DNA of 38,103 bases from an uncultured Bacteroidales bacterium (lineage in GTDB: Bacteria; Bacteroidota; Bacteroidia; Bacteroidales; P3): the NCBI GenBank assembly GCA_900318175.1, contig ONJQ01000024.1, positions 1-38,103 on the forward strand, read 5' to 3'. The notes below the pieces were generated by a model. The model had not been told where the DNA came from, searched no databases, and was given only the letters and a program-made list of their open reading frames with translations. Positions 1 to 38,103 of the stretch are shown piece after piece. Position numbers and translations under genes: made by a program. The stretch's first letter is position 1, and every line of letters starts with the position of its first letter.

Positions 1-467
1 CCCAGAATCGACACTACGCCGTCGCGGGCTTTCAGCCTGCGCAGGGCTTCTTCTGTGGCATCCAGCTCATTGGGCGAGATGGTGACAATATCCCCCGTAA
101 AGGCTATCAAGTCGGCATCAAGACGGTTCACCTTCTCCACCATCCGCTGCAGCGTACCTGTGCGGTAGCGGAACGACCGCGAATGGATGTCGCTCAGCTG
201 TACGATAGTGTAGCCGTCGAAAGCCTTGGGCAGATTGTCAAAGGCCACCTCTACGGTTTTGACACGCACGCAGTTCCTTTCAATCAGAATGCCATAGCCC
301 ATCAGCAATACAGGCACCGCAAGCGAAAGCAGTCCCCAGGCAAAACACCGCTTGAACGACAGACCGAGAATCCATGCCAGCAGTCCCGCCACTGCCACAT
401 CAAGCACTGCCAGTGCCACCCAGCACACACCCAGAATAACAACTACAGAAATAACCTCAGTGTACAT
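1..467 (-). CDS. Metallophosphoesterase with N-terminal membrane segments (3' part outside window)
   Basis: The reading frame opens with ATG at 467 and stays open to the left edge, so about 155 N-terminal residues are seen and the C-terminus is missing. Residues 1 to about 55 are hydrophobic and would form one or two membrane segments. A calcineurin-like phosphoesterase domain then begins: VQLSDIHS carries the first metal-binding D-x-H motif and AFTGDIV the second G-D motif. This order, a short membrane anchor followed by a D-x-H/G-D phosphoesterase, is typical of YaeI/YkuE-like metallophosphoesterases, some of which act on lipid-linked substrates. The substrate here cannot be told. The gene starts 8 bp after the stop of the upstream ZIP transporter gene, so the two are probably co-transcribed. 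The GNHD and C-terminal histidine motifs lie outside the window and could not be checked. Confidence 0.85.
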   Translation of the reverse strand, partial: MYTEVISVVVILGVCWVALAVLDVAVAGLLAWILGLSFKRCFAWGLLSLAVPVLLMGYGILIERNCVRVKTVEVAFDNLPKAFDGYTIVQLSDIHSRSFRYRTGTLQRMVEKVNRLDADLIAFTGDIVTISPNELDATEEALRRLKARDGVVSIL

Positions 468-475
468 AACTTGTA

Positions 476-1225
476 TTAGTTCATCATTAATGCCAAAACC
501 ATAAAACCTGCAATCAACGAATAGGTGGCTAGCTTCTGGTAGCCGTGGGCGTGCGTCTCGGGAATCATCTCGTCGCTCACCACATACAGCATGGCACCAC
601 CGGCAAAGGCCAGCATCACGGGCAGCAGGTAGGCAGAAATGGCACCCATGCCGTAACCAATCCATACCCCTACCACCTCCAGCAGTGCGATGGCCAACGA
701 GATGACAAAGGCGCGCCATTTCTTTACCCCGGCAAGCAATAGTGGGGCAATCACCACCATCCCCTCGGGGATGTTCTGCAGTGCAATGCCTAACGTCACC
801 GCCCAGGCATCCGCCGTCTCTTCGGCGTTGAAGCCCACGCCAGCAGCCATACCCTCGGGCAGTTTATGCAGGGCTATGGCCATGACAAACAGCAGTATGC
901 GGTTGATGGAAGCGTTATTCCGGTGTTCCTCCTGGTCGAGGCCGGTAATCTTGTGCATGTGAGGTGTCACCCAGTCCAGCACATTCAGAAACAGGGCACC
1001 CACTGCCACACCTATCAGTGGCAGCCACCAGCCTCTGGCACCCGCCTGTTCCACCGCTGGCACGATTAGTCCCAGCGTTGCCGCCGCCAGCATGATGCCG
1101 GCACAGAAACCCAGCACCGCATCATTCCACTTGTGGGGTAGCTCTTTGATTCCGAAGCCTATTAGTGCGCCTATCACCGTGGCCAGACTCAGTCCTGCGG
1201 CACTCAACCATACCTGTGTCATCAT
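476..1225 (-). CDS. ZIP family divalent metal transporter
   Basis: This 249-residue integral membrane protein has about eight hydrophobic segments, the usual size of bacterial ZupT-like ZIP proteins. The two diagnostic membrane motifs are present: HKLPEG at about residue 119 and QNIPEG at about residue 149, which form the binuclear metal site of ZIP proteins. A histidine-bearing loop (TPHMHK, then EEH) lies between segments 3 and 4, as is common in the family. ZIP proteins move Zn(II), Fe(II) or Mn(II) into the cytoplasm; the exact metal cannot be read from the sequence. It sits 22 bp downstream of the bcp-like peroxiredoxin and 8 bp upstream of the phosphoesterase on the same strand, suggesting a three-gene transcript. 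The start could be either of the two adjacent methionines. Confidence 0.93.
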   Translation of the reverse strand: MMTQVWLSAAGLSLATVIGALIGFGIKELPHKWNDAVLGFCAGIMLAAATLGLIVPAVEQAGARGWWLPLIGVAVGALFLNVLDWVTPHMHKITGLDQEEHRNNASINRILLFVMAIALHKLPEGMAAGVGFNAEETADAWAVTLGIALQNIPEGMVVIAPLLLAGVKKWRAFVISLAIALLEVVGVWIGYGMGAISAYLLPVMLAFAGGAMLYVVSDEMIPETHAHGYQKLATYSLIAGFMVLALMMN

Positions 1226-1247
1226 ATCCAGTCCGTAGGGTTAAGAG

Positions 1248-1697
1248 TCAGTCTTTGAGCAGTTGGGCTGAGTGGTTCTTAGTATCCACCTTGCCGATAG
1301 CATCTACAATCACTCCCTGCTCGTCGATGACATACGTTGTGCGGAGCGTGCCCTCGGTCTCGCGGCCATACATCTTCTTTGTTCCCCAGGCCTCATAGGC
1401 CTTCAGTATCGTCAAATCGGTGTCGGCAATGAGTGGAAAAGGCAGCTGGTATTTCTCCTTGAAACGCTGGTGCGATACAGCCGTGTCGCGGCTCACGCCC
1501 ACCACGGCATAGCCCACTGCCAAAAAACGCTCGTAATTGTCTCTCAAGTCGCAGGCTTCGGCAGTGCATCCGGGCGTGCTGTCCTTGGGATAGAAATAAA
1601 GCACCAGTTTTTTGCCAGCAAAGTCGGTCAGGGTAATCTTGTTCCCGTTCTCGTCGTAGCCCTCGAAATAAGGGGCCTTGGTTCCAATCTGTAACAT
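1248..1697 (-). CDS. bcp: Thioredoxin-dependent peroxiredoxin, Bcp/PrxQ type
   Basis: This 149-residue cytoplasmic thiol peroxidase reduces hydroperoxides using thioredoxin. The motif TPGCTAEACDLRD holds the peroxidatic cysteine and, five residues later, the resolving cysteine, the spacing of atypical two-Cys Bcp proteins such as E. coli Bcp. The thioredoxin-fold strands KLVLYFYPKD and YAVVGVSRD and the C-terminal RTTYVIDEQG segment are in the expected order. I chose the ATG at 1697 (MLQIGTKAPYF), because family proteins begin just before this point; an in-frame ATG at 1718 would add MGKKNCT. The gene is transcribed divergently from the ECF sigma factor gene and heads the run peroxidase - ZIP - phosphoesterase. 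No exact TAnnTTTG element was found upstream of it. Confidence 0.93.
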   Translation of the reverse strand: MLQIGTKAPYFEGYDENGNKITLTDFAGKKLVLYFYPKDSTPGCTAEACDLRDNYERFLAVGYAVVGVSRDTAVSHQRFKEKYQLPFPLIADTDLTILKAYEAWGTKKMYGRETEGTLRTTYVIDEQGVIVDAIGKVDTKNHSAQLLKD

Positions 1698-1782
1698 AGT
1701 ACAATTCTTTTTTCCCATAACGACAAATCTCTTTTTTTATTGAACCCACATGATTTTTTTCGTGCGATTGTAACATTTTCGG

Positions 1783-1790
1783 TATCTTTG
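1783..1790 (+). promoter_or_regulatory. Bacteroidota promoter -7 element for the ECF sigma gene
   Basis: TATCTTTG matches the Bacteroides consensus TAnnTTTG exactly and lies 16 bp before the chosen ATG of the sigma factor gene, giving a leader of roughly 10 nt. No convincing TTTG -33 element is present at the usual 18-19 bp spacing, so strength is uncertain. Confidence 0.6.
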
Positions 1791-1806
1791 CATCTAATAC
1801 AGGCAG

Positions 1807-2337
1807 ATGATACACAGGAAAACACATAGCGACAGCGGCGGACAGCCGGGCACCGAAGAGGCGTTTATGGCCATGGTGAAGCGCAACGAGGCACTTATCT
1901 ATAAGGTGTGTCTTGCCTTCACACGCCAACGACGCGACGAGGTGGAGGATCTGAAGCAGGACATCCTGTGCAACCTGTGGCGGGGATACGAGGGGTTCAG
2001 GAAAGAGAGCAAAGAGAGCACCTGGATATATAAGGTGGCGCTGAACACCGGCATCCAGTACTACCACAGGAACGAGCGGTTGCCCCTCACCGAGGAGCTG
2101 ACTCCTCAGATGGCCGAACGCTATGTGGGCGAGGACGACAGCCGCCAGCTGGACAGGATGTACGAGTTGATACACCGGCTGGATGACGAGGAGCAGAAGC
2201 TGGTCTACCTATATATAGACAATGTGAGCGGGAAGGAGATGGCCGAGGTGTTGGGCATCTCGGAGGGGAACGTAAGGATAAAGATGTTCCGAGTAAAAGA
2301 GAAACTTAAAAGAATGGCGCAATATGAAAAGGACTGA
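1807..2337 (+). CDS. ECF-type RNA polymerase sigma factor
   Basis: A 176-residue sigma-70 family protein of extracytoplasmic-function type. Region 2 is seen around residues 35-80, with the core-binding stretch EVEDLKQDILCNLWRGYEGF followed by STWIYKVALNTGIQYYHR, matching the usual W.y.ia.N...d..R pattern. Region 4 is near residues 120-170: a helix-turn-helix with KEMAEVLGISEGNVRIKMFR that would read the -35 element. There is no region 1 or 3, as expected for ECF proteins. The stop overlaps the start of the next gene, a single-span membrane protein, the classic sigma/anti-sigma arrangement. Secreted proteins and barrels follow, so the likely target is an envelope-related regulon, possibly including its own operon. 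The signal sensed is unknown. Confidence 0.93.
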   Translation: MIHRKTHSDSGGQPGTEEAFMAMVKRNEALIYKVCLAFTRQRRDEVEDLKQDILCNLWRGYEGFRKESKESTWIYKVALNTGIQYYHRNERLPLTEELTPQMAERYVGEDDSRQLDRMYELIHRLDDEEQKLVYLYIDNVSGKEMAEVLGISEGNVRIKMFRVKEKLKRMAQYEKD

Positions 2338-2941
2338 TTTCGATTTGGATGAAATGCAACAGCTATGGCAGAAACAGAGCCGTGCGCTGGAGGGGCACAG
2401 CCTCATCAGCGAGGACGAGATGCGGCGTGCCATGCAGCGCACACGTAAAGCCGAGGTGCGACCGTTGCACCTTTGGCGACGGGTTGCCGCGGTGGCCGCA
2501 GTGCTCATAGTGGCTGCCGTGGCAGTGTGGCAATGGCCCGCACAGCCCGCCACTCCACAGCTGGCTGAAGCGGCCCAAGGCCCTCGGAATAATCAGAATA
2601 ATCAGAAAACTCAGAGTACTCAGAGTATTCAGAGTATTCAGAATACTCCGACATCCCCAACCCTTATGGCCAAGTCCCCGGCTCAAAAGGATGTCGAAAG
2701 CCGTGTGGCGGCACAGATAGAGGAATCGCCACAGTTTATTGCTCCTGTGGCGGTGGAGGAGGTGCCCGCTGACGAAACCCTTCTGGCCCAAGCTCCTGCC
2801 CCACAGAAAACCGTATGGCCCAACCGGCAGTCAGCCACCGACACCCTGACAGTCTATACCACGCGGCTGGTGCAATACGGCACCCCCAAGCGCAAGTCGC
2901 TCACCGAAACCCTTTTCGAGCCAGTCCTGGCCAGCCTATAG
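2324..2941 (+). CDS. Probable anti-sigma factor (single-span membrane protein)
   Basis: This 205-residue protein starts inside the last codons of the ECF sigma gene (14-bp overlap), implying translational coupling. Residues 1-50 are charged and predicted cytoplasmic (EMQQLWQKQSRALEG...RKAEVR), residues 53-70 form one hydrophobic helix (VAAVAAVLIVAAVAVW), and the remainder would face the periplasm. This is the topology of many Bacteroidota anti-sigma factors, although no zinc-binding HxxxCxxC motif is visible, so the role is inferred from neighbourhood and topology. Just after the membrane helix there is a low-complexity Asn/Gln/Ser/Thr run encoded by a 9-bp tandem DNA repeat (separate entry). 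The distal part is proline- and glutamate-rich and looks disordered. The C-terminal SLTETLFEPVLASL segment could be a conserved element. Confidence 0.75.
   Translation: MKRTDFDLDEMQQLWQKQSRALEGHSLISEDEMRRAMQRTRKAEVRPLHLWRRVAAVAAVLIVAAVAVWQWPAQPATPQLAEAAQGPRNNQNNQKTQSTQSIQSIQNTPTSPTLMAKSPAQKDVESRVAAQIEESPQFIAPVAVEEVPADETLLAQAPAPQKTVWPNRQSATDTLTVYTTRLVQYGTPKRKSLTETLFEPVLASL
2584..2655 (+). repeat. 9-bp tandem repeat inside the anti-sigma gene
   Basis: Eight consecutive 9-bp units begin with TC at 2584, 2593, 2602, 2611, 2620, 2629, 2638 and 2647. Typical units are TCAGAATAA, TCAGAGTAC and TCAGAGTAT; the outer units (TCGGAATAA, TCCGACATC) are more diverged. The period is a multiple of three, so length changes keep the frame. 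It encodes the N/Q/S/T/I-rich linker after the membrane helix. The same unit consensus recurs in ileS on the other strand (36605-36658). Confidence 0.85.
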
Positions 2942-2975
2942 AAAATAATAGAACAGAATCAATACATATAAAGCA

Positions 2976-4421
2976 ATGAAAAAGACGCTCATATTAATCA
3001 TGTTTGCTATATCCGGGCTCACTGCCATGGCGCAATACCAGCCTGTGAGAATGGTGCAGCCGCTCGAAGTGTCGCACTACCGAAGCCTTATTGTCAATGT
3101 GTTTGGCAATGGGCATGTCAATGTAGTGCAGGATGTTGACGACTATGTGGTCTTCCATCTCTGTACGGCAGACGACACTGCCACCATTCCCGACGGGATA
3201 ATGAGAGTGTGGGACTCCGATTTCGGATATGGCGATATAGGGGTAACAAGCTATCCTACAGTGTTAAATGTAGAATTGCATCTGAAAACCGACAACCTCT
3301 ATATTTCGGCATGCGACTACAGCACCGTCAATCTCACCTCGGCAAACAACAGGGACTCCCTTGTCTATAACAGCCTGACGCTGCAGGCCGACGACCATGC
3401 CACCACAATGACGGAAAGGCATGTCCACGCCGAGACAATAAAGTTGAGAGCCTCCTACTTCGGTCTCGTGCGGTGCTATAGTTATACCAGCCCCTTGCAC
3501 GAAGAGACGCTTTGGGGCAATGGAATCATCCGTGTCGGTGTGCGCAATGGAGAATATGACCATAATACGGCAATGGAAATGACCACTTTGGGCAACACTC
3601 GCATGTCAATGGTTCAGTACAAACCCATCGAGCGGGTGCACCTCAGCCTCCTTGCCGGCTTCCACAACTGGGGTACCAGCCAGCTCAACGGCCTTGCTGG
3701 AACGGAGTACGTTTTCGACTACCGCGACGTGGCCTACTGGGAGCGAAACGCCTGGGAGGATGGCGCCTCGGCGCGCACCAATCTCGGCAACCTGCAACTG
3801 GAGCTGTCGTATGACATTGTCGCCCGCGAACACTACACCATCGGACTCGGACTCGGCTATGAGCGGAACAGCTATCGCCTGCGCCACCCCTTCGTGTCGT
3901 GGGTTGAGGCTACCGACATTCCCGTGCAGACCAGCAAAATCAACACAACCCTCTTCGACTACACCGGCTTCACCATCCTGCCCGAGATAGGCGTGATGTA
4001 CAGGGGACGCGACCAAGTCCCCGGCTCGTGGAGTACCCGTTTCACCACCAACTATCTTTCAATGCCCATCCAGTTCACCTACCATGCCGACCGCCGCCAT
4101 ACGAAAGGCTTCCATGCCGGCGTGGCAGTGGTACCGGGCATGGCAATCTCTAAGGGAAGGCTGACGCGCCATTTCAGTGGCTACGGCGGAAAAACGTGGG
4201 CTAGTTATAGTTATGTCACAGGCGATACCACGTGGGGTTTCATTCGCTATGATGCCCACGACGAGCAGTCTGTCAAGGTCAACGCCAAGGTCGATGTGAG
4301 GCTGACCGTAGGTTGGGCCAACTGGAGCGTGTTCCTGCAATTCTCCACCTTGCCCGTGCTGGCCGACGAGCGCACATTGGGACTCTACCCAATGAAACTA
4401 GGACTCAAGATACAGCTATAG
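2976..4421 (+). CDS. Secreted/outer-membrane protein of unknown function, barrel-like C-terminus
   Basis: 481 residues with a clear signal peptide (MKKTLILIMFAISGLTAMAQ). Residues about 25-210 are strand-rich with alternating short hydrophobic stretches (LIVNVFGNGHVNVV, LNVELHLKTDNLYISA), resembling the beta-helical head-GIN/DUF2807-type proteins of Bacteroidota. Residues about 215-481 show amphipathic strands separated by turns (RVHLSLLAGFHNWG, YTIGLGLGYERNSY, FHAGVAVVPGMAI, VDVRLTVGWANWSVFLQF), suggesting an outer-membrane beta-barrel ending in LGLKIQL. It lies 34 bp after the anti-sigma candidate and may be expressed with it. I do not recognise a named family. An envelope sensor or target of the sigma factor is an inference from position only. 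Confidence 0.8.
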   Translation: MKKTLILIMFAISGLTAMAQYQPVRMVQPLEVSHYRSLIVNVFGNGHVNVVQDVDDYVVFHLCTADDTATIPDGIMRVWDSDFGYGDIGVTSYPTVLNVELHLKTDNLYISACDYSTVNLTSANNRDSLVYNSLTLQADDHATTMTERHVHAETIKLRASYFGLVRCYSYTSPLHEETLWGNGIIRVGVRNGEYDHNTAMEMTTLGNTRMSMVQYKPIERVHLSLLAGFHNWGTSQLNGLAGTEYVFDYRDVAYWERNAWEDGASARTNLGNLQLELSYDIVAREHYTIGLGLGYERNSYRLRHPFVSWVEATDIPVQTSKINTTLFDYTGFTILPEIGVMYRGRDQVPGSWSTRFTTNYLSMPIQFTYHADRRHTKGFHAGVAVVPGMAISKGRLTRHFSGYGGKTWASYSYVTGDTTWGFIRYDAHDEQSVKVNAKVDVRLTVGWANWSVFLQFSTLPVLADERTLGLYPMKLGLKIQL

Positions 4422-4488
4422 GGAGAAATAGATTAGGGAATTAGAAATAATTAATATCGTCAATTTAAACACAATCATACAATTCATC

Positions 4489-5097
4489 ATGAAAAAGAGA
4501 TTCTTGTTAACAATATTGCTGATGCTTGTGGTGGCTGTGACCGCTCAGGCACAAGAAAAGAAAGGCTTTGACTGGAAGAAAATGACGGTGGGTGCCGAGT
4601 TTGTCCATAATATCACAAAGGGATACCAATACAGCAATACCACCATCCTGCTCGACCATCCCAACAACAGTGTCGATTTCCGTGTGATGTATGACCATGG
4701 GCGTTACTGGACGCTGGGGGTGTACGGTGGTTTCCGTCTTTGTCGTCGGACACTGGTGAGTGAAGAAGAGGTACCCGCAGGTGACTACCGAATACGTCTA
4801 AACCGCTCCGTTTATGTCAACGAACCCCAAGCCATGTTCGGCCTTGAGGCCGACTTGCACTTGCTGCCCCTCATTGGGGTGGAGAGCCCTTGGTACGACA
4901 TCTACGCCATCGGGCGCATAGGCTCCACCATTCAAGACCTTGACATTACCCTCGGCCTAGGTTTCGCCTACTGGCCGTGGAAATGGGGCTGCATCTATGG
5001 CAATGTCGGCACGGGGTCGGCAGGATTCCCCTACGGCTTCCTCGATGTGCAGAAATTGCACTTCCAAATGCGCACAGGCATCAGTATCAGACTTTAA
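4489..5097 (+). CDS. Secreted beta-strand-rich protein, possible small outer-membrane barrel
   Basis: 202 residues. The N-terminus is a signal peptide with cleavage expected after TAQAQ (MKKRFLLTILLMLVVAVTAQAQ). The remainder is full of short amphipathic strands with aromatic ends (TVGAEFVHNITKGYQYSN, TLGVYGGFRLCRR, DIYAIGRIGSTIQ, ITLGLGFAYWPWKWG, LHFQMRTGISIRL), the look of an 8-10-stranded outer-membrane barrel. The overall plan resembles the C-terminal half of the preceding gene, so the two may be distant relatives or partners. It is 67 bp downstream on the same strand; the intervening AT-rich DNA shows no hairpin. Function is unknown. Confidence 0.78.
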   Translation: MKKRFLLTILLMLVVAVTAQAQEKKGFDWKKMTVGAEFVHNITKGYQYSNTTILLDHPNNSVDFRVMYDHGRYWTLGVYGGFRLCRRTLVSEEEVPAGDYRIRLNRSVYVNEPQAMFGLEADLHLLPLIGVESPWYDIYAIGRIGSTIQDLDITLGLGFAYWPWKWGCIYGNVGTGSAGFPYGFLDVQKLHFQMRTGISIRL

Positions 5098-5138
5098 TTC
5101 ATATATAATATACATATATAATATAATAATAACAAAAC

Positions 5139-5170
5139 TAAAAGGTTGCGCCCGATACGTACAAGGGCTT
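5139..5170 (+). promoter_or_regulatory. Conserved leader motif, copy 1
   Basis: TAAAAGGTTGCGCCCG, then ACGTA, then AGGG just before the ATG at 5176. It matches copy 2 at 5692-5721, which stands in the same place before another lipoprotein gene. In both copies GCCC can pair with GGGC/GGGT across an 11-nt loop containing ACGTA. It could be an operator, an unusual promoter or a small RNA element; the sequence alone does not decide. Confidence 0.55.
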
Positions 5171-5175
5171 GTGTA

Positions 5176-5559
5176 ATGAAAAAACTGTTTGTCATGCTGT
5201 TTATTGCCACTTCGCTGTTGGCGGGGTCATGCAAAAAAGACACCACTGTTAAACTCACTGGTACCCAATGGGTGGGTAAGGTGACCATTGGAGACTTCAA
5301 TGGCTCCTACATTATGTCGTTCCTTACTGATTCGACTGGAAAAACGGACGTTTCGTTGAGGGGAGGTGGCGAAGACGAGGACTTCACATTGCCGTTTACC
5401 TACACCTTCGACGGCAAAGAGACCGGAGTGCTGAAGATAGACGACGGTGTGATTGACAATTTCCACTACAGTGCAGAAAACAGCACTATCACCCTGTTCC
5501 TCGATCCCGAAGAAGCGGCGGAAATGACCATAAGCAGCATTGTTTTCCACAAGAATTAG
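5176..5559 (+). CDS. Small lipoprotein of unknown function
   Basis: 127 residues starting at MKKLFVMLFIATSLLAGSCKKD. This is a type II signal peptide with a lipobox (LAGSC) and the charged Lys-Lys-Asp after the cysteine common in Bacteroidota lipoproteins. The mature part is a small strand-rich domain (TQWVGKVTIGDFNGSYIMSF, GVLKIDDGVIDNFHYS, STITLFLDP) that could be a lipocalin-like or calycin-type sandwich, as often annotated for such proteins; this is only a resemblance. The ATG at 5176 was preferred over one at 5146 because it gives a clean signal peptide and places the conserved leader motif upstream. An AT-only stretch (5098-5135) precedes the leader. The 3' end is followed by a T-run at 5571-5581, but no strong hairpin was seen. 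Confidence 0.8.
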   Translation: MKKLFVMLFIATSLLAGSCKKDTTVKLTGTQWVGKVTIGDFNGSYIMSFLTDSTGKTDVSLRGGGEDEDFTLPFTYTFDGKETGVLKIDDGVIDNFHYSAENSTITLFLDPEEAAEMTISSIVFHKN

Positions 5560-5581
5560 TTGTCCCGTGCTTTTTTTTTTC

Positions 5582-5611
5582 TTTGCATGTGAGAAAAAAA
5601 ATGTAATTTTG
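5582..5611 (+). promoter_or_regulatory. Full Bacteroidota promoter for the second lipoprotein gene
   Basis: TTTG at 5582-5585 and TAATTTTG at 5604-5611 are separated by 18 bp, matching both halves of the Bacteroides consensus (TTTG, then TAnnTTTG). Transcription would begin near 5618, giving a leader of about 110 nt that contains a hairpin and the conserved leader motif. Confidence 0.75.
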
Positions 5612-5632
5612 TACCTCCGTTAGGCTGTAGCC

Positions 5633-5657
5633 CATGGCGTGTAAAATACACACCATG
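5633..5657 (+). promoter_or_regulatory. Hairpin in the 5' leader
   Basis: CATGG-C-GTGTA (5633-5643) pairs with TACAC-A-CCATG (5647-5657) around an AAA loop, with ten pairs and one C-A mismatch. It begins about 15 nt after the predicted transcription start and has no following T-run, so it is not an obvious terminator. An RNA-stability or regulatory role is possible. Confidence 0.6.
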
Positions 5658-5691
5658 ACTACTTGATAAGTTAAAATGGTTATAAATAAAT

Positions 5692-5721
5692 TAAAGGTTG
5701 CGCCCGGCACGTAATAGGGTT
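5692..5721 (+). promoter_or_regulatory. Conserved leader motif, copy 2
   Basis: TAAAGGTTGCGCCCG, then ACGTA and AGGG, ending about 8 nt before the ATG at 5730. See copy 1 (5139-5170). The order and spacing of the conserved blocks are the same in both copies, while the surrounding DNA differs. Confidence 0.55.
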
Positions 5722-5729
5722 TTGAAACG

Positions 5730-6092
5730 ATGAAAAAAATGTTGTTGATTGCCGCAATGGTTTTCGGTATGGTTGTCATGTCAAGTTGTTCTGGTTACAA
5801 TCGCATGACGTATAACACGATGAATCAGACCCACGTGCTTCTTGACAAGGCCAACTTTGAGGTGGTAGGTCAGGTGGAGGGCTCATTTACAGCCGAGTAT
5901 GTCTTGTGTATTGGCGGCTACAGTAAGTCGGCTCTGAAAGACAATGCTGTGGAACAGATGTATAAGAACGCCAATCTGAAGGGCAGCCAGACGATTGTCA
6001 ATATCAATTTCTCCACGTCTGTACGCACAGTGTTAGGCTTCTATTCCGAGTATACAGTAACGGCTTACGGAACTGTTATTGAGTTCAAATAA
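5730..6092 (+). CDS. Small lipoprotein, DUF6567-like
   Basis: 120 residues with signal MKKMLLIAAMVFGMVVMSSC; the cysteine follows a plausible lipobox (VMSSC). The mature part contains HVLLDKANFEVVGQVEG, CIGGYSKSALKDNAVEQM and a final strand pair (VRTVLGFYSEYTVTAYGTVIEF). This pattern (LxxANFxVVGxVxGxa, then an alpha helix, then a closing strand) matches small Bacteroidota lipoproteins that I recall as DUF6567; the family name is from memory. It probably resides at the inner face of the outer membrane. It has its own promoter (5582-5611) and a strong terminator downstream, so it is a one-gene unit. Its start region shares the leader motif with the lipoprotein gene before it, suggesting common control. 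Confidence 0.85.
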   Translation: MKKMLLIAAMVFGMVVMSSCSGYNRMTYNTMNQTHVLLDKANFEVVGQVEGSFTAEYVLCIGGYSKSALKDNAVEQMYKNANLKGSQTIVNINFSTSVRTVLGFYSEYTVTAYGTVIEFK

Positions 6093-6126
6093 CAGATGTC
6101 GGTTTTTCTGACAGGCAAATATAATG

Positions 6127-6160
6127 GCCCGCAAGGTACGTTACCTTGCGGGCTATTGTT
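6127..6160 (+). terminator. Rho-independent terminator between convergent genes
   Basis: A perfect 12-bp stem (GCCCGCAAGGTA, 6127-6138, with its complement at 6142-6153) around a CGT loop, followed by TATTGTTTTT. It ends the lipoprotein transcript on the plus strand and, because the stem is symmetric, could also serve adk from the other side. Confidence 0.9.
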
Positions 6161-6162
6161 TT

Positions 6163-6819
6163 TCAAGAAAGGATGTGCTGAATCACTTGGCACAGGCGTG
6201 TGTTGGTCTCGGATATTTCACCGCTGCCATCGACTGAGATGAGTCGTCCAGAAACCTTGTAGTAGTCGAGTACGGGGCGGGTCTTGGCCTCGTATTCCTC
6301 CAGGCGATGACGGATGACCTCTTCGGTGTCGTCGCTGCGATTGGAAACCATAGCGCGTTCGTGGATGCGACGCACCAGCTCTTCCTGCGGCACGTCGATG
6401 GAGATGACAGCGTCCAGTTTGCGTTGTTTCTTCTGGAAGAGGAATTCCAGCATCTGGCATTGCTGCACGGTGCGGGGAAAGCCGTCGTAGATGATGGAGG
6501 GTTGGGGCTTTTCGGGCAGCGGGTCGTCAGGACCGAGGCCACAGGCACGGCGTAGCCGCAACTGGTCCCATTCGTCAAGGAGTTCGTTGCGGCCATGGTC
6601 GAGGGCCTTGGCAATGAGGCCGACGACGATGTCGTCGCCCACCAGGTCGCCACGGTTCATGATGTCCTTGACGCGGAGACCAAGGGGAGTGCCTTCGGCC
6701 ACTTCGTGCCGAAGCATTTCGCCCGTTGAGAGGTGTATAAGGTCGAATTTCTCGGCCAGGAGTGAGGCCTGGGTCCCTTTGCCGACACCTGGGGCGCCGA
6801 ATAAGATGATGTTCTTCAT
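6163..6819 (-). CDS. adk: Adenylate kinase
   Basis: Catalyses ATP + AMP = 2 ADP in the cytoplasm. 218 residues. GAPGVGKGTQ at residues 8-17 is the P-loop, STGEMLR begins the AMP-binding part, YDGFPRT (about residue 111) is the conserved nucleotide-binding motif, and RRIHERAM..SNRSDDTEEVIRHRLEEY is a short LID without the four-cysteine zinc site. The short-LID form is usually about 190 residues. The excess here is a stretch of about 25 residues between AKALDHGRNEL and SIIYDGFPRT, containing WDQLRLRRACGLG and PDDPLPEKPQP, which I do not know from other adenylate kinases. A TATATTTG promoter element lies 45 bp upstream, and the gene converges on the lipoprotein gene across a shared terminator. 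Confidence 0.95.
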   Translation of the reverse strand: MKNIILFGAPGVGKGTQASLLAEKFDLIHLSTGEMLRHEVAEGTPLGLRVKDIMNRGDLVGDDIVVGLIAKALDHGRNELLDEWDQLRLRRACGLGPDDPLPEKPQPSIIYDGFPRTVQQCQMLEFLFQKKQRKLDAVISIDVPQEELVRRIHERAMVSNRSDDTEEVIRHRLEEYEAKTRPVLDYYKVSGRLISVDGSGEISETNTRLCQVIQHILS

Positions 6820-6863
6820 GGGGATTGAGGTCTGTATGATTAAGGATAAGAAATTACAAGTTC

Positions 6864-6871
6864 CAAATATA
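6864..6871 (-). promoter_or_regulatory. Promoter -7 element for adk
   Basis: TATATTTG on the minus strand matches TAnnTTTG and lies 45 bp before the adk start. No clear TTTG partner was seen at the expected distance. Confidence 0.5.
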
Positions 6872-6909
6872 TGTGGGTATCCTGTATGGGTACACTCTCA
6901 TTTGATTGC

Positions 6910-8139
6910 CTATTTGATGTTGAGTTTCTTCTTCATCTCAGGCGAAAGGGCTTCCTTGTGGATGAGGATGGTGATGGTCTTGTAGCGGAAGTAGGCCTTG
7001 CTTGCATAGAACATGCCTTTGAATTCGCCATTGTAGGCACCCCAGCTGTTTTTGACCATGTAGTATTCATTGCCCAGCTGGTCCTTGGCGGTGCCGTAGA
7101 TGAGCATCAGGTGGTCGTCGTTGGTTTCGTGGTTGTCCCAGCCTAATTGCCGTTCCTGCGGAGTGACCCATCGCTGCGGAGTGGGACGGGAGGCGGACTC
7201 ATCCTGAATCTCTTTGGCGGTCATGCCTGTCCAGTGGGCGAGGTCGCTGCCTTTGAGGTCAGGAGTGCTCATGTTCACCGCTGGCAGTACGCAGAAGCCG
7301 TTGCGAGAGTTCTGACGGAAGCCTGGCTCGCTGACGTCGCTGTCCCAACCAACGGGGAAGCCGTGGGCGATGGCATAGTCGGCAATGGCTTGGAGCTCGT
7401 CGAGGGGGACATTGTAGGAGAGGTCGTGGCGCCAATTGTCGGGGCTTTCGACGGCGAAGGTCGTGTAGTAGGGGTAGTGCAGGAATGAGGTTATCTGGAT
7501 GTAGTCGTCGGCCTTCAAGCCTGTGGAGGCGTAGAAGGATTGGGGCGTGTAGCTCTTGCCTTGGTAGGTGAACTTTTCGGGAGGAACGCCGAGGTAGACG
7601 TCGTGCACGGCACGGATGGCTTTCATGCAGAGCAGCTGGTAGTCCTCGTCGCTTTGCAGACTGTTGTTTCCCGCAGCGGCTTTGACCATGGGGTTCACCA
7701 TGGAGCTGAGCTCGCTGTGGTTGGAGATGGTGTCGCGATACATGGCTCCGGGACGCATCTGCTCTTCGGGCACCAGACCGTAGCGTTCCATGCAGTGCAG
7801 CAGGTCGCCAAAGCAACCGCCTTGGCTGAAGCCGATGTCGCCGTGGGTGCGGATGGAGGCCATGGCGCGGTCCATGTAGTCCCAATAGGCGGTATACATC
7901 TCGCTGAAGTCGTAGGTGCCTTTGCCCATGCGCAGCAGTTCGGCTTCGATGAATGCCATGCCGCTGTAGTCCCAGCAAGTGCCGGCCTTGCCTTGGTTTT
8001 TGACGGACGTGACGGGGAGTTCCTTGACAATGGTGAATTTGTAACCTTCGGTGTTATTGCTGTTTTGGGGCGACTGGGACTGTGCACAGATGGCGCTACT
8101 ACCCAGAATCGCAGCAAGGATTAGGATTGTGTTTTTCAT
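6910..8139 (-). CDS. Secreted C1-family cysteine peptidase (aminopeptidase C/bleomycin hydrolase type)
   Basis: 409 residues. A signal peptide (MKNTILILAAILGSSAICAQ) sends it to the periplasm or beyond. The papain-type catalytic set is complete: oxyanion Gln49 and nucleophile Cys55 in KNQGKAGTCWDYSG, His343 in ETNDDHLMLIYG and Asn364 in MVKNSWG. The long insertions and the TCWDYSG/DDHLM forms of the motifs are those of peptidase subfamily C1B (PepC/bleomycin hydrolase). Unlike cytoplasmic PepC it is exported, and the C-terminus (KKKLNIK) is not the family's usual autoprocessed end, so its cleavage specificity is uncertain. It probably degrades peptides outside the cytoplasm. It stands alone with its own TATCTTTG element, upstream of adk on the same strand with a 90-bp gap. 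Confidence 0.9.
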   Translation of the reverse strand: MKNTILILAAILGSSAICAQSQSPQNSNNTEGYKFTIVKELPVTSVKNQGKAGTCWDYSGMAFIEAELLRMGKGTYDFSEMYTAYWDYMDRAMASIRTHGDIGFSQGGCFGDLLHCMERYGLVPEEQMRPGAMYRDTISNHSELSSMVNPMVKAAAGNNSLQSDEDYQLLCMKAIRAVHDVYLGVPPEKFTYQGKSYTPQSFYASTGLKADDYIQITSFLHYPYYTTFAVESPDNWRHDLSYNVPLDELQAIADYAIAHGFPVGWDSDVSEPGFRQNSRNGFCVLPAVNMSTPDLKGSDLAHWTGMTAKEIQDESASRPTPQRWVTPQERQLGWDNHETNDDHLMLIYGTAKDQLGNEYYMVKNSWGAYNGEFKGMFYASKAYFRYKTITILIHKEALSPEMKKKLNIK

Positions 8140-8164
8140 GTTGATGACTTTTTTTTTCAGAATG

Positions 8165-8172
8165 CAAAGATA
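8165..8172 (-). promoter_or_regulatory. Promoter -7 element for the C1 peptidase gene
   Basis: TATCTTTG on the minus strand, 25 bp before the ATG at 8139, matches TAnnTTTG. No good -33 element at 18-19 bp. Confidence 0.6.
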
Positions 8173-8238
8173 CGCAAAAAAAATTGATAATTGAAAAACA
8201 TGGTGATTTGAAAAACGAAAAATGATGTGCAGATTTTT

Positions 8239-8269
8239 TTTGCCATGTCCAAAAAAAGTCCGATATTTG
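8239..8269 (+). promoter_or_regulatory. Likely promoter for the small coiled-coil gene
   Basis: TTTG (8239-8242) and GATATTTG (8262-8269) are spaced by 19 bp. The second box differs from TAnnTTTG only in its first base. Start of transcription near 8276 would leave a leader of about 94 nt in which I see no stable hairpin. Confidence 0.5.
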
Positions 8270-8369
8270 CATAGGAACTTTTATATCAATATATTGTGAA
8301 ATAGAATCCGCATTTTCAACGCCTTCCCGAAAAACACTGAATAGCATATAAACCCCAAAAATAGATAGT

Positions 8370-8681
8370 ATGTCAATTACAATTTTGAACGAAATCGACA
8401 AAGCCAAGGTATTGGTTGACGGAATGAGAAACAACCTGGACAAGGCAAAGGAATTAGGCATTGATGCCCCGGCTTTGGACCGTCTGGAAACGGCCTTCAC
8501 TGACCTGAAAATTAAGGATGATGAGCTGGATGCCCTGCGCCGACGGGCAACGCTGAAGGTGAAGGAGAACAACGAACTGCTGGCCGACATGAAGGAACAA
8601 ATGCTCTCGATGCGCAAGGCGGTGAAGCAGAATTACCCGCAGCAGGAGTGGATGTCCTTCGGCGTGCAGGACAAACGTTGA
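8370..8681 (+). CDS. Small helical coiled-coil protein of unknown function
   Basis: 103 residues, no signal peptide, mostly charged and helix-forming with heptad-like hydrophobic spacing (LDRLETAFTDLKIKDDELDA, LKVKENNELLADMKEQMLSM). It ends in a basic tail (VQDKR). It looks like a cytoplasmic coiled-coil protein or an oligomerising structural or regulatory factor. I do not recognise a family. It has its own promoter-like element and a strong terminator, so it is a single-gene unit, convergent with the czc operon. Codon use looks like the neighbours, so there is no sign of transfer. Confidence 0.8.
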   Translation: MSITILNEIDKAKVLVDGMRNNLDKAKELGIDAPALDRLETAFTDLKIKDDELDALRRRATLKVKENNELLADMKEQMLSMRKAVKQNYPQQEWMSFGVQDKR

Positions 8682-8704
8682 GGCAGTAATCCTCAACGGG
8701 CAAA

Positions 8705-8743
8705 GGAAAAAGGTCTGTCGCAAAGTGCGGCGGACCTTTTTCT
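8705..8743 (+). terminator. Bidirectional Rho-independent terminator
   Basis: AAAAAGGTCTGTCGC (8707-8721) pairs with GCGGCGGACCTTTTT (8727-8741) around AAAGT, including two G-T pairs. The A-run and T-run flank the stem, so it can stop transcription of the coiled-coil gene (plus) and of czcC (minus). Confidence 0.88.
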
Positions 8744-8763
8744 TTTGGATTCAGAGGTGAGAA

Positions 8764-10044
8764 CTACATGCCAAACTGGCCTGTGCCGGCGCAGCGTTCC
8801 AACTCTACCCACGCGGACATGCAGCTGTGGAGGCATTCGGCGTAGGCTTGCTGCAACTCGTTGTAGGTGTGCTGGGCGTTGATTACCTCAAGGAGCGATG
8901 TCTCACCACGCTGATAGGCGTAGAGCTTTCCATCCAGCACTTGGCGGGCATTGCGGATGATGACGGTATTGTAGTCGGCAAGTCGGTCAATGGCTGAGCG
9001 GTAGTTGTTGTAAGCCTTGATGATTTCGGCCTGTGCCTGTTGCCGCATGATGTCGGTCTGCATGTTTGCTTGCTGGGCTTTGTACTGGCTGGAGCGTATG
9101 TCGCCACGGTTGAGGTTGGAGACTGGCAGTGGGATGCTGACTCCCACGGTGTAGCCGATAAATTCCGGCGCGGGGGCTTCCTCATTGCGCACACGGGTGT
9201 TGTAGTTGACCCCGAGGGCAAGGTCAATGTCCGGCATGCGTTCGCGGCGCACTTGCGTCAGTTCGCTCTCGGAGGCGAGGGCAAGATGGCGTTGTTGGGC
9301 AATGTCAAGGCGGAGGGTGTCAGCTCCCTGCAGGAGGCTCTGTAGGTTGTAGTTCCGCAGGGGAGTGGCAAGGGTGCCGGCCAAAGCACGGGTCGACATG
9401 GCGGGCCTGCCCATCAGCAGATCAAGCTCGACCAGGGCGTTGCGGTAGTCGACTTGCAAGGCAAGGTATTCCTGCTTGGCTATGTTGGCTTCGAGGCGTG
9501 TCTGCATGACGTCGATTTCGGACAGTTCGCCGGTGGCGTGCCGCAGGCTGTCGCTATGGTACAGCGCCTGCATATTCTCGGCGTTTTGCATTCCGATCTG
9601 GGCGAGATCCCGGGCCAGCAGGGCGTCGATGAAAGCCAGCGTGGCCTCTGCTCGAAGGTCGAGGGCGAAGAGTTGCAGCCCTGCGTCAGTGGCGTCAAGA
9701 TTGTGACGAGCCACTGCGATGCGTGCAGCCCGTTTGCCAAAGGAGATGGTCTTGCCCAACTCGAAGCTGAGGGATTGCCCCATGGCAATGTCCCAGTCGC
9801 TGTTGTTGCCGTATTCGGCCGAGAGGGTGGGGTCCGTGAATTTCTTGGCAGCAGAAAGGTCGGCTTGCGACACGGAGAGGTCCAGTTTGGCAGCTGCGTA
9901 GGAGAGGTTGTGCTCCATGACACGATGGATGAAGGCTGAATAGTCTAGCTCTTGGCCACGGACGGGGACTGTCAGAAGCAGTGCGAGGGCGGCAAGACCC
10001 GTCAACTTCAGCAGTCGATAAGGGGTATGGGTGGATGTTTTCAT
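8764..10044 (-). CDS. czcC: TolC-family outer-membrane efflux channel of the czc operon
   Basis: 426 residues. Signal peptide MKTSTHTPYRLLKLTGLAALALLLTVPVRGQ, then two outer-membrane efflux protein repeats made of long helices (YAAAKLDLSVSQADLSAAKK; YNNYRSAIDRLADYNTVIIR) and the late motif YQRGETSLLEVINAQHTYNE, typical of the OMF repeat. It forms the trimeric outer-membrane duct that takes metal ions from the RND pump. Its ATG overlaps the stop of the pump gene by 4 bp, giving the operon order adaptor - pump - channel. The terminator at 8705-8743 closes the operon. The CzcC/CusC assignment follows from the neighbouring pump; the channel itself does not show metal specificity. Confidence 0.9.
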   Translation of the reverse strand: MKTSTHTPYRLLKLTGLAALALLLTVPVRGQELDYSAFIHRVMEHNLSYAAAKLDLSVSQADLSAAKKFTDPTLSAEYGNNSDWDIAMGQSLSFELGKTISFGKRAARIAVARHNLDATDAGLQLFALDLRAEATLAFIDALLARDLAQIGMQNAENMQALYHSDSLRHATGELSEIDVMQTRLEANIAKQEYLALQVDYRNALVELDLLMGRPAMSTRALAGTLATPLRNYNLQSLLQGADTLRLDIAQQRHLALASESELTQVRRERMPDIDLALGVNYNTRVRNEEAPAPEFIGYTVGVSIPLPVSNLNRGDIRSSQYKAQQANMQTDIMRQQAQAEIIKAYNNYRSAIDRLADYNTVIIRNARQVLDGKLYAYQRGETSLLEVINAQHTYNELQQAYAECLHSCMSAWVELERCAGTGQFGM

Positions 10045-13000
10045 GATTTTGCAGGGATATTATCGTTGGGTTGTGATGAGTTCTTGTCGGCAGAACGTTG
10101 TTCGGCGCGGAGTTCCATCATGTAGTAGAGCGAGGGGAGAATGAAGAGGGTGACGATGGTGGCAAAGATAAGACCGTAGACGATGACCGTTGCCAAGGGA
10201 CGCTGCACGTCGCTGCCGATGCCTGTGGAGATGGAGGCAGGGAAGAGTCCCAGCACAGCCACAGAGGCTGTGAGGAGGACGGGCCTCATGCGGTGCGAAG
10301 CACCTTCTATGACCGCCCGTCGCAGTCCTGTGCCACGCTCTCGCAGGTGGTTGATGTGTGAAATCATGATGATTCCGTTCTGTATGGCCACGCCGATGAG
10401 GGCAATGAATCCGACGGCTGAGGAGACGTTGAGGGTCATGCCGCGGATGTTGAGGGCGGCCATGCCACCGAACAATGCCAGCGGGACAACAACCATCAGC
10501 AGTCCGGCCTGGCGCACCTTACCGAATGCAAAGATGAGGAGGATGAACATGACCATGAGGGCTAACGGCACCACCAGCCCCAAGCGGTTGAAGGCGCGGT
10601 TGCGGTTCTCGAACTGGCCAGCCCAGTGCAGGGTGGTCTTCTCATGGTCGTACTGGATGTTCTTGGCTATCTCCTTGTCGGCCTCGGCCACAAAGGTGGT
10701 GAGGTCGGCTCCGCGGAGGTTGATGCGCACCAGCGTGTAGCGACGTGCCATCTCGCGCATGATGGTGCTGGAGCCAAGGTCCATCTTGATGTCCGCCACG
10801 GCGGAGAGGGGCACCTTGGCCCCGTCGGCAGTGGTCAACAGAAGGTTGCCTATACCCTCGGGGGTGTTGCGGTACTTCTCGGCATAGCGGCAGGTGATGT
10901 CGTAGACTTTGCTGCCTACATAAATCTGCGAGATAGCGCGGCCACCAATGGCCAGCTCGATGAGCTCGGCCACGTCGGAGACATTGAGGCCATACTGGGC
11001 AATGCTCTCGCGGTTGACGGAGATTTGCAGTTGGGGTGTGGGAGGCTCTTGGTCCACTGCCACGTCCGTGGCGCCCTTGATGCCGGCCACCACCTGTGCT
11101 ACCTGTTCGGCCACGTGGCGGCTCTCGTCAATGTCGTCGGAGTAGATTTTCAGAGCCAGGTCGCTGTGTGTACCCGCAATTTGGTCCATCACCATGTCGA
11201 TGATGGGCTGGGAGAAGCCTGCCGAGTAGCCAGGCATCTGCTCTATGGCTGCCGACATGGCCTCCACCAACTCCGCCTTGGTGCGTCCGCTTTTCCATGT
11301 GTTGTAGGGCTTCAGGCCAATGCCGACTTCGACGTGCGACAGGGAAAAACACTCGGCACCCTCGTCGTCGCGTCCCAGCTGCGTCATGACGTAGCTGGTC
11401 TCGTCAAAGCTGCTGAGCACTTTGCGCAGGTCGTCGGACATCTTCTTTGACTGCTCGATACTGAGGCCGGAGGGAAGCTGCACTTGCACCCAGATGGAAC
11501 CCTCGTCGAGGGGAGGCAGGAAGTCTTTGCCAACCGTGAAGGAGAGGGCTACGGAACCGCACAGGATGACCACAAGGGTGGCCAGTACGGCGCGTTTCTT
11601 TTCAAGGATGGCGGCAATGTGGCGGTTGTATGAACTGTTGAGTTTCTCAAGCCATTTGTTGTGGTAGAGTTTGCGGGGCTTGTGGTAGGCCATGTAGGAG
11701 AGGCCGGGGGTGAGTAGCAGTGCCGTAAGCAGTGCGCCAATGAGGGCGTAGCCTACCGTGTAGGCCATGGGGGTGAAGAGCTTGCGCTCCACGTGCTCAA
11801 AAGCAAACAGCGGCAGATAAGCGGTGATGATAATGATGGTGGAGAAGAAGATGGAGCGGGCCACCTCGCGGGCGCGCTGTTTTACGTCGTCCGTGGAGAG
11901 CTCCATCTCGGGATGCCGCTCACGCTTTTTGAGGATGTTCTCCATCATCACGATGGCGCCGTCCACCAGGATGCCAAAGTCTATGGCTCCCAACGAGAGG
12001 AGGTTGGCCGGAATGCCAGTGAGTTTCATGAGCACGAAGGCCACCAGCAAGGCAATGGGGATGGTGACGGCCACAACCAGCGAGCCGCGGAAGTTGCCCA
12101 GGAAAATCATCAGCACCACAATGACCAGCAGCATGCCGATGAGCAGTGTGTGCGAGACGGTTTTGAGGGTCTCGCCCACCAGACTGGTGCGGTCCAGGAA
12201 GGGATGGATTTGGACACCTTCCGGCAGAATCTCGTTGTTCAGCTCGTCAATGGATGTATGTACTCGTTCCAGAACCTCCGAAGGGTTCTCGCCGCGCAGC
12301 ATCTGCACAATGCCTTCAACGGCATCGTCGTAGTTGCGCGTGTCGTCGCTGTAGCCCAGCACGCCCTTGCGCTCAAGGGTGCCGTATTTCAGTTCGCCAA
12401 GCTCCTTCAAGTAGACAGGGGTGCCGTTGACGGTCTTGACCACGATGTTGCCAAGTCCCTCAAGGTCGCTGATAAGGCCGATGCCGCGTACCACATAGCT
12501 GAGGCTGCCTTCTGACAGGATGCTGCCACCGGCATTGAGGTTGTTCTGCTCAATCTTCTCGGTGATGTCGCTGAGCGATATGCCGTACTCCATGAGCCGT
12601 TCGGGTGAGAGCTCAATCTGGTATTGTGTGGTGATGCCGCCATAGTTGCTCACGTCGGCTACGCCCGAGATTTGACGCAGATAGGGGATGATGGTCCACT
12701 TGTGGATGTCGGTGAGGCTGCGGAGGTCGTGGCTGCCATCGGGACTCTCTACGATGTAACGGAATATCTCGCCGGTGGGGGCGGTGAGGGGGTTGAGCTC
12801 GGGCACTGCTCCGTAGGGCAGGTCTATGCCCACCAAGCGTTCAGTGACGCGTTGTCGCGCCCAGTAGTCGTCCACGCCATCGTCGAAAACAAGGATGACG
12901 GTGGAGATGCCGAAACTGTTCTTGCTGCGCATGGTGACGAGGTTGGGGATGCCGCTCACGGCACGCTCAACGGGGATGGAAATCTGCTGCTCAATCTCCT

Positions 13001-13175
13001 CCGTGGCCAGTCCGGGCACCTGGGTGACCACCTGCACGGTGGTGTCGGAGATGTCGGGGTAAGCATCGATGGAGAGGGCGTTCCAAGCTATCACACCCGC
13101 AATGCCCAGCAGTAGGAAAACGACTATCGAAATGGCTCTGTGGTCTATGGCCCAGCCTACTAATTTTTCAATCAT
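10041..13175 (-). CDS. czcA: CzcA-type heavy-metal efflux RND pump
   Basis: 1044 residues, full length for the HME-RND family. It uses the proton gradient to export divalent metal ions through the adaptor and outer-membrane channel. The transmembrane segment 4 signature is DFGILVDGAIVMMEN (about residues 397-411), with the two Asp and one Glu used in proton transfer. This D-F-G-x-x-V-D-G-A form is that of Zn/Co/Cd/Ni pumps (HME1-3); Cu/Ag pumps of CusA type have a different signature there. Two large periplasmic loops separate helix 1 from 2 and helix 7 from 8. The C-terminus is a polar tail (SADKNSSQPNDN). No metal-sensing regulator gene is next to it. The exact metal remains unproven. Confidence 0.93.
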   Translation of the reverse strand: MIEKLVGWAIDHRAISIVVFLLLGIAGVIAWNALSIDAYPDISDTTVQVVTQVPGLATEEIEQQISIPVERAVSGIPNLVTMRSKNSFGISTVILVFDDGVDDYWARQRVTERLVGIDLPYGAVPELNPLTAPTGEIFRYIVESPDGSHDLRSLTDIHKWTIIPYLRQISGVADVSNYGGITTQYQIELSPERLMEYGISLSDITEKIEQNNLNAGGSILSEGSLSYVVRGIGLISDLEGLGNIVVKTVNGTPVYLKELGELKYGTLERKGVLGYSDDTRNYDDAVEGIVQMLRGENPSEVLERVHTSIDELNNEILPEGVQIHPFLDRTSLVGETLKTVSHTLLIGMLLVIVVLMIFLGNFRGSLVVAVTIPIALLVAFVLMKLTGIPANLLSLGAIDFGILVDGAIVMMENILKKRERHPEMELSTDDVKQRAREVARSIFFSTIIIITAYLPLFAFEHVERKLFTPMAYTVGYALIGALLTALLLTPGLSYMAYHKPRKLYHNKWLEKLNSSYNRHIAAILEKKRAVLATLVVILCGSVALSFTVGKDFLPPLDEGSIWVQVQLPSGLSIEQSKKMSDDLRKVLSSFDETSYVMTQLGRDDEGAECFSLSHVEVGIGLKPYNTWKSGRTKAELVEAMSAAIEQMPGYSAGFSQPIIDMVMDQIAGTHSDLALKIYSDDIDESRHVAEQVAQVVAGIKGATDVAVDQEPPTPQLQISVNRESIAQYGLNVSDVAELIELAIGGRAISQIYVGSKVYDITCRYAEKYRNTPEGIGNLLLTTADGAKVPLSAVADIKMDLGSSTIMREMARRYTLVRINLRGADLTTFVAEADKEIAKNIQYDHEKTTLHWAGQFENRNRAFNRLGLVVPLALMVMFILLIFAFGKVRQAGLLMVVVPLALFGGMAALNIRGMTLNVSSAVGFIALIGVAIQNGIIMISHINHLRERGTGLRRAVIEGASHRMRPVLLTASVAVLGLFPASISTGIGSDVQRPLATVIVYGLIFATIVTLFILPSLYYMMELRAEQRSADKNSSQPNDNIPAKS

Positions 13176-13231
13176 AAGGTTCGAATTGAGGTTTATTGTA
13201 TGAGGTTGGCAGGATGCACCATCGGTTGCGA

Positions 13232-14347
13232 TTAGTGCTTGTCGATGAGGTAGAAGGCCCCTTCAGAGATGATGACGTCCCCGACGTTCAGCCCACTGAT
13301 GACCCGAAGCCGCTGCTCGTCAATAGACTGCACTTCGACGCGTGTACGCACATAGGTGTTTTCCGCCACGCGGCGCAGCACATAGCGCCCTTTTTCGCTC
13401 TGCAGTACGGCCTGTTTGGGCAGGACAATGCTGTTGCGGCTGTGTATCTGCATGCGCACCTGGGCGTACATGTTGGGCAGCATCAAGTGGCGCGGGTTGT
13501 TGCATTCGATGATGGTCTCCACGGTACGTGTGTCGGGGTCAAGAATGCCGCCCACATATGCCACATGGCCGGTCACCACACTGTCGGGCCGTGCCACCAG
13601 GTTGACAGACACTCCCTCAATGCCGTTGATGAAGGGGGCGTCCATCTCGCTCACGTTGGCTTTGACCCACACCTTGTCAAGGTCTGCAACAACAACCTTC
13701 GTTGCGGCATCCTCTTTGATGTACTCGCCGATGACGAGGTCGTTTTTAAGCACCTGACCTGATATGGGCGAACGGACCACCATCGGTTGTCCGACTTCAG
13801 CAGTCTTTATGTCTATCTGGTATTCTTTGGCCACGGCTACAGCATGGCGGTACTCCTCTACTGCCAGCGAGTAGGCGGTCTTGGCTTCGTCCAGCTCCTT
13901 GACCGATGCCACCTTGTTGTCGTGGAGGTCCTGTGTGCGGTCCAGTCCGCGCTTGGCCATGTCCAGCTCCGACTTGGTCTGTATCAGCCGTTTCACCACC
14001 TCGGAATAATCGGATGAGGAGATTTCGAACAGCGGAGTTCCAGCCTTTACGTTCTGCCCCATGCGCACCAGCGAGCGTACCACGCGCCCGGCAAACGGTG
14101 CCGCAACCTCGGCGTAGGCGGAGGGGATGGCACGCACCACACCGGTGGTGGAGAGCGAGGCTGAATAGGAGGACTCGCCTACGGTGTCGCACACCAGGCG
14201 GGGGGCAATGGTGGAGGTGGACGGAACCACCAGCGTGTCGCCCTGTACGGTAATCTGGCTGTCGGACACGCCGTCGGCATTGTCGGCAGAGCCGTGGCAT
14301 CCAGCCAGCAGCCCTGCGCACATCAGGAGGTAAAGGTATTTCTTCAT
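13232..14347 (-). CDS. czcB: Membrane-fusion (adaptor) lipoprotein of the czc operon
   Basis: About 371 residues from MKKYLYLLMCAGLLAGCHG: a lipoprotein signal with lipobox LLAGC, so the adaptor is probably anchored by lipid. I preferred this ATG (14347) to one 24 bp upstream because it gives the clean signal. The barrel-sandwich half-motif APFAGRVVRSLVRMGQNVKAGTPLF, a coiled-coil hairpin (SELDMAKRGLDRTQDLHDNK...AVEEYRHAVAVAKEY), the second half-motif VVRSPISGQVLKNDLVIGEYI and the beta-barrel domain are in the usual order of CzcB/CusB proteins. No Met-rich CusB N-terminal metal site and no His-rich CzcB N-terminal domain are evident. It is the first gene of the operon, 56 bp before czcA, behind a promoter with two inverted repeats. 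Confidence 0.9.
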   Translation of the reverse strand: MKKYLYLLMCAGLLAGCHGSADNADGVSDSQITVQGDTLVVPSTSTIAPRLVCDTVGESSYSASLSTTGVVRAIPSAYAEVAAPFAGRVVRSLVRMGQNVKAGTPLFEISSSDYSEVVKRLIQTKSELDMAKRGLDRTQDLHDNKVASVKELDEAKTAYSLAVEEYRHAVAVAKEYQIDIKTAEVGQPMVVRSPISGQVLKNDLVIGEYIKEDAATKVVVADLDKVWVKANVSEMDAPFINGIEGVSVNLVARPDSVVTGHVAYVGGILDPDTRTVETIIECNNPRHLMLPNMYAQVRMQIHSRNSIVLPKQAVLQSEKGRYVLRRVAENTYVRTRVEVQSIDEQRLRVISGLNVGDVIISEGAFYLIDKH

Positions 14348-14436
14348 ATTCAGAAATGATGTTTTATTCATTTTTATTCTTCTGTATCAGTTCGTTCTGT
14401 AAGCAAAGGCATCTTTTCCAATGCTCATTGCGACTG

Positions 14437-14466
14437 CAAAGATACTATTATTTCTTGAATTACAAG
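14437..14466 (-). promoter_or_regulatory. Promoter of the czc operon
   Basis: On the minus strand CTTG (14466-14463) and TATCTTTG (14444-14437) stand 18 bp apart, a good Bacteroides-type promoter. The predicted start, near 14430, gives a leader of about 80 nt before czcB. Confidence 0.72.
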
Positions 14467-14469
14467 AAA
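14451..14469. promoter_or_regulatory. Inverted repeat over the czc -33 element (possible operator)
   Basis: TTTCTTG (14451-14457), five bases, then CAAGAAA (14463-14469): a perfect 7-bp inverted repeat that includes the -33 box and most of the promoter spacer. A bound dimer here would block RNA polymerase. Confidence 0.5.
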
Positions 14470-14481
14470 AAATTATTGATA

Positions 14482-14501
14482 AACGATAAATTTTTATCGT
14501 T
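14482..14501. promoter_or_regulatory. Inverted repeat upstream of the czc promoter (possible operator)
   Basis: AACGATAAA-TT-TTTATCGTT: perfect 9-bp arms around two bases, ending about 15 bp upstream of the -33 box. Symmetry and place suit a dimeric metal sensor or activator; no such gene is nearby, so the regulator is unknown. Confidence 0.55.
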
Positions 14502-14538
14502 CATGGCTTGTTGCAGGCCTCCTTTTAGTCCATAGTAA

Positions 14539-14658
14539 CTTCGCTCCTTCTTGTATTCTTTGCCCTCATTTCGGGGTTCATTTGTCCAATGATATTCGAA
14601 GAAATATTAGAGAAATGAGGAACAACTGACCCAGAAGGAGCGAAGGAAGGGCAAAGAA
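14539..14658. repeat. Interleaved inverted repeats in the czcB-islet intergenic region
   Basis: Three arm pairs: 14539-14551 with 14633-14645 (13 bp, CTTCGCTCCTTCT), 14556-14566 with 14648-14658 (11 bp, TTCTTTGCCCT), and 14564-14572 with 14612-14620 (9 bp, CCTCATTTC). All are perfect. The first two pairs cross rather than nest, so they cannot form one simple hairpin. The block is part of a 380-bp gene-free stretch (14510-14889) with otherwise only the 37-bp repeat. It may be a remnant of a mobile element or a structured element; I see no credible gene in it. Confidence 0.65.
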
Positions 14659-14736
14659 AGGGAGAGGAAGGATTTCTGCAACAGAGCGTTGAGGAATGGA
14701 AAACAGAGAGGGGACACATGCCGTCAGGGGCAAAAG

Positions 14737-14773
14737 AAAAGGACAACCCGTTTGAGTTGTCCTTCTTAGGTAG
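14737..14773. repeat. 37-bp direct repeat, left copy (contains a terminator hairpin)
   Basis: Identical to 17264-17300. Inside it AAGGACAAC (14739-14747) and GTTGTCCTT (14756-14764) form a 9-bp stem. On the minus strand the stem is followed by TTTTCTTTT, so it can end transcription of the islet genes. The identity stops just where the right copy enters the tRNA acceptor sequence. Confidence 0.85.
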
Positions 14774-14889
14774 GCTCAAATGCCTTTTTTTCGCACCGAT
14801 TCCTTGAAGACCTTGAGAAGATATGGGCATTACGGGAGTACATTCCCAACCCAACCGATCACACCTTTAATAGGTTTACATCCTTGGGA

Positions 14890-15879
14890 CTATGAGATAT
14901 TTTGTGGCAAATCATAATTTAAGTATGTGTCAGTATACCATTTGCCCCAGTCTCGGAGAGCGGAATCCGAACAAGAAATAGCGGCATCTACTATTGTTGT
15001 TGGATGAAAAACAGAAAACAATACTGGGTCTACGATAGCCCTAAATTGCTTGAGTGAATTATTCAAGGCTATGTTGTCATGAGGTTTTACCACTGAAAAA
15101 AAGACCTTATCGTAATGGTATTCTTCTTGTGCTGCTTTAACCAATAGAGTATTACGCCACAATTGACACATTCCATCCATAAAGGGGCATCCATTTTCAA
15201 AAATATCCAAGTTCGGGAAAGCTTCGATGTATTTTTTTGTTAATTGCCAATAGTTGAAGTGCCGAGCATGACAGTAGTAGCAGTCTTCATCATTGTTCAT
15301 TAGATGTTGTGCTGTGTAATTAGAGCATTTCGCTAACAACTCCTTATGCTTCCCGTTATGGACGGCATTGCATTGAGTGAATTCAGTTTCTGTAAGTTTA
15401 TGTTCTACAAGCCAAAGGCAATGTCTATTTTCATTGTCAATATACGACAACGCAAAATCCGCATCTGTTCCTGCCGTTTTCGAATGGTCATTTAGTAATC
15501 CTTTTGAGCCATCGTTGGGTCTCGGATTATCACGCCAGTATTCAAAAGTAAAGCCATCTGAGATGTGACTTTTATCGATACTTGCGATATCAGTTTTTAC
15601 CGTTTTAAGAACGTCCACAGCACATTCGGATTCCATAATTGGTAAAAAAAGATTAATGCAGGCTGCTTGAGAACTCGCCACATGAGGCTGTATTACGAAT
15701 CGATGGAAATCAAATCCATGTTTTTCTTGAAGTTCAAAAATTTTTCCCCGTATACCAGAGTAAAAGAGATTCTTTGAGTCTGATAAAAACACCGACTCTC
15801 CTGTTCCGAACTGTTTTTTCAGATGTTTATACATCTTCTCTTGAAATGCATTCATGTCTATATTTTGTATTTTTGGCAT
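14890..15879 (-). CDS. Probable PD-(D/E)xK nuclease with cysteine cluster
   Basis: 329 residues, no signal peptide. The stretch TDADFALSYID (Asp139, Asp141) followed by CLWLVEHKLTETE (Glu159-His-Lys161) has the D...E-x-K arrangement of PD-(D/E)xK nucleases, at the right spacing and with a hydrophobic strand before the E-x-K. Six cysteines follow within 70 residues (170, 185, 200, 203, 231, 238), including a CxxC, suggesting a bound iron-sulfur cluster or zinc as in Cas4/AddB-type nucleases. It resembles the PGN_0703-like restriction-endonuclease-type proteins of Bacteroidota, from memory. It is the last gene of the islet and overlaps the gene before it by 53 bp. A defence role is likely but inferred. 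The start could also be the ATG at 15855. Confidence 0.75.
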   Translation of the reverse strand: MPKIQNIDMNAFQEKMYKHLKKQFGTGESVFLSDSKNLFYSGIRGKIFELQEKHGFDFHRFVIQPHVASSQAACINLFLPIMESECAVDVLKTVKTDIASIDKSHISDGFTFEYWRDNPRPNDGSKGLLNDHSKTAGTDADFALSYIDNENRHCLWLVEHKLTETEFTQCNAVHNGKHKELLAKCSNYTAQHLMNNDEDCYYCHARHFNYWQLTKKYIEAFPNLDIFENGCPFMDGMCQLWRNTLLVKAAQEEYHYDKVFFSVVKPHDNIALNNSLKQFRAIVDPVLFSVFHPTTIVDAAISCSDSALRDWGKWYTDTYLNYDLPQNIS

Positions 15880-16093
15880 TTTCTTTTTGTGCTTTAATTA
15901 GGCTTTCAAGTTCATGACGGAAGCACCAGCAATTTCCATCGTGTGCTGGATGAAGACTAATTTTTATTCCTAATCTTAAAGCATCTTTTAGTCGCATATT
16001 ACCGGAACGCTTGGTCATATACACTGCGTATTCCTCACTTACCCATTCTCCATTGATAGTTCTGACAAGATGCCATTGGTATTTTTGTGTCAT
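15827..16093 (-). CDS. Small protein of unknown function in the islet
   Basis: 88 residues. It begins with MTQKYQWHLVRTINGEWVSEE, a strand-turn-strand opening rich in aromatics, then a basic helix (RLKDALRLGIKISLH) and a Cys-x-Cys segment (GNCWCFRHELESLIKAQK). No signal peptide. Its ATG overlaps the stop of the upstream 171-residue gene by 4 bp (ATGA), and its 3' end overlaps the nuclease gene, so the three are translationally coupled and probably act together. It could be a partner or specificity subunit of the nuclease; nothing in the sequence proves that. Confidence 0.7.
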   Translation of the reverse strand: MTQKYQWHLVRTINGEWVSEEYAVYMTKRSGNMRLKDALRLGIKISLHPAHDGNCWCFRHELESLIKAQKENAKNTKYRHECISREDV

Positions 16094-16605
16094 GCTAATT
16101 CATATACTGGGGTTAGTACTTTATTAATATCAAATTCATCATCGGATTCATCCGTCGGTGTGGATAGTCTTAATTCACCATTACGTATATTGCAGTCAAC
16201 CAAGAGTGTCAGTGGATAAATGCCATCTCCAAAGATGGGATATCCATCCTCATCAAGGTCAGTCATAAATGCAGAGTCAATCCCGTACACAAAAATTGAC
16301 TTGCTATACAAGTCCATATTATGGTTTGCATCTGGGTCACATAATGCGTCAAAGTGCTTTCCTTGCGTTAAATCCATTCCGTAAGATAAGATAGGTTCTG
16401 CATGGCATGATTTTGCCAATAAATCCATTGTTCGTGCATTAGCATACAAATAAAGTGCATACTCACCACTATGTTTCTTATGAAAGTCGAACTCGAATTC
16501 CTTAACAACTTCGCGAAATGCGATGCCATCACAAATTCGACATCCATTTGTATCAAAGCCATTTTCGTCAAAAAAGTATGTCTCGCTTATTTCTCTTTCC
16601 ATCAT
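16090..16605 (-). CDS. Acidic protein of unknown function in the islet
   Basis: 171 residues, rich in Asp and Glu (for example STPTDESDDEFDINKV near the C-terminus). The N-terminus contains a Cys-x-x-Cys pair (TNGCRICDG). A histidine-lysine stretch (FDFHKKHSGEYALYLYANAR) and several strand-like segments (YSKSIFVYGIDSAFM, IYPLTLLVDCNIRNGELRL) follow. No signal or membrane segment. The strong acidity could point to a DNA-mimic or chaperone-like partner, but this is speculation. It is coupled to the 88-residue gene by an ATGA overlap and lies 47 bp after the 109-residue gene. Confidence 0.72.
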   Translation of the reverse strand: MMEREISETYFFDENGFDTNGCRICDGIAFREVVKEFEFDFHKKHSGEYALYLYANARTMDLLAKSCHAEPILSYGMDLTQGKHFDALCDPDANHNMDLYSKSIFVYGIDSAFMTDLDEDGYPIFGDGIYPLTLLVDCNIRNGELRLSTPTDESDDEFDINKVLTPVYELA

Positions 16606-16652
16606 ATATAATCATCAATTACCCGTTGTGCAGGATTTGCAATCCGGCACTT

Positions 16653-16982
16653 CTATAGAGGACGGTTGGCTTTATCTGCCATATTCTGTGAATGCTCTGC
16701 GTCGTGTATGACCGCTTGGATTCTGTTGTGAGTGAAAGCGTAGTGCCAACGGGTTTGAATGGAAGAGACATCTGTCCATCCCCTTTCGTTCCACAATGAC
16801 AAATAGGAAGGATTGACAATATGGCATCCATCGGGAATACCATTGTCAAGAGCCAACATCTCGGTTTTTATCTTTCGGAGGATAATGAGAACTGCTTCTC
16901 GTGAAAGGGTGTTGTGATAAAGCAGTGCGTTTTCGTAGAATTTTTTAACACGTAGCGACGCGCGTTGCCTTATGATAGCCAT
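16653..16982 (-). CDS. Basic helical protein of unknown function in the islet
   Basis: 109 residues, basic at the N-terminus (MAIIRQRASLRVKKFYENAL), then a helix with REAVLIILRKIKTEML, a central segment with SLWNERGWTDVSSIQTRWHYAF and a short C-terminal tail. No signal peptide. The W-x-Y-A-F phrase and the basic helices would suit a nucleic-acid-binding protein, but I do not recognise the family. Its start overlaps the 3' end of the 61-residue gene by 38 bp in another frame. Confidence 0.65.
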   Translation of the reverse strand: MAIIRQRASLRVKKFYENALLYHNTLSREAVLIILRKIKTEMLALDNGIPDGCHIVNPSYLSLWNERGWTDVSSIQTRWHYAFTHNRIQAVIHDAEHSQNMADKANRPL

Positions 16983-17130
16983 TTTTTACAACCTCTTTTG
17001 CATCGTAATGTATGTTCACCATTTCTTCCATTAGCTCAAAGAACGTATTGACTTCCATATCGGTACGTTCCTCGTTCTCGTCAAACTTGTCAAGGTTGTC
17101 AAACACCCATCTGTCGCGTTCTGTTATCAT
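16945..17130 (-). CDS. Small acidic protein, first gene of the islet
   Basis: 61 residues: MITERDRWVFDNLDKFDENE, then FFELMEEMVNIHYDAKEVV and a basic tail. It is small and acidic and precedes a small basic protein with overlapping genes, an arrangement reminiscent of two-gene toxin-antitoxin or inhibitor pairs; no family match supports this. A promoter element (17154-17161) lies 23 bp upstream. Support is the conserved operon spacing only, so it may not be a real gene. Confidence 0.5.
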   Translation of the reverse strand: MITERDRWVFDNLDKFDENEERTDMEVNTFFELMEEMVNIHYDAKEVVKNGYHKATRVATC

Positions 17131-17153
17131 AATAATTGCTTTCTTTCAATGTG

Positions 17154-17161
17154 CAAAAATA
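17154..17161 (-). promoter_or_regulatory. Promoter -7 element for the islet genes
   Basis: TATTTTTG on the minus strand matches TAnnTTTG and lies 23 bp before the ATG at 17130. No -33 match at 18-19 bp. It suggests the islet is transcribed from its own promoter, independent of the tRNA. Confidence 0.45.
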
Positions 17162-17263
17162 CAATTATTTTTTGATATAGTAGTAAAAAGATAGAAGAAA
17201 GTTGTTTTAAAATATATAGAAAGATCTTTAAGTTATTGGTAGCAGGAGGGTTAAGGGCAATAA

Positions 17264-17297
17264 AAAAGGACAACCCGTTTGAGTTGTCCTTCTTAGG

Positions 17298-17300
<3 letters not shown>
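17264..17300. repeat. 37-bp direct repeat, right copy (tRNA 3' edge plus terminator)
   Basis: Identical to 14737-14773. It spans the tRNA terminator hairpin (AAGGACAAC 17266-17274 with GTTGTCCTT 17283-17291, then TTTTTTATT on the minus strand) and the last three bases of the initiator tRNA. The base beyond it belongs to the tRNA acceptor stem, where identity ends. Confidence 0.85.
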
Positions 17301-17369
<69 letters not shown>

Positions 17370-17398
17370 CTCTGTTATTTCTGTCTTGAAATCGTTTG

Positions 17399-17429
17399 CA
17401 AAAGTACTACTTTTTTGCGACATGGCAAA
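17399..17429 (-). promoter_or_regulatory. Promoter of the initiator tRNA gene
   Basis: TTTG (minus strand, 17429-17426) and TACTTTTG (17406-17399), 19 bp apart, match the Bacteroides consensus. The predicted start is near 17392, about 23 nt before the mature tRNA. Confidence 0.7.
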
Positions 17430-17516
17430 ATGTTGTCGGCCTTTTGCCGGAAAATTAACAAATGGTAATTTAGGAATCAAGTTGTTATGAATTGACTTTA
17501 ACATAGGGAAAAATAA

Positions 17517-17545
17517 CCCCCACGGGCAAAAATGGCTCGTGGGGG
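17517..17545 (-). terminator. Rho-independent terminator of the dsbD-like gene
   Basis: CCCCCACGGGC (17517-17527) pairs with GCTCGTGGGGG (17535-17545) with one G-T pair and a seven-base loop. On the minus strand the stem is followed by TTATTTTT. It lies 39 bp after the stop of the dsbD-like gene. Confidence 0.88.
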
Positions 17546-17583
17546 ATACTGAATTGTTAAAATTGGACTGTTTCGGTGCAGGG

Positions 17584-19644
17584 TTATTTCATGTTTGAGA
17601 GACCTTCGTTGAGGAAGGCTATGAATTTCTGCACGTCGCGGTCGTATTTGTAGTTTTCCTTGGTCAGCACTTGGCCGTCGGCGTTGATGATGACGTAGTA
17701 GGGTTGGGCGTTCATGTTGAACATGGATTTCTCGTAGTAGAGGTTGCGGCGGCCGAGGGTCTTGAGTACGTGGCCTTTGTCGTCGGTGGTCCACTCTGAC
17801 TCGGGCAGCTGGATTTGCTGTTCGTCGACGTAGAGTTCGCAGAGGACGAATTTCTGGTTGATGATTTCTTTGACTTCTTTGTCGGACCATACGAGGTGTT
17901 CCATCTCGCGGCAGTTGTTGCAGGTGTGGCCGGTGAAATCGATGAAGATGGGCTTGCCTACTTTGCTGGCGTAGGCTTTGGCTTCGTCGAGGTCGAAGAA
18001 ACCGTGGTAGCCGGCGGGCGACTGGAGACGGTCGGCGTATTTGCGGTCGGCTGGCAGGGGTTCGGCGCCGTTGGCGCTGCCGTCGTATACTACGGTGCCG
18101 GCGTTTTCTTCAACGGTGCGCTCGATGTTGAAGTCTTGTGTGGTCATGGGGGGGAGGAAGCCGCTGATGGCTTTGAGCGGGGCACCCCAAAGGCCGGGAA
18201 TCATGTAGACGACGAAGGCAAGGTCGACGATGGCTAAGAAGAGGCGCACCACGCCGATGTGAGGCAGGTCTTCATCGCCTTTGAATTTGAGCTTGCCGAG
18301 CAGGTAGAATCCCATGAGGCCGAAGATGACAATCCAGAGGGCGAGGTATGTTTCGCGGTCGAGGAGGTGCCAGTGGCAGTAGAGGTCGGCCATGGAGAGG
18401 AATTTGAGGCCGAAGGCCAGCTCTAAGAAGGCAAAGACGACTTTGACAGTGTTGAGCCAACCACCGGACTTCATGTTCTTCAGCACGGAGGGGAACATGG
18501 CCAAAAGGGTGAAGGGAGCGGCAAACCCAATGCCAAAGCCCAACATGGTGATGAGGGAGACCCAACGGTCGGTGGTGCTGGTGGAGAGGCTGACGAGTGC
18601 AGCGCCCAGAATGGGACCCGTGCAACTGAAGGAGACGAGGACGGTGGTCAGGGCGATAAAGAAGGGTGCCAGCAGACCGCCTTTGTCGGCCTGCTCGTCG
18701 GATTTGTTGATCCATTTCTCGGGCATCTTGATTTCAAACAGACCGAAGAAGCTGAGGGAGAAGATGAGGAAGATGACGAAGAAGATGAGGTTGGGAACCC
18801 AGTGGGTGCCGATGAAGTAGAGGGCTTCGGGTCCGAAAATGAGCGTCAGGATGGCGCCCAGCACGGCGAAGAGGAAGACGATGGAGAAACCGAAAAACCA
18901 AGCTTGTCGGCGGGAGGCGCGCTTGTTGTCGGTGCTGTTCATGAAGAAGTTCACGGTCATCGGTATCATGGGGAAGACGCAGGGGGTAAACATGGTGAGG
19001 ATGCCTCCGAGCAGGGCGAACAGGAAGACCACAATGAGGGACTGGTGTTTCTCTTCGGGCTGGGCGTTGTCGGCATGGGCTTGAACCGCAGCGGCAACGG
19101 TGTCTTCGCTGGCCTGGGCTGATGCGACTGCGGTGTCAGCGGCGGGCTCTTGCTCTTCAGCCATGTCGGCCTGGGCGGGCGACTGCACTTTGGCTCCCTT
19201 CACGGAGAAGGTGAAGTCGCGGTCGTCGGGAGCAATGCAGGACCCATTGTTACAAAGCTGGTAGCTGTAGGTTCCCTTCACCTTGAAGTCCTTTTCGGAC
19301 TTGCGGAGAATCTTCTGGCGGAAGACCACACGGCCTTCGAATGAGCGGACTGTGCAGTTGAAGTCCTTGTCGAACTCCTCGTGCGGTTTGGGTTCGCTGA
19401 CACCGCCGATGCGCTTGTAGTCAGACGAGGGGGTGAACTCGAAAGCAATGGGGAAGGGGCCGTTGGGGTCGGTGTGCTGGGAATAGAGGTGCCAGCCTTG
19501 GTCTAACTGGGCGGTGAAGACTAGTTCAGACTCGTTTTCGTTGAGGTCTTTGACGGAAAATGACCACTTGACGGGGTCCTGAATCTGGGCCGTGGCCATG
19601 AGGGCGAGGCTCAGCACAAGCATGAAGGATAAAATCTTTTTCAT
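17584..19644 (-). CDS. DsbD-like thiol:disulfide interchange protein (three-domain)
   Basis: 686 residues. It carries electrons from cytoplasmic thioredoxin across the inner membrane to extracytoplasmic disulfide proteins. A signal peptide (MKKILSFMLVLSLALMATAQ) leads into an N-terminal DsbD-alpha/DUF255-like immunoglobulin domain with a Cys pair (YQLCNNGSC). After an Ala/Glu-rich linker come about eight membrane helices with the redox cysteines in MFTPCVFPMIP and SFSCTGPILG. The C-terminal thioredoxin domain has FTGHTCNNCREME (Cys575, Cys578) and the cis-proline segment NAQPYYV. All three parts of a classic DsbD are therefore present. It is last in a run of three minus-strand genes with 34-48 bp gaps and has its own terminator. 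Confidence 0.94.
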   Translation of the reverse strand: MKKILSFMLVLSLALMATAQIQDPVKWSFSVKDLNENESELVFTAQLDQGWHLYSQHTDPNGPFPIAFEFTPSSDYKRIGGVSEPKPHEEFDKDFNCTVRSFEGRVVFRQKILRKSEKDFKVKGTYSYQLCNNGSCIAPDDRDFTFSVKGAKVQSPAQADMAEEQEPAADTAVASAQASEDTVAAAVQAHADNAQPEEKHQSLIVVFLFALLGGILTMFTPCVFPMIPMTVNFFMNSTDNKRASRRQAWFFGFSIVFLFAVLGAILTLIFGPEALYFIGTHWVPNLIFFVIFLIFSLSFFGLFEIKMPEKWINKSDEQADKGGLLAPFFIALTTVLVSFSCTGPILGAALVSLSTSTTDRWVSLITMLGFGIGFAAPFTLLAMFPSVLKNMKSGGWLNTVKVVFAFLELAFGLKFLSMADLYCHWHLLDRETYLALWIVIFGLMGFYLLGKLKFKGDEDLPHIGVVRLFLAIVDLAFVVYMIPGLWGAPLKAISGFLPPMTTQDFNIERTVEENAGTVVYDGSANGAEPLPADRKYADRLQSPAGYHGFFDLDEAKAYASKVGKPIFIDFTGHTCNNCREMEHLVWSDKEVKEIINQKFVLCELYVDEQQIQLPESEWTTDDKGHVLKTLGRRNLYYEKSMFNMNAQPYYVIINADGQVLTKENYKYDRDVQKFIAFLNEGLSNMK

Positions 19645-19678
19645 GATAAATGGAGATTCGTTATTGCTGTGTTTATGT

Positions 19679-20986
19679 TTATTTCAAGGTAAATTTGGCG
19701 GTGCGGGTGCCGTTCTTGCTTTTCACCTTCACGGTGTAGGTGCCTTTCTTCATCTTGGAGATATTGATGTGGCTGCCGTTGATGTAGCGGGGCACGGAGC
19801 GTACCTTCTCGCCTTTGGCGTTGAGGAAGGTCACTTGAGCCTCGGGGGCGTTCATGGTGATGGTGAGGTAGCCCTCTTCAAGGTTTGGCGTCAGTTTGAT
19901 GCGGTCTTCGGCTTCGGGAGTTTCGGTCTTGGGTTTGTCAGCCTTGCTGCCTTTGCTGGGCGTAGTCTCGGAGGCTGTGGCAAGGTCGTCGGACGCGGGG
20001 GCTTCGTTGTTTTCGGCCACCTCGGGCTGGGACATGGTGTAGTCCGAAAGGCAGTAGAGACCCTTCTCGTCGGTGCCAAACCAGATGTTGCCACTGCGAT
20101 CTATGGCTATGTTCTGGTACATGCAGCGGGGCAGTTTGTCGCCTGCGCGGAAGGTGTCCCAACGTTCGTTGCAGTCGAATACGGCTACGCCGCCGTCAGT
20201 AGCCATCCAAAGGTGTCCCTCCTTGTCGAAAGCCAAATCGTTGACTTGGTTGCCGGGGATGGGACTGTTGTCGGTGTGGTAGATCTTCCAATTCTCACCG
20301 TCAAAGCGGCAAAGGCCTTCGAGGGTGCCAATCCATTTCACATTCTGTTTGTCGATAGCGATGGAAAGCACGATGTTGTGGGCGATTTTCGAGTTCTTGG
20401 TGGTGTAGGAGATCCAGCGGTTGCCGTCGAAGACGCAGAGTCCGTCGTTGGTGCCAATCCATTTGCGGTCACGATTGTCAACCACCACACAGAGGATGAA
20501 GTCGCTCAGCAGTTCGCTGTCGTTGGCAGTGTACTTGTTCCAGTTTACGCCGTCGTAGGATACAAAGCCACTCAGGGTCACGCCAATCCATTTTGTGCCC
20601 GCATGGTCCACAGCGATGTCGCGTATATATTTCATGTTGAGACGGCGGGTTTCCTCGTTGTGCTCATACCAGCGGTTGCCGTTGAATTCGATTACCCCAT
20701 AGTCGTCCGTGCCAATCCAGAGGGTGTTGCCCTCGGAGAGGAGGCAGTTGACAAACTGGTTCTTGAGCTTTTCGTTGAAATCGGAATAGTCCGTCCAGCT
20801 CCCGTTGCGGAAGCTGTTGAGGCCTTGGGTGGTGCCAACCCACAGGTTGCCCCGGTTGTCGACATTGACGGCAAGGATGTTGTTGCCCGTCAGGTCCGAG
20901 TTTTTCGTGGTGTAGTTGGTCCATTTCTGGGCTGTGGCTGCGAAGGCGAGCAGCAGCGCAAAGGCTATAGCGAGTGTCTGTTTCAT
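19679..20986 (-). CDS. Secreted two-component-regulator-type propeller protein with sorting-like tail
   Basis: 435 residues with signal peptide MKQTLAIAFALLLAFAATAQ. Residues about 25-320 contain at least six repeats of the form W-(I/V)-G-T...GL..F.G..W..Y (for example NLWVGTTQGLNSFRNGSW, KWIGTNDGLCVFDGNRW, NIWFGTDEKGLYCLSDY), the regulator propeller (Reg_prop) blades normally seen in the sensor domain of hybrid two-component systems. Here there is no membrane helix, kinase or regulator. After a Pro/Glu/Thr-rich linker, the last 75 residues (YLTITMNAPEAQVTFLNAKG...MKKGTYTVKVKSKNGTRTAKFTLK) resemble a T9SS C-terminal sorting domain. It is therefore probably an exported or surface propeller, perhaps for binding polysaccharide or protein. 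It lies between the dsbD-like gene and an unknown secreted protein in one probable operon. Confidence 0.85.
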   Translation of the reverse strand: MKQTLAIAFALLLAFAATAQKWTNYTTKNSDLTGNNILAVNVDNRGNLWVGTTQGLNSFRNGSWTDYSDFNEKLKNQFVNCLLSEGNTLWIGTDDYGVIEFNGNRWYEHNEETRRLNMKYIRDIAVDHAGTKWIGVTLSGFVSYDGVNWNKYTANDSELLSDFILCVVVDNRDRKWIGTNDGLCVFDGNRWISYTTKNSKIAHNIVLSIAIDKQNVKWIGTLEGLCRFDGENWKIYHTDNSPIPGNQVNDLAFDKEGHLWMATDGGVAVFDCNERWDTFRAGDKLPRCMYQNIAIDRSGNIWFGTDEKGLYCLSDYTMSQPEVAENNEAPASDDLATASETTPSKGSKADKPKTETPEAEDRIKLTPNLEEGYLTITMNAPEAQVTFLNAKGEKVRSVPRYINGSHINISKMKKGTYTVKVKSKNGTRTAKFTLK

Positions 20987-21034
20987 TCGGATGGTAGCAT
21001 TGGTTTAAGTGTGACAGCGAATGTTGTGCGGTGT

Positions 21035-22303
21035 TCAAGTTTTGTGTTTCTCCTTCTTGGCGGCGGGGAAGAGGATGTTGTTCAGGATGAGGCGGTAGCC
21101 CGGTGAGTTGGGATACAGGGAGAGATCCGTAGGTGGGTCGCCCACATAGTGGCGGTAGTCCTCCGGGTCGTGGCCGCCGAGGAATGTCCATGTCCCCTTG
21201 CCATATTCGCCATGGAGGTAGCGCACCTCGTTCAGGGCTTTGTTTTCGCCCAGGATGAGGGCTGAAGACTTGACGCACTCGCGACGGAACGCCGTGGTCT
21301 GCCCCATGAAGCCGTGGACGATGCGCGTGTGATTTTGGGTGAGCATGGTGGGCACCCAATCCCATTTGGCGGAGAAATCGAAGAGCGTGAAGAAATCAGT
21401 CTTCTCGTTCACCGCGCGTTGGCGCGAACGGTCGTCGATGTCGATGGTGGAAATCTCATACTCGTATGGGTTGGTGCTCAGACGGAAGTCCTTGAATGCA
21501 AAAGTCTTGCTGAAGTCCAACTGTTGTTGGGCGTCGGGCTGCATGGGGTCGCCATCAAACATCACGTCGCAGATGTCCACGTTCTCCGCCGCCAGCGCCA
21601 CGTCGTAGCTGTCCGGAGCCGAGCACATGGCAAAGAGGAACCCTCCGCCCATCACAAAGTCACGTATCTTGTGTGCCACAGCCAGTTTCAGCTGGCTCAC
21701 CTTCTGGAATCCCAGACGGGTTGCCGTGGCCTCCTGTGTGCGCACGTCCTCGATATACCATTGCTGGTTGCGGTAGTTTCCCCAGAACTTTCCATACTGC
21801 CCTGTGAAGTCTTCGTGGTGCAGGTGAAGCCAGTCGTAGGAGGGCAGTACTCCGGCCACTACCTCGTCGTCATAGACCACGTCGTAGGGGATTTCGGCGT
21901 AGGTGAGCACCAGCGTCACAGCATCATCCCAAGGCAGCTTGTTTTTGGGCGAATAGACGGCGATGCGAGGAGCCTTCTGCAACTTCACGGCATCCATGTT
22001 GACGGAGGGGTCGGCAATCTCGGCAAGGATGGCGCTGGACTGGCCGTCGGCAATCACCTCGGCACTCACGCCCCGCAGTCGGCACTCCTTGTCCAGCAAG
22101 TCGGCATACTTCATCATGAAACTGCCACCGCGATAGTTGAGCAGCCACGTAACCTCCACCTCGCGCTGCAAGGCGTAGTAGGCTACGCCGTATGCTTTGA
22201 GGTGGTTTTTCTGCACCTCATCCATCGGTATGAGCAGGTAGCTTGCCCGCGCCTGTCCAAGGCCGAGCATCAGAAGCAACGATAGTATGATACTTTTTCT
22301 CAT
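21035..22303 (-). CDS. Secreted protein of unknown function, ThuA/glutaminase-like fold possible
   Basis: 422 residues with signal peptide MRKSIILSLLLMLGLGQARA. The opening (SYLLIPMDEVQKNHLKAYGVAYYAL, then EVTWLLNYRGGSFMM) is strongly patterned and I recall it from a Bacteroidota family that automated pipelines label asparagine synthetase B. No asparagine synthetase motifs (N-terminal Cys2 glutaminase, SGGxDS) are visible, so that label seems wrong. Segments APRIAVYSPKN, LVLTYAEIPYDVVYDDEV and DFVMGGGFLFAMCSAPDSYD, and GKGTWTFLGGHDPEDYRH near the end, suggest a Rossmann-like class I amidotransferase or ThuA-type fold, without a clear catalytic triad. First gene of a probable three-gene operon with the propeller and dsbD-like genes, 126 bp from the tRNA-Leu terminator. 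Confidence 0.8.
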   Translation of the reverse strand: MRKSIILSLLLMLGLGQARASYLLIPMDEVQKNHLKAYGVAYYALQREVEVTWLLNYRGGSFMMKYADLLDKECRLRGVSAEVIADGQSSAILAEIADPSVNMDAVKLQKAPRIAVYSPKNKLPWDDAVTLVLTYAEIPYDVVYDDEVVAGVLPSYDWLHLHHEDFTGQYGKFWGNYRNQQWYIEDVRTQEATATRLGFQKVSQLKLAVAHKIRDFVMGGGFLFAMCSAPDSYDVALAAENVDICDVMFDGDPMQPDAQQQLDFSKTFAFKDFRLSTNPYEYEISTIDIDDRSRQRAVNEKTDFFTLFDFSAKWDWVPTMLTQNHTRIVHGFMGQTTAFRRECVKSSALILGENKALNEVRYLHGEYGKGTWTFLGGHDPEDYRHYVGDPPTDLSLYPNSPGYRLILNNILFPAAKKEKHKT

Positions 22304-22429
22304 GCAACCTTCAATAACGCGACACTCCTTTTATTATTGTGCCACGCCCGCCCTGCAACCCCATTTTTTTTGAAGAGATGACCATCCTGCTATGTGGTTG
22401 GATAGAAACAAACTTACACCAAAAAAAAA

Positions 22430-22457
22430 CGAAGGCACAGCCCCGGCTGTGCCTTCG
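22430..22457 (-). terminator. Rho-independent terminator of tRNA-Leu
   Basis: A perfect 13-bp stem (CGAAGGCACAGCC, 22430-22442, with its complement at 22445-22457) with a two-base loop, followed on the minus strand by nine T. It begins 10 bp after the tRNA 3' end. Confidence 0.92.
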
Positions 22458-22466
22458 TGGGGTTTG

Positions 22467-22551
22467 TGGTGCGGATAGGGGGACTCGAACCCCCACTCCG
22501 TGAAGAACCAGATCCTAAGTCTGGCGCGGCTACCAATTACGCCATATCCGC
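22467..22551 (-). tRNA. tRNA-Leu (TAG), CCA encoded
   Basis: 85 nt including an encoded CCA (22469-22467). Acceptor GCGGATA pairs with TATCCGC. The anticodon arm CCAGA-CTTAGGA-TCTGG gives anticodon TAG, reading CUA. The T-arm GGGGG-TTCGAGT-CCCCC is perfect, and the variable region (TTCTTCACGGAGT) is of class II type but modest. Unlike the initiator tRNA in this window, CCA is present in the DNA. Confidence 0.95.
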
Positions 22552-22599
22552 ATGGTTCTCAGTGCTGTTGTCGCTTAAGCGCTTCGGCAAACGAGAATG

Positions 22600-22607
22600 C
22601 AAAGATA
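22600..22607 (-). promoter_or_regulatory. Promoter -7 element of tRNA-Leu
   Basis: TATCTTTG on the minus strand 48 bp before the tRNA. Between it and the tRNA is a 10-bp palindrome CGCTTAAGCG (22572-22581) in the precursor leader. The remaining bases to 22873 show no gene. Confidence 0.5.
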
Positions 22608-22873
22608 CACTTTTTTTCTCATACTTTGATATTTTTTGTTTTGTCTTGTTTGCAATGGGACGGAATGCCGTTGTGAAAATGACTTAATGTACTGTTTTGT
22701 AAGGGTTGTTCCAGCTATGGTACTCCGCTGCTCCTCACTTTCTTACAGGCAGGCTTTCTGTTGGGTTTATCATTTGACCTTTATGGTCGTGTGCATATTA
22801 TGTGCAGCGTGGGCGAAGATTCCAAGTCAGGGTGATGGAGGTTGTAGGGGGCAGGGAATTAAGAATGTAATCG

Positions 22874-23335
22874 CTAATGGGGTTGGGAGCAGCCGCTGAG
22901 TGTAGGGGAGAGGTGTTGGGTGAAGAGATTGGCGACGAGGTCTTTGTCCGCAGGGAGCCACTGGACGCTTTGCAGCGTTTCCGCGGTGAGCCAGCGTGCG
23001 GCGAGGTGCTCTTTGAGAGTGAATGTGTCGTGGAGAAGGTGGCAGAGGTAGCAGTGCATGGTGAGATGGAAGTCAGGGTAGTCGTAGTCGACAGTGGTGA
23101 GGTAGCGGTCGGTGACGATGTCGGTGTCCAGCTCTTCCTTTAGTTCGCGGACGAGTGCTTGCTGGTGAGTCTCGCCGGGTTTGACCTTCCCACCGGGGAA
23201 CTCCCACCATCCTTTCCATGGACCGTAGCCTCGCTGTGTGGCGAGGACTGCGTCATCGCGATGCAATACGGCAGCGACTACTTCAATCTGTTTGAGAGGT
23301 TGGGATGGTGTTGTGGGTGCAGTGGTTTGTGTCAT
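22874..23335 (-). CDS. NUDIX hydrolase, MutT-like
   Basis: 153 residues from MTQTTAPTTPSQPLKQIEVV. It hydrolyses nucleoside diphosphate-x compounds; the MutT-like form would remove oxidised dGTP from the nucleotide pool. The NUDIX box is complete: GGKVKPGETHQQALVRELKEE fits G-x5-E-x7-R-E-x2-E-E. The segments VVAAVLHRDDAVLATQRGYG, WEFPGG and the C-terminal ARWLTAETLQSVQWLPADKD are those of the MutT/CTP pyrophosphohydrolase group. I took the start at 23335 instead of an upstream ATG at 23404, because the longer form would read through the terminator hairpin of the gene before it. It is cytoplasmic and seems to be a single gene. Confidence 0.92.
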   Translation of the reverse strand: MTQTTAPTTPSQPLKQIEVVAAVLHRDDAVLATQRGYGPWKGWWEFPGGKVKPGETHQQALVRELKEELDTDIVTDRYLTTVDYDYPDFHLTMHCYLCHLLHDTFTLKEHLAARWLTAETLQSVQWLPADKDLVANLFTQHLSPTLSGCSQPH

Positions 23336-23355
23336 GAGCTTTGTGGTTGAAAAAA

Positions 23356-23380
23356 TGCTCTGCCACAGGGTGACAGAGCA
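23356..23380 (-). terminator. Rho-independent terminator of the PepSY-like gene
   Basis: TGCTCTG-C-CAC (23356-23366) pairs with GTG-A-CAGAGCA (23370-23380) with one mismatch, and on the minus strand is followed by TTTTTT. It sits between the PepSY-like gene and the NUDIX gene. Confidence 0.82.
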
Positions 23381-23410
23381 CAAAAACAAAAAATTATGAA
23401 ACAAATTGAA

Positions 23411-24460
23411 TTACTGTATGTCGTTCTTGTCGAGTGGCTGGGAAAGGAGGTTGGTGAAGTTGCCGGCGGAATCGAATTCCATGCGGGTGTATTTGAGTTT
23501 GTTGCCCAGACCACGGACTTTCTGGCTGATGACTACATAGGTGTAGGGCTTGGGTTTCTTGCCGTCAATACGCCATTTGGAGTCGTAGGTGTAGACAATC
23601 ATACGCTCAATTTTGTAGCTCTCGCCTTTGTATTTCTGCTGGAGGTATTTGACGATGGCAGCGGTGTAGTGGTTTTTGTCGAGCACTTTGCCAGTCATCA
23701 TGTGAGCCTCGGAGATTGCGTCGTAGACTTCTTCCATCTCAACGCCTTGTCGGTTGATGTAGTAGGCCACAACGAGGTTGGGAACGCGGTTGACCCATTC
23801 AGGGCCTTCAACGACCTTGGAGGGAGGGCAAATCTTGGTGAAATGGGCGGTGATGCCAGAGGTGGTATCAATGCTGACGACTTCGGGGACATCCTCGACA
23901 GCGGCAGGACGCTTGCCGCCTTTGTTGCTCTTCAGGTTGCGGAGGTGCTCGTCGTCCACGTCGTCATCGGGGTTGTTGAGGGTGTAGAATTCGCGCTTGA
24001 CGGCATCGGGGTCGGGGGCGTTGCTTTTCTGCAGACGGCCACGGGGGTCGAAGATGAGTTCGTTGTCATCATAACCGACGCCTGTTTTGACAATCATCAT
24101 GCGGTAGTATACGTCGCCGTCCATTTGCTCTACATAGTCGATGGAGCGGATGCGGTAGCCGGGATAGTTGTCAATGAAATAGCGGTTCATGGCTGTAGGG
24201 CAGTCTTCCTGTTTGGTGGGGAAAGAGCTGTACTGCCAATCGCCATTGTGGGTGAAGTAGGCACGGCCGTGTTGTCCGTCGTAGACAAATTCAGCCACAT
24301 ATTGTCCGGGTGAACGATACCAGGTCTTCACCTTGTAGGAGTCGTACTTTCTGTCCAGGGCATTCAAAACGGATTTGGGCACCTGGGTCTCTTTAATCTT
24401 GGTCTGTGCCATGGTCATCAGCGGCAAGACAAGAAGGAGCAAAAGAACAATCTTTTTCAT
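23411..24460 (-). CDS. Secreted protein with PepSY-like domain
   Basis: 349 residues with signal peptide MKKIVLLLLLVLPLMTMAQ. The first 150 residues resemble the PepSY-like (beta-lactamase-inhibitor-like) domain of Bacteroidota: VPKSVLNALDRKYDSYKVKTWYR, YVAEFVYDGQHGRAYFTHNGDWQYS and YRIRSIDYVEQ are the usual helix-strand-strand-strand order. A linker of Asp/Lys (NPDDDVDDEHLRNLKSNKGG) leads to a second strand-rich half (WVNRVPNLVVAYYINRQGVEMEE...KIERMIVYTYDSKWRIDG) I do not recognise. Expected location is periplasm or outer membrane, role unknown. Its own terminator follows; 131 bp separate it from purA. Confidence 0.82.
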   Translation of the reverse strand: MKKIVLLLLLVLPLMTMAQTKIKETQVPKSVLNALDRKYDSYKVKTWYRSPGQYVAEFVYDGQHGRAYFTHNGDWQYSSFPTKQEDCPTAMNRYFIDNYPGYRIRSIDYVEQMDGDVYYRMMIVKTGVGYDDNELIFDPRGRLQKSNAPDPDAVKREFYTLNNPDDDVDDEHLRNLKSNKGGKRPAAVEDVPEVVSIDTTSGITAHFTKICPPSKVVEGPEWVNRVPNLVVAYYINRQGVEMEEVYDAISEAHMMTGKVLDKNHYTAAIVKYLQQKYKGESYKIERMIVYTYDSKWRIDGKKPKPYTYVVISQKVRGLGNKLKYTRMEFDSAGNFTNLLSQPLDKNDIQ

Positions 24461-24591
24461 CTATTCAAAATATTTTGCCCTCAAAAACGAGATAATTGTT
24501 TTTTTATTGTTTCAAAAGTTAAAAAAATATTCGACGCTTGTTGTAAAGTGTTGTGTACATGTGGTGTGGATGACGATAATCTTTCCTCATT

Positions 24592-25884
24592 TTATTTGAA
24601 AAGCACATCTTTGCGGTCGGGACTGATGGAGACGGCCATGACATGGACGCCGGTGGCAATTTCGAGCGCATCGAGATAGTTGAGGAGGTTTTGGGGCAGT
24701 GCCTTGTATTCGGTGATGCCTTCGAGGCTTTGTTTCCAACCTGGGAAGGAACGGAGACGGGGTTTGATTTCTACCTCGTTGAATTCGAAGGGGATTTCGT
24801 GGGTGGTGTGGCCGTTGATGTCGTAGTCGGTGCACATCTTGATTTCTTCGAAGTCGTTCATGACGTCGGGCTTAGTGACGAAGAGGTCGGTAACGCCGTT
24901 GAGCATGCAGGCGTAGCGGAGTGCGGGGATGTCAATCCAGCCACAGCGGCGCGGACGGCCTGTGGTGGCACCGTATTCGTGACCGATGTCGCAGAGGAGC
25001 TTCCCAGTCTCGTCAAAGAGCTCGGTGGGGAAGGGACCGGCACCTACACGAGTGCAGTAGGCCTTGCTGATGCCCATGACGCGGCCGATGCGCGAGGGGG
25101 CGACACCCAAACCTGAGCATACACCAGCGGTAATGGTGCTGGAAGAGGTGACGAAGGGGTAGGAACCGAAATCGATGTCGAGCATGGAGCCTTGGGCACC
25201 TTCGGCAAGGACGCGCTTGCCCTCGTCGAGACAGCGGTTGATGAAGTATTCGCTGTTGATGAGTTGGAATTGTTTGAGGAGCGAGAGGGATTCAAGCCAG
25301 GTCTTCTCGTATTCGTCAATAGCCATCCCGTCGATTTTGAAGGAGGCGATGTCGAACTTGAGGGTATGAGCCGTTTGCAGGTGCTGGCACTTGAGGAGCT
25401 CATATTTCTCGCGGAAGTCTATGGCAGTAATATCGCCCACGCGGAGACCACAGCGTGCAATCTTGTCGGTATAGGCCGGACCAATGCCTTTGAGGGTGGA
25501 GCCTATCTTGGCGTTGCCTTTGGCCTGCTCGTTAGCGGCATCGAGGAGACGGTGGGTCGGAATGATGAGGTGGGCTTTCTTGGAGATATAAAGGTTTTTG
25601 GTGGCATCGACTCCGCGTTGGCGCAAGGCTTCAACTTCGTGTTTGAAGATATTGGGTTCGATGAGGACACCGTTGCCGATAACGTTCAGTTTATCTTCGT
25701 GGAAAATGCCGGAGGGTATAATGTGCAGAACGTGTTTGGTGCCGTTGAATTCTAAAGTGTGGCCGGCGTTGGGACCTCCCTGAAAGCGGGCAATGACATC
25801 ATAGTCGGGAGTAAGGACGTCAACAATCTTGCCCTTTCCCTCGTCTCCCCACTGGAGACCCAGCAGAACATCTACATTGCTCAT
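24592..25884 (-). CDS. purA: Adenylosuccinate synthetase
   Basis: 430 residues. GTP-dependent ligation of IMP and aspartate to adenylosuccinate, the first committed step to AMP. The N-terminal GLQWGDEGKGKIVD (GTP-binding loop and catalytic Asp), GGPNAGHT, ISKKAHLIIPTHRLLD, GSTLKGIGPAYTDKIAR, and later TTGRPRRCGWIDIPAL are all the characteristic motifs in order. Cytoplasmic. A TATCTTTG element lies about 45 bp upstream. It appears to be a one-gene unit between the PepSY-like gene and the ileS string. Length is normal for the family (425-432). Confidence 0.97.
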   Translation of the reverse strand: MSNVDVLLGLQWGDEGKGKIVDVLTPDYDVIARFQGGPNAGHTLEFNGTKHVLHIIPSGIFHEDKLNVIGNGVLIEPNIFKHEVEALRQRGVDATKNLYISKKAHLIIPTHRLLDAANEQAKGNAKIGSTLKGIGPAYTDKIARCGLRVGDITAIDFREKYELLKCQHLQTAHTLKFDIASFKIDGMAIDEYEKTWLESLSLLKQFQLINSEYFINRCLDEGKRVLAEGAQGSMLDIDFGSYPFVTSSSTITAGVCSGLGVAPSRIGRVMGISKAYCTRVGAGPFPTELFDETGKLLCDIGHEYGATTGRPRRCGWIDIPALRYACMLNGVTDLFVTKPDVMNDFEEIKMCTDYDINGHTTHEIPFEFNEVEIKPRLRSFPGWKQSLEGITEYKALPQNLLNYLDALEIATGVHVMAVSISPDRKDVLFK

Positions 25885-25927
25885 AGTAATATGACTTATA
25901 TTAAAGTTAGTGTTTCGATATCGTATG

Positions 25928-25935
25928 CAAAGATA
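25928..25935 (-). promoter_or_regulatory. Promoter -7 element of purA
   Basis: TATCTTTG on the minus strand, 43 bp before the purA ATG, matches TAnnTTTG. No PurR-like or riboswitch sequence was recognised in the leader. Confidence 0.6.
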
Positions 25936-26077
25936 CGACTATTTTTTCAATTGGATAAATTTTTTCTTTTTACGAAGACGCCCCGATAGCCTATTATCCC
26001 ATGTATCTGACTTTTAGCATGACAATACGGCTCGGCAAAAAAAGGCCGGGCAGCACCGTTGTATAGGGTGGGAATAA

Positions 26078-26728
26078 TTAATCTTTGTCGCGCTGATGCT
26101 TGAACCACTCGACAAATTCGGGCAGGTCGTCAAGGGGACGGAAGCCGGATTTGAAGGGTTCTTTGGGCATGGGGCAGAGTTCGACGTAACCGATGAGGGT
26201 GGTGCAGTCGAATTCGCCAATGAGGGCTTCGATGGTGACGTAGACACCCACAAGGAGGTCGTCGTCTTCGAGTTGGTCACGACGGGGACTCATGCCGTTG
26301 GCAAGGTCCGGCAGGGCGACACGAAGGCCGATGATGTCTGGCTCCTCATCATTTTGGAGTTGCATGAAGGCCATTTTGGCGGTCTCGAAGCGGTATTTGT
26401 CAAAAAGTACTTTAAGGTTCTTGCCTTTGGGTTGGCGGAAAGGGACGAACTCCCACCAGTCGATGTCCGGGGCATTGTCAGTGAGTGCCACGACATAGCG
26501 GAACAGGTCGAAATCGCCTTCGGCACTGAAGGTGAGGGTTCGGCCTTGGGCGGTCTGTTCGCCAATTTCGAAGGTGAGGCCGTCACAGTAGGCGGTGAGG
26601 TGGTGCTGCATCTCGTCGAGGAGTTGCTGGCGAGTGGGCTCGTCGAGATCGTTGAGCATGGTGAGCCGTTCGCTGTTGGCTTCAAACCAGTTCCAGAATA
26701 GTTCGGGATGAATGTTGTCAGGGTTCAT
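26078..26728 (-). CDS. Cytoplasmic protein of unknown function, DUF695-like at most
   Basis: 216 residues from MNPDNIHPELFWNWFEANSERL; the same frame is open further upstream, but that part is basic low-complexity sequence lying across the murB gene, so the ATG at 26728 (11 bp after murB) was taken. No signal peptide. It is acidic, with TFSAEGDFDLFRYVVALTDNAPDIDWWEFVPFRQPKG and LVGVYVTIEALIGEFDCTTLIGYVELCPMPKEP. The phrase DIDWWEFVPFRQPKG suggests a family I half-recall as DUF695-type. It is the last gene of the ileS-murB string and no function can be assigned. Confidence 0.78.
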   Translation of the reverse strand: MNPDNIHPELFWNWFEANSERLTMLNDLDEPTRQQLLDEMQHHLTAYCDGLTFEIGEQTAQGRTLTFSAEGDFDLFRYVVALTDNAPDIDWWEFVPFRQPKGKNLKVLFDKYRFETAKMAFMQLQNDEEPDIIGLRVALPDLANGMSPRRDQLEDDDLLVGVYVTIEALIGEFDCTTLIGYVELCPMPKEPFKSGFRPLDDLPEFVEWFKHQRDKD

Positions 26729-26739
26729 GGGAATGGGAA

Positions 26740-27741
26740 TTATAGGATGATTGCTTCTTTTTCGAGAGTAACGCCGAAGCGTTGACGCACGTCGGCGGTA
26801 ACGGCATTGGCCAGGGCTACCACTTCGTCGCCGGTGCAGCCGCCCAGATTGACAAGGACGAGGGCTTGCTTGTGATACACACCGCAACGGCCTAAAGAGC
26901 GGCCTTTCCACCCGGCGTGTTCTATGAGCCATCCGGCAGCCAGCTTGTAGCCGTCGGTTACGGGGTAGGCCACGATGTCGGGATATTGGGCTTTGAGTTG
27001 CTCGTAGTGCTGTGAGGTGACGATGGGGTTTTTGAAGAAACTGCCCGCACTGCCCGTTTCTTCAGGACGGGGCAATTTGCTCCAGCGGAGGGCGGCGATG
27101 GTGTCAGCCAGCTGGGAAGGAGTGGGCTTGGAAATGCCCGCCGCGGACAGGGCATCGGACAAGGCTTTGTATTGGATGGATGGAGTGAAGACTGGGTGCA
27201 GACGGAAGGTGACAGACCAGACGATGTATTGCCCTTTCAGCTCCTCTTTGAAAATGCTGGTGCGGTAGCCGAAATGGCATTCGGCATTGGTGAATATGCG
27301 CTCCCTGCCTGTTTCGGCATGGATGGTGCGGACGGAGTGGATGATGTCTTTGGCCTCGATGCCATAAGCTCCCACATTCTGAACAGGAGAGGCACCGACG
27401 GTGCCGGGTATGGCAGTGAGGTTTTCAGCTCCATGCCAATGGTTGGCGATACAATGGTGGACAAAAGCGTCCCACTCCTCGCCAGCGGCGGCCACAATCA
27501 GTAGGTCACCAGTGGAGGAATCGGTGCCTAACAGTTGAATCCCTTTGTTTTCGAGGTGGAGGATGGTGCCGCGGTAGTGAGAGGTGAAGACGACGTTGCT
27601 TCCCCCGCCAAGAATGAAGAATGGGGTGTTGGATAGAGATCCCTCGGCAATGAGGTCGAGGAGTTGCTGCTTGTCGGTGACGACAAGGTAGCGGTCGGCT
27701 GTGGCTGGGAGGGCAAAGGTATTGTATATCATGGATGCCAA
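26740..27741 (-). CDS. murB: UDP-N-acetylenolpyruvoylglucosamine reductase
   Basis: 333 residues. NADPH- and FAD-dependent reduction of UDP-GlcNAc-enolpyruvate to UDP-MurNAc in peptidoglycan synthesis. The FAD-binding phrases ILGGGSNVVF, AAAGEEWDAFV and NLTAIPGTVGASPVQNVGAYG are present, followed by FGYRTSIFK (catalytic Arg160) and GSAGSFFKNP (Ser234 as proton donor). The C-terminus GVTLEKEAIIL supplies the last active-site Glu. The residues YRTS and the length are those of type I, E. coli-like MurB. The start could be three codons later (MIYNTF). It is 8 bp after the patatin gene and 11 bp before the 216-residue protein gene. Confidence 0.96.
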   Translation of the reverse strand: MASMIYNTFALPATADRYLVVTDKQQLLDLIAEGSLSNTPFFILGGGSNVVFTSHYRGTILHLENKGIQLLGTDSSTGDLLIVAAAGEEWDAFVHHCIANHWHGAENLTAIPGTVGASPVQNVGAYGIEAKDIIHSVRTIHAETGRERIFTNAECHFGYRTSIFKEELKGQYIVWSVTFRLHPVFTPSIQYKALSDALSAAGISKPTPSQLADTIAALRWSKLPRPEETGSAGSFFKNPIVTSQHYEQLKAQYPDIVAYPVTDGYKLAAGWLIEHAGWKGRSLGRCGVYHKQALVLVNLGGCTGDEVVALANAVTADVRQRFGVTLEKEAIIL

Positions 27742-27749
27742 AAGAGGGT

Positions 27750-30047
27750 TTAGAATACGTAACCGATGTTTAGATAAAGCCCCACACGATGGGTGAAGTT
27801 GTTCCAGTTGAAGTCGAGTGAAATGGGGCCGAGAGGGCTGTTGTATGCGGTGCGAAGAGCAAAACCGTAGTTGATTTTATGCGTGGCATCGGCGTGGCCG
27901 GGCCAGTCGGAAGAGTAGATGACGTTAGGCATGAAGAAGAGGTAGATTTTGTTGAATAGACGGTAGCGGACATCGACACGGGCGATGGCTGCAAAGTCGT
28001 CGACACGGATGGGACGAATGAGACCCATGAAGGCCAGCTGGTGGTCTAGGTAGCGACCGGGGATGCTGCCACCGACGAGATTGTCGTACCAGGCAGAATT
28101 TTTGCCCAACACCATTCGGGCATTGAACTGGGGAATAAAAGTGAGTTTGGGATTGGCTTCCAAATAGGTTTGGGCAGAAAGACTGAAGTCAAGGAAACTG
28201 AGGTCTAATTGCTTGAAAAGGTAATTATTATCGATGTGCCAGCCCAGGTCGGCACTGCCGTAGAATCCTCGTGTGGCGAAGTATGGATTGTCGAGGTTGT
28301 CGAAAATGCTGTGGAAGAAGGCCCCGAAGAAACCCTTGGCGTGGTCGAAGTGGAAGATTCCGTCGTACAGCACGTTGTCGAGCGAGAAACTACTTAGGTT
28401 GGAGTAGATGTCCTCGTCAAGACCGAAAGCAAAGGTGATGTCGCGGAGGTGGAATTCAGAGATAAAGAGGCTGAAGTTGTGATGGTTCACTTTCCAAACG
28501 GAATAGGCCGATGTGTCGGAGGCACTGAGGTTGAGTGTGCTGTTGTGGTAGCGATAGGCTAAGTTGATATCGCCAAGTCCCATGTTGCACCATGATATTT
28601 TGGTTGCGAAACGGATGTTGTAGTTGAGGTTGGCATCCATGCCCAGTTTGAAACCGGAAAGTTTCTGCTCGTTGATGCCGATGTGGAGGAGGAGGGCCGC
28701 TTTCTCCTGTGAGTCGTAGCGGAAACCGAGGGAGAGCAGGTGGGGTTCGGCGGGTTCGAAATTGATGACCAATCGGTAGGCATCCAGCTTGGGGTTTGGG
28801 GAGTGGTTGATGCTGTCGGGATATAGATTGTAAAGGATGCTTGAGTAGGCCTCGGTACCCATTAGGAGACCGATGGCACGCTGGATTTCATTGATTGTGG
28901 AGAAGGAGCCGCTGCGGAGACCACCTTTGCTGATGAGCCAGTTGGCATCAGAGCGTAGCACCCCGCAATAGTAGACGGTGGAGAGCCAGATGGAGTCGTT
29001 GGGTCGCAGGGCTTTGACACGGGGCACCTGCAGGGTCTTTTGACAAGGGCCGAATTGTTCAAGTTTGGCCTTCAGCGCCAACAACTCTTGTCGGTGGGCT
29101 TTGGCACAAAGGTATCCGCGTATCACCATGGTGTCTATGGCGCTCTTGCTAAAGCTGAGCATGTTGTAGCCGGTGATGTCGGGGTGCATATATATGTTGC
29201 AAAGTTTGCGGTTCTCACTGCGGTTGTTCTGCACAGCAATGCTTAGGTATTGAGATAATTGCTGTGGCAGTGATTTCATCTCTTCGGGGTCGGAGCGGAG
29301 TTCTTCTGCCAGCTCGATACCGATGACATAATTGGCTCCCATTTTCAGGCAGAGGTCAACGGGGAAGTTGTTTACCATGCCTCCGTCGGCCAGTAAGTGA
29401 CCGTCCCATTCCACGGGCGAGAAAACACCGGGGATGGCCATACTGGAGCGTATGGCCTTTGGAAACAGTCCGTGGTCGAGAATCACGGAGTCGCCTGTGA
29501 GGATGTCTGTCGCAACACAGCAGAAGGGGATGGGGAGTTTGTGAAAGTCCATAGTGTCGTTGTAGCCCACGCTGAGTTGGCTGAAAAGGTTGATGAGGCT
29601 CGCGCCGTTGATGACACCACTGGGCAGGGTGGAAAGGATGTTGAAGGAACGCTCTTCGAAATTGCCAGCGCCAAAGGGGACAGAAAAAAGGTAAGTGCTT
29701 TTACGGGCACGGATGGTGGAGGACTGGTAGTAGCGGTCCACATTGTTACTCATGTAGAGGGACCAATCCATGTCGGCAATAAGGTCGGCCATCTCGTCAG
29801 GGGTATAGCCCAGGGAGTAGAGACCGCCGATGATGGAACCCATACTGGTGCCAGCCACGCAGTCAACGGGGATGCCTATCTCCTCCAGGTATTTCAGCAC
29901 TCCAATGTGTGCAGCACCTTTGGCTCCGCCACCGCTAAGGGCCAGTCCCACTTTGGGGCGTTGTCTGTTCTGTGTGTCGGAGTTCTGTGCAGAGGCAGTG
30001 GCCATCACCACAAGGAGGAGCGGAAGTATGAGGAGAGCTTTTTTCAT
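27750..30047 (-). CDS. Patatin-like phospholipase with outer-membrane barrel (PlpD-like)
   Basis: 765 residues. The signal peptide MKKALLILPLLLVVMATASAQ is followed by a patatin domain: oxyanion motif LSGGGAKG (39-44), nucleophile Ser68 in GTSMG and catalytic Asp221 in LLADGGMVNNFP. A middle part (about 330-420) resembles a POTRA-like segment. The last 340 residues are amphipathic strands with aromatic ends (LDFNWNNFTHRVGLYLNIGYVF at the C-terminus), a 16-strand BamA/TamA-type barrel. This is the architecture of class D autotransporters such as PlpD, whose lipase is presented at the surface. It lies between the SGNH-like hydrolase and murB genes with 8-12 bp gaps, so transcripts are shared, but the link to cell-wall synthesis may be only positional. 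Confidence 0.94.
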   Translation of the reverse strand: MKKALLILPLLLVVMATASAQNSDTQNRQRPKVGLALSGGGAKGAAHIGVLKYLEEIGIPVDCVAGTSMGSIIGGLYSLGYTPDEMADLIADMDWSLYMSNNVDRYYQSSTIRARKSTYLFSVPFGAGNFEERSFNILSTLPSGVINGASLINLFSQLSVGYNDTMDFHKLPIPFCCVATDILTGDSVILDHGLFPKAIRSSMAIPGVFSPVEWDGHLLADGGMVNNFPVDLCLKMGANYVIGIELAEELRSDPEEMKSLPQQLSQYLSIAVQNNRSENRKLCNIYMHPDITGYNMLSFSKSAIDTMVIRGYLCAKAHRQELLALKAKLEQFGPCQKTLQVPRVKALRPNDSIWLSTVYYCGVLRSDANWLISKGGLRSGSFSTINEIQRAIGLLMGTEAYSSILYNLYPDSINHSPNPKLDAYRLVINFEPAEPHLLSLGFRYDSQEKAALLLHIGINEQKLSGFKLGMDANLNYNIRFATKISWCNMGLGDINLAYRYHNSTLNLSASDTSAYSVWKVNHHNFSLFISEFHLRDITFAFGLDEDIYSNLSSFSLDNVLYDGIFHFDHAKGFFGAFFHSIFDNLDNPYFATRGFYGSADLGWHIDNNYLFKQLDLSFLDFSLSAQTYLEANPKLTFIPQFNARMVLGKNSAWYDNLVGGSIPGRYLDHQLAFMGLIRPIRVDDFAAIARVDVRYRLFNKIYLFFMPNVIYSSDWPGHADATHKINYGFALRTAYNSPLGPISLDFNWNNFTHRVGLYLNIGYVF

Positions 30048-30059
30048 AAGTAGGGATGG

Positions 30060-31190
30060 CTATTGTTTGACCAGTCGTATGGTACGAGTGTCTGTCCGTG
30101 ACAGGATGGACAATAGATATATGCCGGGGGCAAGGTCTCGCATGTCAATGACGGAGGTGGGCTGGTTGAGTTTGCATGCCCTCAGTCGGCGACCATTTAT
30201 GTCGTATAGCACGGCATCGAAACAATGGGCAGGTCCGTCAACTACAATGGTAGCCTCGGTTGTGGTGGGATTGGGATAGACGGTGATTTGCGTTTTGTGC
30301 TCAGGGAATTGGAAGTTGATGCCTGCTGCCACTGTGTCAATTTGAGTGGTATCGACCTGAGTGGTGTCATTATGCATGGTGTCGACTTGGGTGGTGTCGG
30401 ATTGTGTGGTGTCTATGGGACATTGGCGCAACCAGAAACAGATGGTGTCGTACACCACGGTCTGCACAACGTTACGGATGGTTTGAGCAATCCGTTCGTC
30501 GATGCCTGGGTTATAGGTGATGGGCTGTGGCGACTTGCGGAAGATGAGCGAGTAGAAAGCACAGGCTGCTGCATAGCTTCCCTCTAAGGAAGGATGGCTG
30601 CCGTCGCCGGCATATAGATGAATGTCATCGTAGTTAGTGCGGATGTAGCGCCACACACGCCCTACAGGGCAGATGGAGGCGTCGTAGGTACGTCCCATGT
30701 ACATATAGCGTTCGTAGAGAAGGCTGTCCATGCCCTCATAGGTGGCCAATGGGGGGAATACCGTACCGTTTTGAGGGTCGCCGTTTTCGCGTCCCCATGT
30801 CATGTAGAGCATGGCCTCGCCATTCAGATTGTTGGCATAGACGGAGTCAATCAGTCGCTGGGCGTAGGGGAAACATTCTTCCTCGACCTGAAACTGGGGG
30901 AAAGAGGGCAGCTGGCTCTGCTCCTGCAGCACTACAACGTCCCATCCGCCTTCGCAAATCATGTCCATAGACCTGTTGGTGCAGTGTTGTTGAAAGGTAC
31001 ACCCCCCAGGGGTGTTGCTTTCGTACTCCACGCGGTCGCCCACGCTTTGGGCCACATTTTGGACAAGCAGGGGGAGGTTGTTGACTTCCGTATAGCTGTT
31101 GCCGATAAAGAGCACCCGTTTATAGTCGCCTTGGCCCCAACCTATGTGGATCAGGCACAATGCAAAAACGAGCAAGATAATTTTTTTCAT
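30060..31190 (-). CDS. Secreted SGNH-type hydrolase with T9SS sorting tail
   Basis: 376 residues with signal peptide MKKIILLVFALCLIHIGWGQ. The catalytic domain (22-250) shows FIGNSYTE (Ser32), WDVVVLQEQSQ and DGSHPSLEGSY (Asp196, His199), i.e. an SGNH/GDSL-type esterase set, of the kind I recall as DUF4886. A linker of Asp-Thr-Thr-Gln repeats (about 260-287) leads to a C-terminal domain ITVYPNPTTTEATIVVDG...YDINGRRLRA...LAPGIYLLSILS..TIRLVKQ, a clear T9SS type A sorting domain. It is thus probably exported across the outer membrane by T9SS. The likely substrates, such as acetylated polysaccharides, are inferred from the family. It follows the MATE gene by 31 bp and precedes the patatin gene by 12 bp. 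Confidence 0.88.
   Translation of the reverse strand: MKKIILLVFALCLIHIGWGQGDYKRVLFIGNSYTEVNNLPLLVQNVAQSVGDRVEYESNTPGGCTFQQHCTNRSMDMICEGGWDVVVLQEQSQLPSFPQFQVEEECFPYAQRLIDSVYANNLNGEAMLYMTWGRENGDPQNGTVFPPLATYEGMDSLLYERYMYMGRTYDASICPVGRVWRYIRTNYDDIHLYAGDGSHPSLEGSYAAACAFYSLIFRKSPQPITYNPGIDERIAQTIRNVVQTVVYDTICFWLRQCPIDTTQSDTTQVDTMHNDTTQVDTTQIDTVAAGINFQFPEHKTQITVYPNPTTTEATIVVDGPAHCFDAVLYDINGRRLRACKLNQPTSVIDMRDLAPGIYLLSILSRTDTRTIRLVKQ
30334..30413 (-). repeat. Degenerate repeat coding for a D-T-T-Q linker
   Basis: Units of about 15-18 bp encode DTTQS, DTTQV, DTMHN, DTTQV, DTTQI and DT in the linker of the SGNH protein. Units are diverged, so it is an old repeat; it differs from the 9-bp repeat elsewhere in the window. 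Confidence 0.7.
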
Positions 31191-31221
31191 ATAGTCAGTG
31201 TTGGTTTAATTGTCATGGAGT

Positions 31222-32658
31222 TTATTCAGGTTTGATGAGCCCGTTGGGTCCGCGCTCTTTGCGAGGCTTCCTTTCGGGTGGTATGTAGCCAGGGACGAAG
31301 ACTTTGCGCTGGTTGTAAAGCAGTATGGCCGAAAGGGTGGCGCCCAGCACGTCGCTGATGGTGCAACTGCACCATACGCCCGACAGACCATTACCGCCTA
31401 AGCTGGTGTACAACAACGGAACCAGAAACATCATGGGGATTAGGAAGATAAACTGACGGGAGAGGCTGGTGACAATGGCAATCCATGGTTTGTCGATGGA
31501 TTGGAAGAATTGCGAGTTTGTCACTGTGAAGCCAATGAGTGGAGCCATCACCAGCAGATAGCGCATGGCGGGCACGGCGATAGAAATCAACTGGGGGTCG
31601 TCGTTCATCATCATCACCAACATCTTCGGGATGATTAGGGCAAGCAACATGCCCACAACACCTGTTCCCACATTCCATTTCAACGAGAGGGTGTAGACAT
31701 GCTTGAGCCTGAGGTTGAGGCCTGCGCCGTAGTTGTATCCGGCAATGGGTTGCATGCCTTGGCAGATGCCCATCATAATCATGAATACAATCATCGACAC
31801 TCGGTTGACCACTCCGTAGGCACTCACGGCAAGGTCTCCGCCGTATGTGAGCAGTTGGTGGTTCAACAGTGCCACTACAGCACACGAGGCCACGTTCATA
31901 GAGAAGGGGCTCACACCGATGGCAAGGATGTTCTTTATAATGTACATCTTCGGTTGCCAGCAGTGCCGCTTGAAGTGAATGAACGACTTGGGACTCATAA
32001 AGTGCATAACAGCCAGCATCGCGGAGAAGGCCATGGAGATAGTCGTAGCCCATGCACCGCCGCGGATGCCCCAGCCCAACCCCACAATAAACAGGGCGTC
32101 AAGGGCAATGTTAAGCAGAGCACCACTCACCTGTATCCACATTGATCTCGAAGCATAGCCCGATGCCCGTATCAAACCCGAAAGGTTGAACGTCAGGGTG
32201 GTAAGAAACATACCGGGCAGCACAATGTCCATGTAGTCCTGCGCCATGGATATCGTGGTGGCCGAAGCCCCAAAAAGAGCCAGGATAGGACGCATGAACA
32301 GGTAGCCCGCCGAGACAAACAAAGCCCCAAAGAAAAAGGTCAGAATCATGCTGTTGCCCAGTATCTTCTCGGCCCAACGCACGTCCTTTCTTCCCAGCAC
32401 AATGCTCATGCGTGCTCCCGCACCGGCACCTACCAACGACCCGAAGGCATGGATGATGTTCATGATGGGGAGCGTGATGGCAAGTGCTGCAAGAATCAGA
32501 GCCCCGTTCTCAACATGGCCGAGGAAGATGCTGTCCACCAGATTGTAGACCGTGGCGATGATTTGGGTCACCACAGCGGGCAGCGTGTATTTCCACAGCA
32601 GCGAACGGATGTTCCGTGTGCCTAATTCTTTGGTTGTATCTTTCGTCTCGTTGCTCAT
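31222..32658 (-). CDS. MATE family exporter
   Basis: 478 residues, about 12 membrane helices in two MatE halves. The start (ELGTRNIRSLLWKYTLPAVVTQI...YNLVDSIFLG) is the typical first MATE helix region. The second half starts near GVSPFSMNVASCAVVALLN. MATE proteins export drugs or metabolites in exchange for Na+ or H+. The substrate is unknown. The C-terminus is basic (ERKPRKERGPNGLIKPE). The start overlaps the M20 stop by 4 bp, so the exporter and the amidohydrolase are coupled, which raises the possibility that it exports a product of that enzyme. Confidence 0.94.
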   Translation of the reverse strand: MSNETKDTTKELGTRNIRSLLWKYTLPAVVTQIIATVYNLVDSIFLGHVENGALILAALAITLPIMNIIHAFGSLVGAGAGARMSIVLGRKDVRWAEKILGNSMILTFFFGALFVSAGYLFMRPILALFGASATTISMAQDYMDIVLPGMFLTTLTFNLSGLIRASGYASRSMWIQVSGALLNIALDALFIVGLGWGIRGGAWATTISMAFSAMLAVMHFMSPKSFIHFKRHCWQPKMYIIKNILAIGVSPFSMNVASCAVVALLNHQLLTYGGDLAVSAYGVVNRVSMIVFMIMMGICQGMQPIAGYNYGAGLNLRLKHVYTLSLKWNVGTGVVGMLLALIIPKMLVMMMNDDPQLISIAVPAMRYLLVMAPLIGFTVTNSQFFQSIDKPWIAIVTSLSRQFIFLIPMMFLVPLLYTSLGGNGLSGVWCSCTISDVLGATLSAILLYNQRKVFVPGYIPPERKPRKERGPNGLIKPE

Positions 32659-33869
32659 TTATCTGTTCTCTTGATCTGTTGTTCGAGGGCCATGAAGGCG
32701 TTGTAGGCCACAAAGCCTCCAGCCAGTTCCATGGACCGCTCGTCCACCATAAGGTCAGGACGGTGCAGATTGCTGTAGGGCGTTCCGGGGATGTGTATTC
32801 CCACACGGAAGTAGCATGAGGGAATCTTCTGGGCAAAGAAGGCGAAATCCTCAGCCGTCATTCTCAGGTCAAGCCAGTCCACCTTCTCTTCTCCGAGAAA
32901 AGCCACGCCGTTGTCATGCACCTGCTGGGTACACTCGTCGTCGTTGATGACGGGTGGGTAGCCGTAGTCGATGAAGAGGTCGCACTCGCCGCCCATGCTC
33001 TCGGCAATGCCGCAACTGATTTTGCGAATTTTCTCGTGGCAGTCCAGTCGCCATTGGGGGTCGAAGGTGCGGATGATGCCTTCCATCTTCACTTCGTCGG
33101 GGATGATGTTGGTGCGCCCTTCGCCGATGAATTTGCCAAAGCTCAACACCGTGGGCATCATGGGGGCTGCGTTGCGGCTCACTATCTGCTGCAGGGCCAC
33201 CACGATGTGCGAGGCTATCAGGATGGGGTCAACGCTCATGTGGGGCGTGGCACCGTGGCCGCCTTTGCCCTTCACTGTCCAATACAACTCGTCCGTCGAG
33301 GCCATGTAGCGGCCTTTCTTCATCCCGATGCGGCCAAAGTCCATTTCGGGCAGGCAATGGAAGGAGTACATCTCGTTGGGGGTCACCTCGTCAAACAAGC
33401 CGTCTTCCATCATCATGCGGGCACCACCGGGGTACATCTCCTCCGATGGTTCAAATACAAGCATGATGCTGCCGTTCAGCTGTTCGCGGATGGAGGTGAG
33501 AATCTTGGCCGCACACAGCAAAGAGCTGGTGTGCATGTCGTGACCACAGGCGTGCATCACACCGGGGTTCTCCGAGGCAAAGGGCAACCCTGTCACTTCG
33601 GTCAAGGGCAGTGCATCGTAGTCGGAACGCAGCCCCACGCAATAGCCGTCAGGGTTCTTCCCTCCGCGAATCATTGCCATCACGCCCGTCTTGCCGATGC
33701 CCGTGCGGGGTTCCAGCCCCATCTCCCGCAGCCTCTCGGCCACGAAAGCCATTGTGCCGAACTCCTGCTGGCTCAGCTCTGGGTGTTGGTGCAGGTGGCG
33801 CCGCCACGCAATCACCTCATCCCGATACTGGTGCGATAGTCCTTTGATGGTATCAATGATATTCTCCAT
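32655..33869 (-). CDS. M20 family amidohydrolase (N-acyl-amino-acid/hippurate type)
   Basis: 404 residues, cytoplasmic. Zinc peptidase family M20, subfamily D: removes acyl groups from amino acids or peptides. WRRHLHQHPELSQQEFGT opens the fold, MHACGHDMHT holds metal ligands, EPSEEMYPGGARMM the general-base Glu pair, and GKGGHGATPH the dimerisation-domain His. The usual R-x-D-x-DALP motif appears as RSDYDALPL. HRPDLMVDERSMELA closes the catalytic domain. It is 20 bp after ileS and overlaps the MATE gene by 4 bp. The exact acyl substrate cannot be predicted. Confidence 0.93.
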   Translation of the reverse strand: MENIIDTIKGLSHQYRDEVIAWRRHLHQHPELSQQEFGTMAFVAERLREMGLEPRTGIGKTGVMAMIRGGKNPDGYCVGLRSDYDALPLTEVTGLPFASENPGVMHACGHDMHTSSLLCAAKILTSIREQLNGSIMLVFEPSEEMYPGGARMMMEDGLFDEVTPNEMYSFHCLPEMDFGRIGMKKGRYMASTDELYWTVKGKGGHGATPHMSVDPILIASHIVVALQQIVSRNAAPMMPTVLSFGKFIGEGRTNIIPDEVKMEGIIRTFDPQWRLDCHEKIRKISCGIAESMGGECDLFIDYGYPPVINDDECTQQVHDNGVAFLGEEKVDWLDLRMTAEDFAFFAQKIPSCYFRVGIHIPGTPYSNLHRPDLMVDERSMELAGGFVAYNAFMALEQQIKRTDK

Positions 33870-33889
33870 TAGATTAAAACCTCTTTCGT

Positions 33890-36800
33890 CTATTTGCTTT
33901 TGCTGACGGCGATGTTAGTGCTTATGCCCTCGATTATTTCGATGGTGGTGCCATTCTCGACCGTGGGGAGCAGTTGCAGACGGGTGCACAGGGTCTCGGC
34001 GCAGATGTAGTCCATGTGTTGTTTCACTGCCTCGTCCCATTCGCCGCTTTGCAGGTCGATGGTGATGCGGTCGGTGACGTCGAAACCTTCCTTACGGATG
34101 TTCTGGATGCGGTTCACCAGCTCGCGGGCTATGCCTTCGGCTTTCAGTTCGTCGCTCACCACGATGTCCAAGGCAACGGTAAGGCTACCGTCGTTGGCCA
34201 CCACCCAGCCGGGGATGTCCTGTGTGGCAATCTCCACGTCGCTGAGCAGTATCTCCACTGGCTGTCCCTCGACCGAAAGGTCGCAGCGACCAGCGGCTTC
34301 TAAGGCATTAATCTCCTGCTGTGTGAAGTTTTGTATCTGGGCGCTAATGGCTTTCATGATTTTGCCGTAGCGGGGCCCCAGTGTCTTGAAATTCGGCTTG
34401 ATGCGCTTCACCAGGATGTCATTGTCCGGTGCAAGGAATTCGATCTCCTTGATGTTCAATTCGGAGCAGATAAGGTGTTGCACGCGTTCCACCTGCTGGC
34501 GGAAGTTCTCGCTCTGCACGGGAAGCATAATCTTGGCCAACGGCTGGCGCACGCGCAGATTGCTCTTCTTGCGGAGCGACAGGCCCATCGAGCATATCTG
34601 CTGGGCCAGTTGCATGCGCTCCTCAAGTGCCTTGTCTATCATCTCTTCGTGTACCTCGGGGAATGCCACATGGTGTACCGACTCGGCTGCAATGCGGCGG
34701 GTGACGTTGTTCAGGTCTTGGAACATGCGCTCGCTGAAGAAGGGAGCGATGGGCGACATCAGTCGTGCCAGGGTCTCAAGGCAGGTGTAGAGTGTCTGGT
34801 AGGCTGAAATCTTGTCGTCGGTCATTTCGCCTTTCCAGAAACGGCGGCGGCTGAGGCGCACATACCAGTTGCTCAGGTTGGCATCCACAAATTCCTGTAT
34901 TGCACGTCCTGCCTTGGTGGGCTCGTAGTCGGCAAAGGCGTCGTCCACGTTCTTCACCAGTGTGTTCAGTTCGCTGAGTATCCAGCGGTCAATCTCCGGA
35001 CGGTCTCCAAAGGGAATGTCTGCCTCCTTGTACTCGAAACCGTCGATGTTGGCATAGAGGGCAAAGAAACTGTAGGTGTTGTATAGCGTTCCGAACAGTT
35101 TGCGGCGCACCTCGTCAACCCCTTCAATGTCGAATTTCAAATTGTCCCAAGGCTGGCTGTTGGTAATCATGTACCAGCGGGTGGCGTCGGGCCCTTCTTT
35201 CTTCAGGGTCTCGAAGGGGTCCACGCCGTTGCCCAAGCGTTTGGACATCTTGTTGCCGTTCTTGTCAAGCACCAAGCCGTTGCTTATCACGTTCTTGAAA
35301 GCCACGCTGTCGAAGCACATGGTGGCAATGGCGTGCAGGGTATAGAACCAACCGCGGGTCTGGTCCACGCCCTCGGCAATGAAGTCTGCCGGGAATTGGC
35401 TCTCCTTCAGCGGCTCGCCCATGTAGTGTATCTGTGCGTAGGGCATGGCACCGCTGTCAAACCACACGTCAATCAGGTCGGGTTCGCGCATCATGCGGCG
35501 GCCTGTGGGCGACACCAGCACCACGTTGTCAATATAAGGTCTGTGCAGGTCGTATTTCTCTTCGCGGTAGGGGTTGCTCTCCATCATTCCGGCGGCCACG
35601 GCCTTGTCAATCTCCTTGCGCAATTCCTCTACGCTGCCGATGCAGATCTCCTCCTTGCCGTCCTCGGTGCGCCAGATGGGTAGCGGGGTGCCCCAGTAGC
35701 GGCTGCGGCTCAGATTCCAGTCCACAATGTTCTCCAACCAGTTGCCGAAACGGCCCGAGCCTGTGGCTTCGGGTTTCCAGTTGATGGTCTTGTTCAGGGC
35801 AATCATGCGGTCGCGCATGGCCGTGGTGCGGATAAACCAGCTGTCCAACGGATAGTATAGTACGGGCTTGTCCGTGCGCCAGCAGTGGGGATAGCTGTGG
35901 GTGTGCTTCTCGCTGCGGAACAGTTTTCCCTGCTCCTTCAGCATCACCACCAGCTCCACATCCAGACTCATGTCCTTCTCCGTTTTGGCGGGGTCGTAGG
36001 CGTTCTTCACAAACTTGCCGGCGTATTGGTTGTAGAGCTCCAGGTTCACATTATCCTTGGCCCAGGCGGGGTCCAGGTCTTCCACTTTCCAGAATTTGCC
36101 GGTGCGGTCCACCATGGGGGCCTGTTTGCCGTCGGTGTCATACATCAGCAGGTCGGCAATGCCGCCCTTCTTGGCCACGCGGGCGTCGTCGGCACCGAAG
36201 GTGGGGGCAATATGCACAATACCCGTGCCGTCCTCAGTGGTGACGTAGTCGCCCAGAATGATGCGGAAGGCCTCATTCTTCTCGGCGGTTCTGTGCGTCT
36301 GCTCGGCAGCGTTCACCACTGTGGGCTTCACCCAGGGGATGAGCTGCTCGTAGGCAATGCCCTCCAAGGCAGTGCCCTTGCACTCTTTGATGATGCGGCC
36401 ATGCAGCAGTTTCGACTTCTCGTCGGGCTCGCCTTCGGTAAAGAAGTTGCCAAACAAAGCCTTTGCCATGATAATGCGGCAGGCTTCGCCGTTGTAGGGG
36501 TGGGTGGTCTCCACCAGCACATAGTCGATGGCGGGGCCCACACACAGTGCCGTGTTCGACGGCAGTGTCCACGGGGTGGTTGTCCATGCAATGGCGTAGG
36601 TGGGCATTTCCGGTAATTGCGATAATTCTGAGAACTCCGAATATTCAGACAATTTCGACAAAATCCTGAACATTGCCACGCAGGTTGTGTCCTTCACATC
36701 GCGGTAGCAGCCCGGCAGGTTCAGCTCGTGGCTCGACAGGCCGGTGCCTGCAGCGGGGCTGAACGGCTGGATGGTGTAGCCCTTGTAGAGGAGCCCCTTG

Positions 36801-37303
36801 TCATAAAGCATCTTTAGCAAGAACCATAGCGTCTCGATATACTCGTTCTCAAAGGTGATGTAGGGGTGTTTCAGGTCCACCCAGTAGCCCATCTGCTTGG
36901 TCAGTTCGTCCCAAAGGTCCTTGTATTGCAGCACCTCGGTGCGACAGGCCTGGTTGTACTCGTCAACGCTTATCTTCTTGCCGATGTCCTCCTTGGTGAT
37001 GCCCAGCTTTTTCTCTACGCCCAGTTCCACGGGCAGACCATGGGTGTCCCATCCGGCCTTGCGATCCACGAAATAACCCTTCTGAGCCTTGTAGCGGCAG
37101 AATACGTCCTTAATCGTGCGGGCCATCACATGGTGGATGCCCGGTTTGCCGTTGGCCGATGGGGGGCCGTCGTAGAATACGAACGAGGGATGCCCCTCGG
37201 CAAGTTGTTGCCCTTTCTCAAATGTCTCGTTCTCTTCCCAAAACTTGCGAATTTCCTCGCCAATCTGGGTCATGTTAAGCTGTTTATACTCCTTGTAACT
37301 CAT
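33890..37303 (-). CDS. ileS: Isoleucyl-tRNA synthetase
   Basis: 1137 residues. Charges tRNA-Ile with isoleucine and edits valine. The HIGH-class motif appears as PGIHHVMART (about residues 55-64), the form I know from Bacteroidota IleRS, and KMSKRLGNG (about 684) is the second ATP motif. The editing domain has AIAWTTTPWTLPSNTAL. Just before it, a Ser/Glu/Leu-rich stretch (SKLSEYSEFSELSQLPEMP, about 215-233) replaces what is normally a short turn and is encoded by a 9-bp DNA repeat (separate entry). The anticodon-binding part and a long C-terminal domain with zinc-free ending follow. It starts the eight-gene minus-strand string and is preceded by a TATCTTTG promoter element; no T-box is visible in the leader. 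Confidence 0.97.
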   Translation of the reverse strand: MSYKEYKQLNMTQIGEEIRKFWEENETFEKGQQLAEGHPSFVFYDGPPSANGKPGIHHVMARTIKDVFCRYKAQKGYFVDRKAGWDTHGLPVELGVEKKLGITKEDIGKKISVDEYNQACRTEVLQYKDLWDELTKQMGYWVDLKHPYITFENEYIETLWFLLKMLYDKGLLYKGYTIQPFSPAAGTGLSSHELNLPGCYRDVKDTTCVAMFRILSKLSEYSEFSELSQLPEMPTYAIAWTTTPWTLPSNTALCVGPAIDYVLVETTHPYNGEACRIIMAKALFGNFFTEGEPDEKSKLLHGRIIKECKGTALEGIAYEQLIPWVKPTVVNAAEQTHRTAEKNEAFRIILGDYVTTEDGTGIVHIAPTFGADDARVAKKGGIADLLMYDTDGKQAPMVDRTGKFWKVEDLDPAWAKDNVNLELYNQYAGKFVKNAYDPAKTEKDMSLDVELVVMLKEQGKLFRSEKHTHSYPHCWRTDKPVLYYPLDSWFIRTTAMRDRMIALNKTINWKPEATGSGRFGNWLENIVDWNLSRSRYWGTPLPIWRTEDGKEEICIGSVEELRKEIDKAVAAGMMESNPYREEKYDLHRPYIDNVVLVSPTGRRMMREPDLIDVWFDSGAMPYAQIHYMGEPLKESQFPADFIAEGVDQTRGWFYTLHAIATMCFDSVAFKNVISNGLVLDKNGNKMSKRLGNGVDPFETLKKEGPDATRWYMITNSQPWDNLKFDIEGVDEVRRKLFGTLYNTYSFFALYANIDGFEYKEADIPFGDRPEIDRWILSELNTLVKNVDDAFADYEPTKAGRAIQEFVDANLSNWYVRLSRRRFWKGEMTDDKISAYQTLYTCLETLARLMSPIAPFFSERMFQDLNNVTRRIAAESVHHVAFPEVHEEMIDKALEERMQLAQQICSMGLSLRKKSNLRVRQPLAKIMLPVQSENFRQQVERVQHLICSELNIKEIEFLAPDNDILVKRIKPNFKTLGPRYGKIMKAISAQIQNFTQQEINALEAAGRCDLSVEGQPVEILLSDVEIATQDIPGWVVANDGSLTVALDIVVSDELKAEGIARELVNRIQNIRKEGFDVTDRITIDLQSGEWDEAVKQHMDYICAETLCTRLQLLPTVENGTTIEIIEGISTNIAVSKSK
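36605..36658 (-). repeat. 9-bp tandem repeat inside ileS
   Basis: Six 9-bp units read on the minus strand from 36658: TCGAAATTG, TCTGAATAT, TCGGAGTTC, TCAGAATTA, TCGCAATTA, CCGGAAATG. They are in frame 0 and give S-E-Y, S-E-F, S-E-L steps. The unit is the same as in the anti-sigma gene repeat at 2584-2655 but read in another frame. Confidence 0.75.
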
Positions 37304-37379
37304 ATATAAATATATAGTATTTCTATAAAATGCACATTAATAAACCTTTGCGTCCGTGTGGCGCAAATAACTCAAACTG

Positions 37380-37387
37380 CAAAGATA
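37380..37387 (-). promoter_or_regulatory. Promoter -7 element of the ileS operon
   Basis: TATCTTTG on the minus strand, 76 bp before the ATG at 37303. No strong -33 box at the standard spacing; the leader has TTTGCGCCACACGGACGCAAA, which could form a short hairpin (TTTGCG with CGCAAA). Confidence 0.6.
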
Positions 37388-37532
37388 CAAAAAAAAATCA
37401 TTTCTTTCCGATATTTCTTTCTCTTTGCTCTACAAGGTTTCTTTTTGAGTAATGGACAGCACGATGCAGTGTGCCTCTTCTTCGACAGGGAGAAAGGGCG
37501 TAGGTAGTGTTCCATAGGGGATGTGAACACAC

Positions 37533-37570
37533 AGACAGCCATCCTCACTGAACGAGGGGGATGGCTGTCT
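37533..37570. repeat. Intergenic hairpin-forming inverted repeat
   Basis: AGACAGCCATCC (37533-37544) and its complement (37559-37570) form a perfect 12-bp stem. There is no T-run on either side, so terminator function is weak. It is the only structured element in the gene-free stretch 37388-37788, in which I see no credible gene. Confidence 0.65.
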
Positions 37571-37788
37571 TGTCATTAGGGTTGTATGTCGTGGCTCTTT
37601 AGTGGACTTCTATTAATTGCCTCGAAGAGGAAAACCCTCAATAGCCCCGCACTCTTAGTGTGTGGTATATCAATCGGATACATCTCAGCGAGCCGAAGGT
37701 ACGCGCTCTTAAAAACAAATTAATAGAACACACCTCTGGTCTTTCACCAACCTTTTCTGATGAGCACTTGTCACGGAGCAATTGCCTC

Positions 37789-38103
37789 CTACTCCACCAC
37801 AATGCGGCGGCGTTCCACGCCGCTGCGGGTGAATGCCGCCACGTAGTAGACCCCTGCGGGCCATCCCTTCACCGCCACCTCGGCGGTGGTGACGTCACCG
37901 TGAACCGCTCCCGCGCCGGATTAGGCTTCACCGTCAGGCTCTCCTCCGGCAACGCTTGGGCTATCCCCTCCTCGCCGGTGTAGAACTCCACGCCCTCGCT
38001 CCACTCGCTCCACTTGTTGCATTCCGAACATAACCCCCGCACGTAGACCACATAATGTGTCGAATCCATTAGGTTGTACAGCATAGTTCGCGTCTGGTTG
38101 CAT
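37789..38103 (-). pseudogene. T9SS-tail gene end, frameshifted and shortened (5' part outside window)
   Basis: Coming from the right edge on the minus strand, one frame reads MLYNLMDSTHYVVYVRGLC and then a Trp/Glu segment, then SLTVKPNPARERFTVTS, the start of a T9SS type A sorting domain, and stops at 37869. The rest of such a domain (TAEVAVKGWPAGVYYVAAFT, then RSGVERRRIVVE) continues in another frame and ends at 37789. Besides the frameshift near 37880, the middle of the domain, normally about 20-25 residues, is missing between the two parts. The gene therefore looks damaged by a deletion, or the assembly has an error here. The YVRGLCSECNKWSEWSEGVEF segment resembles the fibronectin-like repeat end found in large Bacteroidota surface proteins. 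Confidence 0.7.

Follow-up and report, generated by a model that had tools for sequence, protein, structure and literature searches.

The question raised by this locus is how five tightly packed, AT-rich genes came to lie between two perfect repeats at an initiator tRNA gene, and what kind of enzyme might have placed them there. The locus is part of a 38,103-nt stretch of DNA (the window), contig ONJQ01000024.1 (1 to 38,103) of assembly GCA_900318175.1, from an uncultured, gut-type Bacteroidales bacterium (GTDB P3); all coordinates are forward-strand positions in that window.

A five-gene islet at the initiator tRNA

The initial annotation described two perfect 37-bp repeats bounding about 2.5 kb at tRNA-fMet, with five minus-strand genes between them, overlapping or close and AT-rich against their surroundings, and we confirmed each of these points (Table 1). 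The repeat copies are identical at 37 of 37 bp (92% when extended to 51 bp), and a search allowing up to 3 mismatches found only these two copies in the 2.9-Mb assembly. ARAGORN identified the adjacent gene as tRNA-Met(CAT), which we take to be the initiator from the 5' U/3' U mismatch and the GGG/CCC anticodon stem read from its sequence. With a GC content of 0.385, compared with 0.56 on either flank, the islet (about 2.5 kb) is the lowest-GC 2.49-kb stretch of the window in a scan in steps of 50. Its open reading frames (ORFs; 329, 88, 171, 109 and 61 aa) overlap by 53, 4 and 38 nt, the single gap, of 47 nt, lying between p109 and p171. Apart from the tRNA, nothing between 14400 and 17500 reached the Rfam gathering score.

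Table 1. Features of the islet and its target (LSR, large serine recombinase)
Feature	Position	Strand	Remarks
Distal repeat copy: native-type terminator + core GGTAG (14769-14773)	14737..14773	.	Like the G064 empty-site terminator
Distal element end: apparent remnant of LSR C-terminal coding tail	14769..14895	+	Third-position bias, no early stop
329-aa nuclease, REase-ARP (PF22558)	14890..15879	-	Pfam
p88, basic, no assigned family	15827..16093	-	Overlaps nuclease by 53 nt
p171, acidic, pI 4.3, no assigned family	16090..16605	-	In G013 too, with p88 and nuclease
p109, basic, pI 9.5, putative toxin-like half of two-gene module	16653..16982	-	
p61, acidic, pI 4.6, putative antitoxin-like half	16945..17130	-	38-nt overlap with p109
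Operon leader, AT-rich	17131..17263	-	By eye about identical to the G129 leader 3' of tRNA-fMet
Proximal repeat copy: terminator adjoining the tRNA-fMet 3' end + core GGTAG (17296-17300)	17264..17300	.	
tRNA-fMet(CAT), integration target	17296..17369	-	ARAGORN

Empty sites and recent transfer

That an accessory cassette had been inserted beside the tRNA, as first proposed, is supported by a relative (G064) in which the site is empty, with a single repeat copy (36/37) between flanks that are 88-90% identical; G018 provides a second empty site. Other relatives have different cargo beside this tRNA and share the distal end, and the nuclease is present in only two of 61 relatives. The outcomes named beforehand as speaking against insertion, namely genes fixed in relatives or a 37-bp sequence that is a common terminator, were not what we found.

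One relative, G013, is another species of the genus and carries the nuclease, p171 and an interrupted p88, without p61 and p109; this copy of the islet lies in two parts on separate contigs of a genome that is 83% complete. At the DNA level, its nuclease half matches the window at 98.8% over 743 bp and at 96.6% over 1131 bp. In contrast, the 8 kb of chromosome beside the islet matches G013 in seven pieces only, five at 63-73%, one of 78 bp at 76% and one of 83 bp at 88%, the last being a tRNA-Leu gene. Since the nuclease half is 97-99% identical while the backbone matches only in pieces, the segment appears to have moved recently.

The recombination core and the distal end

Although the 37-bp repeat is real and bounds the islet, it can be ruled out as the att core. 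Among 13 elements with both ends read, the stretch shared by the two ends, up to the end of the core, is exactly GGTAG in seven; it is longer in G116 (8 nt), G013 (10 nt), the window (37 nt) and G105 (at least 45 nt), and shorter in G017 (4 nt) and G122 (1 nt). Judged from these alignments, GGTAG, which forms the last five bases of the tRNA, is the core that the two ends usually share, the remainder of the 37 bp belonging to the tRNA terminator.

A motif at the distal end was detected in 17 of 119 genus genomes and in none of the reversed-pattern controls. After removal of G101, which has neither a terminator nor a tRNA in the stretch examined, and of G002, which diverges beyond about 30 nt, we kept 15 relatives plus the window (4 mismatches), 16 in all. 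The frame of the window's distal end starts at 14770 and stops at a TGA (14893-14895), and similarity to the relatives extends until about 14853. Differences fall by codon position as 356/263/1061 (15 sequences; G122 left out), and the first 32 codons are free of stops in all 16 when read in the LSR frame. By these coding signatures, the distal end derives from an LSR gene, of which it keeps part of the C-terminal coding region, and it is common to a family of elements at tRNA-fMet.

Twelve elements, of 0.97-7.0 kb, could be delimited on one contig: three carry a 524-aa LSR, while the nine without one, including the islet, hold ORFs of cargo size. Profile searches gave no match above chance level to a recombinase or transfer family among the five islet proteins. 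At six loci analyzed with Rfam, only the tRNA reached the gathering score.

A family of LSRs facing tRNA genes

The autonomous relatives encode a single protein, about 500 aa long, that combines Resolvase, Recombinase and zinc-ribbon domains. In the G036 LSR, Pfam recognized Resolvase and Recombinase, with Zn_ribbon_recom at 24.4 bits, just under the 25.3 cut-off; the G113 LSR exceeds that cut-off (26.1 bits). At 69% identity or more there are seven LSRs, each of them located at tRNA-fMet and with a reading frame that runs into the tRNA. In the wider family, 53 of 60 sampled loci face a tRNA 3' end head-on at a distance of 3-63 nt, and the LSR frame enters the tRNA in 52 of these 53. A hairpin resembling a terminator for the tRNA occurs at the end of the LSR gene in 48 of the 53 loci, as against 12 of 424 control windows (covariation in the hairpin: 0 of 500 shuffles). 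The targets of the family, which is found in Bacteroidota, span nine anticodons, and the literature searched, mostly open-access and in part only, contained no published description of it.

By reading, smaller resolvase-like ORFs occur in G036 (231 aa; a weak match, 31% over 84 aa) and in G004 (216 aa); none was noticed among the ORFs read in G113. A scan of viral contigs found no LSR relatives, and none of 46 pattern matches to a joined attP in such contigs was accompanied by one. As a free attP, the candidate L212 was ambiguous, and a match across the att joint in G310 was set aside, having 36-38% identity and an internal stop.

A probable non-autonomous element and the alternatives

We consider the islet a probable non-autonomous integrative element, carrying at its distal end half of an attachment site of this Bacteroidales LSR family. 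The case is built from sequence: the conserved distal end, the usual 5-bp core, the empty site, the exchange of cargo and the recent transfer of the nuclease half. Full members of the family encode an LSR adjoining the last bases of tRNA-fMet. In this model attP would lie inside the LSR gene, so that after integration the LSR would read into the tRNA while the sequence for its C-terminal tail would be left at the far end. In the joined attP, GGTAGGCTC would adjoin an element-type terminator and share the reading frame of the LSR. Where an element carries an LSR, the hairpin of that gene would take over as the tRNA terminator, pushing the native one to the far side. The islet most likely owes its mobility to a serine recombinase that it does not itself encode, presumably a family LSR acting in trans, and its two terminators would have grown alike later.

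One alternative, which we regard as unlikely, is that a full LSR element decayed where it had integrated, losing the LSR and transfer genes, and persists as a fixed relic, the small form never having been mobilised in trans. Consistent with this, scars are known in relatives such as G098, and the window genome contains no family LSR at E<=1e-60 (weaker ones are possible), which makes the islet look stranded. An LSR could have been lost in the contig gap of the incomplete G013 genome, though none matched there. However, the LSR is absent from nine of the 12 delimited elements, which hold cargo-size ORFs, and the near-identity of the nuclease half to that of G013, despite the piecemeal backbone, indicates that the small form itself probably moved.

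Terminators fit the displacement idea in part only. When 18 distal terminators were compared with those of element-free relatives, six (window, G105, G036, G070, G113 and G087) matched at 30-36 of 40 positions and 12 did not. The window and G105 have the same native-type terminator at both ends, while G027 and G017 show the reversed order, with the native-like terminator proximal. Either several LSR-less elements had their proximal end exchanged later, or our model of that end is wrong. Site-specific crossover alone gives neither equal nor swapped terminators; both could arise if, after DNA uptake, the small form spread by homologous recombination at the conserved tRNA-fMet flanks or terminators, no site-specific recombinase taking part. 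We nevertheless hold this quite improbable, since one core and motif mark the distal breakpoint in 16 genomes and the neighbouring chromosome of G013 was not co-transferred.

A core as short as GGTAG is consistent with a serine recombinase. With an LSR encoded by the complete relatives that share the distal end, it is barely credible that the islet is a tyrosine-integrase island that has lost its integrase, although the tRNA 3' end is a typical target of such enzymes according to PMC4383910. No tyrosine integrase was matched among the five islet proteins, the relatives being judged by ORF reading alone.

Predicted functions of the cargo

The probable nuclease of the initial annotation was borne out by a Pfam match of the 329-aa protein to REase-ARP (E 4.7e-22; 79.3 bits against a gathering cut-off of 27). 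It also contains TDAD (138) and VEHK (158), which we take to be motifs typical of PD-(D/E)XK enzymes, and is likely to be a DNA-cutting enzyme. In 340 genomes of the class, the nuclease and p171 each had one match, in their own genome, and scans of plasmids, phages and IMG/VR detected no relatives of the nuclease at the sensitivity used. A search of solved structures returned one chance-level match for the nuclease and none for p109.

In six of eight other loci with p109, p61 lies beside it, p109 being cut short in three of the six; the two loci lacking p61 are among the weakest p109 matches. Neither protein matched a family above cut-off, and a scan of viral contigs found no relatives of p109. 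The pair looks like a toxin-antitoxin-like module, which may stabilise the element. A defence role for the cargo is plausible: the PD-(D/E)XK-type nuclease and two partner proteins would most likely serve host or element defence. For none of the five proteins did PADLOC return a family at E<=1.

Relation to known systems and significance

SSV-type archaeal integrases are tyrosine recombinases with attP within the gene, which is split by integration; SCC elements target a protein gene in staphylococci. Like the former, the family described here is proposed to have attP inside the recombinase gene, but the enzyme is a serine recombinase and merely a C-terminal tail would be severed. The closest known systems are the Dehalococcoides ssrA islands, SCC elements and CIMEs. 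SCC elements (CcrAB) are likewise serine-recombinase cassettes at one chromosomal site (in part from PMC3146451). CIMEs (cis-mobilizable elements), as outlined in PMC5704250, retain attL and attR without integration and transfer genes. Here, only the distal half is clearly related to the autonomous family, the proximal half being native-type, and the form represented by the islet recurs, stands alone and has apparently passed from one species to another, rather than serving only as an accretion partner.

The Dehalococcoides islands (PMC3146451) combine an LSR (DsiB) with a smaller serine recombinase (DsiA), use the 3' part of a stable-RNA gene, bear varied cargo and in some cases lack the integration module; an att repeat embedded in dsiB is stated for a marine relative. 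The elements described here resemble them in having a stable RNA as target, varied cargo and forms that lack the LSR. In contrast, the targets here are tRNA-fMet and other tRNAs in place of tmRNA, the phylum is another, crossover lies at the extreme 3' end and not in the T-loop, and the terminator-like hairpin at the LSR end finds no mention in the passages of PMC3146451 consulted.

Serine integrases have been described as not known to target tRNA genes (PMC4383910, 2014), and a serine recombinase at a tRNA gene as rare (PMC3218068, 2011); the cases given in the latter source are AICEs of mycobacteria, in tRNA-Leu, and the phage phiRSM1, in tRNA-Ser. These too involve a serine recombinase acting at a tRNA gene, in other hosts and elements, whereas the present family covers nine anticodons in Bacteroidota.

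More tentatively, we suggest a widespread family of tRNA-targeting LSRs in Bacteroidota with attP in their own gene, in which a tRNA-encoded tail might replace the C-terminal tail on integration, a possible integration switch, and the last codons might double as a replacement tRNA terminator, while LSR-less passengers with the same ends may act as a cassette system that spreads genes for lipoproteins, outer-membrane proteins and defence-like functions at the initiator tRNA. The head-on position of 53 of 60 sampled members against tRNAs, together with the terminator-like hairpin in 48 of the 53, offers a testable rule for the harmless use of essential RNA genes by these enzymes. The family is also a source of integrases directed at tRNAs in gut Bacteroidales, and it provides a ready route to small defence-like cassettes that have no recombinase of their own.

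The islet is an insertion at the initiator tRNA gene

The initial annotation had taken the islet, a 2.5-kb segment with a GC content of 38.5% in a 56% GC neighbourhood, for an insertion beside tRNA-fMet, and empty sites in relatives bear this out. In the related genome G064, the same two flanking genes, which we take to encode an RND-type adaptor and a DsbD-like protein, enclose a single repeat copy (36 of 37 positions) and no islet, at 88–90% DNA identity; G018 provides a second empty site. By this comparison of sequences, the islet is an insertion. The right copy of the 37-bp repeat is the terminator of tRNA-fMet on the minus strand, as annotated, together with the last five bases of the tRNA (the core, GGTAG), not the last three. 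No third copy was found in the window's own assembly, allowing up to three mismatches. An imperfect inverted repeat lies immediately outside the islet (see the table), and a similar one is seen by eye at the G064 empty site.

The islet contains five minus-strand ORFs encoding, in order of transcription, proteins of 61 (p61), 109 (p109), 171 (p171), 88 (p88), and 329 residues. Only the last, a nuclease, was recognised (Pfam REase-ARP, E = 4.7e-22); PADLOC gave no match for any of the five, and PHROGs and NCBIfam gave only weak matches at chance level. Querying 59 genus genomes with tRNA-fMet gave matches in 56, and the neighbourhood was compared in 40 stretches from 39 of these. The nuclease is present in two of 61 relatives.

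Coordinates of features at the islet and at related loci
Feature	Sequence	Position
Left 37-bp repeat, identical to right copy, flanking the islet	window	14737–14773
Right 37-bp repeat	window	17264–17300
Imperfect inverted repeat	window	14539–14658
LSR remnant and tRNA-fMet piece	G098, L113	about 2040–2330
Broken end of p88	G013, L044	1–100
Broken end of p88	G013, L045	1–90
Short-repeat array	G013, L045	1260–1640

Related elements share a distal end

Past the core, the distal end, on the side away from the tRNA, reads GGTAGGCTC...TTTTCGCACC. With up to three mismatches, this motif was found in 17 of 119 genus genomes, versus none for reversed-pattern controls. Leaving out G101 and G002 gave a set of 15 genomes, to which the window (four mismatches) was added; the diverged distal ends of G017 and G004 were added by a later scan of tRNA loci. 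In all 15 genomes a hairpin lies, by eye, immediately outside the core; nine of them, as well as the window, have tRNA-fMet on the element side, and the other six stretches reach a contig end first. Twelve elements (0.97–7.0 kb) were delimited by both ends on one contig; G087 falls outside this set because its tRNA-fMet end, which carries a large serine recombinase (LSR), and its distal end are on separate contigs (L105 and L098). Within about 500 bp of the distal end, seven elements (G071, G105, G116, G070, G027, G086, and G036; loci L050, L092, L093, L042, L043, L090, and L039, respectively) have in common a conserved leader that contains hairpin-like repeats and a stretch resembling a promoter (TTGTATATTTGCA); the cargo beyond it is unrelated from one element to the next. 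An Rfam search of six of these seven matched tRNA alone.

A large serine recombinase whose reading frame runs into the tRNA

G036, G113, and G004 encode a 524-residue LSR (domains profiled for G036 and G113) whose reading frame passes through the element end into the tRNA. In the frame continuing the LSR, pairwise differences among 15 distal ends number 356, 263, and 1061 at the three codon positions, and the first 32 codons are stop-free in 16 of 16. That the distal end is coding in this frame argues for an attP within the LSR gene, and integration would leave a fragment of the LSR tail (VGS.VIFSHRFLEDLEKIW...) at the far end. Nine of the 12 delimited elements, including the islet, lack the LSR; at E ≤ 1e-60, 14 of 118 genomes matched, seven with at least 69% identity, and the genome of the window had no LSR of this family. 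In G098, an LSR remnant precedes a short stretch of tRNA-fMet and a portion of the LSR tail, an arrangement that looks like a deletion scar. Proteins of 308 (G113, L097) and 295 (G004, L047) residues read as replication-initiator-like, with no family above cut-off in Pfam (G113) or NCBIfam (both).

Searching with ten aligned LSRs yielded 60 loci, labelled mainly as ruminant or other gut Bacteroidales and some Flavobacterium. An antisense tRNA, with nine anticodons represented, lies 3–63 nt from the end of the LSR match in 53 loci, and in 52 of these the LSR frame runs into it. The remaining seven are L173, L181, L206, L208, L212, L220, and the fragment L223. In 48 of 53 loci, the 58 nt of the LSR end that lead up to the tRNA contain a stem with a T-run on the tRNA strand, versus 12 of 424 windows farther upstream in these loci. 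Folding energies average −19.0 versus −7.8 kcal/mol in controls, and 52 of 53 loci lie below their own controls. As many loci are related, none of these counts represents independent events. Among 11 distinct hairpins, drawn from the tRNA-fMet clade and further ends of its type, pairing is kept in 100% of cells and there are 11 double changes, a covariation reached in none of 500 shuffles, the rows having been selected by their GGAC stem. In LSR carriers the encoded peptides vary along with the hairpins (e.g., DKPTDLS, DLPVDKS).

In our model, integration would displace the native tRNA terminator to the distal side. Consistent with this, G036, G070, and G113 have an LSR-type proximal terminator and a distal one resembling that of element-free relatives at 31–36 of 40 positions; G087 also fits (distal match 31, LSR end of the usual type). 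However, only six of 18 distal terminators reach at least 30 matching positions against an element-free relative: these four and those of the window and G105. Several cases fit less well: the window and G105 carry like terminators at both ends, G027 and G017 have a native-like terminator proximally, and G116 has LSR-type terminators at both ends. G129, whose leader and p61 are, by eye, nearly those of the window, keeps an LSR-type terminator. We read the odd cases as later exchanges at the proximal end, and it is here that the model is weakest.

Cargo and transfer between species

In the other nuclease carrier, G013, the genes for the nuclease, p88, and p171 are spread over two contigs, one with tRNA-fMet, and those for p109 and p61 are absent. 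Two stretches of this DNA, of 743 and 1131 bp, are 98.8% and 96.6% identical to the islet, respectively, while the adjoining 8 kb of chromosome matches in only seven pieces, five at 63–73%, one of 78 bp at 76%, and one of 83 bp at 88%, a tRNA-Leu gene. Given this disparity, the nuclease-half segment has probably moved between species. The G013 copy of p88 is disrupted at about codon 70, where the two contigs meet; GGATAATCATT occurs at both broken ends, and these inverted ends probably belong to an insertion sequence. A short-repeat array with GCTTCGGCAAAAATGCCGAAG adjoins the G013 islet.

Cargo at the same tRNA and distal end includes, by reading, a 286-residue lipoprotein-like protein (G070), small lipoprotein-like proteins (G071, G116), zinc-ribbon-like proteins (G036), and an ATPase with a small partner (G017, G092); the G017 ATPase matches PADLOC PDC-M29A (1.6e-57). 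G027 carries an outer-membrane barrel-like protein, with a Pfam score under cut-off. In G021 (L038), the interval from the adaptor gene to tRNA-fMet contains a transposase-like ORF and an AbiEii-like protein with a small partner; the AbiEii-like protein is 3' of the tRNA, and no distal end was found there. With these ATPases and the AbiEii-like protein among such varied cargo, predicted defence-like functions are recurrent, not universal. For the window nuclease, a restriction-like or abortive defence is our best guess, held at slightly better than even chances. The p61/p109 pair, without any family match, recurs at six of eight other loci with p109 matches, and the two proteins are oppositely charged; for these reasons we give a putative toxin-antitoxin-like role even odds.

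Relation to known systems

In the sections consulted, PMC4383910 names tyrosine integrases as the only kind then known to target tRNA genes, and PMC3218068 calls serine-mediated tRNA integration rare, naming two cases. Closest in logic to the present elements, as far as the excerpts of PMC3146451 extend, are the Dehalococcoides LSR islands at tmRNA, some of which lack the module; in a marine relative, att is embedded in dsiB. The portions consulted of PMC12884075, PMC6764341, and PMC9745183 hold no description of such a tRNA-targeting LSR family. As far as our searches go, a tRNA-targeting LSR family in Bacteroidota is new, as would be an LSR gene end that also serves as tRNA terminator and the movement of LSR-less cassettes between species.
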